Assembly (NCBI RefSeq): GCF_002310375.3
Contig: NZ_CP023315.3
Location: 1,860,001 to 1,924,000, forward strand
Direction of reading: 5' to 3'
DNA length: 64,000 nt
Source: Caulobacter vibrioides
Lineage (GTDB): Bacteria > Pseudomonadota > Alphaproteobacteria > Caulobacterales > Caulobacteraceae
In this document: piece by piece, positions 1 to 64,000 of the stretch
Numbering within the stretch: position 1 is the first letter of the stretch
How the letters are laid out: the number at the start of each line of letters is the position of its first letter
Position numbers and translations under genes: made by a program
The notes under the pieces: generated by a model
Databases searched by the model: none
Told to the model about the DNA's origin: nothing
What the model saw: the letters and a program-made list of their open reading frames with translations, nothing else

Positions 1-1988
1 ACAAACGAACCGGGGGCGTCCTCCAGCGGCTTCAGCTTGCCCTTGGCCGGGTCACGGGCTGGAACCTGCTCGCCAGAGCGCGACTTCAGCCACGCCGACC
101 AGTGCGGCCACCAGGAGCCTGGCTGCTCCTGCGCGCCCGCGATCCACTGCGAAACGTCCGCCGGGAGCTCGTCGTTGGTCCAGTGCTGGTACTTTTTGGC
201 GTCGGGGTGATTGATCACGCCGGCGATGTGGCCCGAGCCCGCCATGGTGAAGGTCACCGGACCGCCGAACGCCTTGGCGCCGCGATAGACGCTGCGATAG
301 GGGGCGATGTGGTCGTCCTTCGAGGACTGAACATAGATCGGCGTCTTGACCGTCGACAGATCCAGATGCTCGCCGCCCAGGCTGAGCTTGCCGGTTGTCA
401 GGGCGTTGTCCTTGTAGAAGTTGCGTAGATAGAACAGATGCAGCGCCTTGGGCATCCGCGTCTGATCGGCGTTCCAGAACAGCAGGTCGAACGGGCGCGG
501 CTCCTTGCCCATCAGGTAGTTGCTGACGAAGAACGACCAGATCAGGTCATTGCCCCGCAGCGCGTTGAAGGTGTCGGCCATGGATTGGCTGGGCAGGAAG
601 CCGCCCGCCTGATCCATCTGCTGCTCGATCGACTGCAACCACTCCTCGTTGGTGAACAGGAGCAGGTCGCCGGCTTCGGCGAAGTCCTGCTGGGCGGCGA
701 AGAAGGTGGCCGAGTTGATCCGCTTGTCGCCGCGCGCGGCCATGTGGGCCAGGGCGACCGAAAGCAGGGTGCCGCCGATGCAGTATCCGACGGTGTTGAC
801 CCGATCGACCCCGCACTGGGTCATCACCTGCTGGGTGGCGTCGTAGATTCCCTCGAACATGTAGTCTTCGAAGGTCTTGGCCGCGAGCGTCTGGTCGGGA
901 TTGACCCACGAGGCGACGAACACCGTGAAGCCCTGGCCGGTCAGCCAGCGGATCATCGAGTTCTCTGGCCGCAGGTCCATGATGTAGAACTTGTTGATCC
1001 ACGGCGGGAAGATCAGCAGCGGGATCTCGCACACCGTGTCCGTGGTCGGGTCGAACTGCAGCAGCTGCAGGATGTCGTTCTGGTAGACGACCTTGCCCGG
1101 GGCGGTCGCGACGTTCTCGCCGACCTTGAACTTGGCCAGATCGGTTTGGCTGATCGCCAGCTGGCCGCCGCCACGCTCGAGGTCCGCCGCGAAATTCTCC
1201 ATGCCGCGCACCAGGCTCTGCCCCTGGGTCTGGACGACTTCGCGAAGGGCGGCCGGGTTTGAGATCAGGAAGTTCGACGGCGAGAACGCGTCGGTCAGCA
1301 TCCTGGTGAAGAACTCGACCCTGCGCTTGGTCGCGGGATCGACCCCGTCCACCTCGGCGATCAGCCCATTCAACCAGTTCGACGAGAGCAGGTAGGACTG
1401 CTTCATCAGGTCGAACATCGGGTTCGACGCCCAGTCAGGATCATTGAAGCGCTTGTCGCCAGCCGAGGGGGCGACCACAGGGGTGACCGCTTCCCCGGCC
1501 GCGCGTCGCGCCGCGTTCTGCCAGAGTTCCATGTACTGGCCAAAAAGGTCCGCCTGGGCCCGCATAAGCCGATCTGGCTGGGCCGCGAGACGGGTCATCA
1601 CCTCGTTCAGCGCCGGGGCGACGTGGAAGGGATCCGGGCTCAGGGCGGCGGGGCGATCGGCTTGGCGCAACGCCGCTTCGGCGATCGCGCCCTGGGCGGT
1701 GACCGCGGCGCGCGCGAGATTCGCCGACAGGGTCTCGACCATCTTCAACTGATCGGGCGACAGCATGGTCTCGAACGGTGGGAAGGCGCGAGCGTCTTCA
1801 CGCGGCGGCGGGGAGGCGCGGGCCGAATCGCTCTGCGGCGGCGCCTCGATGGCTTCAGGCTTTGCTTTCGGCTTTGCCGACTTGGCGGCGGCCTTGGGTT
1901 TCGCGGCGGCCTTTTCAGCCTTCGCGGCCTCATCGGCCTTCGTCGCGGCCTTCTTCCGAGGCTTGGGGGCGGCCTTCGCCGTGGCCAT
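1..1988 (-). CDS. phaC: Class I poly(3-hydroxyalkanoate) synthase, 3' end cut by window edge
   Basis: It polymerises hydroxyacyl-CoA into PHA storage granules. The frame reads leftward from ATG at 1988, with GGAGG about 7 bases upstream, and is still open at base 1 (662 codons, ending LEDAPGSFV). Only a few C-terminal residues should be missing, judging from the family. The alpha/beta-hydrolase core carries the lipase-like box GYCIGG with nucleophile Cys near residue 403. The acid lies in SSKDDHIAP and the catalytic His in AGSGHIAG. The first ~45 residues are a Lys/Ala/Pro-rich basic extension, longer than in many class I enzymes, and could bind DNA or phasin (inference). A divergent lipoprotein gene starts 89 bases away. 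No phaA/phaB is visible here. Confidence 0.95.
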   Translation of the reverse strand, partial: MATAKAAPKPRKKAATKADEAAKAEKAAAKPKAAAKSAKPKAKPEAIEAPPQSDSARASPPPREDARAFPPFETMLSPDQLKMVETLSANLARAAVTAQGAIAEAALRQADRPAALSPDPFHVAPALNEVMTRLAAQPDRLMRAQADLFGQYMELWQNAARRAAGEAVTPVVAPSAGDKRFNDPDWASNPMFDLMKQSYLLSSNWLNGLIAEVDGVDPATKRRVEFFTRMLTDAFSPSNFLISNPAALREVVQTQGQSLVRGMENFAADLERGGGQLAISQTDLAKFKVGENVATAPGKVVYQNDILQLLQFDPTTDTVCEIPLLIFPPWINKFYIMDLRPENSMIRWLTGQGFTVFVASWVNPDQTLAAKTFEDYMFEGIYDATQQVMTQCGVDRVNTVGYCIGGTLLSVALAHMAARGDKRINSATFFAAQQDFAEAGDLLLFTNEEWLQSIEQQMDQAGGFLPSQSMADTFNALRGNDLIWSFFVSNYLMGKEPRPFDLLFWNADQTRMPKALHLFYLRNFYKDNALTTGKLSLGGEHLDLSTVKTPIYVQSSKDDHIAPYRSVYRGAKAFGGPVTFTMAGSGHIAGVINHPDAKKYQHWTNDELPADVSQWIAGAQEQPGSWWPHWSAWLKSRSGEQVPARDPAKGKLKPLEDAPGSF

Positions 1989-2077
1989 GAGGTTTCCTCC
2001 GCGAATCCAAAGCCGGCTAGAGAAAAGCGCTGAACGCCTTTCGCTCGCCGCGATCATCGCATAAGACCAGAAACAAG

Positions 2078-2518
2078 ATGAACGGCGAAACCCGCAAAAT
2101 CGTACGCGTTGGTTTGATCCTCGGCTTTGCGGCCGGTGTGACCGCGTGCGCCAGCCCGTTCTCGTCCAGCAAGGTCGATCCCAGCTCGCCCGTCGCGGCG
2201 GCCGCCACGGCTGCGGCCAACACCAAGGGACCGCGCCGGAAGTTCTCGGACATCCCCGTGATCCCGAAGGATGTGCCGACCAACGCGCAGATTCGCGCGA
2301 ACGTCGTACAGCAGCAGGCCGCAGGCGCGGCTTTGACCAAGGCGACGGCGCCGAACACCTGGGAACTGAAGGACTCGGAACCCTACGCCGCCAAGGCGCG
2401 TCGCGACGCCAACCCGCCTGCGTTGGCCGCGCCGACCGAAGCCGACCGCGCAAACACCGAAGCCTTCGCCCGCGCAGCCCGCGGCCGAGCTAGCGCGCCT
2501 CCGTCCCAGCCCCAATAG
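2078..2518 (+). CDS. Small outer-membrane or periplasmic lipoprotein, function unknown
   Basis: A 146-residue protein starts at ATG 2078. Its N-terminus is a lipoprotein signal: basic MNGETRKIVR, a hydrophobic stretch, then a lipobox ending GVTAC with the modified Cys at about residue 24. The rest is Ala/Pro-rich and predicted soluble, with a conserved-looking RRKFSDIPVIPKDVPT segment in the middle and a low-complexity tail. It is divergent from phaC and sits just upstream of the aminotransferase gene. I recognise no family domain; it looks like a Caulobacterales-specific lipoprotein. The lipidation signal is seen directly, the location is inferred. Confidence 0.8.
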   Translation: MNGETRKIVRVGLILGFAAGVTACASPFSSSKVDPSSPVAAAATAAANTKGPRRKFSDIPVIPKDVPTNAQIRANVVQQQAAGAALTKATAPNTWELKDSEPYAAKARRDANPPALAAPTEADRANTEAFARAARGRASAPPSQPQ

Positions 2519-2626
2519 GGCGACGGAGGCATAATCTTCCTTTAGCTGGCTTGGCTTGGCCCCGCTTGGGGTCTATCCATGCCCGACTTTCGCTCCCAAA
2601 GCGCCGAAGCGGCGCATAGAGCCCTC

Positions 2627-3847
2627 ATGAGCACCGATTTTCACCGTATCCGTCGCCTCCCGCCCTACGTCTTCGAGGAGGTCAACAAGATCAAGGCCCG
2701 GCTGCGCGCCGAAGGCACCGACATCATCGACTTCGGCATGGGCAATCCCGACATGCCGACGCCGCAGCATATCGTCGACAAGCTGATCGAGACCGCGCGC
2801 GATCCCAAGGCTGGGCGTTACTCCGCCTCCAAGGGCGTGCCTGGCCTGCGCAAGGCCATGGCCAACTACTATGGCCGCCGTTTCGGCGTGAAGCTGAACC
2901 CGGACACCGAGGTCATCGCCACACTGGGCTCCAAGGAGGGTTTCGCAAACCTGGCCCAGGCGCTGACTGGACCAGGTGACGTCATCATCTGCCCGAACCC
3001 GGCCTATCCGATCCACGCCTTCGGCTTCATCATGGCGGGCGGTATCATCCGCCACGTGCCGGCCCTATCGCCCGAGGAGTACCTCTCCAACATCAGCCGC
3101 GCGGTGAAGCACTCGGTGCCGCCGCCCAGCGTGCTGATCCTGTCCTATCCGTCGAACCCGACGGCCCAGTGGGTCGACCTGGACTTCTACAAGGACGCTG
3201 TTGCGCTGGCCAAGAAGCACGACCTGCTGGTCATCAGCGACGTCGCCTATGGCGAGATCTATTTCGACAACAATCCGCCGCCGTCGATCCTGCAGGTGGA
3301 CGGCGCCAAGGACATCGCCGTCGAGGTCAATTCGCTGTCGAAGACCTACGCCATGGCCGGCTGGCGCGTGGGCATGGTGGTCGGCAACGCGCGCATCTGC
3401 GCCGCCCTGGCGCGCGTGAAGTCGTATCTCGACTACGGCGCCTATACGCCCGTGCAGGTGGCCGCCGCGACGGCCCTGAACGGTCCGCAGGACTGCGTCG
3501 ACGAGATCCGCGGCATCTACAAGAGCCGCCGCGACACGCTGATCAAGTCGATGAAGGCCGCAGGCTGGGACATCCCAAACCCGCCGGCCTCGATGTTCGC
3601 CTGGGCCAAGATCCCCGAACCATATCGCGAAGCCGGCTCAATGCTGTTCTCGCGGCTGCTGATCGAGGAAGCCGGCGTCGCTGTCGCGCCGGGCATCGGC
3701 TTTGGCGAGTACGGCGAAGGCTATGTGCGGATCGGTCTGGTCGAGAACGAGCACCGCATCCGCCAGGCCGCACGCAACGTGAAGAAATTCATCACCAACG
3801 CCGACTCCATCCTGGCCAAGGCCCACAACAAGATGGAACAGGCCTAA
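2627..3847 (+). CDS. PLP-dependent aminotransferase, class I/II (AlaC / LL-DAP aminotransferase-like)
   Basis: A fold-type I aminotransferase of 406 residues from ATG 2627. An in-frame ATG at 2579 would add 16 residues; I prefer 2627 because relatives begin close to FHRIRRLPPYVF. Visible motifs are DFGMGNPD near the N-terminus, the SYPSNPTAQW substrate-binding box, SDVAYGE carrying the PLP-contacting Asp/Tyr, and NSLSKTYAMAGWRVG carrying the Schiff-base Lys. A downstream Arg in EGYVRIGLVE fits the carboxylate clamp. Relatives make alanine or glutamate/aspartate-family amino acids. Homoserine dehydrogenase follows after 36 bases, suggesting a shared transcript for aspartate-family metabolism. 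Exact substrate cannot be read from sequence. Confidence 0.9.
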   Translation: MSTDFHRIRRLPPYVFEEVNKIKARLRAEGTDIIDFGMGNPDMPTPQHIVDKLIETARDPKAGRYSASKGVPGLRKAMANYYGRRFGVKLNPDTEVIATLGSKEGFANLAQALTGPGDVIICPNPAYPIHAFGFIMAGGIIRHVPALSPEEYLSNISRAVKHSVPPPSVLILSYPSNPTAQWVDLDFYKDAVALAKKHDLLVISDVAYGEIYFDNNPPPSILQVDGAKDIAVEVNSLSKTYAMAGWRVGMVVGNARICAALARVKSYLDYGAYTPVQVAAATALNGPQDCVDEIRGIYKSRRDTLIKSMKAAGWDIPNPPASMFAWAKIPEPYREAGSMLFSRLLIEEAGVAVAPGIGFGEYGEGYVRIGLVENEHRIRQAARNVKKFITNADSILAKAHNKMEQA

Positions 3848-3883
3848 GAAGGCTGCGTCGGACGGCGTAACGAGGATTCGAAG

Positions 3884-5173
3884 ATGACGAACAAGACCTG
3901 GCGCGTCGGCGTCGCGGGCCTGGGTACGGTCGGCGGTGGGCTCCTGCAGTTCCTGGCGGAGCGTCCCGGCTTCGCGCCGGCCGGCGACCAAGCGGTCGTG
4001 ACGGCGGTGTCCGCCCGATCGAAGTCGCGGCCGCGTACGGTCGACATCTCGAACCTCGTTTGGTTCGACGACCCGGTGGCGCTGGCCGCCTCGCCCGAGA
4101 TCGACATCTTCGTCGAGCTGGTCGGCGGGTCGGATGGTCCGGCCAAGGCTGCGGTCGAGACCGCTCTGAAGGCTGGCAAGCCGGTCGTCACGGCCAACAA
4201 GGCCTTGATCGCCGAGCATGGCGCCGAGCTGGCCGCGCTCGCCGAAGCCACCAACACGCCGCTGCTGTTCGAGGCGGCGGTCATGGGCGGTGTCCCGGCC
4301 GTGAAGATGATGCGCGAGGCCCTGGTGGGCGACGATATCATCTCGGTGGCCGGCATCCGCAATGGCACCTGCAACTTCATCCTGTCTGAGATGGAGAAGA
4401 CCGGTCGCTCGTTCGCCGACGTACTTCGCGAAGCGCAAGGCCTCGGCTACGCCGAGGCTGACCCGACCATGGATGTCGGCGGCTTCGACGCCGGCCACAA
4501 GGTCAGCATCCTGGCCGCGCTGGCGTTCGGCTGCGCGCCCAACTTCGCCGCCGCCGAGATCGAGGGCATCAGCGAGGTCGACCTGCTCGACATCAAGCTG
4601 GCCAAAGACCTGGGCTACCGGATCAAACTGATCGCCGGCGCGGCCAAGTCCGAGGATGGCGTCGCGGTGAAGGTGCATCCATCGCTGGTGCCGCTGGATC
4701 ATCCGCTGGCCCAGGCCGGCGGCGCGCTCAACGCCCTGTTCATCGAGGGCAAGCGCATTGGCCGGATCTTCCTGCAGGGGCCCGGCGCCGGCGCGGGTCC
4801 TACGGCTGCCGCGGTCGCGGCCGACATCGCCGACGTGATGACCCGGGCGGTGCGCCCGGTGTTCCAGGCGCCGGCCGGCGACCTGAAGCCCTTTGTCTCG
4901 ATCGATCCGTCCAAGGCGGTGGGCAAGGCCTATCTGCGCGTGATGGTCCAGGACCAGCCCGGGGTGATCGCGGCGATCTCGGAAACCCTGGCCGAATGCG
5001 GCGTGTCGATCGACAGCTTCCTGCAAAAGCCTGTGGAAGGGGCGGGTGGGGTGCCGATCGTGCTCGTTACCCATGCGACGCCTGAATCGAACCTCCTGGA
5101 CGCGATTAGCCGCATCGAAAAGCTGCAGACCGTGCTAGAGCGTCCCCGCCTTCTGCGCGTCGCGCGCATCTAA
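3884..5173 (+). CDS. hom: Homoserine dehydrogenase
   Basis: NAD(P)-dependent reduction of aspartate semialdehyde to homoserine, the branch point to threonine and methionine. The 429-residue protein has the usual three parts: an N-terminal Rossmann domain with GLGTVGGG, a catalytic domain with the family signature seen as GIRNGTCNFIL plus DVGGFDAGHK, and a C-terminal ACT domain (about residue 350 onward, VMVQDQPGVIAAIS) expected to mediate threonine feedback. ATG 3884 follows the aminotransferase gene closely, and glpX starts 74 bases downstream, so hom-glpX may be partly co-transcribed. I see no threonine leader in the short upstream gap. Confidence 0.95.
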   Translation: MTNKTWRVGVAGLGTVGGGLLQFLAERPGFAPAGDQAVVTAVSARSKSRPRTVDISNLVWFDDPVALAASPEIDIFVELVGGSDGPAKAAVETALKAGKPVVTANKALIAEHGAELAALAEATNTPLLFEAAVMGGVPAVKMMREALVGDDIISVAGIRNGTCNFILSEMEKTGRSFADVLREAQGLGYAEADPTMDVGGFDAGHKVSILAALAFGCAPNFAAAEIEGISEVDLLDIKLAKDLGYRIKLIAGAAKSEDGVAVKVHPSLVPLDHPLAQAGGALNALFIEGKRIGRIFLQGPGAGAGPTAAAVAADIADVMTRAVRPVFQAPAGDLKPFVSIDPSKAVGKAYLRVMVQDQPGVIAAISETLAECGVSIDSFLQKPVEGAGGVPIVLVTHATPESNLLDAISRIEKLQTVLERPRLLRVARI

Positions 5174-5247
5174 AGACCCGAAAAACTGGGCGACGAAGGC
5201 GACATTGGGAACAAGGCCGCCTCGGTCGAGGCGGTCGGGAGAAACGG

Positions 5248-6201
5248 ATGAGTTCGAACACCCTGGACCGTGCTCTGGTCCTGGACGCCGTTCGCGTGAC
5301 CGAAGCCGCCGCCATCGCCTCGTGGACCATGCTGGGTCGCGGCGACGAGATGGCCGCCGATCAGGCCGCGGTCGACGCGATGCGCAACGCCTTGAATGAG
5401 CTCGACATCGACGGCGAGATCGTCATCGGCGAAGGCGAACGTGATGAAGCGCCGATGCTCTACATCGGCGAGAAGGTCGGTACGGGGAAGGGCCCTCGCA
5501 TCGACATCGCGCTGGACCCGCTGGAAGGCACCACTCTGGCGGCCAAGTCCCAGCCCAATGCGCTGACGGTGATGGCCTGGGCGCCCAAGGGCACGCTGCT
5601 CAACGCGCCCGACACCTATATGGACAAGATCGCCTGCGGTCCTGGCCTGCCGGCCGGGGTGATCGATCTGGACCGTTCTCCCGCCGAGAACATTCAGGCG
5701 GTCGCCGACGCCAAGGGCGTGGCGGCCTCGGAGATCACGGTCTGCGTTCTGGATCGGCCGAGACACGCCGAGATCATCGCGGGCGTTCGCGCCGCCGGCG
5801 CCCGTATTCATCTGATCACCGACGGCGACGTCGCCGGCGTCATCAACACGACCGACCCGTCGACCAGCATCGACCTTTATCTCGGATCGGGCGGAGCGCC
5901 TGAAGGCGTGCTGGCCTGCGCGGCGTTGAAGTGTGTCGGCGGACAGTTCCAGGGGCGCCTGCTGTTCCGCAACGCCGACGAGCGCGCACGCGCCGTGCGC
6001 TGGGGCGTCACGGAACTCGACAAGAAATACGACCTCCACGAGATCGTTCGCGACGAGGCGATCTTCGCCGCGACCGGCGTGACCCGTGGCGGCCTGTTGG
6101 ACGGCGTCGTCTATCGCGACGGCTGTGTCCACACCCACACGCTGGTGATGAACTCTTCGACGGGCACCGTCCGCGAGGTTCGCATGAAGCGGAAGGTCTG
6201 A
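5248..6201 (+). CDS. glpX: Class II fructose-1,6-bisphosphatase (GlpX family)
   Basis: Hydrolyses fructose-1,6-bisphosphate, and in some alphaproteobacteria sedoheptulose-1,7-bisphosphate, in gluconeogenesis. The 317-residue protein shows the class II metal/phosphate motifs: GEGERDEAPMLYIGE, then the lithium-sensitive phosphatase box DPLEGTT. It also has the characteristic ATGVTRGGLLDGV segment near the C-terminus. Length matches the family. Start at ATG 5248. It is followed 60 bases downstream by an unrelated class I enzyme with the same reaction, which is notable. Confidence 0.95.
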   Translation: MSSNTLDRALVLDAVRVTEAAAIASWTMLGRGDEMAADQAAVDAMRNALNELDIDGEIVIGEGERDEAPMLYIGEKVGTGKGPRIDIALDPLEGTTLAAKSQPNALTVMAWAPKGTLLNAPDTYMDKIACGPGLPAGVIDLDRSPAENIQAVADAKGVAASEITVCVLDRPRHAEIIAGVRAAGARIHLITDGDVAGVINTTDPSTSIDLYLGSGGAPEGVLACAALKCVGGQFQGRLLFRNADERARAVRWGVTELDKKYDLHEIVRDEAIFAATGVTRGGLLDGVVYRDGCVHTHTLVMNSSTGTVREVRMKRKV

Positions 6202-6261
6202 AACCTTCCTGTCACGGCCGTCGCGTAGATCGGCCGCTCTGCTTTCGGTTCGAGGACGAGA

Positions 6262-7239
6262 ATGACTGCTTTTGTCGACCTGGCCGCCCGGCTCGCGGCC
6301 GAGCCGGCGGACGCCGCCCTGAAGGACGTGGTCCTGGCCATCGCCGAGACGTGCGCGCGGATCAGCGGCGTCGTGGCCTCGGGCGCCCTGTCGGGAAGCC
6401 TGGGCGCGGCGGGCAGCACGAATGTCCAGGACGAAGAGCAGAAGAAGCTCGATGTCATCACCAATGATATGTTGAGCGACGCCCTGAAGGCCTGCGTTCC
6501 CGTGGCGGGCCTTGCCTCCGAGGAACTGGAGGAGGTCGAGCCCACAGGCCGTGTCGGCGGCTATCTGGTCACCTTCGATCCGCTGGACGGCTCCAGTAAT
6601 ATCGACGTCAACGTCTCGGTCGGCACGATCTTTTCGATTCTGCCGGCGCCGTCCGGCCATGCGCCGACGGAAGGTGACTTCCTGCAGCCGGGGCGCAACC
6701 AGGTGGCCGCCGGCTACGCCGTCTATGGTCCTCAGACGATGCTGGTCGTGACGCTCTCGAGCGGCGTCAACGGCTTTACGCTCAGCGCCGACGGCCGCTG
6801 GCTGCTGACCCATCCGGATATCGCCATCAAGCCCGACACGGCCGAGTTTGCGATCAACATGTCCAATCAGCGCCATTGGGCGCCGCCCGTGCGCCGCTAT
6901 ATCGACGGCTGCCTGCAGGGCAAGGACGGCGTGCGGGGCAAGAACTTCAACATGCGCTGGGTGGCGTCGATGGTGGCCGACGTTCATCGGATCATGATGC
7001 GCGGGGGCGTCTTCATGTACCCCTGGGACGCGCGCGAACCTGACAAGCCGGGCAAGCTGCGCCTGATGTACGAGGCTAATCCGATGAGCCTGCTGGTCGA
7101 GCGGGCGGGTGGCAAGTCGATCGAAGGCCTGGCTGAAATCCTGGACATCAAGCCGAGCAAGCTTCACCAGCGCGTGCCCGTCGTCCTGGGGTCCGCCAAT
7201 GAGGTCGAGGTCATCCGGGCCGAGATGCGGGCCGGCTGA
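6262..7239 (+). CDS. fbp: Class I fructose-1,6-bisphosphatase
   Basis: A second, non-homologous-subclass fructose-1,6-bisphosphatase of 325 residues. Class I signatures are clear: EELEEVE metal-binding acids, [17 protein letters not shown], the substrate loop around [14 protein letters not shown], and the C-terminal signature [18 protein letters not shown] 6262 follows GAGGACGAGA, a purine-rich ribosome site. It lies between glpX and recJ, all on the same strand with short gaps. Carrying both classes side by side suggests different regulation (for example AMP or redox) or substrate split with sedoheptulose-bisphosphate; that division is inference. Confidence 0.95.
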
Positions 7240-7306
7240 CGCACGTCCGACCCTGTCGTGCGGACGCCGCATGGTTCGAATCCTTGCGACACGCTAGGTT
7301 CGTCCG

Positions 7307-9127
7307 ATGCCTGCCGATGGTGTCACCTCTATCTCCTCCAGCGTCTTCCTGGGTGTCGAACGCTCCCTGAGCGGTCGTAGCTGGCGCGAGCGTCCGGCTG
7401 ATCTGGCCGTGGTCCGCGAGATCCAGCAGCGTCACGGTCTGATCGAACCCTTGGCCCGGGCGCTGGTATCGAGAGGCGTGACCCTCGATCACGCCGAGCA
7501 CTATCTGCGACCGACGCTGAAGGCCCTTTTTCCTGATCCGTCTCTGTTCACGGACATGGATCGAGCGGCCGAGATCCTGATCGACGCCCTGGAGCGCGGG
7601 CGACCGACCATGGTGTTCGCTGACTACGACGTCGACGGCGCCACCAGCGCCGCACAGTTGGTCCGCTGGTTCCGCTATATGGGCGTGGAACTGCCGATCT
7701 ATATTCCAGACCGTCTGACAGAGGGCTACGGCCCAAGCCCGGCGGCGTTCCGCAAGATCCGGGATGGCGGAGCCGAGCTTGTCGTGACGCTCGACTGTGG
7801 CGCGGCGGCTTACGACGCCATCGCCAGCGCTGGCGAGATCGGGCTGGAGGTCGTCGTGATCGACCACCACCTGATGCGCGAGGATCCGCCGGCCGCCGCC
7901 GCCGTGGTCAACCCGAACCGGCCGGGATGCCAGAGCGGGCAGGGCGTCCTCGCGGCGGCGGGGGTCACCTTTGTTCTGCTGGCGGCCCTCAACCGCGAGG
8001 CGCGCAAGCGGGGCCTCTTCACCGAGGAGCGGCCGCAACCCGATCCCCGCCAGTGGCTGGATCTCGTCGCCTTGGGCGAGGTCTGCGACGTCACCCAACT
8101 GGTGGGCTTCAATCGTGCGCTGACAGCCCTGGGCCTGCGCGCCATGGGCAGCTGGGCCAATCCAGGCTTGAAGGCGCTTTTCGAGGTCGGCAAGGGCTCG
8201 GGCGAGCCTTCGGTGTTCACGGCGGGCTTTATTCTGGGACCGCGCATCAACGCCGGCGGTCGGATCGGACGCTCCGATCTAGGCGCGCGCCTTCTGTCCA
8301 CCGACGATCCGCTGGAGGCCCGCGCGTTGGCCGAGGAGCTCGACAGCCTCAATACCGAGCGCAAGGCGGTTGAGGCCGCCGTCGTCGAAGAGGCGGCGGC
8401 GATTCTCGAGCGCGGCAGCAACTTCAATCCCGATGCGCCAGTGATCGTGGTGGCGGGCGACGATTGGCATCCCGGCGTGATCGGCATTGTCGCGGGGCGC
8501 CTGCGGGAGCGCTATCGCAAGCCAGTAGTCGTGATTGGGATCGATCGGGCCGCGAATGTCGGCAAGGGCTCGGGCCGATCGCAGCCGGGCGTCAACCTCG
8601 GCAAGGCGATTCAGGCGGCGTTCGAAGCTGGCCTGCTGATGGCCGGAGGCGGCCACGCCATGGCGGCCGGGCTGTCGATTCGTCCCGAGATGATTCCCGA
8701 GTTCCGCGCCTTTCTGGAGGAGCGCCTAGCGGGTGAGATGGAGGCCGTCGGTGTCGAGGCCGTGGAGGTCGACGCCCTGGTTCAGCCCCGCGCCGCCAAT
8801 CGCGCCCTGCTTGATGACTTCCAGCGCCTCGCGCCGTTCGGACCCGGGAACCCGGAGCCCTTGTTCGCCCTGACCCAGGTCCGGCCGGAGCGTGTCTCGG
8901 CCCTGAAAGGCGGTCACGTGCGTATGGATCTGGTCGGACCGACGGGCGACCGCATCAAGGCGATCAGCTGGCGAAGCGCCGAAACGCCGCTCGGACAACG
9001 ATTGCTGGCGGGCGGCGGCCCTTTGGATGTTGTCGGCAAGCTCAAGCCCGACGACTACATGGGCCGCAACGGCGTTCAGCTCGAGATCGAGGACGCCCAT
9101 GATCCGCGCGCGCGCTACGCGGACTAG
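7307..9127 (+). CDS. recJ: Single-stranded-DNA-specific exonuclease RecJ
   Basis: 5'-3' ssDNA exonuclease of the DHH superfamily used in recombination and mismatch/base-excision repair. The 606-residue protein has motif I DYDVDGATSA, motif II with VTLDCG, the diagnostic VIDHHLM (DHH motif III), and the DHHA1 part with AGGGHAMAAGLS. The C-terminal OB-like region includes LAPFGPGNPEP, typical of RecJ. Length agrees with the family. The gene ends just before a tRNA promoter, so it is likely the last gene of the hom-glpX-fbp-recJ run. Confidence 0.95.
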   Translation: MPADGVTSISSSVFLGVERSLSGRSWRERPADLAVVREIQQRHGLIEPLARALVSRGVTLDHAEHYLRPTLKALFPDPSLFTDMDRAAEILIDALERGRPTMVFADYDVDGATSAAQLVRWFRYMGVELPIYIPDRLTEGYGPSPAAFRKIRDGGAELVVTLDCGAAAYDAIASAGEIGLEVVVIDHHLMREDPPAAAAVVNPNRPGCQSGQGVLAAAGVTFVLLAALNREARKRGLFTEERPQPDPRQWLDLVALGEVCDVTQLVGFNRALTALGLRAMGSWANPGLKALFEVGKGSGEPSVFTAGFILGPRINAGGRIGRSDLGARLLSTDDPLEARALAEELDSLNTERKAVEAAVVEEAAAILERGSNFNPDAPVIVVAGDDWHPGVIGIVAGRLRERYRKPVVVIGIDRAANVGKGSGRSQPGVNLGKAIQAAFEAGLLMAGGGHAMAAGLSIRPEMIPEFRAFLEERLAGEMEAVGVEAVEVDALVQPRAANRALLDDFQRLAPFGPGNPEPLFALTQVRPERVSALKGGHVRMDLVGPTGDRIKAISWRSAETPLGQRLLAGGGPLDVVGKLKPDDYMGRNGVQLEIEDAHDPRARYAD

Positions 9128-9193
9128 CCGGCGCGCCAAGATTGAGTGGCGAACAGGCGAAAGTTCGGACTGAAAAAAGTATTTTAGAGCGGG

Positions 9194-9222
9194 TTGCGCA
9201 CCCCAAACGGTGCGGCTATACA
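9194..9222 (+). promoter_or_regulatory. Predicted housekeeping promoter for the tRNA-Glu pair
   Basis: TTGCGC (9194-9199), a 17-base spacer and TATACA (9217-9222) form a near-consensus sigma-70 type promoter. The expected start point falls about 15 bases before the first tRNA-Glu. The -10 context GGCTATAC also resembles the Caulobacter sigma-73 box. Inferred by eye only. Confidence 0.55.
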
Positions 9223-9243
9223 CCCGCTTCCTCGCGGGGGCGT

Positions 9244-9318
9244 GGTCCCTTCGTCTATCGGTTAGGACGCCAGATTTTCAATCTGGAGAGAGGGGTTCGA
9301 CTCCCCTAGGGACTGCCA
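9244..9318 (+). tRNA. tRNA-Glu (anticodon TTC), copy 1
   Basis: Seventy-five bases with the full cloverleaf: acceptor arm GGTCCCT paired to AGGGACT, D-arm TCGTCTATCGGTTAGGA, anticodon stem CCAGA/TCTGG around TTTTCAA (anticodon TTC), and T-arm AGGGGTTCGACTCCCCT. The 3' CCA is encoded. The first pair is G-U. It is identical to the copy at 9364-9438. Confidence 0.97.
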
Positions 9319-9363
9319 CCCGCGAGGCCATATATCGGCTACGTTCCGCTCCGGCGGCGATGT

Positions 9364-9438
9364 GGTCCCTTCGTCTATCGGTTAGGACGCCAGATTTTCA
9401 ATCTGGAGAGAGGGGTTCGACTCCCCTAGGGACTGCCA
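9364..9438 (+). tRNA. tRNA-Glu (anticodon TTC), copy 2
   Basis: An identical second copy of tRNA-Glu(TTC), 45 bases after the first. The spacer between them is unrelated to the first copy's leader. The pair is probably transcribed together from the promoter at 9194-9222 and processed. CCA is encoded. Confidence 0.97.
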
Positions 9439-9490
9439 TCTTCGGCTGTATTTCAGAATTATTTCCACATTGTAGCTGCGACGAAATGTC

Positions 9491-9528
9491 GCGGAACGTG
9501 GTTTCGCGCGTTTTTCGCGCGATTCCGC
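9491..9528 (+). terminator. Long hairpin between tRNA-Glu and the cold-shock gene
   Basis: An outer stem GCGGAA/TTCCGC encloses an inner perfect stem CGCGCG-TTTTT-CGCGCG (9505-9521). No T-tract follows. It may end the tRNA transcript or, if the cold-shock transcript starts upstream of it, act as a structured 5' leader. A TTGACG box at about 9532 suggests the cold-shock promoter lies downstream, favouring the first reading. Confidence 0.4.
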
Positions 9529-9610
9529 CATTGACGGCTCTCCTCACGCGAGAACACTGTTCTTGTAGTGCTTGCTCCGATGGGCTGATTGGGCAAGCCA
9601 GAGGGGTGGG

Positions 9611-10201
9611 ATGTCTGGTTACGATTTTGAGGACGCTGCGGCGCACGAAGAGTTCGTGCGCATCAGCGGCAAGGTGAAGTGGTTCGACGCCGGCAAAGGC
9701 TATGGGTTCATCGTACCGGATGATCCCGGCCAAACTGGGCTCAAGGACGTGCTTCTGCATGTGACCTCGCTGCGCAACTGCGGCCGTGAGACCGCCATGG
9801 AAGGCGCCGTGATCGTTTGCGACGTCGTTCGGCGCACCAAGGGCTGGCAGGTCAGCGAGGTCGTCAATCTCGACGAAAGCAGCGCGCCGTCGCCGCTGGA
9901 GCGACAGCGACGGACCTTCGCCGAAGGCCCAGTGCGCCGCGATGGTCTGCGTGAAGGCCATGGTCGTGGCGCTCTGACGCCCGAAGGCCCCGCCGAGCAC
10001 GCCAAGGTGAAATGGTTCAACCGCACCAAGGGCTATGGCTTTGTCATTCGTGACGCAGAGCCCGGCGACATCTTCGTGCACATCGAGACGCTGCGCCGAG
10101 GCGGCCTTGAGGACCTGCAGCCGGGCGATGACGTCCTGGTGCGGTTCGCGCGGGGACCCAAGGGGCTGGTTGTCGCCGAGATCACCGCAGGCGACGCCTG
10201 A
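9611..10201 (+). CDS. Double cold-shock-domain protein (CspD/CspC-like)
   Basis: A 196-residue protein with two cold-shock domains. The first (about residues 18-85) has [15 protein letters not shown] and a DVLLHVTSL strand; the second (about 130-195) has [15 protein letters not shown] and DIFVHIETL. Both keep the RNP1-like KGYGF core, with RNP2-like LLHV and FVHI. A basic, poorly ordered linker joins them. Two-domain cold-shock proteins of this size are typical of Caulobacter and relatives, where they act as RNA chaperones in stationary phase rather than only in cold. I chose ATG 9611 after AGAGGGGTGGG. Two tRNAs lie upstream; a DUF192 gene follows after 49 bases. Confidence 0.92.
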
Positions 10202-10250
10202 CTTTCGCCGCTTAGTGCAGGAAGCTAGTCTCGCAAGAGACTGGCTTTTC

Positions 10251-10727
10251 ATGAGGCGACGCGTGACCGAATTCAGGATCGAGAGGCGGACCCTTCTCGC
10301 CGGGCTGGCGCTTGCCGCCGGCGCCGGAAGCTCGGCGCTTGCGGCCACCAAGCTGGAGACGGTTGAAGTCGTCACCAGTCGCGGCCGTACGCGGTTTCAG
10401 GTCGAGATCGCCGCCACGAAAGCCGAGCAGGCGCGGGGCCTCATGTTCCGCAAGTCGCTCGCCCCTGATCGCGGCATGCTCTTTACCTACACGCGTCCGC
10501 AACCGGTCGCCTACTGGATGAAGAACACGCTGATTCCCCTGGATATTCTCTATATCCAGGCCGACGGTCGGGTCCTGTCCATCGCCCGCAACGCCCGCCC
10601 GCACGATCTGACGCCGCTGGCGTCGGGCGGTCCGGTGCTGGGCGTGCTGGAAATCGCGGGCGGCCGCGCGGCGCAGCTGGGCATCCTGCCGGGCGATCGC
10701 GTGCTGCATCGCATCTTTCCGAAGTAA
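10251..10727 (+). CDS. DUF192 family exported protein
   Basis: A 158-residue protein with an N-terminal export signal (ERRTLLAGLALAAGAG...SALA) containing RR, possibly Tat-type, then a DUF192 domain. Diagnostic features are EQARGLMFRKSL, RGMLFTY, YWMKNTLIPLDILYI and the closing GDRVLHRI. DUF192 proteins are small secreted beta-rich proteins of unknown biochemical role. Start ATG 10251 is used; an in-frame GTG at 10263 is an alternative. The gene sits between cspD-like and tRNA-Pro on the same strand. Confidence 0.85.
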   Translation: MRRRVTEFRIERRTLLAGLALAAGAGSSALAATKLETVEVVTSRGRTRFQVEIAATKAEQARGLMFRKSLAPDRGMLFTYTRPQPVAYWMKNTLIPLDILYIQADGRVLSIARNARPHDLTPLASGGPVLGVLEIAGGRAAQLGILPGDRVLHRIFPK

Positions 10728-10791
10728 ACAGGTGCGAGCCTTTGTTGATCCGCGCGCCGAACCCCTGTAGAGCAGCCGCCTGCCGATGTTT

Positions 10792-10868
10792 CGGAGCGTA
10801 GCGCAGCCTGGTAGCGCATCTGTTTTGGGAGCAGAGGGTCGCAGGTTCAAATCCTGCCGCTCCGACCA
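10792..10868 (+). tRNA. tRNA-Pro (anticodon TGG)
   Basis: Seventy-seven bases beginning CGGAGCG and pairing with CGCTCCG, followed by discriminator A and encoded CCA. The D-arm is AGCGCAGCCTGGTAGCGCA, the anticodon loop is TTTGGGA with anticodon TGG, and the T-arm is GCAGGTTCAAATCCTGC. All stems close. Confidence 0.97.
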
Positions 10869-10894
10869 TCGGTAAGGTACTTTGGGAGAGGTCC

Positions 10895-11200
10895 ATGCTG
10901 GCCCGCATCTATCGCCCCGCCAAGAACGCTATGCAGTCCGGCAAGGCCAAGACCAAGGACTGGGTGCTGGAGTTCGAACCGGCCAGCGCGCGCAAGCCCG
11001 ACCCGCTGATGGGGTGGACCACCTCCAGCGACATGAATGGCCAAATCCGCCTGAGCTTCGAGACCCGCGATGAGGCTGTCGCCTATGCTCAGCGCCACGA
11101 AATCGCCTTCCAACTCTTCGAGCCCAAGACGCCGAAGCGTATCCTCAAGGCCTACGCCGACAACTTCGCGGCCAATCGCAAGCAGCCCTGGACCCACTAG
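10895..11200 (+). CDS. NDUFS4-like complex I accessory subunit (ETC complex I conserved region)
   Basis: A 101-residue homologue of the 18-kDa (AQDQ/NDUFS4) accessory subunit of NADH:ubiquinone oxidoreductase, which alphaproteobacteria share with mitochondria. It shows the family pattern: ARIYRPAKNAMQSGKAKT near the N-terminus, WVLEFEP, then the MGWTTSSDMNGQIRLSF core and YAQRHEI...F with a C-terminal YADNF. It is encoded alone, not with the nuo operon, between tRNA-Pro and tRNA-Arg. The protein is expected on the peripheral arm of complex I. Start ATG 10895 follows GGGAGAGGT. Confidence 0.9.
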   Translation: MLARIYRPAKNAMQSGKAKTKDWVLEFEPASARKPDPLMGWTTSSDMNGQIRLSFETRDEAVAYAQRHEIAFQLFEPKTPKRILKAYADNFAANRKQPWTH

Positions 11201-11228
11201 CGCTGCTGCGTCATGAGCCGGCGAGCGC

Positions 11229-11305
11229 GCGCCCTTAGCTCAGTTGGATAGAGCATTCGCCTTCTAAGCGAACGGTCGCAGGTTCGAATCCTGCAGGGCG
11301 CGCCA
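11229..11305 (+). tRNA. tRNA-Arg (anticodon TCT)
   Basis: Seventy-seven bases with acceptor GCGCCCT/AGGGCGC, discriminator G and encoded CCA. The D-arm is AGCTCAGTTGGATAGAGCA, the anticodon stem-loop TTCGC-CTTCTAA-GCGAA gives anticodon TCT, and the T-arm is GCAGGTTCGAATCCTGC. An A/T-rich gene-poor region begins immediately after. Confidence 0.97.
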
Positions 11306-11814
11306 GCCGGGCACGGGTGAGAATAGCTTCATAAAATCAATAGCTTACTGGGCGTCCATTTCGGCGTTTTCGTCGGTCTGCGGCGGGCGTTTTCGTAAGC
11401 ATATGATTTAAATCAAGTTTCTATTTCTCTATCCATCATGGTGAGAGCCGGGCGGGGATGCCGTCGTGGCCCCGAATTATACGCCATCAAGCGGGCTGAT
11501 GACGCCCGCAGGTGACTCTTCTCTGACCTGGGGAGGGTCCGCTTTCTGGAAGCGGTTATGGCCACCATCGATGCCAGGATGCGGAGACAGGCAAGCGTTT
11601 GACTGATAATCCCCGCGTGCATTGATGTATGGCTGAGTAGTTTGTTGTGGTGGATAAGTTTCGGTGGCCGGTGTGGCGGTCTGTCGCGTGCGGCTGAATG
11701 CCGCTATCGCCATAGTTGATGAATTTACCCTCGTTTAATCCTGCAGAGTAAAAATCCATGGTGATATTTCGCGCGGCTAAAGCGTGAAACATAGTCATAT
11801 GGTGCGGGAAAATA
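11306..11814. other. A/T-rich region between tRNA-Arg and the chemotaxis cluster, no gene supported
   Basis: About 510 bases, visibly richer in A/T than the surroundings. It holds two direct repeats close to the tRNA 3' end: AATAGCTT (11322-11329 and 11339-11346) and GCGTTTTCGT (11364-11373 and 11387-11396). It should contain the promoter of the chemotaxis operon near its right end. A leftward 93-codon frame (11556-11837) and short rightward frames lack the codon pattern of neighbouring genes and resemble nothing I know. No integrase gene is seen. Confidence 0.6.
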
Positions 11815-12138
11815 TTGTCCGATACATCAGAATACATTGTATCGTTCTCTGGAAATTTGACGGTTTCCAGTATTGCCGAAGCCTATGCGGCCCTGACAGC
11901 TGGTATGGAGCTTGGCGGCCCTGTGGTTGTGAACCTCGACGCTGTCGAGGAGGCCGACCTTACTCTCCCGCAACTTTTGGAGGCGGCGCGTCGGACAGCC
12001 GCAGCCAAGGGGCAGCTGATTCGCTTGGAGAAACCCGCCCAAGGCCTGGTGCTCCAGGTCCTGCAACGCGGCGGGTTCCTGAATTCGGACGACGCTAACC
12101 GCCTGGATTTTTGGACTGGGGAAAGCAGACAGTTATGA
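11815..12138 (+). CDS. STAS-domain protein at the head of the chemotaxis operon
   Basis: A 107-residue single STAS domain. It has the beta-alpha pattern of anti-sigma-antagonist/MlaB-like folds (SGNLTVSSIAEAYAAL, then VVVNLDAVEEADLTLPQLLEAA, then the helix and LDFW end). The usual phosphorylatable Ser/Thr in the DLS/T motif appears as a DLT sequence. Start TTG 11815 is inferred because no ATG or GTG in this frame precedes the domain; this start is uncertain. Its end overlaps cheY by ATGA, implying translational coupling. STAS proteins heading alphaproteobacterial che operons have poorly known roles, probably scaffolding or phosphorylation-linked control of CheA. Confidence 0.75.
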   Translation: MSDTSEYIVSFSGNLTVSSIAEAYAALTAGMELGGPVVVNLDAVEEADLTLPQLLEAARRTAAAKGQLIRLEKPAQGLVLQVLQRGGFLNSDDANRLDFWTGESRQL

Positions 12139-12500
12139 GCGCCATTCTCACTGTCGACGACTCGATCAGCATTCGCGCGGCGATCAAGATCGCACTGAGC
12201 GGCGAAGGCTACGCCGTAACCGAGGCGGGCAACGGGGCCCAGGGATTGGAGAAGGCTTCAGCCGGCGGCTTCGACCTGATCATCACTGACCTGAACATGC
12301 CGGTGATGGACGGGCTAACCATGATCCGCGAGTTGCGGGCTAGGCCCGCCGGTGCGGGGGTGCCGATCATCTTCCTGACCACCGAGTCAGATCCCGACGT
12401 CAAGGCGCAGGCTAAGGCGGCGGGCGCCACGGGTTGGCTGACCAAGCCTTTCGAGCCAGAGCAGCTGGTCCGCGTCGTCCAGAAAGTCCTAGCCAAGTGA
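12135..12500 (+). CDS. cheY: Single-domain response regulator CheY
   Basis: A 121-residue receiver that is phosphorylated by CheA and signals to the flagellar motor or another output. It contains acidic pair VDDS near the N-terminus, phospho-acceptor Asp in TDLNMPVMDG (about residue 54), Thr in FLTTES, and the Lys in LTKPFEP. ATG 12135 overlaps the upstream STAS stop by four bases, and the stop TGA (12498-12500) overlaps the GTG start of cheA. With CheA next to it this is the likely direct target of this cluster's kinase. Confidence 0.93.
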   Translation: MSAILTVDDSISIRAAIKIALSGEGYAVTEAGNGAQGLEKASAGGFDLIITDLNMPVMDGLTMIRELRARPAGAGVPIIFLTTESDPDVKAQAKAAGATGWLTKPFEPEQLVRVVQKVLAK

Positions 12501-14473
12501 GCGGCCTCGATCCCACTGAGACGTTCCGCCAGGAGGCTCAAGAGCTTCTGGAGCAGGTCGAAAAGGGCCTACTCGACCTGGCGCATCGTCCGGAGGATCG
12601 GGATCTTATCGACGCAGTTTTCCGCGGGCTGCATACCTTGAAGGGCTCTGGGGCGATGTTCGGCTTCGACGCCCTGGCCGCCTTCACCCATCATTGCGAA
12701 ACTGCGTTTGATCGCGTGCGTAAGGGCGAGGTCCCGGCCTCGAAGCGTTTGATCGCCTGCGTCCTGGCCGCTCAGGACCACATGCGCGCCCTGGCGGAGG
12801 GGCGTCCGGTCGAGCCGGCCGTCGGGAAGGCGCTGCTGGCCGACCTACACGCCGCCGTCGAGGGCGGAGATGCGCCCGCCGCCGCGCTGGCCGACCCCGC
12901 CGCCCCGGTCGCCCCGGTCGGCAAGACTTGGAAGATCCGCTTCAGCCTGCCGACCGATGCGTTGGTCAACGGCGCTCGCCCTCTGCCTCTGCTGGACGAG
13001 CTGCGCGGGCTGGGCGACTGCAGGGTTCAGGTCCTTACCGACGATGTGCCGGCGCTGGGCGACCTGGTCCCCACCGAATGCCATCTGGCGTGGGAAGTGC
13101 TGCTAACCACGACGCACGGTCGCGACGCCATCGACGACGTCTTCATTTTCGTCATCGACGACATGACGCTCGAGGTCGAGGAACTTATAGAGGCGTCGAC
13201 GGACAACGCGGCTCTTGAGGGGGCAACGAAGGCGCCCTCAGCCCCTCCGTCGGAAAAGCCCGTTGAAGCCGCCGCTCAGGACTCCCGCGCGGTCAAAACC
13301 GGCGAAACCGTTCGCGTGCCCGCAGAGCGGTTGGACGAGATGATGGATCGGGTCGGGGAGCTGGTCATCGCTCAGTCACGCCTGAGGCAGTTAGCCTCTT
13401 CCAGCCTCGACACCGCTCTGCGCGCGGTCGCCGAGGAGATCGAGCGCCTCGCCGCCGAGATGCGCGACACGATGATGGTCGTGCGCATGGTGCCAGTGAT
13501 CCAGCTGTTTGCCCGTTTCCGCCGGCTGATCCACGATCTGCAGAACGACACCGGCAAGAAGATCCAGCTGCAGATCGAGGGCGAGACCACAGAGCTCGAC
13601 AAGACCGTGATCGAGCGCTTGGCCGATCCCCTGGTACACCTCGTTCGCAACGCCGCCGATCACGGCCTGGAGACGCCCGAGGAACGTGCGGCCGCCGGCA
13701 AGCCCGAGGCCGGCATAATCCGTCTCTCGGCCCGGCAGTCCGGCGCCGAGGTCCTGATCACCATCGCTGACGATGGGCGCGGCGTCGATCGCGACCGGGT
13801 GCGCGCCAAGGCCGAGGAGAACGGCCTGATCGCTCCTGGCCAGGTTCTGACCGACAATGAGCTTCTAAACCTGATCTTCGCGCCCGGGTTCTCGACGGCG
13901 GCCACCATCACCAACCTGTCCGGTCGTGGCGTCGGCATGGACGTCGTCAAGAAGACCATCGAGGGCCTCCGCGGCGCGCTCGACATCACCAGTAACCCCG
14001 GCGAGGGCTCGGTGGTCTCGCTACGCATCCCGCTGACCTTGGCGATCATCGACGGGCTGCTGGTTCGCGTAGGGACCAGCCGCTTCGTCATCCCGCTGGC
14101 CAATGTCGAGGAGTGTGTCGAGCTTTCCCCGGCTCAGGATCTGCGCTCGACCGGCCGCAGCCTGATCACTCTGCGCGACGAGCTGGTGCCGTTCCTCCGC
14201 TTGCGCGAGCAGTTCAACACTGGCAGCGCGCCCGATCCACACCAGAAGATCGTCGTGGTCTCGACCGGCCAGGACCGCGTCGGCCTGGTCGTCGACCAGA
14301 TCCTCGGCGACCACCAGACCGTCATCAAACCGCTGTCCAGCTTCCACGCCGACATCGGCGCCTTTTCGGGCGCGACGATCCTGGGCGACGGCGGCGTGGC
14401 CCTGATCCTGGACATTCCGGCCCTGGTTCAGCTGGGGCAGCGTCATGACGCTCCTATGCGCGTGGCGGGCTAG
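12497..14473 (+). CDS. cheA: Chemotaxis histidine kinase CheA
   Basis: A 658-residue CheA. In order: Hpt domain (phosphorylated His about residue 46 in LHTLKGSGAMF), a short linker, a poorly conserved P2-like region, dimerisation helices (MDRVGELVIAQSRL), and HATPase with N-box HLVRNAADHG. The G1 box is DDGRGVDRD and the G2 box GRGVGMDVV. The C-terminal CheW-like domain begins near DGLLVRVG. It phosphorylates CheY and CheB when receptor signals arrive. GTG 12497 is chosen because it gives a four-base GTGA overlap with cheY and starts just before the Hpt domain. A longer in-frame start at 12434 would lie inside cheY. Confidence 0.95.
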   Translation: MSGLDPTETFRQEAQELLEQVEKGLLDLAHRPEDRDLIDAVFRGLHTLKGSGAMFGFDALAAFTHHCETAFDRVRKGEVPASKRLIACVLAAQDHMRALAEGRPVEPAVGKALLADLHAAVEGGDAPAAALADPAAPVAPVGKTWKIRFSLPTDALVNGARPLPLLDELRGLGDCRVQVLTDDVPALGDLVPTECHLAWEVLLTTTHGRDAIDDVFIFVIDDMTLEVEELIEASTDNAALEGATKAPSAPPSEKPVEAAAQDSRAVKTGETVRVPAERLDEMMDRVGELVIAQSRLRQLASSSLDTALRAVAEEIERLAAEMRDTMMVVRMVPVIQLFARFRRLIHDLQNDTGKKIQLQIEGETTELDKTVIERLADPLVHLVRNAADHGLETPEERAAAGKPEAGIIRLSARQSGAEVLITIADDGRGVDRDRVRAKAEENGLIAPGQVLTDNELLNLIFAPGFSTAATITNLSGRGVGMDVVKKTIEGLRGALDITSNPGEGSVVSLRIPLTLAIIDGLLVRVGTSRFVIPLANVEECVELSPAQDLRSTGRSLITLRDELVPFLRLREQFNTGSAPDPHQKIVVVSTGQDRVGLVVDQILGDHQTVIKPLSSFHADIGAFSGATILGDGGVALILDIPALVQLGQRHDAPMRVAG

Positions 14474-14484
14474 GGAGCGCGACC

Positions 14485-14973
14485 ATGACCCAACACGCGA
14501 TCGAGGCCCTGACCTTCGACCTGCAAGGCGAGACCTTCGCGCTGGAGGCCAGTCTGGTCCGCGAGGTCCTGGACCTTTTGCCCGAAACCGAGGTGCCGGG
14601 CGCACCGCCCTTCGTCAGCGCCGTGATAAATTTCCGTGGGCGGATTATTCCGCTGGTCGACCTGCGGCTCGCCTTCGAGATGGCGTGCGGGGACCCAACG
14701 ATCGACACGCGGATCGTGGTGATCGAGCATCCCCTGGATGGTGAGCCGACACTGATCGGCCTGCGCGCCGACAAGGTGCATGAGGTCACCTCGATCACGC
14801 AGGAAAGCACCGAGGACGCGCCGCGCATCGGTCTGCGCTGGCGGACCGACTTCATCCGCCGGCTGGCCCGTCGCGACGGGGATCTGATCGTGATCCCCGA
14901 CCTCGACCAGATTTTCGCCGCCCGGGGCCAGACGGCCTCGGTCACGTCCCTGCATTCGACCCCAACCCGCTGA
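14485..14973 (+). CDS. cheW: CheW coupling protein, first copy
   Basis: A 162-residue CheW-family adaptor linking CheA to receptors. It shows the two beta-barrel halves with AEFSL-type start ([22 protein letters not shown]), the [22 protein letters not shown] core common to CheW, and a C-terminal [11 protein letters not shown]. It starts at ATG 14485, 11 bases after cheA, and precedes the MCP gene by 17 bases. The second CheW (16796-17272) is only distantly similar, so the two probably differ in array position or receptor preference (inference). Confidence 0.93.
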
Positions 14974-14990
14974 GAGGCCGGAGTTTCCCC

Positions 14991-16799
14991 ATGCGCCTGA
15001 CCATCAAGCTCAAACTGGGTCTGACCTTTGGCTTCATGATCCTGATGTTGATCGGGACAGCCGTGTTCAGCCTAAATGCCCTCTCCACGGCAAATCGGGA
15101 TACGGAGACGATGGTCTCGGGACCGGCCGCGCGTCTCAAGGCTTCTCAGCAACTGCATATCTACATGTTGGACGTGATGCGGTCGGAGAAGAACCTGGTC
15201 GCCGCCGAGAACGCGCAGCAGGCCGCCACGATCGTCAACGTGATCGAGGAGGACCGGCAGGCCTTTAACGACCTGCTGGCCAAGACGCTCGATAAGGTTC
15301 CGACCGCAGGTCGGCCACGTTGGGAGGACTTGGCGCGCAATTGGAAACGTTTTGAAGGCGTTGATGATCGCCTGCGCTCCCTAGTCGAGCAGGGGCGTCA
15401 AGCCGAGGCCATGGCCTTGGCCAACGGCGAGTCCTCTCAGCTGGCCAGCCAGATCAGCGATCAGGTTAAGGGCGTGGTCGCGCTCTCGGATCGCGAGGTC
15501 CAGGCCGCAGCCGACAAGGCCTTCTCGGATTTCGGGCGCTTGCGGCTACAGCTGATCGCCCTCGTCTCGGCCGCGACCCTGATCGCCGCAGGCGTGGCCA
15601 CCTGGATCGCTTTCAAGATCAGCAAGGGTCTACAGGCGATTTCGGTGCTCGCCGAGGCCGTGGCTCAAGGCGACCTTAATCAGCAGGTCAAGGTGACGAC
15701 CAACGACGAGATCAAGGATCTGGTCAATACAATCAATCTCATGTCCTCGAACCTGAAGGACACGGCGGCCATCGCCGACAGGATCGCCGACGGAGACCTG
15801 ACGGTTCAGGTCAAGCCGATCTCAGAACGCGACGTGATGGGCCAGTCATTGGAGCGCATGGTCGATCGCCTGCGTGGCATCGTGGCGGACGCGGTGTCGG
15901 CCGCCGAAAACGTCTCGTCGGGCAGCCAGGAGCTATCCGCGACGGCCGAGCAGATGAGCCAAGGCGTCACTGAGCAGGCCTCGGCCTTCGAGCAGGTCTC
16001 GGCCTCGATGGAACAGATGGTCGCCAACATCAAGCAGAACGCGGACAACGCCAACCAGACCGAAAAAGTGGCTCGCCAGTCTGCGGTGGGCGCCGAAACG
16101 TCGGGCCAGGCCGTCGCCAAGGCGGTGGAGGCCATGCAGACGATCGCCGATAAGATCATCATCGTTCAGGAGATCGCCCGTCAGACCGACCTTCTGGCCT
16201 TGAACGCCGCTGTCGAGGCCGCTCGCGCCGGCGAGCACGGCCGCGGCTTCGCGGTGGTCGCCTCGGAGGTGCGTAAGCTGGCTGAACGCAGCCAGACGGC
16301 CGCCGCCGAGATTAGCCAAGTCTCCAGCGATACCGTCAAGGCCGCTCGGACGGCCGGCGAGATGCTGACCTCCCTGGTTCCTGACATCCGCAAGACCGCG
16401 GAGCTGGTCTCGGAAATCACGGCCGCGTGCCGCGAGCAGGACATCGGCGCCAGCCAGATCAACGACGCGATCCAGCAACTTGATCGCGTCACCCAGCAGA
16501 ACGCCTCGGCATCCGAAGAGATGTCGGCGACCTCCGAGGAATTGGCGGCGCAGGCCGAGGAGATGCAGGCCTCGATCTCTTATTTCCGCACCGACAACGC
16601 AAGCCAGGCGCGCCGGCAGGCCGTTCGTCCGCCCGTCAAGCGCCCCGCGCTGGCCGCCGCCAAGGCCCCGGCTAAGGCCAAGCCGTCAACTCGCTCGCCC
16701 GTCGCCGCCCAACAGGCTCGCGCGGCTGGCTTCGCCATCGACCTGACGAGTGGCGGTCCCGACGATGAGGACGGCGAGTTCAGGGAGTATGTCGCATGA
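14991..16799 (+). CDS. Membrane methyl-accepting chemotaxis protein with 4-helix-bundle sensor
   Basis: A 602-residue receptor. A transmembrane helix at about 8-30 is followed by a periplasmic four-helix-bundle-like domain (to ~185), a second helix ([20 protein letters not shown]), a HAMP region with a following second HAMP-like repeat ([17 protein letters not shown]), and the signalling hairpin. The hairpin tip is intact: [26 protein letters not shown]. The tail is a Lys/Ala/Pro-rich linker without a CheR-docking pentapeptide like NWETF. The stop overlaps the second cheW start by ATGA. It is the dedicated receptor of this cluster, and its ligand is unknown. Confidence 0.93.
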
Positions 16800-17272
16800 G
16801 CGAAGCCTTCCTGGAGCGGCAGTGCGTCACCCTGGGCCTTGGGGCCGAGGTGTTCGCCGTGCCGGTCGCCTTCGTTCGCGAAATCCTCGACTACAGCGCC
16901 CCCTCCGCCTTGCCCGAAGGCCCGAGCTATTTGCTGGGACTGACCGACGTGCGGGGCAGGGGCACGCCAACCCTGGACCTCCGGACCAAGCTGGGCCTGA
17001 CGCGTGTCGAGCCCAGCCTGGCGACGCGGATCCTGGTCCTGGACGTACCGGTAGACGGTCGCATCCTGTCGCTGGGCCTGGTCGCCGATCGCGTGATCGA
17101 AGTGGCGACCTTCGAGCCCGGGCAGATCGAGGCCGCGCCGGACATCGGCGTGCCGTGGCGGTCGGACTACATCAAGGGCGTGGTCCGGCGAGACCATGGC
17201 TTCGTCGTGATCTTCGACCTGCCCAGGCTGCTGACCAGCCAGGACGCCGCGCTGATCGCTCAAGCCGCCTGA
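16796..17272 (+). CDS. cheW: CheW coupling protein, second copy
   Basis: A 158-residue CheW-like protein. Characteristic strands are [21 protein letters not shown], the [23 protein letters not shown] core and [13 protein letters not shown] near the end. It is divergent from the first CheW, with the 'LTDVRG' loop in place of 'INFRG'. ATG 16796 overlaps the MCP stop, so it is translationally coupled to the receptor and probably serves it. CheR follows after a 56-base gap. Confidence 0.92.
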
Positions 17273-17328
17273 AGCGCGGCGAGCATTGCAATGGAAAGGC
17301 TCGCGAGCGCGTGAGGAAAGAAAAACAC

Positions 17329-21046
<3,718 letters not shown>

Positions 21047-21389
21047 GAAATCGCCGCCTAGGGTTAGGCGTCAGCATGGCCCCAAAGTGCGAATTTGCCG
21101 TAAAGGTGGCGAGTTATTCTCACGCATCAGTAATTATCGAGAGGGTGAATCATTGCCTCTCAGCGCGGCGCACAGTACGCACGCGCAAATGCGACGAATT
21201 GCCGCCGCCGCCCCGATGTCGTAGAATGGACGATAACGTTAATCGCGCCTGGGAGCGCAGTTTGTATACCTGGTCGCCTCAAACTATAGCTGTCCGCAAC
21301 ACAGCGTCGGCCCGAGCGCGGCCGCCTCAAGCCTCGCGCGCCTAACCAGCTATCCTTGGGTGATGGAGGTGGTTGAAGACGGTCACATG
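21047..21389. other. Intergenic region, promoter side of the MCP-like gene
   Basis: About 340 bases upstream of the leftward MCP-like gene. It includes an A/T-rich stretch near 21115-21155 that could be its promoter. No coding frame of any length resembles a known protein. Confidence 0.5.
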
Positions 21390-21855
21390 GGCGCGCAAGG
21401 CGCTGGGTGGCGCTGCGGATCGAGTCCGCTTCTCCACTGGCGGACGCTGTTGACTTCCTAGAGGACGCCGCCGTCAATCTCCTGATCCTGCTTGGCCTAG
21501 GCTGGTCGGCGCCAATCGCGCCCAGCTAGGGGCCTGCTGGCGGCAGTCCTGGCGTTTATCTGGACGCTGCGGCGGACGATCAGCGCGCCGGTCACCTCTG
21601 CACCGGACCTGCTATCGCTAACCGGTCTAGGCGCGCTGGAGATCAATAACTTCTGCGCCTTACTGCTGGCCAGTCACCGCCGTGACGGGGGTAGCCGCGC
21701 CAAGGCCCCGTTCCTGTCGGCGCGCAATGGGCGGCCGGCGTCTCCTTCCCGACAAGGTCGGTGTAGCGGGATACCGTAGTCTGCTGCGCCATAGCCTGGA
21801 TTAACATCGACGCCACGCGCGAGGTGCTGGCGGCGGCGCGCAACGCGAAGGCTAT
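21390..21855 (+). pseudogene. Decayed cation-efflux (CDF-type) transporter remnant
   Basis: Three frames on the plus strand together give a recognisable cation diffusion facilitator-like protein. Segment 1 (21416-21529) reads LADAVDFLEDAAVNLLILLG, then ends at an in-frame TAG. Segment 2, shifted (21531-21779), reads GLLAAVLAFIWTL... SLTGLGALEIN... CALLLASHRRDGG... FLSARN and stops at TAG. Segment 3, shifted again (21791-21855), reads IAWINIDATREVLAAARNAK. These match the order LADAxDFLxDAAxN, CALLLARYRxHxGS, FLSARND and GIAxxNxDAAREVWxAAR of heavy-metal/cation transporters as I know them. Two stops and two frameshifts make it nonfunctional. N- and C-terminal limits are unclear. Confidence 0.7.
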
Positions 21856-22361
21856 TGAAGGCGCGGAGGCCTATAGGCGAGGCTGTAAGCGGCACTATCG
21901 AGTGCTGAATGTCCAGTTCTTGAAGGCAGCCAATGTCCGCTGGGATGGGCGCTGGCTGGGGGCTCTTCCTGCGCTTGGCCATGCGAAGCCCTGGCCGGGG
22001 CTGCTTTTTTGGCGATGGGATCGGGTTTGTAGCGTGATTTTGGGCCGCTCTCGCGGTTGGTCGCGTTCAGCCGTGGGGCTCTGGGTGGGTGAATTTGTGT
22101 TTACGGAGGCGAGATCCATTTCGCCCTCTATTATTGATAACTCTACATGCTCTTTCGTGCGCATTCTCTTTCGTCATAAGCGTATTTCCGTTTCGGACAA
22201 TATGGATGAGGTGGTTATATCCGTTTCCTATTCGAAGTATTCTGATATGAATTGTTTCGGAATAATTCTCACCTGTACCTAAGAGTGCGCGCCAGACTAC
22301 GCTTGAGCACGACGGAGCAGGCCAGCGCCGCCGGCGCCGGGATAGCCCCATCCATCGTCGC
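21856..22361. other. A/T-rich gene-poor region downstream of the porin gene
   Basis: About 500 bases. The part 22090-22280 is markedly A/T-rich with runs such as TTATTGATAACTC and TCCTATTCGAAGTATTC, unlike any coding sequence here. The pseudogene's last frame continues without recognisable domain. I support no gene, RNA or repeat. The porin transcript should terminate in it. Confidence 0.5.
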
Positions 22362-23717
22362 TCAGAACCGAAACTGCGCGAACAGGACAGCCAGATTGGC
22401 CCGTCGTCCGCCCAAGCCTCGCAGCGTCTCGCCCGCCGTCCGGTGAACCAGCTGGGCTTGGATCTTGAGGTTTCGGTTAACCTGCCAAGTTCCGTCCAGC
22501 TGCGCCGCGCCGCCGAGGCTCTTTGATCGATCTCCGCAAGTCGGCGCCAGTGCGGTGAGCGGCTGAAGGTAGATGGCGTCGGCGCGCGTTTGGCATCGAT
22601 GGGCGGTGTAGCTGGCTTCCAGGGCGACGGTTCTCGCAGGCGCCAAGCCCAGGCTCGCGCGCAAGGCGGTCAGGTTGCCCCAGCTAGTCAGGCCGGTTTC
22701 GTTGAAATAGGCGCCTTTGGGAAACATGGGGTTGAAGGTTTCAAGGCGCTGGTCCGTTGGATCGCTATCGCCGGAGCCAAGGTCAAGACGAAGTCCGAGC
22801 CGCGGTTTCCAGTGGTGATCCAGGGTGTAGCCGCCACCCGCCGAGGCGGCGAAGGCCCGGATCTGTCGGCCCGCGAACCGACCGTCCTGCGCTACGCCTT
22901 CGGCCTCATAGTCGATCGGACCACGGGACCCGGCCAGCCGTGCGCCCAGGCTGATGCGGCGCTCGTCGCCGGTGATCGCCCCAAACCGCGCGCCGTCGCG
23001 CTCCAGCCCCATGACATAGGCGTCGAGGTTGTCGTGCGGCGATAGCCGGGTCGCGACATAGAGCCCATAGAAGCGCTGGTTGCGGTTGCGCGTATCGTCA
23101 AAGGCGCCGGGCGAGAGAACGACGGGCTGGAGATGGAAGGCGTCGAGCTTCAGGTTTCTGATCGTGCGGGTGACGCGCGCGCCGTCGAAGCTTTGGCGGA
23201 CGTTCGGCCCTTCTCGGACGGCGACGAAGCGCTGGGTCGGGTTTAGCTGCAACTCCTGCCGGCCAAGCCGTAGTCGCCAGCCCGGGGCAGGCGTCAGGTC
23301 GACAAACAGCACTTGCGCGTCGACGCTGTCCCGATCGGTGGGGGCGGGCGCCGCGCGTTTGCCCAGGTCGCGGTGCAGCCCCAGTTCGCCATAGACCCGG
23401 ACGGCGGGCGCGAGGTGAAGGTCGCCGCTCAGCAGCAGGCGCCCCAGGGCGAAGGTGTCGGCCGTCTCGTTTCCGATCCCAAAGCGCGGCGCGCTCCCGG
23501 CGTCGACACGCAGGCGCGCCTCGCCGCCGAGGCCAAGATAGGCTGTATACCCCAAGGGGATGTAGCGCAGCCGATCGAGACCCGCCCGGTCGGCGGCGTT
23601 CCGGAGGTAGCTATAGTCCTCGTCGGCGCGGACGGACTTGAAGGCTGGGACCTCGTCCGCCCGGGCGGCCCCTGCGGTCGCCAGGATCGCTAACAGGACG
23701 GGCAGCGACGGCTTCAT
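22362..23717 (-). CDS. Alginate-export-family outer-membrane porin
   Basis: A 451-residue outer-membrane beta-barrel. The signal peptide is MKPSLPVLLAILATAGAARA (cleavage about residue 20), followed by a LRYIPLGYTAYLGLGGEARLR start typical of the alginate_exp (AlgE-like) family, alternating amphipathic strands, GRQELQLNPTQRFVAVREGP and a C-terminal strand ending FAQFRF with terminal Phe. Such proteins often act as anionic-substrate or small-molecule channels rather than alginate exporters. It is last in a leftward run; YoaK lies four bases upstream. No alginate biosynthesis genes are present, so the substrate is unknown. Confidence 0.85.
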   Translation of the reverse strand: MKPSLPVLLAILATAGAARADEVPAFKSVRADEDYSYLRNAADRAGLDRLRYIPLGYTAYLGLGGEARLRVDAGSAPRFGIGNETADTFALGRLLLSGDLHLAPAVRVYGELGLHRDLGKRAAPAPTDRDSVDAQVLFVDLTPAPGWRLRLGRQELQLNPTQRFVAVREGPNVRQSFDGARVTRTIRNLKLDAFHLQPVVLSPGAFDDTRNRNQRFYGLYVATRLSPHDNLDAYVMGLERDGARFGAITGDERRISLGARLAGSRGPIDYEAEGVAQDGRFAGRQIRAFAASAGGGYTLDHHWKPRLGLRLDLGSGDSDPTDQRLETFNPMFPKGAYFNETGLTSWGNLTALRASLGLAPARTVALEASYTAHRCQTRADAIYLQPLTALAPTCGDRSKSLGGAAQLDGTWQVNRNLKIQAQLVHRTAGETLRGLGGRRANLAVLFAQFRF

Positions 23718-23721
23718 GACC

Positions 23722-24408
23722 CTAACGGCGCAAGGCGTGCAGCACCGCCAGCAGCGCGACGACAGCGGCGCTGACCAGCAGGCTCCAGGGGCCGGCGATC
23801 AGAACCCCCACCGCACCGCCAACGGCGCCGAGGGCGAAGGCGGCCACCGGCGGCCAGGTCTTGACGATACGCGCCTTCAATAGCTCGTTCGGGCGTCCGC
23901 GTGCGACCACCAGATCGACCAGGTCGATCGCCACTTGGGTCACATTACCGGTCATCATGGTGGTGGGAGCCTGATCGGCGAACACCGCGCGGGCGCCGAC
24001 GTTCTGGGTCGCCATCGCCGCCACCCCGACGAGGCCCGCCAGCATGACGGAGGGTTCGTCGGCGCTCGCCGCAGGCAGGGCGCGCGCCGTCAACACCGCG
24101 AAAAGCAGAAGCAGTAGGGCCTGCAGTCCCAGGATCAGCGCCTCGCAAGGTTGGCTGTGCTGGCGGCGCCAGCGGATCAGCACGTAGGTCGCCGCTGCGG
24201 CGCATACGAACACCGGCAGGGCCAGGAGCTTGGTCGCCATCCCGCCCGTATCGCCGGCCAAGCTGACGCCCAGCATCACCATGTTGCCGGTCGCATGGAC
24301 GACGAAGAGCCCGAACAGCAGTACAAAGCCGACCACGTCGACATAGCCGCCGACAAACGCCATGGCGACGCCGGTCGATCCGGCCAGGGGCTTGCGGACC
24401 GCGCTCAT
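23722..24408 (-). CDS. YoaK/DUF1275 family integral membrane protein
   Basis: A 228-residue protein with about six hydrophobic segments and the DUF1275 hallmarks: GGYVDVVGFVLLFGLFVVHATGNMV near the N-terminus and TTMMTGNVTQVAIDL in the middle. Family function is unknown; a transporter-like role has been suggested. ATG 24408 overlaps the DoxX stop by ATGA, so it is translated as part of the leftward operon. It lies between DoxX and the porin gene. Confidence 0.85.
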   Translation of the reverse strand: MSAVRKPLAGSTGVAMAFVGGYVDVVGFVLLFGLFVVHATGNMVMLGVSLAGDTGGMATKLLALPVFVCAAAATYVLIRWRRQHSQPCEALILGLQALLLLLFAVLTARALPAASADEPSVMLAGLVGVAAMATQNVGARAVFADQAPTTMMTGNVTQVAIDLVDLVVARGRPNELLKARIVKTWPPVAAFALGAVGGAVGVLIAGPWSLLVSAAVVALLAVLHALRR

Positions 24409-24821
24409 GCCGCTCGCCCCTTCCCCGCCAGCCCGGCGGCGGGCATCAGACCGCCGATCAGGCCGATATGCTCGAGGAAGGTGTTTATGGCGTGGAAGCG
24501 GGCCGCAGGGTCCGCGATGGTCCAGTAGGGATGGGCGATCAGGGTGGCCAGGCCCGTGAACACGCCCAGCGCCCCCGCCGCCAGCCAGGCCCAGCGCCCG
24601 CTGATCAACAGGGCCGAGCCGATCAGCTGGACCGCGATGGTGGCGGCGACGAACAGCCCCGGCGGTTCAAGCCCAAGGCTGGCCGCCTCAGCCCGCGCAC
24701 CCGTCAGGTCCGCCAGTTTCCCCAGGCCGCTCCACGCGTAGGGCAGGGTCAGCAGCGTGCGGGCCGCCCAGCCGAAGGCGGGCGAGCGCAGCAGGACGGC
24801 GATGGGCGCGGGCGTTGTCAC
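24405..24821 (-). CDS. DoxX-like small membrane protein
   Basis: A 138-residue protein with four predicted membrane helices and the DoxX pattern: RTLLTLPYAWSGLGKLADL, then GLEPPGLFVAATIAVQLIGSALLI, FTGLATLIAHPYW and a final HIGLIGGLM helix. DoxX-family proteins accompany oxidoreductase or thiol-stress functions. It begins at GTG 24821, immediately after the amidohydrolase stop (one base gap), and overlaps YoaK. The initiator is chosen because no ATG precedes the first helix. Confidence 0.8.
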   Translation of the reverse strand: MTTPAPIAVLLRSPAFGWAARTLLTLPYAWSGLGKLADLTGARAEAASLGLEPPGLFVAATIAVQLIGSALLISGRWAWLAAGALGVFTGLATLIAHPYWTIADPAARFHAINTFLEHIGLIGGLMPAAGLAGKGRAA

Positions 24822-24822
24822 C

Positions 24823-26772
24823 TCACACCGCCCAGCAGCCGCAGCCCATCACGCCCCAGAAGGAACGCGCATCGGCGGTTGGGGCCTCAGCGCCCAGGGC
24901 GGCCGCGTGGTTGTGGCCATGGACGTTGCAGCTGCTCGCGCAGCCGCAGGCGCTGGCCAGCGCCCGGGCGTGGCCGCGCGAGCGATCCTGATAGCCGCCG
25001 AAGGTTCGCACCGGCGACCAGTCGGGCATGGGCGGCGGCAGCACCGGCGCCAGCTTACCAAAGTCACCTTCGCCATGGACCACCTTGCCGCCCAGCAGGG
25101 TCAGCACCGACGACAGGTGCGGGATCTCGGCCTCAGGCACGGTCAGGTAGTCGTCGCTCAGCACCGCCAGATCGGCCAGCTGGCCGACGGCGATCTGGCC
25201 CTTCTTGCCTTCCTCGTTCGAGAACCAGGTGTTGGCGGTGGTCCAGAGGCGCAGGGCCTCCTCGCGGTCGACGCGGTTGGCGGGGGGATAGAGGCGCGTG
25301 CCGCCCACGGTCTTGCCGGTCACCAGCCAGTTCAGCGAGACCCAGGGGTTGTAGCTAGCCACGCGGGTGGCGTCGGTGCCCGCGCCGACGGGGACGCCGG
25401 CCTTCAGCATCTTGGTGATCGGCGGCGTGGCCTCGGCGGCCTTGGCCCCGTAACGCTCCATGAAGTACTCGCCCTGGAAGGCCATCCGGTGCTGCACGGC
25501 GATGCCGCCGCCCAGGGCCGCGATCCGGTCGATATTCCGCTCACTGATCGTCTCGGCGTGGTCGAAGAACCAGTGCAGGCCGTCGAACGGCATGTCGCGG
25601 TTGACCTTCTCATAGACGTCCAGCGCCCGGCTGATCGTCTCGTCATAGGTCGCGTGCAGTCGCCAGGGCCAGCGGTTCTCCACGAGGTGACGGATGACCG
25701 GCTCGAGGTCGGTTTCCATGTTGGCCGGCATTTCAGGCCGCTCGACCCGGAAGTCCTCGAAGTCGGCGGCGCTGTACACCAGCATCTCGCCCGCGCCGTT
25801 GTGGCGATAGGTGTCGTCGCCCTGGCCCGGCTTCACCTGCTTGGACCAGCTCTGGAAGTCCGACAGCTCGGCCTTGGGCTTCTGGGTGAAGAGGTTGTAG
25901 CTGATGCGCAGGGTCAGCTGGTTGTCGGCGTGCAGCTTCTCGATGATCGCATAGTCGTCGGGATAGTTCTGGAAGCCGCCGCCAGCGTCGATCACGCCCG
26001 TAACGCCCAGGCGGTTCATCTCGCGCATGAAATGGCGGGTCGAGTTCAGCTGGTACTCGGGCGGCAGCTTGGGGCCCTTGGCCAGGGTGGCGTAGAGGAT
26101 CGTCGCGTTCGGCTGGGCCAGCAGCAGGCCCGTGGGCTCGCCCGAGGCGTCCCGCTGGATCTCGCCGCCGGGCGGATTGGGCGTGTCCTTGGTGTAGCCG
26201 ACCGCGCGCAGGGCGGCGCGGTTCAGCAGCGCGCGGTCATAGAGGTGCAGGATGAACACCGGCGTCTCGGGCGCGGCGGCGTTGATCTCGTCCAGGGTCG
26301 GCAGGCGCTTTTCGGCGAACTGGTGCTCGGTGAAGCCGCCGACCACGCGCACCCACTGGGGCGGCGGGGTGTTGGCGGCCTGCTTCTTCAGCATGGCCAT
26401 GGCGTCGGCCAGGGTCGGCACGCCGTCCCAGCGCAGCTCCATATTGTAGTTCAGCCCGCCCCGGATGATGTGCATGTGGCTGTCGATCAGGCCGGGGATG
26501 ACCCGGCGGCCCTTCAGATCGATGATCGTGGGGTTCGGGCCTGCGGCGGCGCGGACCTCGCGTTCCTCGCCGACGGCGGCGAACTTGCCGTCGCGGATCA
26601 GGGCGGCGTCGGCGCGCGGATTGCTCCGGTCGAGGGTGGTGAACTTGCCGCCGATGAGCAGCAGATCGGCTTGGTCTGACATGGGGCCGGGCCTCCGGGG
26701 ATCAGCGAAGAGGGACGAGGGGAGAAGCGCGCCGCCCAGGGCCAGCGCCTGTCGGCGACTGAGGGGCGTCAT
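24823..26772 (-). CDS. Tat-exported YtcJ-family amidohydrolase with Cys/His-rich tail
   Basis: A 649-residue metal-dependent amidohydrolase (amidohydrolase 3 / YtcJ group). N-terminus TPLSRRQALALGGALL is a twin-arginine signal. The metal-site start IPGLIDSHMHIIRGG has the HxH motif; GAGTDATRVASYNPW lies on the C-terminal side of the barrel with the metal-ligand Asp. The family is large and substrates vary (N-acyl amino acids, amides, thioamides). An unusual tail of about 40 residues carries ACGCASSC, HGHNH and MGCGCW. ATG 26772 overlaps XapX by four bases; an internal ATG (MSDQADLLL) would drop the signal. Confidence 0.88.
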   Translation of the reverse strand: MTPLSRRQALALGGALLPSSLFADPRRPGPMSDQADLLLIGGKFTTLDRSNPRADAALIRDGKFAAVGEEREVRAAAGPNPTIIDLKGRRVIPGLIDSHMHIIRGGLNYNMELRWDGVPTLADAMAMLKKQAANTPPPQWVRVVGGFTEHQFAEKRLPTLDEINAAAPETPVFILHLYDRALLNRAALRAVGYTKDTPNPPGGEIQRDASGEPTGLLLAQPNATILYATLAKGPKLPPEYQLNSTRHFMREMNRLGVTGVIDAGGGFQNYPDDYAIIEKLHADNQLTLRISYNLFTQKPKAELSDFQSWSKQVKPGQGDDTYRHNGAGEMLVYSAADFEDFRVERPEMPANMETDLEPVIRHLVENRWPWRLHATYDETISRALDVYEKVNRDMPFDGLHWFFDHAETISERNIDRIAALGGGIAVQHRMAFQGEYFMERYGAKAAEATPPITKMLKAGVPVGAGTDATRVASYNPWVSLNWLVTGKTVGGTRLYPPANRVDREEALRLWTTANTWFSNEEGKKGQIAVGQLADLAVLSDDYLTVPEAEIPHLSSVLTLLGGKVVHGEGDFGKLAPVLPPPMPDWSPVRTFGGYQDRSRGHARALASACGCASSCNVHGHNHAAALGAEAPTADARSFWGVMGCGCWAV

Positions 26773-27026
26773 GCCTGGCCCTCGGGGTCCTTGGTCACGG
26801 CCTGCGGGCCGAGCACCTGGCCGGCGCACTCCGGCGTCTTGAGGTAGGCGCTCACCGGGGCCTTGGTCAGCAGGCGCTTGGCGATCGGCACGGCCTGTTC
26901 GCCCAGCAACATGCCCAGAAGGCCCAGCAGCGCTATGGCCGGCGGCGCGGGAGAGCGCACGTTGATCAGCGCGTAGATGACCCCCACCAGGAGGCCGGCG
27001 CCGATCGAAAGCAGATAGGGTTTCAT
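26769..27026 (-). CDS. XapX-domain small membrane protein
   Basis: An 85-residue protein with two membrane helices: MKPYLLSIGAGLLVGVIYAL, then PAPPAIALLGLLGMLLGEQ, the XapX pattern. The C-terminus is a soluble tail with a lone Cys. GGAGG precedes ATG 27026 by 5 bases. It is encoded between the YcaC-like hydrolase (50 bases upstream) and the amidohydrolase (overlapping). XapX proteins are of unknown function but are frequent next to YcaC/isochorismatase-type and amidohydrolase genes. Confidence 0.8.
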   Translation of the reverse strand: MKPYLLSIGAGLLVGVIYALINVRSPAPPAIALLGLLGMLLGEQAVPIAKRLLTKAPVSAYLKTPECAGQVLGPQAVTKDPEGQA

Positions 27027-27076
27027 GACGGCCTCCAGGGGAAACGGGCGAGGCGCGAGGGCCTCGCCCCTGTGGA

Positions 27077-27733
27077 TCAGTGGCCTTCCGAGGCGCCGAA
27101 CATCGTCTTGGCGTAGGTGATGCCAAGGCCGTAGGCGCCGCCGAACTGCTTGGCCACGCCGGTGGTCAGCTCGTAGGTCTCGCCCCGGGCCCAGTCGCGC
27201 TGCATTTCCAGCAGGTACTGGAGCGCGGTGATCGGCTGGGCGCCGGCCTGGACCATGCGCGTCACCGCGCGCTCGTGAGCCTCGGTGGAGATGTCGCCGC
27301 AGGCGTCAGTGATCACGAAGACCTCGAAGCCTTGGTCGAGCGCCGACAGCGCCGGGCCGACGATGCAGACGCTGGTCCAAAGACCCGCCAGCACGATGCG
27401 CGACTTGCCAATGGCATTGACCTCGTCAATCACGGCCTGGTCTTCCCAGGTGTTCATCGAGGTGCGGTCCAGCAGGGCCTTGCCCGGGAAGGGGGCGGTG
27501 ACTTCCGAGAACATCGGGCCCGAGAAGCTCTTCTCGGCGACCGTCGTCAGGATGGTCGAGGCGCCAAAGCCGGCGGCGGCGCTGGCGACGAGGGCGGCGT
27601 TGGTGCGCAGCAGGCTGGCGTCGATCGACTTGGTCGCGAAGGCCATCTGCGATTGGAAGTCGATCATGATCAGGGTGTGATCGGTCGGCGTCAGGAGGCG
27701 TGCGCCGGGCGCGGCCTTGGCTTGAAGCGTCAT
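27077..27733 (-). CDS. Isochorismatase-superfamily cysteine hydrolase (YcaC-like)
   Basis: A 218-residue cysteine hydrolase. Catalytic Asp is in LIMIDFQSQM, the Lys is in the AEKS region, and the nucleophile Cys is in GLWTSVCIVG. The fold's VITDACGDIS and an Arg-rich helix follow. YcaC-like proteins form octameric rings with unknown natural substrate. ATG 27733 (AAGGA upstream) is chosen; a longer in-frame start at 27856 lies inside a palindromic element and is less likely. It has its own candidate regulatory site at 27827-27856. Confidence 0.88.
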   Translation of the reverse strand: MTLQAKAAPGARLLTPTDHTLIMIDFQSQMAFATKSIDASLLRTNAALVASAAAGFGASTILTTVAEKSFSGPMFSEVTAPFPGKALLDRTSMNTWEDQAVIDEVNAIGKSRIVLAGLWTSVCIVGPALSALDQGFEVFVITDACGDISTEAHERAVTRMVQAGAQPITALQYLLEMQRDWARGETYELTTGVAKQFGGAYGLGITYAKTMFGASEGH

Positions 27734-27826
27734 GAGCGGGGTCCTTATTGTGTCAGCGGGCCGAGCGCCGGCCGCCGTGGTTGCTGTCTGATGGGGGGAC
27801 TGTGCCGGTCGGGCGTCGGCGCATAA

Positions 27827-27856
27827 ATGGAAATGAATGAAATTCATTGTTTCCAT
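27827..27856 (-). promoter_or_regulatory. Nested inverted repeat upstream of the YcaC-like gene (operator candidate)
   Basis: Arms ATGGAAA (27827-27833) and TTTCCAT (27850-27856) are perfect inverted repeats, and inside them TGAAT-GAA-ATTCA (27834-27846) is another. This island is conspicuously A/T-rich in a GC-rich chromosome and lies 94 bases before the YcaC-like start, suitable for a dimeric regulator such as the FixJ-like protein at 34134-34772. It is not tested and could be chance. Confidence 0.45.
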
Positions 27857-28045
27857 AAGTGCGCCCTTCTTCGGCGCTTGGTTCGTCGACCGGCGTCAGG
27901 ATTTCGAGCCAGCCGAACGCCACGCCTTCGGGCGTACGCACGGTCACCAGGTCCAGAGGGCTCCAGGAACCGCCGCCACACGTGCCGGCGTGGCGTCGCG
28001 GATTGGCTTGCTTCGCTTCACGCATGACGGCGGTCCCAAAGGTTC

Positions 28046-29041
28046 CTAGGCCTTGAAGAACGCCAGGAGGTCGGCGTTGATCACTTCGGGGTGGGTGGTG
28101 GCCATGCCGTGGGGCAGGCCCGGATAGGTCTTCAGCGTGCCCTTCTTGACCAGCTTGATGGCCAGGTGGGCGCTGTCGGCGATGGGGACGATCTGGTCGT
28201 CTTCGCCGTGCATGATCAGGACAGGGATATCGACCGTCTTCAGATCGTCGGTGAAGTCGGTTTCCGAGAAGGCCTTGATGCAGTCGTAGTGGGCCTTGGC
28301 GCCGCCCATCATGCCCTGACGCCACCAGTTATCGATCTGGCCCTGGCAGACCTTGGCGCCCGGACGGTTGAAGCCGAAGAACGGGCCTTCGGGGATGTCG
28401 CGGAAGAACTGGGCGCGGTTGGCCAGCAGGGCGGCGCGGAAACCATCGAACACTTCCATCGGCAAGCCGCCGGGATTGGCCGGGGTCTTCAGCATGATCG
28501 GCGGCACCGCGCCCACCAGCACGACCTTGGCGACGCGGCCGGGCTTGGCGCGGGCGGCGTAGTGGATGGCCTCGCCGCCACCGGTCGAGTGGCCGACGTG
28601 GAAGGCGTTCTTCAGGTCCAGGTGATCGGTCAGGGCGATGACGTCGGCGGCGTAGGTGTCCATCTCGTTGCCGCTGTCGGTCTGGGTCGAGCGACCGTGG
28701 CCCCGGCGGTCATGGGCGATGACGCGGTAGCCCTTCAGCAGAAAGAACATCATCTGGGCGTCCCAGTCGTCCGACGACAGCGGCCAGCCGTGGTGGAAGA
28801 CGATCGGCTGGGCGCTCTTGGGACCCCAGTCCTTGTAGAAGATCTGGACGCCGTCCTTGGTGGTGACGAAACCGCTGCTCATGGTGGAAGATCCTTTGGA
28901 GGGTTGGGATGGGGCGGCCTTGGCCGAGGCGGGAAGGGCGGGAAGCAGGGACGGCGCGGCGCTGATCGCGGCCAGGCTCAGGCCCGTGGCGAGGACGCCG
29001 CGACGCGAGGCTTGGGCGCTGTCGAACTCTTTGTTGCTCAT
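28046..29041 (-). CDS. Tat-exported alpha/beta hydrolase, non-heme chloroperoxidase-like
   Basis: A 331-residue alpha/beta hydrolase with a twin-arginine signal ([20 protein letters not shown]). Catalytic residues: the nucleophile Ser in [10 protein letters not shown], the acid Asp in [11 protein letters not shown] and the His in [10 protein letters not shown]. The oxyanion region is [12 protein letters not shown], typical of the non-heme chloroperoxidase/bromoperoxidase subfamily (esterase/perhydrolase). ATG 29041 has GGGGA eight bases upstream. It is the first gene of the leftward cluster, divergent from the histidine kinase gene. It is probably periplasmic and may act on the same compounds as the amidohydrolase (inference). 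Confidence 0.88.
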
Positions 29042-29573
29042 TGAGAAATCCCCTTTGCGGTCGGCTGTCGGCTTCCGCAGCGACCGAAGACGGAAATCGG
29101 CTTTTCGGGGCGTTCCGTCTTGGCGCTTCTTTCGCGCAATTGAACGGACCGCGCGGAGACCTGGGACGAGGCGCGGTTCAGCGCGACGGGCTGGGCTCGC
29201 CGCGTCGCCGCGAGCCAAAGTGTGGTTGGTCGCGCTGTTGGTCAGAGGTGAAGGCTCGGCGCTTTCGTTTCCGCTTTCCGGCGCCCGACTGGCTGTTTTC
29301 CGCCCAGTTGCGTTTCGGCGGAACGCCTGGGGGGCGGGGCGCCTTGCGGCCGGGCGATCCTTGCTCTACGCCCCGATCTGGGTACACGCGATCGCGCAAC
29401 CGAACGGCAAGCGCTGCGGACGCTAGACGTCGCCGCAAGTCGGGTCGGTTTCGATGTGGGTCGCAGAGATTGGTTGTGACTTGGCGAGCTTGGACGGCAT
29501 GGATCGAGACGAGCCAAACACTGACTTCGCGCCGACTTGGGCGAGCCAGCCGCCTGTCTCTGGGGCCGTTTAG
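29042..29573. promoter_or_regulatory. Divergent promoter region between the hydrolase and kinase genes, no gene seen
   Basis: About 530 bases separate the two divergent starts. It has no convincing frame, repeat or palindrome. It should carry promoters for both directions. Confidence 0.4.
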
Positions 29574-32500
29574 ATGACGCCTCACAGTTCAAAACGTCTG
29601 TTTGGCCGGCTCCGTGAAACCGCAATCCTCGTGGACGCCTTCAACCGGGTTTTCGCGAGCGGCCGCTCCGAACTGGTCTTGATTTCCGGCGTTCCTGGGA
29701 TCGGCAAGTCGGCGCTGGCCCACCGCGTTCGCGCCTTGATCGCGCAGGAACATTCCCGCTTCGCCTTCGGCAAGTGCGAGACTCTGCAGGACGGCGTGAC
29801 CCTGGCGGCGCTTGTTCAGGCCGTGCGGATGTTGATCGCCGACGTCCTGGGCGAGGGCGACGACACGCTCGACGCCGTCCGCGCGAGGCTTCTATCCACC
29901 CTGGGCGCCCATGGGCGACCGCTTCTGGACCTGGCGCCGGAAGCGGAGGTGCTGACCGGTCGGCCGCCGAGGGGGCGGGATGTGCCGCCGGCGCTCGCTC
30001 AGGCCCGCCTGCAGCGCTGCTTTACGGCGATGTTCGAGGCTTTCGCTGCGCCCGGGCGCCCTCTGATCCTGCTTGTCGACGACGTCCAATGGGCCGATCC
30101 CGCGACACTCGACGTGCTCCTGGCTCTGGCCGAAACGCCCCCTCAGAATGTGCTGATCGTGCTGACTCTCCGCAGCTCGGAGGCCGGTGCGAACCCGCAC
30201 AAGGATGACTGGCTGGCGCGGTTGAGGGCGACGCCTTTGCCGATGACGGAGATCGGTCTCGAGCCGCTTTCAGTCGCGGACACCGTTGAAGTCCTGGCGC
30301 AATTTGGCCGCGAGGGCGTGTCGCGGGACGAGATGACCCGGCAGGCGAGCGCCCTACACGCGCGGACGCAAGGCAACCCCTTCTTCATCGAGCAGCTTCT
30401 GCGTTCGGAGGTCGCCGACTCAGAGGCCGCCGAAGTCGCGGCGATCGGGTCGACGCTGGGAACCAGCCGGCCTGGAGACGTGCGGTCTTTCATGACCGAG
30501 AAGCTCCAGAATCTGCAGCCCGCCCAGCGGGCCGTCGTCGCGGCTCTGGATATTGCGGGCGGCCATGCGGAGCTGACCTTGCTGGCCGCGCTCGCCCGGC
30601 GCACGGCGGATGGGCTCCAGGCCGCCGTCCAGAGTCTGGTGGAGCAGGGTCTCCTTCGGCCGGTGGAACATGGCTACGGCTTCTCCCATGATCGCGTCCA
30701 GGAAGCCGCGCGTCTGCTGACGCCCGTCGCTGATCGGCCCGCCCAGTACGCCCGCGCCGCGCGGCTGATGCTGGCGTTCGGCTCGACGGACAGGCCCGGC
30801 GAGCTCTTGCGGGTCGCCGGCCTGATCCTGAAGGCTGTCGATGGCGACACTGTGGACCATCTGCGGAGCGGGACCCGCCTGCGGTTCGCCACGACCCTGC
30901 GCCGTGCGGCCGAACTGGCGACCACCAGCGGGTCTCTGGAGCAGGCGGCCGCCTATATCGACGCCGCCGACGCCCTCTTGAAGCCAAGCTGGTGGAAAGA
31001 TCACCTCGGCCTGGTCCAGGCGATCAAGCAGGTCAGCGCGACCAGTCTGATGACGCGAGGGCGGATCAACGACGCAGAGGCCGGGCTGGCCGAGCTTCTG
31101 GCGCATGATCTGGACCCGTTGGGCCAGGCCGAAACCTATAGGCTGCTGGCTATACTCCGGACGGTCCAGTCGGACTATGACGGCGCCATCGGCGCCGCGC
31201 TGAGTGGCCTGGAGCTGCTGGGACACAGGCTTGAACGCTGGCCAACCGAGCAGGTCTGCCGCGACGCTGCGGAGCGAATCCGCGCGATGATGGGGGACCG
31301 CCCCGACACGGCCTTCGCTGAACGTCCATTGAGCGACAATCCCGCGTCGGCTTTGTCCACCTCGCTGCTCTCGACGCTGATCGTGGCGACCTTTTCGGGT
31401 GATCGTCTGCTCTTCACCCACGTGGCCAAGATCGTGGAGCTGACCCTCGCCGAGGGCATCTCGTCGAACAGCGCCTATGGTCTGGCCTGGTACGGCGTGA
31501 TGATCGCCCACCTCTATGATCGCCACGAGGACGGCTTCGCCTATGTCCAGACGGCGCTCGAACTGGTTGATCGCCATGGCTTTGAAGGTCCGCGCACCGC
31601 GACGCTGATCGCCATGGACCAACTGAGCCCCTGGACCCAGCCGTTTCGCTACGCCTTGGAGCGTGTCCACGACGCCATCGCTGCGGCCAAGGCCGCCGGC
31701 GATCTGGCGATGAGCTGCTATGCGCGCAATCATCTTGTCTCAGACCTGATCCAGATGGGCCGGCCGCTCGACGCCGTGGAAAAGGACGCGCGACAAGGTG
31801 TCGAGTTCGCGCGCCGGCTAGGCTTTCGCGACATCGAGATTCTCATCCAGGCCCAGCACGACTTCATCCGTCGCATGCAGCTTGGCGACGCGACGGAGCC
31901 GCGCGAGGAGACCGATACGGTGGTGTCGGCCTCAACCGCGTGCTGGCTCAAGCTCTACGATGGCGTGGCCGCCTATTGGTTTGGGGATTACGCGCACGCG
32001 GCCAAGGCCCTCGCGGAGGCTGACGCCCTGGCCTGGTCGCTGCCGGCCCATATCGATCTGGCCTATCTGACGCTGTTCAGCGCGCTGAACGCCGCGCGCC
32101 ACGAAGACGCCGAACAGGCGCTGGTCGCCATCCGGCCGCTGTACGCAAAGCTGTCCCTGTGGCGGTCGCGTAATCGCGAAACCTTCGAACATCGCCTGCT
32201 GATGGTCGAGGCGGAGGTGGCGCGCCTGCGCGGCGAACCTCTGCAAGCCCTGCGGCTGCTTGACGAGGCGATCGCCGCTTCGGGCGATTTCGGACATGAG
32301 CGGGCGCTGGCGGAGGAACTGGCCGGCGATCTCTGCCAGCAAGAGGGGCTCGCCCTTCTGGCGGGGCGTTACTACGCCGCCGCGCAATATGACTACGCGG
32401 CCTGGGGCGCGGAGGCCAAGACGGCCATCCTTAAGGCTAAGGCTGCAGCCTCTGGCGGTGTGGCGCGCGGCCCCTCGGATCTGACGGCCATTCTCGCTTC

Positions 32501-33683
32501 GATCCGGGCGATGACGGGCGAGATCGAGCTGCCCCGCCTGTTGCAGCTCGTGCTCGGCGCCTTCATCGACCATGCCGGGGCCGCCACGGGCATGCTCGTC
32601 CTGATGAAGGACAGCGATCCGATGATCGAAGCCATCGGCTTTCGGAGCGAGGCGGGGCTCGACATCCGCCTTTCGGCCCTGGTGCCGACCGAAGATCGGA
32701 TCCCTGCGGCGATGCTCAACCGCTTGCTGCGCGCCAACGAGCCGGTCCTCGACAGCCTGGCCGATACCGGCCTGGGTGTCGCCCTGCGCAAGGACGATGT
32801 CCTGGTCGGCATGGTCTACCTGACCTCGCCCTCCGGCGAAATGCGACGTCACGATGGCCAGGCGCTCATGCTGCTGGCGGATCATTCGGCCGCGGCCTTG
32901 CGCGTCGCGCAACGCCATTCGCAGTTGCTTGCGGACCATGAGCGCAAGTCCCAGGCCGATGCAGCGCTACGTCTCGCGCGGACCGAACTATCGCGTACGG
33001 CCCACCTTGCCATGATGGGCGGGCTCGCCGCGTCGATCGCCCATGAGGTCAACCAGCCGCTCGCCAGCATCCTGGGCAGCGCCGACGCCAGCCTGCGCTG
33101 GTTGCGCCGCGAGGTCCCCGACATCGATGAGGCGGTGGCGGGCCTGGCCGGCATCAGGGCCGGGGCCGAACGCGCGGCGGCGATCATCGCCTCTCTACGC
33201 TCCCTGGCGAAACAGGACTACGCGTCCATGGAGCCGCTTACGCTGGACGCGGTCATTGAGGACGTGGTCCGCCTGACCCAGCCCGAGGTCGAGGCGCAGG
33301 CCGTAACCCTGACCTGCCATCTGGCGGCTGGACAGACCCAGGTGATGGGCGATCGGGTCCAACTGCAGCAGATCGTCCTGAATCTGGTCACCAACGCGCT
33401 GGACGCTCTGTCCGCCCAGCCGCGAGACAGCCGCGCCCTGATCATCAGCTCGACGGTCGAAGGCGCCACTCTAGCGGTGCGCGTGGAGGATACGGGCGGC
33501 GGCATTCCGCCTGACCAGATCGATCAGATCTTCATGCCGTTGTTCACAACCAAGTCCAAAGGCATGGGCATGGGATTGGCCATCGGGCGATCGATCATCG
33601 AGGCGCATGGAGGGACGCTGTCGGCCCGACGCCGGGACGTTGGCGGTACGTGCTTCACCTTCGTCCTGCCCGTTCTGGCCTGA
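29574..33683 (+). CDS. Large AAA-type ATPase/TPR/GAF sensor histidine kinase
   Basis: A 1369-residue signalling protein. The N-terminal ATPase has Walker A GVPGIGKSALAHRV (about residue 39) and Walker B LILLVDDVQWAD (about 167). Residues ~430-960 are repeats of helix pairs, TPR-like. A GAF-like domain (about 970-1110) precedes HisKA with H-box SIAHEVNQPLASIL and HATPase with N-box NLVTNALDAL, DTGGGIPPDQ and GMGMGLAIGRSI. This is the layout of the trifunctional Ser/Thr-kinase/ATPase/histidine kinase family but without the N-terminal kinase domain. Its likely partners are the two leftward response regulators just downstream. The signal is unknown. Start ATG 29574. Confidence 0.88.
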   Translation: MTPHSSKRLFGRLRETAILVDAFNRVFASGRSELVLISGVPGIGKSALAHRVRALIAQEHSRFAFGKCETLQDGVTLAALVQAVRMLIADVLGEGDDTLDAVRARLLSTLGAHGRPLLDLAPEAEVLTGRPPRGRDVPPALAQARLQRCFTAMFEAFAAPGRPLILLVDDVQWADPATLDVLLALAETPPQNVLIVLTLRSSEAGANPHKDDWLARLRATPLPMTEIGLEPLSVADTVEVLAQFGREGVSRDEMTRQASALHARTQGNPFFIEQLLRSEVADSEAAEVAAIGSTLGTSRPGDVRSFMTEKLQNLQPAQRAVVAALDIAGGHAELTLLAALARRTADGLQAAVQSLVEQGLLRPVEHGYGFSHDRVQEAARLLTPVADRPAQYARAARLMLAFGSTDRPGELLRVAGLILKAVDGDTVDHLRSGTRLRFATTLRRAAELATTSGSLEQAAAYIDAADALLKPSWWKDHLGLVQAIKQVSATSLMTRGRINDAEAGLAELLAHDLDPLGQAETYRLLAILRTVQSDYDGAIGAALSGLELLGHRLERWPTEQVCRDAAERIRAMMGDRPDTAFAERPLSDNPASALSTSLLSTLIVATFSGDRLLFTHVAKIVELTLAEGISSNSAYGLAWYGVMIAHLYDRHEDGFAYVQTALELVDRHGFEGPRTATLIAMDQLSPWTQPFRYALERVHDAIAAAKAAGDLAMSCYARNHLVSDLIQMGRPLDAVEKDARQGVEFARRLGFRDIEILIQAQHDFIRRMQLGDATEPREETDTVVSASTACWLKLYDGVAAYWFGDYAHAAKALAEADALAWSLPAHIDLAYLTLFSALNAARHEDAEQALVAIRPLYAKLSLWRSRNRETFEHRLLMVEAEVARLRGEPLQALRLLDEAIAASGDFGHERALAEELAGDLCQQEGLALLAGRYYAAAQYDYAAWGAEAKTAILKAKAAASGGVARGPSDLTAILASIRAMTGEIELPRLLQLVLGAFIDHAGAATGMLVLMKDSDPMIEAIGFRSEAGLDIRLSALVPTEDRIPAAMLNRLLRANEPVLDSLADTGLGVALRKDDVLVGMVYLTSPSGEMRRHDGQALMLLADHSAAALRVAQRHSQLLADHERKSQADAALRLARTELSRTAHLAMMGGLAASIAHEVNQPLASILGSADASLRWLRREVPDIDEAVAGLAGIRAGAERAAAIIASLRSLAKQDYASMEPLTLDAVIEDVVRLTQPEVEAQAVTLTCHLAAGQTQVMGDRVQLQQIVLNLVTNALDALSAQPRDSRALIISSTVEGATLAVRVEDTGGGIPPDQIDQIFMPLFTTKSKGMGMGLAIGRSIIEAHGGTLSARRRDVGGTCFTFVLPVLA

Positions 33684-33707
33684 GCCTCAGGCGGCGTCGC
33701 CGAGCGA

Positions 33708-34073
33708 TCAGGCGCGGTCTGTAATCGCGTCCCGGATCACGGCGACCAAAACCTCAGGGTCGAGCGGCTTTTCAAGCACGGCGCGGACTCCGGCGTCCGC
33801 CGCGTCCTGGCGGGCGCTGGGCGTCGAGTGCGCCGTCATCAGGATCAGCGGCGGCCCGTCGGCGGCGTGGAGGGCCCGCGCCAAGTCCAAGCCCGTCAGC
33901 TCGGGCATCTGCAGATCCGAGACGATGCAGCTGACCGCCTCTGGCGGGGTAGCGAGAAACTCGGCGGCGGACGCAAAGACGATGGTTTGATAGTCGTACG
34001 ACCGGATCAAGCTCGCGATCGCGGCGCGAACCAGCGCATCGTCGTCGATCACGGCTATGACGGCTGGTGGCAA
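33708..34073 (-). CDS. Stand-alone receiver-domain response regulator
   Basis: A 121-residue receiver with acidic cluster VIDDDALV, acceptor Asp in IVSDLQMPELTG, MTAH and Lys in LEKPLDPE. There is no output domain, so it is CheY-like in build and could act as phosphate relay or sink. It starts at TTG 34073 with GAGGAA about nine bases upstream. The FixJ-like gene lies 60 bases upstream on the same strand, and its stop faces the histidine kinase stop 24 bases away. Cognate pairing with that kinase is inferred from position. Confidence 0.88.
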   Translation of the reverse strand: MPPAVIAVIDDDALVRAAIASLIRSYDYQTIVFASAAEFLATPPEAVSCIVSDLQMPELTGLDLARALHAADGPPLILMTAHSTPSARQDAADAGVRAVLEKPLDPEVLVAVIRDAITDRA

Positions 34074-34133
34074 AACGGGATTCCTCTGATCCTCGACACG
34101 CGCTCGGCGATGGAGCGGTGAAGACGGTTGCGG

Positions 34134-34772
34134 CTAGTCGTGCGGACGCACGAGCGCCAGCGCTTCGGAAATCCGGACCAGATCGGCCACGGTGCGGACG
34201 CCCATCTTCTTGAGCATGCTGGCGCGATGCAGTTTCACCGTGATCTCGGACAATCCGAGATCACCTGCGATCTGCTTGTTCAGAAGCCCGCGCGCGACGC
34301 CGTCGAAAACCTGTCGCTCGCGGGGCGTCAGCAGCTCCCAGCGCGTGAGAAGCGCGACGCCATGGGCCTGCTCCGCGAGATAAGCCTTGGCGTGATCCAG
34401 CGCGGCCTGGACAGCGTCGATCATGTCCTGTTCCCGGAACGGCTTGGGCAGGAAGTCGACGGCGCCGCTCTTCATCGCGCGGACCGACATCGGGATGTCG
34501 CCATGCCCCGTCATGAACACGATCGGGATTCTCCAGCCGCGCTCGGCCAGCTTCGTGCTGAACTCAAAGCCGCCCATCTGGGGCATGCGCACGTCCAGAA
34601 CGATGCAGCAGGGCGCCAGGGGCTCCGGGGCGTCCAGCATTTCCTGGCCGCTGGCATAGGCGAGGGTGGTGAGCCCTATGGAGCGGAAGAGGCTGTCCAG
34701 CGACTGACGCATCAAGGAATCGTCGTCGATGATGATGACGTCGGCCTGTTGCGCCGTGGGCGTCTTTGACAC
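34134..34772 (-). CDS. FixJ/LuxR-family response regulator
   Basis: A 212-residue two-domain regulator. Receiver: IIDDDSLM, acceptor Asp in IVLDVRMPQMGG, FMTGHGD, Lys in LPKPFRE. The C-terminal HTH_LuxR is LLTPRERQVFDGVARGLLNKQIAGDLGLSE with the recognition helix ITVKLHRASMLKKM. Start GTG 34772 is chosen because AGGAG is about nine bases upstream; the frame continues upstream without a domain. It probably regulates the divergent hydrolase cluster in response to the large kinase (inference). Homologues include FixJ and other FixJ-group regulators with unknown targets. Confidence 0.9.
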   Translation of the reverse strand: MSKTPTAQQADVIIIDDDSLMRQSLDSLFRSIGLTTLAYASGQEMLDAPEPLAPCCIVLDVRMPQMGGFEFSTKLAERGWRIPIVFMTGHGDIPMSVRAMKSGAVDFLPKPFREQDMIDAVQAALDHAKAYLAEQAHGVALLTRWELLTPRERQVFDGVARGLLNKQIAGDLGLSEITVKLHRASMLKKMGVRTVADLVRISEALALVRPHD

Positions 34773-35043
34773 GAATTCGCCGCTCCTGATCGCGCGCCCG
34801 CCCGACCTCGTCGCCGAGCGGGCGCCCGGCCACACCGGAGCTTCAAGCAGGTGAGTTCCATAAGCCATTTGAGCATTGTCGGGCCGGAGGGGCGGCGCAG
34901 GCAAGCCACACCATCGTATGGTCCGCGCCGCCGCAGCAGCAACCTGCCGTCAGGTTTTCGGTCTCGACTAAAGCGCAAGGCGATTCAAGACGATGCGTGG
35001 GTGGCGCGGCACAAGCGCTGACGACCACAACGGACACGATCCG

Positions 35044-36249
35044 ATGAACGCACCCACCCCCGCCCATGCCTCGGCGCCCCGATCAACGCCCTTCGCCGGC
35101 GGAGGCTTGATCTTCGCGATGGCGCTGGCGGCGGGGTTGGCCGTGGCCAACATCTACTACAACCAGCCGATGCTGGGCCTGATGGCGCGTGATCTCCCCG
35201 GCGAGGCGACGCGCTATGTGCCGACCATCACCCAGCTCGGCTATGCCCTCGGTCTTTTTCTCCTGCTGCCGCTCGGCGATCTTGTCGAGCGCAAGCGTAT
35301 GATCGTCATCCAGTTCGCGATCCTGGCCTTGGCCCTCGCCGCCGTCGCGATCGCTCCGGGCGCGGCCCTGGTGCTCGCCGCCTCACTGGTCGTCGGCGTC
35401 ACGGCGACCGTGGCGCAGCAGATCGTCCCCCTGGCCGCGCATCTTGCGGCGCCGGAAAAGCGCGGCGCGACGGTGGGAACGGTGATGGCCGGCGTGCTCT
35501 GCGGGATACTCCTCAGCCGCACAGTCGCGGGCTTTGTCGGTCAGCATGCCGGCTGGCGCGAGATGTTCTGGCTCGGGGCGCCGCTCGCGCTCGCCGCTGG
35601 CGGTCTGATGTGGGCGACCCTGCCCACCAGTCGGCCCGACGGTAGCCTGTCGTATCCCGCCTTGATGCGCTCGCTCGTCGATCTCTGGCGCGCCTTGCCT
35701 GAGCTGCGACTGGTGGCTGCGACCCAGGCTCTGTTGTTCGGCGCCTTCGCCGCCTTCTGGACGGTCCTGGCCTGGCGCCTGCAGCAGCCGCGCTTTGGTC
35801 TCGGGGCCGATGTGGCGGGCCTGTTCGGCGTCGTCGGCGCCATCGGCATTGTCGCAGCCCCGATCGCCGGGCGTATCGCCGATCGTCGTGGACCGCGCGC
35901 CGTCATCGTGATGGGCGCGGCGCTGACCTTGGTGTCCTGGATCGTCTTCGGCGTCTGGACCTCTCTCGCGGGGCTCGTCGCGGGGGTGGTGTTGCTGGAT
36001 TTCGCGGTTCAGAGCGCTTTGGTGTCGAACCAGCACGTGGTCTACGCCCTGCGCCCCGAAGCTCGAGGCCGGTTGAACACCCTGTTCATGGGATCGATGT
36101 TCCTGGGCGGCGCGGCCGGATCGGCCCTGGCGACCCTAGCGTGGGGCGCGGCGGGATGGAGCGGGGTGGTCGGTCTTGGCGGCGTGGCGGCCCTGGTCGC
36201 GACCGCGCTTCAGGCGCAAGCCCTCGTAGGGCGACGCGAGGCCCGCTGA
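35044..36249 (+). CDS. MFS efflux transporter
   Basis: A 401-residue major-facilitator transporter with about twelve hydrophobic segments. The family's motif A region is seen as [12 protein letters not shown] between helices 2 and 3, and the second half repeats it with [16 protein letters not shown]. The start [11 protein letters not shown] and the [22 protein letters not shown] segment place it in the DHA-type drug/metabolite exporters. Substrate unknown. ATG 35044 has no strong ribosome site. It is divergent from the FixJ-like gene, with 271 bases between. Confidence 0.85.
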
Positions 36250-36261
36250 AGACGCTACGGC

Positions 36262-36291
36262 GGATCGGTTCAAATCCTCCCACGCCGATCC
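36262..36291 (+). repeat. Short hairpin after the MFS gene
   Basis: GGATCGG (36262-36268) and CCGATCC (36285-36291) pair perfectly over a 16-base loop. It may attenuate transcription from the MFS gene into dps, but has no T-tract. The loop includes GGTTCAAATCC, a T-arm look-alike, without any tRNA body. Confidence 0.35.
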
Positions 36292-36354
36292 AAGACCCCG
36301 GCCAGCCTCCCGCTTACGGTCACAAGCCGAAACCACGCTCAGGAGGGCGCCGAC

Positions 36355-36876
36355 ATGGATCGCCAAACACTCGAAACGCGCCGACGGGCGCCCCTACGCA
36401 CGCCCATCGGACTTGCGGACGCGGCCGTTCTAGACATTAGCGGCGCCTTGAACGCCCTGCTGGCCGACGTCTTCGCCCTCTACCTGAAGACCAAGAACTT
36501 CCATTGGCACATGTCGGGACCGCGCTTTCGCGATTACCACCTCATGCTCGACGAGCAGGGTGACCAGGTCCTGGCCATGACGGATCCCATCGCCGAGCGT
36601 GTGCGAAAGATCGGTGGGGTGACGTTGAGATCGGTTGGCCACATCGCTCGGCTTCAGCGGGTGCTGGACAACGACGCCGACTATGTCGATCCGCTGGATA
36701 TGCTGGCTGAACTTCGGGACGACAACGCAGATTTGGCCAAGCGGATGCACGCAGTGCATGTCGTCTGCGACGAGAGCGGCGATATCGCCACCGCAAGCCT
36801 CCTGGAAACCTGGATCGACGAGACCGAGCGACGCGTCTGGTTCCTGTTCGAGGCCGGGCGTCCAGGTCACGCCTGA
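36355..36876 (+). CDS. dps: Dps-family ferritin-like protein
   Basis: A 173-residue DNA-binding/iron-storing protein from starved cells. The inter-subunit ferroxidase site is visible as NFHWHMSGPRFRDYHLMLDEQ: His, His, Asp/Glu in the usual order. The C-terminus WIDETERRVWFLFEA is typical. The N-terminal tail has several Arg/Lys (RQTLETRRR), suited to DNA binding. ATG 36355 follows AGGAGG. The MFS gene lies upstream on the same strand, and a strong terminator follows. OxyR-type regulation is plausible from the family but no site is seen. Confidence 0.9.
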   Translation: MDRQTLETRRRAPLRTPIGLADAAVLDISGALNALLADVFALYLKTKNFHWHMSGPRFRDYHLMLDEQGDQVLAMTDPIAERVRKIGGVTLRSVGHIARLQRVLDNDADYVDPLDMLAELRDDNADLAKRMHAVHVVCDESGDIATASLLETWIDETERRVWFLFEAGRPGHA

Positions 36877-36907
36877 ACCAACCTTTCCAGTCAGCGACAA
36901 CAGCAAA

Positions 36908-36948
36908 CGCCCCCGCGCGCCATCTGGCGCGACGGGGGCGGTTTGTTT
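36908..36948 (+). terminator. Rho-independent terminator after dps
   Basis: CGCCCCCGCGCGCC and GGCGCG-A-CGGGGGCG form a 14-bp GC-rich stem with a four-base loop and a single bulged A, followed by GTTTGTTT. It lies 32 bases after the dps stop. Confidence 0.8.
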
Positions 36949-37187
36949 GGGCCGGAGTCTTGGCGCGAGCGCGTCATTGCAGAGCCGATTTGACGTCCAG
37001 GGGAGGGCGCTCCGCCTTGCTTGCCCGCTACTCCCATAGAGCCGCCCAAACACCGCTCGCGCCACCCGCCTATACCTTCGAATAGCGTAAGCAGACCAAG
37101 TCTCTAGCCAATCAAACCGTGGTGCGATGGCGACCAAGAGCGCCGCCCTTCAGTCTAGCTTCAGGACAAAGCCTGGAGCCGCCCGAC

Positions 37188-37781
37188 ATGACGAACGCTC
37201 TCGTCGAAAATGATTTGGAGAACCTGGGTCCGATCGCCTTCCGTCTGCTCGCCGAGATGGACGGCGCGCTCGACCGCGATGCGCTCGCTCGCCAGAGTTT
37301 GAACCAGCTGCAGGCCTTGCTGAGGTCGATTTCGGTCTGGTCCGCACAGGCGTATGACCGCCGGGTCGAGCCGACGCCCGCCCCGCCGCCGCCAGCGCGC
37401 GGGGTCTTGGCGCCTTGGCAGGTCAAGCAGGTCGCAGCGTTCGTCGACGCCCATCTGGATCAGCGGATTCTCGTGGAACACCTGGCCCAGCGCGCGCGAC
37501 TGAGCGCCAGCCACTTCTGCCGCGCCTTCAAGACCACCACCGGCGAAACGCCCCACGCCTACGTCATGCGCCGGCGTCTGGAGCGGGCTCAGGCCCTGAT
37601 CCTGGAGACCGACGATAGTCTGAGCCAGATCGCCGACGCCTGCGGTCTGTCCGATCAAGCCCATCTGACCCGTCTGTTCCGCCGCCATCTGGGGATCACC
37701 CCACACCAATGGCGCCGTCGTCGCAGCCTGGCCGTGGTGGCGCAACCGCAGAGGGCTCACGGCGGAGCCGTCAAGTCCTAG
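37188..37781 (+). CDS. AraC-family transcriptional regulator
   Basis: A 197-residue regulator. The C-terminal half is a typical AraC double HTH: LAQRARLSASHFCRAFKTTT and the second helix pair SQIADACGLSDQAHLTRLFRRHLGITPHQWRR. The N-terminal half (about 80 residues) is short and lacks the cupin effector domain, so it resembles stand-alone stress activators of the SoxS/MarA size. ATG 37188 is chosen; the frame opens at 37119 but without a domain. The kdpE gene ends 27 bases past its end on the opposite strand. Confidence 0.85.
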   Translation: MTNALVENDLENLGPIAFRLLAEMDGALDRDALARQSLNQLQALLRSISVWSAQAYDRRVEPTPAPPPPARGVLAPWQVKQVAAFVDAHLDQRILVEHLAQRARLSASHFCRAFKTTTGETPHAYVMRRRLERAQALILETDDSLSQIADACGLSDQAHLTRLFRRHLGITPHQWRRRRSLAVVAQPQRAHGGAVKS

Positions 37782-37808
37782 GGGGCGTTTCGGCGTCCGC
37801 TCTTGGCG

Positions 37809-38507
37809 CTAGTTGGCCAAGCCCTGAAGGCGATATCCCACCCCGGGCTCGGTCAGGATCAAGGCGGGATGTGCTGGATCATCCTCCAGCTTCTGCCTGA
37901 GCTGCCCCACGAAAACGCGCAGGTACTGGGTGTCTTCGGCGTGGGCGGCGCCCCAGACGCTGACCAGGAGTTCCTTGTGCGTCAGCACCTTGCCAGGTGA
38001 GAGCGCCAATCTCGTGAGGAGTTCAAACTCCTTGGGCGACAGCTTCACGGCGACGCTGGCCTTGGTCACCAAACGTCGCTCAAGATCAACAATGACCTCG
38101 CCGAACGACATGGGCCCGGTCGGCCGTCGCGGCGCGGCCGACTGCCTCAAGGCCACGCGCAGCCGCGCCAGCAGCTCGCCGACGCCGAAGGGCTTTTCGA
38201 CATAGTCGTTGGCGCCGCGGTCCAGCGCCTCGATCTTTTCGACCTCGCGATCGCGGGCCGAGAGGATCAGGATTGGCCCCTCATAGAAGGCGCGAGCTTT
38301 TTCCAAGACCGCCTTGCCGTCCATGTCCGGTAATCCAAGATCCAGCACCACGGCGTCGGGAGACCAAAGGGCGATGCCGCGCAAGCCCTCCTGGCCGCTG
38401 TCGGCGCGCAACGCCTCGTAGCCGGCCGCATCAAGCGCCGGACCGAGGAACCGGTGGATCTGCGGTTCATCGTCGATGACGAGGATGCGATGGCGAAGCG
38501 CGCTCAT
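37809..38507 (-). CDS. kdpE: KdpE response regulator
   Basis: A 232-residue OmpR/PhoB-type regulator of the Kdp operon. Receiver: VIDDEPQI, acceptor Asp in VVLDLGLPDMDGK, SARD, Lys in YVEKPFGVGEL. The winged-helix domain contains LSPKEFELLTRLALSPGKVLTHKELL and VFVGQLRQKLEDDP. It is phosphorylated by KdpD under potassium limitation or osmotic stress. It is the last gene of the Kdp run, seven bases after kdpD. The AraC gene converges on it. Confidence 0.95.
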   Translation of the reverse strand: MSALRHRILVIDDEPQIHRFLGPALDAAGYEALRADSGQEGLRGIALWSPDAVVLDLGLPDMDGKAVLEKARAFYEGPILILSARDREVEKIEALDRGANDYVEKPFGVGELLARLRVALRQSAAPRRPTGPMSFGEVIVDLERRLVTKASVAVKLSPKEFELLTRLALSPGKVLTHKELLVSVWGAAHAEDTQYLRVFVGQLRQKLEDDPAHPALILTEPGVGYRLQGLAN

Positions 38508-38514
38508 GGGGTCA

Positions 38515-41193
38515 TCATAGCAGGTGATGCGGCGTCGCGACGGTCTTGGGCAGGCTGATGAGGATCCGCGTGCCTTTTCCGTCGTGAATGGGGCTGGCGG
38601 CGGCGATACGTCCGCCCAGCGCGTCGATGAAGCCTTTGGCGATCGAAAGCCCCAAGCCGGCTCCTTGCGTCCGGTCGCTGGGCTCCTCCATACGGCGGAA
38701 CTTGTCGAACACTCGCTCCAGCTCCGATGTCGGGATGCCGCGCCCCTCGTCCTCGATGCTGATCACCACGTTCGAGCGGTCCTCATAGGCGGCCATCTCA
38801 ATGCGCGCCTCGGGCGGGCTGTAGGCGATCGCGTTCTCCAGTACATTGACCACGACCTGTTCCAGCAGGCTCGCGTCAGCCTTTACCAGCGACAGCTCGC
38901 GGGGAAAGTCCCGGGCCAGCTCGCGCCCGCCCAGGCGGCGCGACACCCGGTCGGCGGCGGCGTTCAGCACGTCACGGACATCGATCCAGTCGGTCCGCAG
39001 GCGCAGGGCGCCGCCCTCGATGCGCGTCATGTCGAGCAGGTTGGCGACATAGCGATTGAGCCGTTCAGCCTCTTCCCGGATGCTGACGACAAGGTCCTCT
39101 CGCACGGGCTTGGCCAGCTTGTCGCCATACTCGATCAGGGTCGTGGAAGCCCCCAGCACCGTCGATAGCGGCGTGCGCAGGTCATGGCTGACCGAGTTCA
39201 TCAGGGCCGAGCGGAAGCGATCGGCGCGGCGAAGCGTCTCGGTCTCCACCGCCTCGGCCGCGAGCTGCGAGCGCTCCAGCGCGACGGCGCCCTGTTCCAA
39301 CAGCGCTAGAATGAGGCGCTCCTGGTCCGCGCCCGGCGGCGCCGCGCCCGCCGCCAGGCCGGCGACGCCCGTTCGGGCGCGCACGCCGTCCAGCGGCCAG
39401 AAAGTCCAGCGGCTCTGCGGCAAGGTGCCTGTCCCGAAGCCGGCGACTTCGCCCTTTTCCCAAGCCCAGCGCGCGGCGGCCATCTGGGCGGCGTCCAGGG
39501 GGGCGAGCTCAGGTGAGCCGTGCGCCAGCGCTATCTCGCCCCCCTGGGGCAGCAGCACGACGGCGCGCGCGCCCGCTGCAGCGGAGACCTGTTCGGCCAG
39601 CGCCTTGGCCACGGCGTCGCGGCCGCTGGCGGCGGAGAACGTCCGGCTGGCGGCCAGCAGGGTGGTGACGGCGGCGGCGCGCCGTTGCGAACCGAGCGCT
39701 TGCTCACGCACCCGCCCGGCCAGCCCGCCCGAGGCCAAGGCCACCGCCCAGAACACCACCAGGGTGATGAAGTCGGTGGGCGAGCCGACCACGAAACTGT
39801 AGCGCGGCTCCAGGAACAGATAATTGTAGACCAGAAACGCTACGGTCGCGGCCGCCAGCGCGGGCCGCAAGCCATGCAGAACGCCGGCCGCCAGGACCGC
39901 CGCCAGGAAGATCATCCCCAGATCGACGCGATTGAACGCCACGTCCAGTCCCCAGGCCGCCAGCGTGGCCGCCGCGATGAACAGGGCGCCGACCGCATAG
40001 CCGCGCCAACGATCGGGCCGGAGCGGCGCAGGCGGTCTTGGCTCGCGCTCGGGCGCGGCCTCGGTGACGACGTGAACCGCAACGCCGCGGGCTTCGCGCA
40101 GCAGGGCCCCGGCCAGGGACCGCCCCAGAAGCTCCCGCCAGCGGCTCTCGACCGACTTGCCGATCACGATCTGGGTGACGTTATGACGGCGGGCGTAAGC
40201 CATCACCGTGTCGACGATGTCCCCGCCGCTGAGGGCCACCGTCGCGCCGCCCAGTTGCTCGGCCAGGCGGTAGGCCTCGCGCAGCCGGGCGGCGTCGCCA
40301 TCCCTGGCCAGTGGCCGATCGGTCCGCTCGACGTGGGTGACGGTCCACGGGGCGTCCATCATCATGTCCGACAGGCGCCGGCCGGCCCGCACCAGGGTGG
40401 CGGCCATGGCGTCGCCGCTGACAAGCACCAGGATCCGTTCGCCGGCGGCCCAGGGCCCCTCGACCCCCTTCTCGCGCATGGTGGCGATCAGCTGATCGTC
40501 CACCGTCTGGGCCGCCCGGCGCAGCGCCAGTTCCCGCAGCGCCGTGAGGTTCTCGACCTTGAAGAAGTTGTCCGCCGCAAGGCGCGCCGTCTCGGGGACA
40601 TAGACCTTGCCGGCCGCCATCCGCTCCCGCAGCTCGTCGGGCGTGATGTCCACCAGCTCGATGTCGTCGGCGCGAGAGAGGGCGCTGTCGGGCACCGTCT
40701 CGCGCTGGCGCACGCCGGTGATGCGCTGGACGACGTCGACCAGGCTCTCCAGGTGCTGGACGTTCAGCGTGGTCCAGACATCGATGCCCGCCGCAAGCAG
40801 CTCTTCGACATCCTGCCAGCGCTTGGGATGGCGCGAGCCGATGGCGTTGGAGTGGGCGTACTCGTCGACCAGCAGGATCTTGGGCTTGCGCTCAAGGGCC
40901 GCGTCGATGTCGAATTCCATCTGGACGCGACCGCGATGTTCGATCGGCCTGCGGGGCAGGACGTCCATGCCGCGCAGCAGGCCTTCCGTCTCGCGCCGGC
41001 CGTGGGTCTCGACGACCCCGATGAGCACATCGGCGCCCTCGGCCTTGCGGCGACGGGCGGCGCGCAGCATCTCGTAGGTCTTGCCCACGCCCGGCGCCAT
41101 GCCCAGGAACACCTTGAGGCGCCCCCGGCGCGCCTTGTTTGCGGCGGCCAGGAGCGCCTCGGGGTCCGGTCGTTTCGGGTCGTCCGCCGGCAC
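38515..41193 (-). CDS. kdpD: Osmosensitive potassium sensor kinase KdpD
   Basis: An 892-residue KdpD. N-terminal domain with Walker A GMAPGVGKTYEML and ILLVDEYAHSN, then a universal-stress-protein domain (VLVSGDAMAATLVRAGRRLSD...IVIGKS), four close membrane helices (about 405-500: YAVGALFIAAATLAAWGL and following), a GAF-like region, HisKA with H-box SVSHDLRTPLSTVLG and HATPase with NVLENAIAYSPPE and DEGRGIP. Starts at GTG 41193, overlapping the kdpC stop TAG by one base. Complete and full length. Confidence 0.95.
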   Translation of the reverse strand: MPADDPKRPDPEALLAAANKARRGRLKVFLGMAPGVGKTYEMLRAARRRKAEGADVLIGVVETHGRRETEGLLRGMDVLPRRPIEHRGRVQMEFDIDAALERKPKILLVDEYAHSNAIGSRHPKRWQDVEELLAAGIDVWTTLNVQHLESLVDVVQRITGVRQRETVPDSALSRADDIELVDITPDELRERMAAGKVYVPETARLAADNFFKVENLTALRELALRRAAQTVDDQLIATMREKGVEGPWAAGERILVLVSGDAMAATLVRAGRRLSDMMMDAPWTVTHVERTDRPLARDGDAARLREAYRLAEQLGGATVALSGGDIVDTVMAYARRHNVTQIVIGKSVESRWRELLGRSLAGALLREARGVAVHVVTEAAPEREPRPPAPLRPDRWRGYAVGALFIAAATLAAWGLDVAFNRVDLGMIFLAAVLAAGVLHGLRPALAAATVAFLVYNYLFLEPRYSFVVGSPTDFITLVVFWAVALASGGLAGRVREQALGSQRRAAAVTTLLAASRTFSAASGRDAVAKALAEQVSAAAGARAVVLLPQGGEIALAHGSPELAPLDAAQMAAARWAWEKGEVAGFGTGTLPQSRWTFWPLDGVRARTGVAGLAAGAAPPGADQERLILALLEQGAVALERSQLAAEAVETETLRRADRFRSALMNSVSHDLRTPLSTVLGASTTLIEYGDKLAKPVREDLVVSIREEAERLNRYVANLLDMTRIEGGALRLRTDWIDVRDVLNAAADRVSRRLGGRELARDFPRELSLVKADASLLEQVVVNVLENAIAYSPPEARIEMAAYEDRSNVVISIEDEGRGIPTSELERVFDKFRRMEEPSDRTQGAGLGLSIAKGFIDALGGRIAAASPIHDGKGTRILISLPKTVATPHHLL

Positions 41194-41786
41194 TAGCCGT
41201 CCTTCTTGCTGGCGATTGGCCGATAGCGAGCGTCGAGCGCCCGGTTGAGGGCGAGGACGTTGACGCGGGGCTGCCCGATGAAGCCTAGCAGCGGCTGCTG
41301 GACCTGAGCGTCGATCAGCGCCGTGACCTCATTTTGCGGCACGCCGCGCGCCTTGGCGATCCGCGGAGCCTGGAAGCGGGCGTTGGCCGGCGAGATGTCC
41401 GGATCCAGGCCCGAGCCCGAGGTGGTCACGGCGTCGGCGGGGATCGCCACGCCGGGGTTCTCGGCCCGCAGGACGGCCGCATCGGTCTTTTGCCGGCCGA
41501 TCAGGGTCTCGTTCAGCGGGCCCATGTTGGAGCCGCTCGACGCGCTAGCGTCATAGCCGGCGCCCGCAGCCGAAGGACGACCGTGGAAGTACTCCGGCTT
41601 GGCGAAGACCTGACCGATCAGGGCCGAGCCAACCACCTTGCCGCCGGCGTCGCGGACGAGGCTGCCGTTGGCCTGGGCTGGGAACGCCGCCTGGGCGACC
41701 CCAGTGACGGCCAGCGGATAGGCCAGGCCCAGCAGGGCGGTGAACAGGCCCATCGAAACCAGGGCGGGGCGAAGATTAGAAAGCAT
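41193..41786 (-). CDS. kdpC: Potassium-transporting ATPase subunit KdpC
   Basis: A 197-residue subunit of the KdpFABC pump. One N-terminal membrane helix (ALVSMGLFTALLGLAYPLAV) is followed by a periplasmic domain with the family hallmarks GSALIGQVFAKPEYFHGRPSA, SSGSNMGPLNETL, TTSGSGLDPDISPANA and a C-terminal VNVLALNRALD. It lies between kdpB (27 bases) and kdpD (overlapping). Length matches the family. Confidence 0.95.
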   Translation of the reverse strand: MLSNLRPALVSMGLFTALLGLAYPLAVTGVAQAAFPAQANGSLVRDAGGKVVGSALIGQVFAKPEYFHGRPSAAGAGYDASASSGSNMGPLNETLIGRQKTDAAVLRAENPGVAIPADAVTTSGSGLDPDISPANARFQAPRIAKARGVPQNEVTALIDAQVQQPLLGFIGQPRVNVLALNRALDARYRPIASKKDG

Positions 41787-41813
41787 GACGGATAACTCTC
41801 CGATGGCTCGTGT

Positions 41814-43874
41814 TTACGCCAGACCCAGGGCCGAGACCACGAGGTCGATCAGCTTGATGCCGACAAACGGTGCGACCAGGCCGCCGAACCCATAGAGGGT
41901 CAGGTTGCGCGACAGCAGCTTGCCGGCGCCGACGGCGCGGTACTTCACGCCCTTCAGGGCCAGCGGGATCAGGGCGACGATGATCAGGGCGTTGAAGATC
42001 ACCGCCGACAGGATGGCGCTCTGCGGGCTGTGAAGATTCATGACGTTCAGCGCGCCCAGGGCGGGCAGGGACACCACGAACATCGCCGGGATAATGGCGA
42101 AGTACTTGGCGACGTCGTTGGCGATCGAGAAGGTCGTCAGGGCGCCGCGGGTGATGAGCATCTGTTTGCCCACCTCGACGATCTCCAGGACCTTGGTGGG
42201 GTCACTGTCGAGGTCGACCATGTTGCCCGCCTCGCGCGCGGCCTGGGCGCCCGTCTGCATGGCGACGCCGACATCGGCCTGGGCGAGGGCGGGGGCGTCA
42301 TTGGCGCCGTCGCCGCACATGGCCACCAGGCGACCCTTGCCCTGTTCTTCCCGGATCAGCCGCAGCTTGTCCTCGGGGGTCGCCTCGGCCAGGAAGTCGT
42401 CGACGCCGGCCTCCGAGGCGATGGCGGCGGCGGTCACCGGGTTGTCGCCGGTGATCATCACCGTGCGCAGGCCCATACGGCGAAGGTCCGCGAAGCGCTC
42501 CTTCACGCCGGGCTTCACGACGTCCTTCAGGTGGATGACGCCCACGAGGACGCCGTCCTCGCTCACCGCCAGCGGCGTTCCGCCCGAGCGGGCGATGCGG
42601 TCGACGGTGGCGGTCAGCTCGGCCGGGATGCTCTGGGGCTCCAGCGCCAGCGAGCGGTAGACGGCGTCGACCGCGCCCTTGCGCCAGCTGCGACCGTCGT
42701 GATCCAGGCCCGACTGGCGGGTCTGGGCGGTGAACGGGATCGAGGTCGCGCCCTGGGGCGGCTCGACGGTCAGGCCGGCGTTGCGCGCCAGCTCGATGAT
42801 CGAGCGGCCTTCCGGCGTCTCATCCGCCAGCGAGGCCATCAGGGCCGCCCTCATCGCCACGTCGGAACGCACGCCCGGAGCGGGGATGACCTCGGTGGCC
42901 ATGCGGTTGCCGAAGGTAATGGTGCCGGTCTTGTCCAGCAGCAGGGTGTCGACGTCGCCCGCCGCCTCGACCGCGCGGCCCGAGGTGGCCAGGACATTGA
43001 CCTTCAAGAGGCGGTCCATGCCGGCGATGCCGACGGCGCTGAGCAGGCCGCCGATGGTCGTGGGGATCAGGGTGATGAACAGGGCGCCCAGCACCAGCGG
43101 ATCCAGCGCCACGCCCGAGAACTTGCCCAGGCCCAGCAGGGTCACGACCGCGATCAGGAAGATCAGGGTGAGGCCCGCCAGGAGCACGGCCAGGGCGATC
43201 TCGTTGGGCGTCTTGCGGCGGTCGGCGCCTTCGACCATCGCGATCATGCGGTCGAGAAAGGTCGAGCCCGCCTCGGCCGTGACCCGCACCTTGATCCAGT
43301 CAGAGACGACCGTGGTGCCGCCGGTGACGGCCGAGCGGTCGCCGCCGCTTTCGCGGATCACGGGCGCGCTCTCGCCGGTGATGGCGGCTTCATTGACGCT
43401 GGCCATGCCTTCGATGATCTCGCCGTCGGTCGGGATCACGTCGCCGGCCTCGACCAGGATCACCTCGCCCATCCCCAGCTTGTGGGCCGGGGTCGGGATC
43501 CAGGTCCCGGTCTTGGGGTCGACGAGCAGCTTGGCCTTGGTGGTCACGCGGGTGGCGCGCAGGCTGTCGGCCGCCGCTTTGCCGCGTCCCTCGGCGACGC
43601 TTTCGGCGAGGTTGGCGAACAGCACCGTGGCCCACAGCCAGATCGCGATCTGGATGGCGAAGCCCGCCGCCTGATGGGTCGCCACCGCCGCGACCGCCGA
43701 GACGGTCGACAGCAGGGCCACCAGCCAGGTGGCGAAGATCACCGGATTGCCGGTCAGCTTGCGCGGATCGAGCTTGAGGAAGGCGTCCTTGGCCGCGCGA
43801 GCGAGCACGGCGCTGGAGAGGCCGCCGGCCAGGGCGCGTCGGCCCTCGCCAGCGTGGATATCGAGAGAGCTCAT
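41814..43874 (-). CDS. kdpB: Potassium-transporting P-type ATPase subunit KdpB
   Basis: The catalytic ATPase, 686 residues. The phosphorylated Asp is in [17 protein letters not shown] in [19 protein letters not shown] and [18 protein letters not shown]. The Pump's membrane helices are all present. ATG 43874 (MSSLDIHAG) is chosen over an in-frame extension that runs into kdpA. It follows kdpA after 11 bases. It also has the [10 protein letters not shown] motif of the A-domain. Confidence 0.96.
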
Positions 43875-43885
43875 GGGATCACCAC

Positions 43886-45598
43886 TCAGCGGAGGGCCGC
43901 GACCGCGCCGAGCGCTTGGAAGTGCTCGACGATCGGTCCCAGCGCCATCGCGGGGAAGAACTGCAGGCCGCCCAGGATCAGGATCACCCCGATCAGGAGG
44001 CCGATGAAGAGACCGCCGTCGGTCGGCAGCGTGCCGGCGGTGGGGGCGAGCTTGGGCTTGGAGACGAGGCTGCCGGCGATGGCCAGCACCGCCACGATCG
44101 GCAGGAAGCGGCCCAGCGCCATGGCGATCCCCAGCGTCACGTTCCACCAGGGCGCGTTGGCGGTGAGGCCCGCGAAGGCGGAGCCGTTGTTGGCCGTGCC
44201 CGAGACATAGGCGTAGAGGATCTCCGACAGGCCGTGCGGACCGTTATGCATGAGGCCCTTGAGCGCCTCGGGCAGCACAGCCGCCAGACCCGAAAAGCCC
44301 AGCATCGACAGCGGGATGATCACCACCGCCAGGATCGAGAACTGGATCTCCCGCGCTTCGACTTTCTTGCCCAGATACTCCGGCGTGCGGCCGACCATCA
44401 GGCCGGCGACGAACACCGACAGCAAGGCCATGACGACCATGATGGCGACGCCCGAGCCGATCCCGCCGGGCAGAATCTCGCCCAGCTGCATCAGGAACAT
44501 GGCGATGCCGCCGCCCAGGGGCATCAGGCTGGAGTGCATGCCGTTGACCGAGCCGTTCGAGGCGCCGGTGGTCATGGCGACCCAGGCGGCCGTGGCCGGA
44601 GCGCCGAAGCGGACCTCCTTGCCCTCCATGTTGACCGACGTATCGACCTTGGCGGCGACCTGAGCCGGCGGGGCCTGGGTCTCGGTGGCGTAGACGCCGG
44701 CGGCGCCCGCAAACAGCAGCACGAAGGCGGCGATCACCAGGGCGCGGACGTCCTTCTTGGCCAGCACGGTGCGACCGAAGGCGAAGAAGGCCGCCCAGCC
44801 CAGGGTGTTGATCGAGACCGCCGTGATCAGGTTGGTCAGCGGGGTCGGGTTCTCGAACGGGTGGGCGGAGTTGGCGTTGAAGATCCCGCCGCCATTGATG
44901 CCCAGCATCTTGATCGCTTCTTGCGAGGCCACCGCGTAGAGCGAGATCTTCTGCTCGGCGCCTTCGAGTGTGTGAGCGGTGACGCCGGCGGCCAGGGTCT
45001 GGGGCAGGCCCAGGGCGACCAGAACGACCGCGACCACGAAGGCCAGGGGCAGCAGCAGGTAGAGGGTCGTTCGGATCAGGTCGGCCCAGAAGTTGCCGAC
45101 GCCCTCGCCGCGATTGGCCACGAACGCCCGGGCGAGCGCAGCGGCCACGGTCGCGCCGGTGGCGGCCGAGACGAAGTTCTGCACCGTCAGCACCAGCATC
45201 TGGCTGAGCGTCGACATGGTGGTCTCGCCCGCATAGCTCTGCCAGTTGGTGTTGGTGATGAAGCTGATCGCGGTGTTGAACGACAGGTGACCCGAAAGCC
45301 CCGGGAAGCCCTGCGGGTTCAGCGGCAGCACGCCCTGCAGGCGCAGCACCGCATAGACGAAGACAAAGCCGATCAGGTTGAAGGCTAACAGCGCCAGCGC
45401 ATAGGCGTGCCAACTCTGGCTCTTCTTGGGATCAACGCCGCAGGCCTTGTAGAACAGACCCTCGACGGGGCGCATCACGGGATCGAGAAAGGTCTTCTCG
45501 CCGTTCCAGACGCGCGAAAGAAAAACGCCCAGCGGCCAGCCGATGGCGACCGCCAGGCTCAGGGTCAGGGCGATCTCCGCCCATCCTTGCCATGTCAT
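43886..45598 (-). CDS. kdpA: Potassium-transporting ATPase potassium-binding subunit KdpA
   Basis: A 570-residue channel-like subunit with ten membrane segments. Selectivity-filter-like loops are visible ([16 protein letters not shown] with [15 protein letters not shown], and [16 protein letters not shown]). It opens as [20 protein letters not shown]. It follows kdpF after 12 bases. Like other KdpA it is in the order kdpFABC. Confidence 0.96.
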
Positions 45599-45610
45599 GG
45601 AAGTGGTCCG

Positions 45611-45697
45611 TCAGAACTTGTCGGGCCGCAGCATCGCTACGACCATGTAGCCGGCGATCACGATCGCGCCGGCGGCCCAGAGAATGTTCGTAAGCAT
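45611..45697 (-). CDS. kdpF: KdpF small subunit
   Basis: A 28-residue single-helix peptide starting MLTNILWAAGAIVIAGYMVV and ending MLRPDKF. The KdpF pattern is a short N-terminal amphipathic start, one membrane helix and a C-terminal RPxxF/Y, as seen here. It stabilises the KdpABC complex. It lies directly upstream of kdpA in the right order, but is too short for usual ORF calling. ATG 45697 follows GAGGCGCG; the upstream 27-residue ORF ends two bases earlier. Confidence 0.92.
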   Translation of the reverse strand: MLTNILWAAGAIVIAGYMVVAMLRPDKF

Positions 45698-45699
45698 CG

Positions 45700-45783
45700 T
45701 CAGACGCGCCTCAGCGCGGCGACGAACGCGCCGAACAGGGCGAACAGGCCAAGCGCCAGCGCCCCGTAGAGAAGATCAGCCAT
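45700..45783 (-). CDS. 27-residue membrane microprotein preceding kdpF
   Basis: ATG 45783 with a strong ribosome site AAGGAGG reads MADLLYGALALGLFALFGAF and ends VAALRRV, a single hydrophobic helix with a basic C-terminal end. It ends two bases before the kdpF start. It is not KdpF itself, which is recognisable next. It may be an additional Kdp subunit or regulator, or a leader peptide for translation of kdpF. Evidence is position, ribosome site and hydrophobicity only. Confidence 0.65.
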   Translation of the reverse strand: MADLLYGALALGLFALFGAFVAALRRV

Positions 45784-45822
45784 CACGGCCTCCTTGGATG
45801 TCGGAGGCTAGGGACTACGAAG

Positions 45823-45866
45823 CCGCATAAGGGCTCTATGCGGAAGCGGCGGGCGCGCATAAGGGC
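45823..45866 (-). promoter_or_regulatory. Candidate KdpE operator / kdp promoter element
   Basis: CCGCATA (45823-45829) and TATGCGG (45837-45843) are a perfect inverted repeat with a seven-base spacer. The left arm extends into GCATAAGGGC (45825-45834), repeated as GCATAAGGGC at 45857-45866, exactly 32 bases on. It lies 40-83 bases before the first kdp ORF, where a response regulator would bind. Not compared with known KdpE sites. Confidence 0.55.
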
Positions 45867-45945
45867 GGCGTAAAGATCGACGAAAGGCTGCGCGCCACTG
45901 ACCGCTCCGGCGAGCGCCGCCGGGCGATCAATGGCGCGCGCCCGA

Positions 45946-50344
<4,399 letters not shown>

Positions 50345-50348
<4 letters not shown>

Positions 50349-51610
50349 TGGGCGGTCTCCGAGGCGGGAACCAAGCTGGTGAAGGCGCCGGTCAGGCGAT
50401 TGAGCTGGGCGCGGTCGATCTGGAAGGACTTGAGAACAGCGAGCCGTCTGGCTTTGGCCTCGAGCAGGGCTTTCTGAGCCTCGATGACGTCGAGATAGGA
50501 GAAGCCGCCGCGATTGAACCCCTCGCGGACGAGATCGACGGTGCGGGCGTTGGCCGGCACGATCTCCGCCTCGATCCGACGCGCCTCGCCGGCCTTCTGG
50601 GCGAGCGAGGCCTGGACGGCGGCGATCTTGCGCTCGAAGACGCTCCTGGCGCCGATCAGGTCGAGTTCGCTCGCGGTCTGCGCCGCGCGAGCCTGTTCGA
50701 TGGCGGCTTTGTTGGTGTCGTAACGGCCCAGCGGAATGGAGCCGCCGATGACAGCCGCGACATCGCCTCCGTCGTTGAGATAACGCAGTCCCGCCCGCCA
50801 GGTCGGATCCTGGACAGCCTTGCTCTCCTCGACGCGAAGCCGTGCGGCGGCGACGCCGCGCTGGGCCTCGATCAACGCCAGATCGATCGCTGAGGCGGGG
50901 CCGGCGACCTGGTCGGCGGGCGAGAGGTCCTCCAGCGCGGCCGCATCGATCTCGATCTCGCCGCCACCCCAGAAGGCGGCCAGCGCGCGGCGGGCGTTGG
51001 TCGCTCTGGCTTGCGCCTGAGACAAGGCGATCCCGGCCTCCGCGACCTGGGCGTCGGCGCGAGCGCCGGCGAACAACGGGTCACGCGCCACCTTCACTCG
51101 GCGATCGACCTCGACCTGAGCGCGCTGGGCGATCGCGAGCCGATCCGCAGCGAGCCGGGCCTCGGCCTCCGCCGCCACGGCGTCGATCCAGGCCAGTTCC
51201 GCCTCATGCAGCAGATCTAGAACGCGAACATCGTCGCGCAGGCGCGTCAGCGAAATGTCGCTGCGGGCCAGAGCGCCACGGGCGGCGCGCTTGCCGCCGC
51301 GCTCCTGGCTTTGCTCATAGTAGACGGTCGCCTGGGTGCGATCGATCAGCGAGTAGGATCCGCTCCCCGCGATGTCTTCGACCTCGACGCCGACGACAGG
51401 GTTGGGGCGGACCGTGGCTTGACGGACAGCGGCTTCGGCGGCGTTCAGCCGGGCCGCGAGCGCCGGACGCGAAGGGTCGGCCTTGGCCGCGCGGCTCAGC
51501 GCTTCGGGCAAGGTCAGGGGCTCGGCATGGGCCAAGACGGGCGTCGCCAAGGCGAGCGCCGTGGCGAGCAGCCAGGACCGCAGGGCGCGGCCTTGGTGGG
51601 AGGCAGTCAT
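50345..51610 (-). CDS. czcC: TolC-family outer-membrane channel of the metal efflux system
   Basis: A 421-residue outer-membrane efflux protein (OEP) with signal peptide (SWLLATALALATPVLAHA), long alpha-helical regions (the two internal OEP repeats) and alternating strands. Typical positions are LTLPEALSRAAKADPS near the start, NPVVGVEVEDIAGSG and FSYLDVIEAQKALLEA near the end. It is the outer component in the order C-B-A. Start ATG 51610, 45 bases after the histidine-rich protein gene. Confidence 0.9.
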
Positions 51611-51655
51611 AGGAAATCCTCGAACGTGCGGGGGCGTGGCGCGGGGCCACGCGGA

Positions 51656-52138
51656 TCAGGCGACGTAGATGAGGAGGGGTTTGGGCGGACGGTCTTGTTG
51701 GACCGCCTCGATCCCTTGGCGCAGATCGTGTTGCGACCCGAAGAGCGACGGCGACGAGGACCAGGCGACCGTCAGGTCTGAGCTTTCCGGCAGCCCATAG
51801 ACGGACGGGCTGTCATGATGGTGGTGGTGATGATGATGGTGCTGACTTAGCGTGGCCGGATCGGACGATGCGTCATCCGTAACGTTCGCCGCGCTTGTAC
51901 CGGCGTCGTGCGCGTCATGGTCGGCCGCGAGGCTTGGGTGATTGTGGTCGCCGTCGTGCTCATGCTCTGGAGCATCAACGATCGCACCTACGAAGGCGCT
52001 GGCCGCGTGGGTTTGGCCCGTGTCATGCAGCAGCCGATCAATGGTCGCGACGGGCGCGCGAACGACGAGCAGGGCCATCAGCATGACGGCCAATGCCCCC
52101 ACGCAACGACCTAGCCGACTGTTCGCACGAGCAATCAC
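51656..52138 (-). CDS. Histidine-rich exported protein at the head of the metal-efflux operon
   Basis: A 160-residue protein. N-terminal hydrophobic segment (GALAVMLMALLVVRAP) is a likely membrane anchor or signal. Two metal-binding-like tracts follow: HEHDGDHNH with DHDAHD nearby, and nine consecutive His in QHHHHHHHHHD. Position fits CzcI-type proteins in czc operons, but similarity cannot be checked here. It probably binds Zn/Co/Ni/Cd in the periplasm as a sensor, buffer or donor to the pump. Start GTG 52138 with AGGGGAG upstream. Confidence 0.8.
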   Translation of the reverse strand: MIARANSRLGRCVGALAVMLMALLVVRAPVATIDRLLHDTGQTHAASAFVGAIVDAPEHEHDGDHNHPSLAADHDAHDAGTSAANVTDDASSDPATLSQHHHHHHHHHDSPSVYGLPESSDLTVAWSSSPSLFGSQHDLRQGIEAVQQDRPPKPLLIYVA

Positions 52139-52147
52139 GGGCTCCCC

Positions 52148-52300
52148 TTAGCGCTTCGAACGCCACGCGGCATTGTCGCGTGCTGCGGCGCAAACCGCAA
52201 TGGCGTCGGTGCGGGAGAGGGCGAGACAAACGCGCTCGGCCCGCCTCCGACGAGCCTCGTATGGCTTGAAGCGCCTGAGCGGCGGTTGCCCGCGCACCAT
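52148..52300 (-). CDS. Possible 50-residue basic protein, upstream of the histidine-rich gene
   Basis: ATG 52300 opens a 50-codon frame that ends TAA nine bases before the histidine-rich start, so that its end overlaps the next ribosome site. The product is strongly basic (FKPYEARRRRAERVCLA, then CAAARDNAAWRSKR) with two Cys. Third positions are mostly G/C, as in neighbours. No family recognised. It could be chance in GC-rich DNA. Confidence 0.35.
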   Translation of the reverse strand: MVRGQPPLRRFKPYEARRRRAERVCLALSRTDAIAVCAAARDNAAWRSKR

Positions 52301-52397
52301 AGCCCTCAAGCGGACGGTCAGAGCCGTCTCGCCGTTCACCGAAACCAGCGCGGTTGAAGAGGGGGCGGGACGATGGCGACAAGAAAGACGGTGGGGA

Positions 52398-52943
52398 CTA
52401 GTTCGGCTCAAGCATCTCGGCCAGGGCCAGCACCGCCGTCCACGTACGCCCCGTGATCCGTGTGCCAAGAGTCTTCTCGACCAGGCTGGTGGTCAGTTTC
52501 GAGCCGCCGACGCCGTCGGGATAGATCGCATAGATCTGGCGGCTTTCGGCCCGTGCTTGCTCGGTCCCGCGGATCGCCGCGCGCAGGGCGCCCATGGCCT
52601 TCTTGTCGGGGGTGTCCTTGCAGAACAGAGTCATCAGCCAGCCCGGATCGGTCGCCGCGAAGTCCGGGAACGGGTTGGCCGCAACCAAGGCCCGCCAGGC
52701 CTCGGCGGTGCGGACATAGACATCGGTGCGTAGACCCAGGCGCGCCATCAGCTCGGTTTCGATCTGGGTCTGAAGCTCCGCGCCGGTGCGCTCGCCGCTC
52801 TCGAACACCAGGTCGCCGACCTTGGGGCCCATGCGGACTTCGGTGTGGCCAAGATCGGTCAGCAGGCTGGTCAGCTCATCGGCGGTGATCAGACGACCGC
52901 CGGCGGCGTTGACGCCGCGCAGCAGGGCGATGTGGAGGGACAT
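52398..52943 (-). CDS. DUF1697 family protein
   Basis: A 181-residue protein with the DUF1697 pattern: HIALLRGVNAAGGRLITADEL at the N-terminus, LGHTEVRMGPKVGDLVFES, then VYVRTAEAWRALVAANPFPD and SLVEKTLGTRITGRTW. The family is cytosolic, of unknown function. The start ATG 52943 is well placed; the frame opens further upstream without similarity. It precedes the metal operon on the same strand but with 98 bases and a separate likely promoter. Confidence 0.88.
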   Translation of the reverse strand: MSLHIALLRGVNAAGGRLITADELTSLLTDLGHTEVRMGPKVGDLVFESGERTGAELQTQIETELMARLGLRTDVYVRTAEAWRALVAANPFPDFAATDPGWLMTLFCKDTPDKKAMGALRAAIRGTEQARAESRQIYAIYPDGVGGSKLTTSLVEKTLGTRITGRTWTAVLALAEMLEPN

Positions 52944-53222
52944 GGTCGGGCCTTTCGAACGAGGTGGCTGTTTAAGCCCTCGGCGAGCCGCCGTCGCGGG
53001 GGATTTCAGGCCGGCGCTTCGTGCGCACGGTCCGGGGTTTACCCGCCAGCGGGCTGATCGACGGCGAAGGCGAGCGGCGCGCCGGTCGCAATGATCGTCG
53101 TGTGTCATCGGGCTTGGTTTGGGAACAGAGACGAGGCGCTGGCATGCGATAGTGTCATTATGTCGTGCTAGCCGCCGTGACATGTCGCGCCGGTTCTCAA
53201 GTCCCGCTCTTCAAGCGCTTCG

Positions 53223-53729
53223 ATGAGCGATCTGGCCAGCCTGCGCGCGCAGCGGCGCGACCTCTATCAGTTCATCGTCCGCCGGACGCGCGATCCGGCG
53301 ACCGCCGAGGACCTGGTTCAGGAGACGTTCGAGCGCCTTCTGGCCTATGAGCAGGCGCGGACGATCGTTGATCGCGCCGCCCTCGGGTATCGGATCGCCT
53401 TGAACCTGGTGCGAGATCACTTTCGTCGCGCCAGCCGGCGTCCTGCCCAGGCGCTGCACGACGATATCCCGTGCCAAGCCCCCGCGCCGGAGCAGATTCT
53501 GATGCATCGTCAGAAAGTGGAGGTCTTCGGCAAGGCGCTGGACGCCATGCCGCCTCTCCGTCGGGATGTTTTCATCCGTCGCAGGCTACATGGGCACACG
53601 CCCCGTCAGATCGCCGAGGATTTGCGTCTGAGCGAGGCTGCGGTGGAAAAGCACGTAGCGCGGGCTCTTGAGCAACTGCATCGCGAGATCGCCAAGGCCG
53701 AGCGGCGAGCAGGCGAGGGCCGCCGATGA
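53223..53729 (+). CDS. ECF sigma factor, FecI-like
   Basis: A 168-residue extracytoplasmic-function sigma factor. Region 2 is DLYQFIVRRTRDPATAEDLVQETFERLLAY; region 4 is LDAMPPLRRDVFIRRRLHGHTP with helix-turn-helix RQIAEDLRLSEAAVEKHVARAL. FecI-type factors direct transcription of a TonB-dependent receptor gene when the signal passes through a FecR. ATG 53223. It overlaps fecR by ATGA. It lacks the anti-sigma partner of other ECF groups, replaced by FecR. Confidence 0.92.
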   Translation: MSDLASLRAQRRDLYQFIVRRTRDPATAEDLVQETFERLLAYEQARTIVDRAALGYRIALNLVRDHFRRASRRPAQALHDDIPCQAPAPEQILMHRQKVEVFGKALDAMPPLRRDVFIRRRLHGHTPRQIAEDLRLSEAAVEKHVARALEQLHREIAKAERRAGEGRR

Positions 53730-54649
53730 GCCGCGCTCGCAAGCAGGCCGCACTTTGGGCCGCCCGGCGCTTGGACGCTGAAGATCGCATCGACGCCGAC
53801 TTCGAGACCTGGAGGTCGGCGGAACCGTCGCACGCTCAGGCCTTCGACCAGCTCTGGGGCGCGAGCCAGGATCCGGCCTTGGCCGAAGCCATGCGGATCA
53901 GCGAACAGCGCCGCGCCTCGGCCCGGCGCACCCGGCCCCTGGTCCCGCTGGCGGCAGGGCTTGTCGCCTGTGGCCTGGCGGTGCTTGCGATCTGGCCGCA
54001 GGCCCAGTTGATGACCGTCAAGCCGATCGTGCTGCAGACCGCACCTGGTCAACATCGCGTCGCCACACTGCCTGACGGCACCTCTGTGACGCTGGACGGC
54101 GCCACCCGCCTGGAGGTGCGGCTGGGAACCCAACGGCGACAGATCGAACTGGTGCGCGGCGAAGCCTTCTTCGATGTCGCCCACGACACCGCGCGGCCCT
54201 TCACCGTCAAGGCGCCGGAAGGGTCGGCGCGCGTTCTGGGCACCGCCTTTGACCTGGAGCGGGCAGATGGACGCCTGGAGCTTTCGGTGCGGCGCGGGCG
54301 TGTCCGCCTGGCGCCCTCGGGCCTGATCCATCCCACCGCCGATCTGACGATGGGCCAGCGCGCCTTCGCCAAGGAAGGGCGGCTGTCGGCTGTGCGGGCC
54401 TTCGACCTCCATGCGGACGATTGGCGTTCTGGCTGGCTTGAGACGGACGGGGTGACGATGGCTCGCCTCGTCGAACGCCTGAACCGCGCCTCGCCGACGC
54501 CGATCACGATCGCTGATCCGGCTTTGGGCCGCCAACGCGTCGCAGGCCGCTTCCGTCTCGACGAGCCGCAGGCCTTGGTTCGCAATCTGGCCTTGGTGCA
54601 CGGCTTCGCGGTGCGGGAAACGCCCTCGGGTCTGGTGCTCTCCCGTTAG
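53726..54649 (+). CDS. FecR-like transmembrane anti-sigma / signal transducer
   Basis: A 307-residue FecR family protein. N-terminal cytoplasmic domain (RIDADFETWRSAEPSHAQAF), a single membrane helix near 75-93 (PLAAGLVACGLAVLAIWPQ), then a periplasmic FecR domain with APGQHRVATLPDGTSVTLDG and ELVRGEAFFDVAHD, and a C-terminal STN-like region. It senses ligand-loaded receptor and controls the upstream sigma factor. Translationally coupled to fecI. Confidence 0.92.
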   Translation: MSRARKQAALWAARRLDAEDRIDADFETWRSAEPSHAQAFDQLWGASQDPALAEAMRISEQRRASARRTRPLVPLAAGLVACGLAVLAIWPQAQLMTVKPIVLQTAPGQHRVATLPDGTSVTLDGATRLEVRLGTQRRQIELVRGEAFFDVAHDTARPFTVKAPEGSARVLGTAFDLERADGRLELSVRRGRVRLAPSGLIHPTADLTMGQRAFAKEGRLSAVRAFDLHADDWRSGWLETDGVTMARLVERLNRASPTPITIADPALGRQRVAGRFRLDEPQALVRNLALVHGFAVRETPSGLVLSR

Positions 54650-54754
54650 GACGTCGTCGAAACTTCACAAAAATCTCTGTCCGGAAACGCTGCTCCCCAG
54701 CGTCTCCACCGCCGAAGCCGGCGTTGAGCGCCGCGCAAAGTCGGGGATGACGAC

Positions 54755-57628
54755 ATGATTTCGAAGACTTGGACCTGGTTTGGCTCAGCCTCCGCAGCCG
54801 CCCTGTTGGCGGCGCCGGCCGAGCAGCCCACTCTGGCCATTCCGGCCGGTGACCTGGCTTCGGCACTGCCGAGCTTCTCGCGGGCCACGGGCCTGCAGGT
54901 CCTGGCCGATCCTGCCTTGCTGAACGGCAAGCAAACCGAAGGCGTGCGCGGCCAGTTCGACCCCGAGCGCGGCTTGACCCAGCTGCTGCGGGGCACCGGC
55001 CTGACCTTCGTCCGCAACGGTGGCGCTGCGATCCTGCGCCCGGTCGCCCAGAAGGTCTCCAAGGCGCCGACATCGGTTGCGACGCCGGTCGCTCGCGCCG
55101 AGGCCGTCCCGGCGCAAACGGACGAAGCGACCACGATTGAGGAGCTGGTCGTCACCGGCGGCTTCGCCAACTCCCTTGCTCGCGCCCTGAACGACAAGCG
55201 CAAAGCCGCCAATGTGGTGGACGCCATCTCGGCCGAGGACATCGGCAAGTTCCCGTCCAACAATATCGCCGAGGCCTTGCAGCGCGTGCCGGGCGTGGCG
55301 ATCACCCGCGATCGGGGCGAGGGCCTGTTCGTCCGGGTCCGTGGCCTTGGGCCCAACTTTCAGATCGTCACGCTGAACGGCCGCAGCGCCGCGGTGAACG
55401 AGAACATGCGCGACAGCGGTCAGAGCGGGCGCCAGTTCCGCTTCGACACCTTGCCGTCGGAACTCGTGGCCGGCGTCGAGGTGGGAAAGACGCCGCTGGC
55501 CTCGCTGGACGAGGGCGCGATCGGCGGCGTCGTCGACATCAAGACCTCCCGGCCGCTGGACCTGGGTCGCACCACCCTGGCCCTGTCGGCCACCGCCAGC
55601 CGGCCCGAGCTGGCTGATACGACCGATCCGCGCCTCTCCGCCCTCGCCAGTTGGACCAACGCAGCGGGCACCTTCGGCGTCCTGGCGGCCGCCGTCTATG
55701 ATCAGCGCACCTTGCGCCAAGACCGTATCACCGGCGTGGGCTGGAGCTATCCGAACGCCAGCACGACCTTGGGCAAAAACCTGATCGCGCAAGGCGTGAA
55801 CCTCTATGCGACCAACATCCGCCCGACCTTGGAGCGCGAGGACCGCGAGCGCCACGGCCTGGTCCTGTCAGCGCAGTACCGCCCCAGCGAAGCGACCGAG
55901 ATCACGCTTGACGCCAGCTACACCAAGCTCGACGACCACTATGACGAGCTGACCTATTCGGTCGACCCGGACCTCTCGACCCTGGTGGCGGGCTCGGCTG
56001 TGATCAACGATGGCGTCATGACCGGGGGCGTGGCGAACACCAACAGCCAGATCGGGCGTGAAGTTAGCGACCTGGCGCACGACAACATGATGATCGCCGG
56101 CAAGATCCGCCAAAGTCTGGAAGAGTGGACGATCACCGCCGACCTGGCCTACGCCCGGGCCTATTCGGAGACGTCCAAGCCGATCACCCGCACCCGCCTG
56201 CAGGGCCCGCTGGGCCAGACGAAGTTCAATCTGCCCAAGGCCGGCGACTCTCTGCCCGACGTCAAGCTGGTGACCGCAGACCTGAACAATCCGTCGCTGC
56301 TGCCGTTTCGCCGCATCGAATGGCGGGTCAATGACGCCACGGACGACGAGACCGCGCTGCAATTCGACGCGGAGCGGCCGGTCAGCTTGGGAGCGGTCAA
56401 CCGTGTTCAGTTCGGCGTCAAGTTCCGCGAGCGTTCGCGGTCCTATAACCGCGCCGATATCAACTACACGACCAACCTGACCGGCAAGTTTTTCGGCGCG
56501 GACTACTTTGACCCGTTCCCCGTGAGCGACTTCCTGGGCGGGGTCGACGGCGGCGTGCCTTCGACCTGGGCCATGCCGGATCCGGCCGCCTTCTGGCCTT
56601 TGCGCGACCCGAACCAGAAGGGCACGGCTCGGGCGGACCAGCGTAACTCGTACAGCGTGTCCGAGAAGATCGCAGCGGGCTACGCCCTCGGCGACATCGA
56701 CACCAGCCTGTTCGGCGCGGCGCTGCGCGGTCAGGTCGGCGTGCGGGTGGCGCAAACCAAACAGATCTCGTCCGGCCACGCCGACAACGGCACGGCCGCG
56801 CTGCCCGTCCGTTTCGAGAAGACCTATACCGACGTGCTGCCGACCGCCAATTTCGCCCTGGAGTTGACCGGCAATCTGCAGGCCCGCGTGGCCGCGGCCA
56901 AGGTGATTACCCGGCCGTCGCTGGCGGATCTGGCGCCGCGTCTGACCCTGAATTCGGGGACCCAGCTGACGGCGGTAGGCGGCAATCCGCTGCTCAAGCC
57001 GTTTGACGCCTGGCAGTACGACGCGACCTTGGAGTGGTATTTCGCCCCCGGCAGTGCGCTGATCGGCGGTGTCTTCTACAAGGACATCACCACCTTCGTT
57101 TACAGCCAGAAGACCAACATCGTCGTCGATGGCCAGACCTATGTGCTGACGTCACCGACCAATGGCGGCAACGCGAAGATCAAGGGGCTGGAACTGGCCT
57201 ACCAGCATCTGTTCAAGCAGCTGCCGGCCCCGTTCGACGGTCTGGGCTTCCTAGCCAACTATACCTACACCGACACCGAAGCGACCTACTCGCCGACCTT
57301 GAAGGACGAGATGGTCAATGTCGCCAAGAACAGCTTCAACGTGACGGCCTTCTACGAGAAGGAGCGCTTCGCCGCGCGCGCCAGCTACAGCTGGGTCGAC
57401 GATGTTCTGCAGGACGTCGGCGGGGCAGGTCTGTCGGCGCTGAACGACAAGGCGTTCGGCTCGCTGGACGCCAGCGTCAGCTACAAGATCACGCCGCAGA
57501 TCACGGCGGCGATCGAGGGGCAGAACCTGACGAGCGCCGCGCAGTGGCAGTTCATCAAGGGCGGCTGGTTTGGCGGATATACGAACTATGGCCGCACGCT
57601 CAGCTTTGGTCTGCGGGCCAAGTTCTAG
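54755..57628 (+). CDS. TonB-dependent receptor with STN signalling domain (TonB-Xanth-Caul type)
   Basis: A 957-residue outer-membrane transducer. Residues 1-25 form a signal peptide. An STN domain (about 30-105; LASALPSFSRATGLQVLADP) interacts with FecR. The plug has the TonB-Xanth-Caul pattern VVDAISAEDIGKFPSNNIAEA with RVRGLGPNFQIVTLNGR and GGVVDIKTSRPLDLG. The 22-strand barrel ends YGRTLSFGLRAKF. Such receptors in Caulobacter import carbohydrates and phosphate- or iron-related compounds. The STN plus FecI-FecR pair indicates self-induced transcription. The substrate may be that of the metallohydrolase downstream (inference). Confidence 0.93.
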   Translation: MISKTWTWFGSASAAALLAAPAEQPTLAIPAGDLASALPSFSRATGLQVLADPALLNGKQTEGVRGQFDPERGLTQLLRGTGLTFVRNGGAAILRPVAQKVSKAPTSVATPVARAEAVPAQTDEATTIEELVVTGGFANSLARALNDKRKAANVVDAISAEDIGKFPSNNIAEALQRVPGVAITRDRGEGLFVRVRGLGPNFQIVTLNGRSAAVNENMRDSGQSGRQFRFDTLPSELVAGVEVGKTPLASLDEGAIGGVVDIKTSRPLDLGRTTLALSATASRPELADTTDPRLSALASWTNAAGTFGVLAAAVYDQRTLRQDRITGVGWSYPNASTTLGKNLIAQGVNLYATNIRPTLEREDRERHGLVLSAQYRPSEATEITLDASYTKLDDHYDELTYSVDPDLSTLVAGSAVINDGVMTGGVANTNSQIGREVSDLAHDNMMIAGKIRQSLEEWTITADLAYARAYSETSKPITRTRLQGPLGQTKFNLPKAGDSLPDVKLVTADLNNPSLLPFRRIEWRVNDATDDETALQFDAERPVSLGAVNRVQFGVKFRERSRSYNRADINYTTNLTGKFFGADYFDPFPVSDFLGGVDGGVPSTWAMPDPAAFWPLRDPNQKGTARADQRNSYSVSEKIAAGYALGDIDTSLFGAALRGQVGVRVAQTKQISSGHADNGTAALPVRFEKTYTDVLPTANFALELTGNLQARVAAAKVITRPSLADLAPRLTLNSGTQLTAVGGNPLLKPFDAWQYDATLEWYFAPGSALIGGVFYKDITTFVYSQKTNIVVDGQTYVLTSPTNGGNAKIKGLELAYQHLFKQLPAPFDGLGFLANYTYTDTEATYSPTLKDEMVNVAKNSFNVTAFYEKERFAARASYSWVDDVLQDVGGAGLSALNDKAFGSLDASVSYKITPQITAAIEGQNLTSAAQWQFIKGGWFGGYTNYGRTLSFGLRAKF

Positions 57629-57656
57629 CCTGCTTCCCAGCCCTTGTTGGTTCAGA

Positions 57657-57684
57657 CTGGCCCGTGCGTCGCCGCACGGGCCAG
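57657..57684 (+). terminator. Strong hairpin after the TonB receptor gene
   Basis: A perfect 12-bp stem CTGGCCCGTGCG/CGCACGGGCCAG with loop TCGC, 29 bases after the receptor stop. No T-tract follows, so it may act as a transcript 3' stabiliser or partial terminator, lowering expression of the downstream metallohydrolase. Confidence 0.55.
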
Positions 57685-57733
57685 CGTCCGCAAACGCGGT
57701 GAAACTGTCACAACCGCAGGCTAGGACGTCACC

Positions 57734-59251
57734 ATGTCCATGATCTCTTCGAAGACGCGCCAAGGCCTCCTATGCGCCGCGGTCGTGATGACCCTTTTGA
57801 CGGATGCGGCGGGGACCACGGCCTTCGCCCATCCTGGGCACTCTGTGGAGCCTGTGGCCCCAGCCCAACGCGCGTCGCGGCCGGTCAAGGCCTCTGAGCG
57901 CCGCTGGCTGGCTGGCGACCACCATGTCCACAGCTGGTTCAGCGTCTCGTTGAAGCCCAGCGCCGATCCGTCGCAGCCGCCGATCCTGGTCAAGGCGGGC
58001 GACGCGGTTAATCCGATCACCGTCAACGCCCGCATGGCCGCCAAGCACGGCCTGGCCTGGATGGTCGCCACCGATCACGGCGGCCCGAACCACTCGAAAC
58101 TGAATCGCGACGAGGCCTATCCCGAACTGCTGCGTGCGCGCGTCGAGACGCCGGCCGTCCTGCAATTCTGGGGCATGGAACTGGACACGCCCGGGGCGGA
58201 GCATTCCAGCTTGATCCTGCCGCGCTCGGCCGCAGAGCGTGATGCGTTGTTCGGGATCGAAAGCCGCTATAACCGGCGCGAGCCTTGGCCTGCCGATGCG
58301 TCGCGCGATCAAGAGTCCTTCATGCTCGACGCCCTGCGTCACATGAAGGCTTTGGAAAAGCCTCCCGTGGTGATCGCCAATCACCCGTCCAGGTCGGCCA
58401 CCGGCGTTGGCCGATATGGGCTGGTCTCTCCATCCGAGCTTCGGAACTGGAACGACACCGCGCCAGATGTCGCCGTCGGCATGGAGGGTGCGCCGGGTCA
58501 CCAGGCGTCGAGCCTGAAGCCCGACGGCTCCCTGAAGCCGCAGGGCGACCGGGGCGGCTATTCGCGCGCTCCGACCATGGGGGGCTTCGACCAGATGACC
58601 GCCAAGCTGGGCGGTTTCTGGGACGCCATGCTGGGCGAGGGGCGCCGCTGGTGGGTCACCTCGACCTCGGACTCACACCGCCACTACACGGACGGCGGCG
58701 ATGACTTCTGGCCTGGCGAGTATTCCAAGACCTATGTGAAGGCCGCCCACACCTATGACGACGTGCTGGATGGCCTGCGTAACGGTCGCATCTTCGTGAC
58801 GCTGGGCGATCTGGTCTCGGAGGTCGAGGTGACCGCGAGCGCCGCCGGCGCCAAGGCCGATATCGGCGGTCGTCTGGAGGTCCCGGCCGGCTCGGATGTC
58901 ACGGTCGTGATCCGCGTGCGCGATCCCGCCGGCAAGAACTTTGGCGGCTTTTCGCCCAGCGTCGCCCGCATCGACCTGATCCAGGGCGACATCGTGGGCC
59001 CCGCAAGCGATCGCGCGCTGGACGCCAACCCGACCACGCGCGTCGTGCGCGCCTTCACGCCGTCTTCCTGGGCGCGCGAAGGCGAGACGCTGTCGATGGT
59101 CCATGTGCTCAAGAACGTTCGCGGCCCGACCTACATCCGCGTCCGCGGGACGAACGGCGCAGAAGGCGAACCGCAGCCAGATCCGCTGGGCGAGGACCCG
59201 TGGTCTGACCTGTGGTTCTACGCCAATCCGGTCTTCATCGTCACCAAGTAG
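57734..59251 (+). CDS. Secreted PHP-like / CehA-type metallohydrolase
   Basis: A 505-residue exported hydrolase. Signal: GLLCAAVVMTLLTDAAG...FAHPGH. PHP-domain-like metal motifs occur in order: DHHVHSWFS, ATDHGGPNH, a conserved Glu in WGMELDTPG, IANHPSRS and STSDSHRHYT. This is the polymerase and histidinol phosphatase-like fold used by CehA/McbA carbamate and phosphoester hydrolases; the substrate may be a phosphoester or carbamate. It follows the TonB receptor and hairpin, suggesting that the transported compound or its precursor is its substrate. Start ATG 57734. Confidence 0.8.
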   Translation: MSMISSKTRQGLLCAAVVMTLLTDAAGTTAFAHPGHSVEPVAPAQRASRPVKASERRWLAGDHHVHSWFSVSLKPSADPSQPPILVKAGDAVNPITVNARMAAKHGLAWMVATDHGGPNHSKLNRDEAYPELLRARVETPAVLQFWGMELDTPGAEHSSLILPRSAAERDALFGIESRYNRREPWPADASRDQESFMLDALRHMKALEKPPVVIANHPSRSATGVGRYGLVSPSELRNWNDTAPDVAVGMEGAPGHQASSLKPDGSLKPQGDRGGYSRAPTMGGFDQMTAKLGGFWDAMLGEGRRWWVTSTSDSHRHYTDGGDDFWPGEYSKTYVKAAHTYDDVLDGLRNGRIFVTLGDLVSEVEVTASAAGAKADIGGRLEVPAGSDVTVVIRVRDPAGKNFGGFSPSVARIDLIQGDIVGPASDRALDANPTTRVVRAFTPSSWAREGETLSMVHVLKNVRGPTYIRVRGTNGAEGEPQPDPLGEDPWSDLWFYANPVFIVTK

Positions 59252-59268
59252 GCCGGGTCAGCCGCCGC

Positions 59269-60447
59269 CTAGGAGGCGCCAGCTTTACGAACCGGCCGAA
59301 CACCCGCCTCGCGAAGCGCGGCGATCGTCGGAAAGCCGTCCACGGCCATGAGCAGGTCAAGTTCGGCGAGGATGCACTTCAGGACGTGGACAACGCCGTC
59401 CACGCCGCCTGCGGCGAGGCCATAGGCGTAAGGGCGACCAATCCCGACCGCGCGGGCGCCCATCGCCAGCGCCTTGGCGGCGTCCGAACCCGATCGGACC
59501 CCGGAGTCGAACAATACGGGCGTCTCGCCGCTGGCGGCGACCACGTCTTCCAGCAGATCGATCGCGGCGATCCCCCCGTTGGCTTGGCGTCCGCCGTGGT
59601 TGGAACAGAAGACGCCGTCCATCCCCAGATCCACCGCGCGGCGCGCATCGTCGGGGTGGCAGATGCCCTTCAGGACGATCGGCAGTTTGGTGACCGATCT
59701 CAGCCAGGGCAGATCTTCCCAGGTCAGGGTCTTGCCGAAGAGGCCGCCCCAGGTGCGGATGGCTGTGGCCGGGTCCTTGGCTACCGGGCGGCCCAGAAGG
59801 GCGAGGAAGCGCGGGTCGGTGAAGTAGTTCTGCAGGACATGGCCCCGCAGCTGGGGGAAGTTTGCGTCGTTGAGATCGCGCGGCCGCCAGCCCGTCACCC
59901 AGGTATCCAGGGTCACCACAAGCGCCTTGAAGCCGGCGGTCTCGGCGCGTCGGATCAGGCTTTCGGCGAGTTCGCGGTCTTTGGGCGTGTAGAGCTGAAA
60001 AAAGCCAGTTCCGTCGCCGAGCGCCGCGCCGACCGCCTCGATCGGATCATTGGCAAGGGTGGAGGCCATGACGGGAACCCCCGTGCGCTGGGCGGCCACC
60101 GCGGTGGCGATGTCCCCGTGTCCGTCCTGAGCGCACATGCCGATCACCCCGATGGGGCTCATGAACAGCGGGGTGGGCAGCTTGAGGCCAAAGAGCTCGA
60201 TCGACAGGTCGCGCTTGGACGCATCGACCAGCATTCGCGGCACGACGCCCCAGTCGTGGAAGGCCTCGGCGTTGCGGCGCTGGGTGAATTCGTCGCCACA
60301 GCCGCCCTGCACATAGCTGAGCAGATCGGGCGACATGGCGGCGCTCGCCCGCGCCTCCAAGGTCTTGAAGTCGACGGGCCATTTGGGACGAACGCCCTGC
60401 AGGCCGGCGCCATAGATCTCGTTCTGATAGTCGCCGCAATGGGCCAT
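59269..60447 (-). CDS. FMN-dependent alpha-hydroxy-acid oxidising enzyme (lactate 2-monooxygenase-like)
   Basis: A 392-residue enzyme of the lactate oxidase/glycolate oxidase family. FMN-binding parts are PLFMSPIGVIGM, FFQLYTPKD and VLFDSGVRSGSDAAKALAMG. Active-site His and Arg are in the SNHGGRQANGG signature (others read SNHGGRQL). The extended N-terminus and insertion (DLNDANFPQLRGHVLQNY) match the lactate 2-monooxygenase-like subfamily rather than LldD. It oxidises a small alpha-hydroxy acid. Leftward with aroG upstream of it; about 167 bases separate them. Confidence 0.87.
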   Translation of the reverse strand: MAHCGDYQNEIYGAGLQGVRPKWPVDFKTLEARASAAMSPDLLSYVQGGCGDEFTQRRNAEAFHDWGVVPRMLVDASKRDLSIELFGLKLPTPLFMSPIGVIGMCAQDGHGDIATAVAAQRTGVPVMASTLANDPIEAVGAALGDGTGFFQLYTPKDRELAESLIRRAETAGFKALVVTLDTWVTGWRPRDLNDANFPQLRGHVLQNYFTDPRFLALLGRPVAKDPATAIRTWGGLFGKTLTWEDLPWLRSVTKLPIVLKGICHPDDARRAVDLGMDGVFCSNHGGRQANGGIAAIDLLEDVVAASGETPVLFDSGVRSGSDAAKALAMGARAVGIGRPYAYGLAAGGVDGVVHVLKCILAELDLLMAVDGFPTIAALREAGVRPVRKAGAS

Positions 60448-60573
60448 GGAGCGAGCCTCCCGCGTGGTTCTTCTTTGCTCCTGCGCACTCTAGCGCGCCA
60501 AACGCATGTTTGAAGGGCGCTTGGAGGTGGCGCGGAAGGTTTCAGGCCCGCCGCGCCCGCCGAGGGCCAGGGA

Positions 60574-60605
60574 GCGCCCCCGAAGTGTTCCCACCTCAGG
60601 GGCGC
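60574..60605 (-). terminator. Possible hairpin after the DAHP synthase gene
   Basis: GCGCCCC (60574-60580) and GGGGCGC (60599-60605) pair over an 18-base loop just past the end of the DAHP synthase gene. No T-tract. Weak evidence. Confidence 0.35.
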
Positions 60606-60614
60606 CTTGAAGAG

Positions 60615-61712
60615 TTAGACGTTACGCGCCTGACGGCCCGCGCGCACGGCGTCCGCCAAGGCATCCAGGAGCCGGACCGAGGTGTCCCAGTCGACGCAGG
60701 CGTCGGTGACCGACTGGCCATAGGTCAGGGACTGACCGGGCACGATATCCTGCCGACCCGCCACGAGATTGCTCTCGATCATCACGCCCATGATCGGCGA
60801 CGCGCCGGTCGCAACTTGCGCGCAGACGTCGGCGATCACGGCGGGCTGGTTCTCGTGGTTCTTGCCGCTGTTGGCGTGACTGACATCGACCATGATGCGG
60901 GCCGGCAACCCGGCCTTGGTCAGGACCTCGGCGGCGGCGGCGACGCTGGCGGTGTCGTAGTTCGGGGTCTTGCCGCCACGCAGCACCAGGTGACAGTCGC
61001 CATTGCCGGTCGTGGTGGCGATCGCCGCGCGCCCTTCCTTGGTGACCGCCAGGAAGTGGTGGGGCTGGCTTGCGGCGGTCACGGCGTCGACGGCGATCTT
61101 CACATCGCCGTTGGTGCCGTTCTTGAAGCCGACCGGACACGAGAGGCCTGACGCCAGTTCGCGGTGGATCTGGCTCTCGGTGGTGCGGGCCCCGATCGCG
61201 CCCCAGGCCACGAGGTCGGCGATGTACTGCGGCGTGGTGACGTCCAGGAACTCGCAGGCGGCCGGCAGGCCCTGCGCGCTGACGTCCAGCAGAACGCGTC
61301 GCGCCAGGCGCAGGCCGTCATTGATACGGAAGCCGCCGTCCAGGCCAGGGTCGTTGATCAGGCCCTTCCAGCCCACGGTCGTGCGCGGCTTTTCGAAATA
61401 GACGCGCATGATCACCTCCAGCTCGCCAGAATGGCGCTCGCGTTCGGCCGCCAGGCGGCGGGCGTAATCGATCGCCGCCTTGGGGTCGTGAATGGAGCAG
61501 GGGCCGATCACGACGACGAGGCGATCATCCTGGCCTTGCAGGATCTGATGAACCGCCTGGCGCGCTCCGCCGACGATCTCGGCCACCGACGAGGTGGCCG
61601 GCGCTTCGCCGATAACCTGGGCGGGCGGGTTCAGGGTCTGGAGCTTCTCGATACGCAGATCGTCGGTCGGGACGGGCAGGGTGACGAGTTGGGCGGTGGA
61701 CGTGGAAGGCAT
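60615..61712 (-). CDS. aroG: 3-deoxy-7-phosphoheptulonate synthase, type I (DAHP synthase)
   Basis: First enzyme of the shikimate pathway: condenses phosphoenolpyruvate and erythrose-4-phosphate to DAHP. The 365-residue protein matches the AroF/G/H length and motifs: VVVIGPCSIHDPKAAIDYA, KPRTTVGWKGLINDPGLDG, EFLDVTTPQYIADLVAWGAIGARTTESQ and MVDVSHANSGKNHENQ. The ATG at 61712 has GGAG 8 bases upstream. A leader ORF and terminator upstream indicate attenuation (see the entries at 61750-61891). Confidence 0.95.
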   Translation of the reverse strand: MPSTSTAQLVTLPVPTDDLRIEKLQTLNPPAQVIGEAPATSSVAEIVGGARQAVHQILQGQDDRLVVVIGPCSIHDPKAAIDYARRLAAERERHSGELEVIMRVYFEKPRTTVGWKGLINDPGLDGGFRINDGLRLARRVLLDVSAQGLPAACEFLDVTTPQYIADLVAWGAIGARTTESQIHRELASGLSCPVGFKNGTNGDVKIAVDAVTAASQPHHFLAVTKEGRAAIATTTGNGDCHLVLRGGKTPNYDTASVAAAAEVLTKAGLPARIMVDVSHANSGKNHENQPAVIADVCAQVATGASPIMGVMIESNLVAGRQDIVPGQSLTYGQSVTDACVDWDTSVRLLDALADAVRAGRQARNV

Positions 61713-61749
61713 TGGCGCGACTCCGGAAACCTGGAGGTCCGGCGGCCAT

Positions 61750-61782
61750 CAAAAAAGCCGCCCGGGAGACCCCTGGCGGCTG
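61750..61782 (-). terminator. Attenuator terminator upstream of aroG
   Basis: On the minus strand AGCCGCC (61781-61775) pairs with GGCGGCT (61762-61756), with an inner GGG/CCC pair, followed immediately by TTTTTT (61756-61751, the first T also closing the stem). It is an intrinsic terminator inside the leader, 37 bases before the aroG start. Its 5' arm can alternatively pair with 61832-61841. Confidence 0.8.
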
Positions 61783-61841
61783 GTGAAGACATTCGATGGC
61801 GCTGATCTCAGGCCAAACGATCCCCTCCCGGCGCCAGAGGC
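61769..61841 (-). promoter_or_regulatory. Antiterminator pairing in the aroG leader
   Basis: GCCTCTGGCG (61841-61832), immediately after the aromatic codons, is complementary (with one G-U and one closing G-U pair) to CGCCAGGGGT (61778-61769), the 5' half of the terminator stem. A ribosome stalled at the aromatic codons would leave this segment free and let it pre-empt the terminator. Inferred by hand pairing. Confidence 0.65.
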
Positions 61842-61891
61842 GTCGGATAGCTAAAATACCAAAAATGCTGTTGGCAGGTGGCGAGGGTCAT
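61808..61891 (-). CDS. aroG leader peptide rich in aromatic residues
   Basis: A 27-codon frame from ATG 61891 to TGA (61810-61808). It begins MTLATCQQ, continues HFWYFSY and ends PGGDRLA. Within seven codons it has TTT, TGG, TAT, TTT and TAT: two Phe, one Trp, two Tyr. The stop lies 26 bases before the terminator stem. A longer in-frame start at 61912 (MCLGSDP) is possible. Expected role: stalling when charged aromatic tRNAs are scarce. No strong ribosome site is seen. Confidence 0.75.
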   Translation of the reverse strand: MTLATCQQHFWYFSYPTPLAPGGDRLA

Positions 61892-61970
61892 CGGGTCAGA
61901 GCCTAGACACATGATGGGTGGATGTCACGCTCCCAAGTTCGTTTTGCGACGCTTGCGGCTTGGGGCGCCG

Positions 61971-61996
61971 GAGAGCCCGTCCGAAGACGGGCTCTC
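61971..61996 (-). terminator. UUCG-tetraloop hairpin after the 104-residue exported protein gene
   Basis: On the minus strand GAGAGCCCGTC-TTCG-GACGGGCTCTC is a perfect 11-bp stem capped by a C(UUCG)G tetraloop. It begins 8 bases past the gene's stop. No T-run follows, but it probably separates this transcript from the aroG leader. Confidence 0.6.
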
Positions 61997-62003
61997 GCCG
62001 AGC

Positions 62004-62318
62004 TTAGGGCTTGGCCGACAGCGCCTTGAGATCGGCGTCGACCTTGGCGACCATCTCGTTGGTGATTTGGCCTTCGGCGTAGGCCTGCAACTCTCGCAGG
62101 CTCATCGACTTGAATTGCTCGAAGGCGGGATGCTTTGCGAGCGTGGGCAGGGTCTTGTCCAGAGCCGCCTTGGCGGCGGGATCGGCGACCACCGACGCTA
62201 GCGGAGTGTCAGCGGAAAAGGCCTTTGCGGCGGCCGCCGCAGGCGGCGGCGAGGCGTTCTGGGCCAAGGCCGGCGTGGCCAGGAGAGCGGCGAGGACGAA
62301 GCCGGTCGCGATACGCAT
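62004..62318 (-). CDS. Small exported protein of unknown function
   Basis: A 104-residue protein with a clear signal peptide (MRIATGFVLAALLATPALAQ, cleavage after the AQ region). The mature part is Ala/Pro-rich, then helical: VADPAAKAALDKTLPTLAKH, SLRELQAYAEGQ and MVAKVDADLKALSA. ATG 62318 with GGAG upstream is chosen over a TTG three bases before. It resembles Caulobacterales small periplasmic helical proteins; no function known. Followed by the UUCG hairpin. Confidence 0.75.
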   Translation of the reverse strand: MRIATGFVLAALLATPALAQNASPPPAAAAAKAFSADTPLASVVADPAAKAALDKTLPTLAKHPAFEQFKSMSLRELQAYAEGQITNEMVAKVDADLKALSAKP

Positions 62319-62546
62319 CAAGGATGCTCCATTTCGAAAGAGGACTCACAGAGGACAGCAGTCTGACGCCTGCGGTCAAGTCCAGCCGTTAAGGTTCGAC
62401 AGGCGGGCGTGGGCAAAGCGACCGTCACGGGAATCGCGCGGAAGCTAGGTAGTTGTGCGTATGCGGCAAACTGTGCGCGGTCGCACGGAAGTCACCGACG
62501 GTTAATCCCTAGATTGAATACCTGTCTCAGGTTTTGAGGGGCGGCC

Positions 62547-64000
62547 ATGATCGCGTTCGACAGTATTGAGGCCCAGAGGCGTACCGGCGGAAAGCTGGTC
62601 TTGGCCTGTAATGCGGCGATGGTGGTTTTGACGCCGATCGGCAGTCTCGTGGCGGGCAATCCGGTCGCCAAGCTGGCCGGCGCGGCGACCCTTCTGGCCC
62701 TTGTGGCGTTCGCCGCCTACCGCCTTGCGGCGGACCACTTTGGTCAGCGTTTGGTCTCTGCTCTGGTCCTCGTCGGACAGGTCGGGCTGTTCGTGCTCGC
62801 CTTCAACGGCAGCCCCCTGCAGGGCGAAGCGCGCATGGCCTTTCTGGCGGCGCTCGCCTTGCTGGTCGCCTATGGTGAGTGGCGGATCATCGCAGCGGGC
62901 GCGGTTGCTGTCGCTTCATGTCATGGCGCGGCGGAACTGATTGCGCCTCAAGCGCTGGGCGGAAGCGGCGGCCTGATGGCGACGGCCTTTGCGATCGGTG
63001 TGACAGCCGCCACCGCGTGGTCGCTGATCTGGATGACGGCCGGGGTGTCGCGGCTGTTCTCGACGGTTTCAGCCCGTACCCGTAACGCCGAGCAGGCGGC
63101 CGAGCAGGCCGAAGAGGCGCGTGAGGCGGTGGTGGCTGAGCGTAATGCGCGCGAGCAGTCCGTCGCCGAGCGCGCAGCGCTCAAGGCGGCCATGGAGGCC
63201 GAGCAGAACTTGGTCGTCGCTGAACTCGACGCCGCGATCACCAAGCTGGCCGATGGCGACCTGACCTGGCGGCTGAACCAGAATTTCGCGGAGCGCTACG
63301 AGGGGCTTCGCGCCAACTTCAACCAGGCGCTGGAGCGCCTGGAGGCCGCGATGGGCGATGTGACCACGCGCGCCTCGACCATGAGCGCGGGCGTCAATGA
63401 TATGAGCCGGGCCTCGGACGAGCTGGCGCGACGGACGGAACAGCAGGCCGCAAGCCTAGTGCAGACCGCCACGGCGCTGGGACAGGTGACGGTCGCGGTC
63501 AACGAGACCGCCGAGAACGCGCGACAGGCCAACGCTGCGGCGGAAGGCGCGCGCCAGGAGGCTGAGCGCTCCGACCCGGTTGTCACCGAGGCGGTCGACG
63601 CCATGACCCAGATCGAAACCTCGTCCGGCCAGATCAGTCGGATCATCGGCGTGATCGACGAGATCGCGTTCCAGACCAACCTTCTGGCGCTGAACGCCGG
63701 TGTTGAAGCCGCGCGCGCGGGCGAGTCGGGCAGGGGCTTCGCCGTCGTCGCCCAGGAAGTCCGGGCGCTTGCGCAGCGTTCAGCCGGCGCGGCCAGCGAG
63801 ATCAAGTCCTTGATCTGCGCTTCGACGGCGCAGGTCTCGGCGGGCGTGGAACGCGTGGCGCGGACGCGCGAGGCGCTGCAGAGGATCGTCGCGCGGGTCG
63901 CCGAGATCGACAGTCAGGTCAATGCGATCGCCCGCTCGGCCAACGACCAGGCCCAAAGCCTGTGCGAGGTCAACACCACGGTGGGCGAGATGGACCGTGT
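62547..64000 (+). CDS. Methyl-accepting chemotaxis protein, 3' end cut by window edge
   Basis: The frame from ATG 62547 stays open to base 64000 (484 complete codons). The N-terminal ~180 residues hold about five or six hydrophobic helices with almost no periplasmic loop ([20 protein letters not shown], then [18 protein letters not shown] and others). A coiled linker ([20 protein letters not shown]), a HAMP-like segment ([17 protein letters not shown]) and the signalling hairpin follow. The tip is [20 protein letters not shown]. Usual MCPs have NAAVEAAR; here the second Ala is Gly. This suits a receptor sensing within the membrane or cytoplasm. It is transcribed away from the exported-protein gene. 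Confidence 0.85.

Follow-up and report, generated by a model that had tools for sequence, protein, structure and literature searches.

How does Caulobacter vibrioides adjust the supply of its aroG product to the need for aromatic amino acids? The first shikimate step is a main control point of aromatic synthesis, which in Escherichia coli is subject to feedback and to repression by TyrR and TrpR. In the window analyzed here (a stretch of 64,000 nucleotides from a genome of 4,144,051 bases, its nearest contigs in the sequence collection being a MAG labelled CAULO1 and those of Caulobacter species), aroG (60615..61712, minus strand) encodes a type I DAHP synthase of 365 amino acids (PF00793, 5.7e-96; NCBIfam TIGR00034, 2.6e-157). 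A preliminary description had placed an attenuator with aromatic control codons in front of this gene. Conservation, related leaders, covariation and a predicted switch at the end of the codon run supported that reading, and we put the probability that the aroG leader is a ribosome-mediated transcription attenuator, with aroG as the regulated gene, at roughly nine in ten. Computation established the parts of this attenuator, their conservation, their geometry and their covariation, each of which is taken up below.

Layout of the aroG leader

The attenuator parts span 61891-61751 on the minus strand and comprise a leader ORF, a complementary segment and a terminator, in that order. The leader ORF (MTLATCQQHFWYFSYPTPLAPGGDRLA, 27 codons, 61808..61891, minus strand, stop codon 61810-61808) can be read in the same frame, to the common stop at 61808, from either of two ATGs, at 61912 and 61891. 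The preliminary description had taken the first. That start was rejected in favor of the ATG at 61891 because relatives keep only the second, with which the conserved peptide of 36 genus genomes begins (M[T/I]L...), and because 61912 falls inside the spacer of the conserved promoter. The codons TTT TGG TAT TTT AGC TAT (F W Y F S Y; 61847..61864, minus strand) were found within this short ORF at 61864-61847, as claimed; the term “all-aromatic” was a slight overstatement, as five of the six run codons are aromatic and one encodes Ser. An alignment of relatives, which the preliminary description had proposed as a check, found the run kept as TTT TGG TAY TTT AGC TAT in 36/36 genus loci holding this aroG, with synonymous TAT/TAC at codon 12 (21 and 15, respectively) as the sole variation, and found related leaders in several classes. 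Elsewhere in the genus leaders, codons 2 and 4-9 were variable and codons 16-23 nearly invariant. The Phe codons of the run were TTT in 72/72 cases in the genus and 231 TTT and 65 TTC in 95 other distinct leaders, and the aroG gene itself uses TTC five times and TTT not once; slower wobble reading or structure avoidance are guesses at what lies behind the TTT preference in the run. As an exact match, TTYTGGTAYTTY had a single occurrence in the whole genome, at the aroG leader, and a comparison of the 27-amino-acid leader with NCBIfam and Pfam returned no families.

The promoter at the leader consists of a -35 element GTGACA (61923..61928, minus strand, 5/6 to TTGACA), 17 nt, a -10 element TAGGCT (TAnnnT; 61900..61905, minus strand) and 8 nt, followed by the ATG at 61891. 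In 36/36 genus loci, TAnnnT ends 6-8 nt before the leader ATG, and a -35-like hexamer (GTGACA in most; 4-5/6 to consensus) stands 17 nt from it. With this spacing, transcription probably begins on the AUG or no more than a few nt from it (predicted start 61891..61893, minus strand, no further than about 2 nt from the leader ATG), and the aroG leader mRNA is thus probably leaderless. A survey of 128/136 leaders (3 left out for short upstream sequence and 5 as copies) found a TA-type -10 ending 5-10 nt before the ATG in 33/33 genus and 78/95 other distinct leaders, against 6-10/95 in four background windows, and a -35 in 61/95 other leaders versus 1-4 in three background windows; 1/33 genus leaders and 9/95 others had a Shine-Dalgarno core. 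Judged by these sequence features, leaders of the aroG kind look mostly leaderless, as in Sinorhizobium meliloti trpL.

The terminator with six T's that had been reported before the DAHP synthase ATG is present at 61781-61751 (61751..61781, minus strand). Its stem-loop, AGCCGCCAGGGG...GGCGGCT at 61781-61756, has a folding energy of -19.4 to -20.0 kcal/mol, and its six T's (61756-61751) end 38 nt before the aroG ATG at 61712. Segment 2 (GCCTCTGGCGC; 61831..61841, minus strand), the 5' side of the antiterminator, pairs with segment 3 (61771..61781, minus strand), which is the terminator 5' arm and common to antiterminator and terminator; the claim that a segment after the aromatic codons (here 61841-61831) is complementary to the 5' arm of the following hairpin therefore stood. 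A generic consensus scan detected neither the promoter nor the terminator of the aroG leader. The promoter scores 8/12 where the rule asks 9, and the terminator was probably missed for an internal mismatch in its stem; local folding shows it.

We infer the transcription start, translation, stalling, a response to Phe, to Trp and to Tyr, and starvation-induced aroG expression, as follows. Transcription would start at or next to the AUG of the leaderless leader peptide, as the promoter suggests, and a ribosome would load on the emerging RNA 5' end. When Phe-, Trp- and Tyr-tRNA are charged, the ribosome would pass the run F10-W11-Y12-F13-S-Y15 and cover segment 2; with segment 2 covered while the terminator 5' arm emerges, the terminator would form and transcription would end at about 61751. 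When any of the three tRNAs is uncharged, the ribosome would stall in the run and segment 2 would stay free, to pair with the terminator 5' arm before the 3' arm is made, so that the polymerase would read into aroG. A single short run that reports on three amino acids would work as a simple OR gate for the pathway they share, and with the leader placed at the RNA 5' end, leaderless translation would become part of the regulatory device.

The gene directly upstream in the window encodes a small protein of 105 amino acids (62004-62321, minus strand) with a signal-like start, for which no Pfam match was found; a hairpin just past its stop was seen by eye. Downstream of aroG lies a gene for an FMN-dependent dehydrogenase (PF01070; 59269-60447, minus strand).

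Distribution of the leader and its likeness to phe leaders

Leaders were sought by a rule that asked for a Met-start ORF of 12-45 amino acids with at least 3 of 7 codons aromatic, followed by an intrinsic terminator. Leader and terminator were found in 36/36 genus loci and 59/82 other loci versus 7/410 dinucleotide shuffles, and a stricter rule (at least five aromatic residues) retained 49/82 other loci versus 0/410 shuffles. The 82 other loci were drawn from 75 contigs (L007-L081) and 7 loci of a class search; among them, L070 and L124 are one and the same stretch, whose upstream sequence is just 172 nt long, and that of L046 is 189 nt long. The further loci with leaders were mostly alpha-, beta- and gammaproteobacterial and belonged largely to one DAHP synthase clade, and a covariance model (see below) recovered two that the rule had missed (L054 and L118). 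In a phylum sample of the 28 best-scoring loci and 60 hand-chosen among the matches listed, which is tilted to close relatives by those 28, 42/88 loci passed the rule; one of these (L187) looks like chance, and the leaders of L138 and L140 repeat those of L040 and L022. The range of the leader goes far beyond Caulobacterales.

For the DAHP synthase tree, 6 duplicates and 30 genus rows (out of 36) were removed from 212 loci, and the 176 proteins that remained were thinned at 88% identity to 133. A branch with an SH-aLRT of 96 had the leader in 61/70 rows on one side and 8/63 on the other, and the leader label required 12 changes on the tree versus an average of 44.5 for shuffled labels, with L118 scored as “none” here though the covariance model finds its leader. 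Seven of the 8 leader rows outside sit in one group of nine, with leaders like FYFYFWFS.

Some loci in these samples (L017, L030, L036, L040, L044, L047, L059, L138, L145, L155 and L158) carry a Rhizobium-type variant of the leader (...RFYSYRCSQ... or like) with 3-4 aromatic codons per seven and the terminator stem GCCGCTAG; the two tested, L036 and L059, showed weak pairing with segment 2. One contig labelled Mycobacterium sp. KBS0706 (L031, NZ_VCCH02000159.1) has a DAHP synthase that the tree groups with those of alphaproteobacteria and that is preceded by a leader of the aroG kind; this label may be wrong.

The covariance model, R1, was built from 46 aligned DAHP-synthase leaders. Within the C. 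vibrioides genome it gave one strong full-length match, the window leader (110 bits), the next-best match (25.7 bits) covering the terminator part alone; across 299 genomes, 64 had a match at 1e-3. Among the best 50 rows (E up to 3.6e-5), 43 adjoin DAHP synthase, the row in G428 included, where the adjoining gene was identified as such, and 7 lie at pheS or pheA; some of the 43 are in R1 by construction, whereas the 7 phe rows are not. Three of the latter (L262, L263 and L265) precede pheS (TIGR00468) and have a 14-residue leader. The other four (L264, L266, L267 and L268) precede pheA and have leaders such as MKLFPFFFAFFFTFP and MHSSTLFFFGFFFPS; the best family for the gene was NF007910, which in L267 and L268 fell below its cut-off. 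Another of the 14 fetched regions, L270 (E 5e-4), likewise had pheA, with the leader MHTQSLFIFDFFFLP, and no like arrangement was seen at the weaker or partial matches L271 to L275. We take the 14-residue leader of the pheS type and MKLFPFFFAFFFTFP to be the textbook pheM and pheL types. That a model of DAHP-synthase leaders finds those of pheS and pheA hints at common ancestry or a shared constraint of aromatic attenuators.

No family of Rfam release 15 matched at the leader with its gathering score, in the window or at 20 loci with relatives. The sub-threshold match at the leader was ncS54, a published Burkholderia sRNA, with 15.1 bits versus a gathering score of 43. This identity was rejected: the 20 related loci, which include Burkholderiales, held no gathering match at the leader, and the passages on ncS54 in PMC5688073 do not place it at aroG, for which reasons we took the match as a chance terminator resemblance.

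Alternative pairing, covariation and the predicted switch

Pairing between segments 2 and 3 was evaluated in 41 leaders picked by hand. Segments of the same locus averaged -17.7 kcal/mol versus -16.0 when swapped between loci, and same-locus pairing had a median z of -2.0 against shuffled segment 2, with three leaders (L027, L059 and L119) at z above zero, i.e., pairing no better than shuffles. When leaders were anchored on both terminator and leader (91/95 leaders; 56 distinct pairs), antiterminator position +3, the third bp beyond the common core, was paired in 33/56 versus 19.8 +/- 3.1 expected (0/5000 permutations); pairing at positions +1, +2 and +4 to +6 was not significant by permutation of the 56 distinct pairs.

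An alignment of 46 of 68 thinned leaders had the antiterminator helix paired in 85.2% of cells, compared with 82.5 +/- 0.9 in shuffles (2/500 as high) and 18-58 in slid versions. Its covariation score in this alignment was 0.101 versus 0.079 (11/500), and its double-change pairs showed no excess (2 versus 2.6 in shuffles, 46 sequences). The terminator was paired in 91.3% of cells versus 88.2 in shuffles of the 46 sequences and had 11 double-change cells versus 2.5 +/- 1.4 (0/500 as high). Under these controls, all of which leave the relatedness of the sequences in, covariation appears to back the switch in the terminator and modestly in the antiterminator. The check on alternate pairing suggested in the preliminary description came out in its favor, with covariation (stronger in the terminator than in the antiterminator) and a predicted switch that flips near the end of the run.

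By folding, the antiterminator was the minimum-energy structure of 61860-61750 (z -2.9; 0/200 shuffles as low), as well as when the RNA upstream of segment 2 was masked, and a 1:2 protector hairpin appeared in the 118- and 141-nt folds of the leader. At equilibrium and with the whole leader, the antiterminator exceeded 0.5 in just 49/136 leaders (31/36 in the genus), and the window leader reached 0.77 with the ribosome at F10 and 0.01 or less at W11, Y12 and F13. Because equilibrium folding is mostly against the antiterminator in relatives, the switch would have to be kinetic. In a co-transcriptional model, the RNA extends no further than the terminator 3' arm and the ribosome edge lies 12 nt beyond the first base of the A-site codon. 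In this model, pairing of segment 3 of the window leader with upstream RNA was 0.80 at every A-site codon to S14 and 0.60 at Y15, and past the run it was 0.34 at P16, 0.00 at T17, 0.03-0.37 at the remaining codons and 0.04 at the stop; with ribosome edges of 11, 13 and 15 nt, the fall moved by at most about one codon. The antiterminator exceeded 0.5 for some run codon in 129/136 leaders and at the stop codon in 1/136, and the fall came 1-5 codons past the last aromatic codon in 106/129 distinct leaders (at +1 in 27/32 of the genus). Shuffled spacers reached 0.5 in 47% of trials versus an observed 90/101; 24/101 sequences exceeded all 20 of their own shuffles, and 95/101 exceeded the median. 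When the co-transcriptional calculation was run without a ribosome, the window RNA also formed the antiterminator, and no clear 1:2 protector hairpin was seen. As modeled, then, a stall at the control codons would free the antiterminator segment, and completion of the leader would block it.

Were the terminator a constitutive, partial one and the aromatic ORF before it fortuitous, with aroG regulated otherwise, a preference for the terminator at equilibrium in most relatives would fit. Such an arrangement would not lead one to expect leader and terminator together in 36/36 and 59/82 loci versus 7/410 shuffles, nor aromatic identity preserved through synonymous change, nor the detection by R1 of leaders associated with pheS and pheA, and we regard it as highly improbable.

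Known attenuators and the presumed signal at aroG

The proteobacterial attenuators collected by Vitreschak in 2004 are said to belong to branched-chain, His, Thr, Trp and Phe operons, with no DAHP synthase among them. The enterobacterial pheL-pheA and pheM-pheST systems share with the aroG leader an aromatic-codon leader, alternative hairpins and a terminator, but have other target genes and are Phe-dominated. The closest described case in function, going by the passages on it in PMC4046766 and PMC11802643, is Corynebacterium glutamicum aroR-aroF, in which a Phe-Tyr-Phe leader peptide, called aroR, precedes a DAHP synthase gene (PMC4046766) and reportedly answers to Phe but not to Tyr (PMC11802643, citing Neshat 2014). 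The two have in common an aromatic-codon leader before DAHP synthase at which stalling raises transcription; C. glutamicum differs in being an actinobacterium, with Phe-Tyr-Phe only and a response to Phe, and is likened here by description. S. meliloti trpL/rnTrpL, as described in the part of PMC10117765 consulted, likewise has a leaderless leader ORF at the RNA 5' end in an alphaproteobacterium, but is a Trp attenuator before trpE for which a trans-acting RNA and peptide are described. Within the genus itself, the ilv leader of Caulobacter crescentus shares ribosome-mediated attenuation and differs in its Ile and Val codons and its ilv operon; the architecture paper that describes it together with leader peptides (PMC4117421) does not have the word “aromatic” in its main text, nor does the main text of a premature-terminator survey (PMC2965389) have “DAHP.” E. 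coli aroF, which a listing in PMC2659441 gives as an “attenuator sensing tyr-tRNA” (citing Camakaris 1980), would share tRNA-sensing attenuation at a DAHP synthase gene as suggested there. The presumed enteric loci among ours (family code f167: L171, L172, L173 and L199; one paralogue each) had no leader by the rule.

No entry for the aroG leader was found in Rfam, NCBIfam or the papers searched, and a literature search covering mainly openly available papers turned up no account of an attenuator at a DAHP synthase gene of alpha- or betaproteobacteria. The mechanism is best explained as classical attenuation of the kind known from trp, phe and aroR leaders, in a new combination of gene and lineage, with a probably leaderless leader and a control run of three residues. 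It would amount to a widespread RNA alternative at the first shikimate step, and the coordinates give testable predictions in many proteobacteria.

How many amino acids the run would report is a separate matter. In the 13 residues around the run, F, W and Y were all present in 36/36 genus leaders and 61/100 others; of these 100 non-genus leaders, 38 had F and Y without W, and 1 had F and W. A leader responding chiefly to a single amino acid (Phe, like C. glutamicum aroR), with Trp and Tyr codons mattering little, would account for those 38, as it would for Y15 being a poorer stall site in the co-transcriptional model, and it has a precedent in C. glutamicum aroF, which responds to Phe, not Tyr, despite its Phe-Tyr-Phe leader, according to the passage in PMC11802643. 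It accounts poorly for the TGG kept in 36/36 genus leaders and all three residues in 61/100 others, for the interchange of F, W and Y at aligned run positions, and for W11 and Y12, which are full-strength stall sites co-transcriptionally, though not at equilibrium. We consider a mainly Phe-sensing leader unlikely, if far from negligible.

S. meliloti also offers a model in which the chief role of the terminated leader RNA, or of its peptide, is in trans, like that of rnTrpL/peTrpL, with attenuation secondary, as trans roles have been described for both its leaderless attenuator RNA and its leader peptide (PMC10117765 and PMC7298713, each in the part consulted). The near invariance of codons 16-23 in genus leaders would suit such a role; these codons overlap segment 2 and its extension, however, so that RNA pairing can explain their invariance. 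The strong R1 matches sit at DAHP synthase or phe genes, which argues for action in cis, and a leader working mainly in trans thus seems very unlikely.

The C. vibrioides genome holds both a type I and a type II DAHP synthase. At the type II locus (L125, G000:C1:1299338-1300654), no comparable aromatic leader was seen upstream by eye, and the covariance model gave no match. This aroG was found in 36/75 genus genomes (E 1e-150; 34/60 counting good assemblies) and the type II enzyme in 74/75 (60/60 counting good assemblies). Since this genome has aroG in addition to a type II DAHP synthase that lacks such a leader, the attenuator probably tunes an accessory, demand-driven isozyme. Beyond the genus, the type I enzyme was found at 1e-100 in 8/241 genomes of the class, its own genome included, and in 214/397 genomes of the phylum. 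This patchy distribution (8/241 in the class and 36/75 in the genus) suggests possible horizontal transfer of aroG, although the gene tree is midpoint-rooted; a plasmid search returned 85 records at 1e-100, none of them above 80% identity.

A broader history may tentatively be drawn, in which one ancient, usually leaderless attenuator accompanied a DAHP synthase clade through alpha-, beta- and gammaproteobacteria as a partly mobile cassette of gene plus switch, shares common descent with pheL-pheA and pheM-pheST, and in Caulobacter serves as a three-input (Phe, Trp and Tyr) OR sensor on an accessory isozyme. Taken as a whole we find it quite possible but doubtful. With the leader set one can ask whether attenuators travel along with their genes, and whether they pass from one gene to another.

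Two further loci had features of note around their DAHP synthase genes. On an Undibacterium contig (L054, 394-534), leader and terminator are separated from the gene start by about 460 nt of intervening DNA. At L128 (426-619), tandem glycine riboswitch aptamers lie past the DAHP synthase gene on its 3' side, on the opposite strand.
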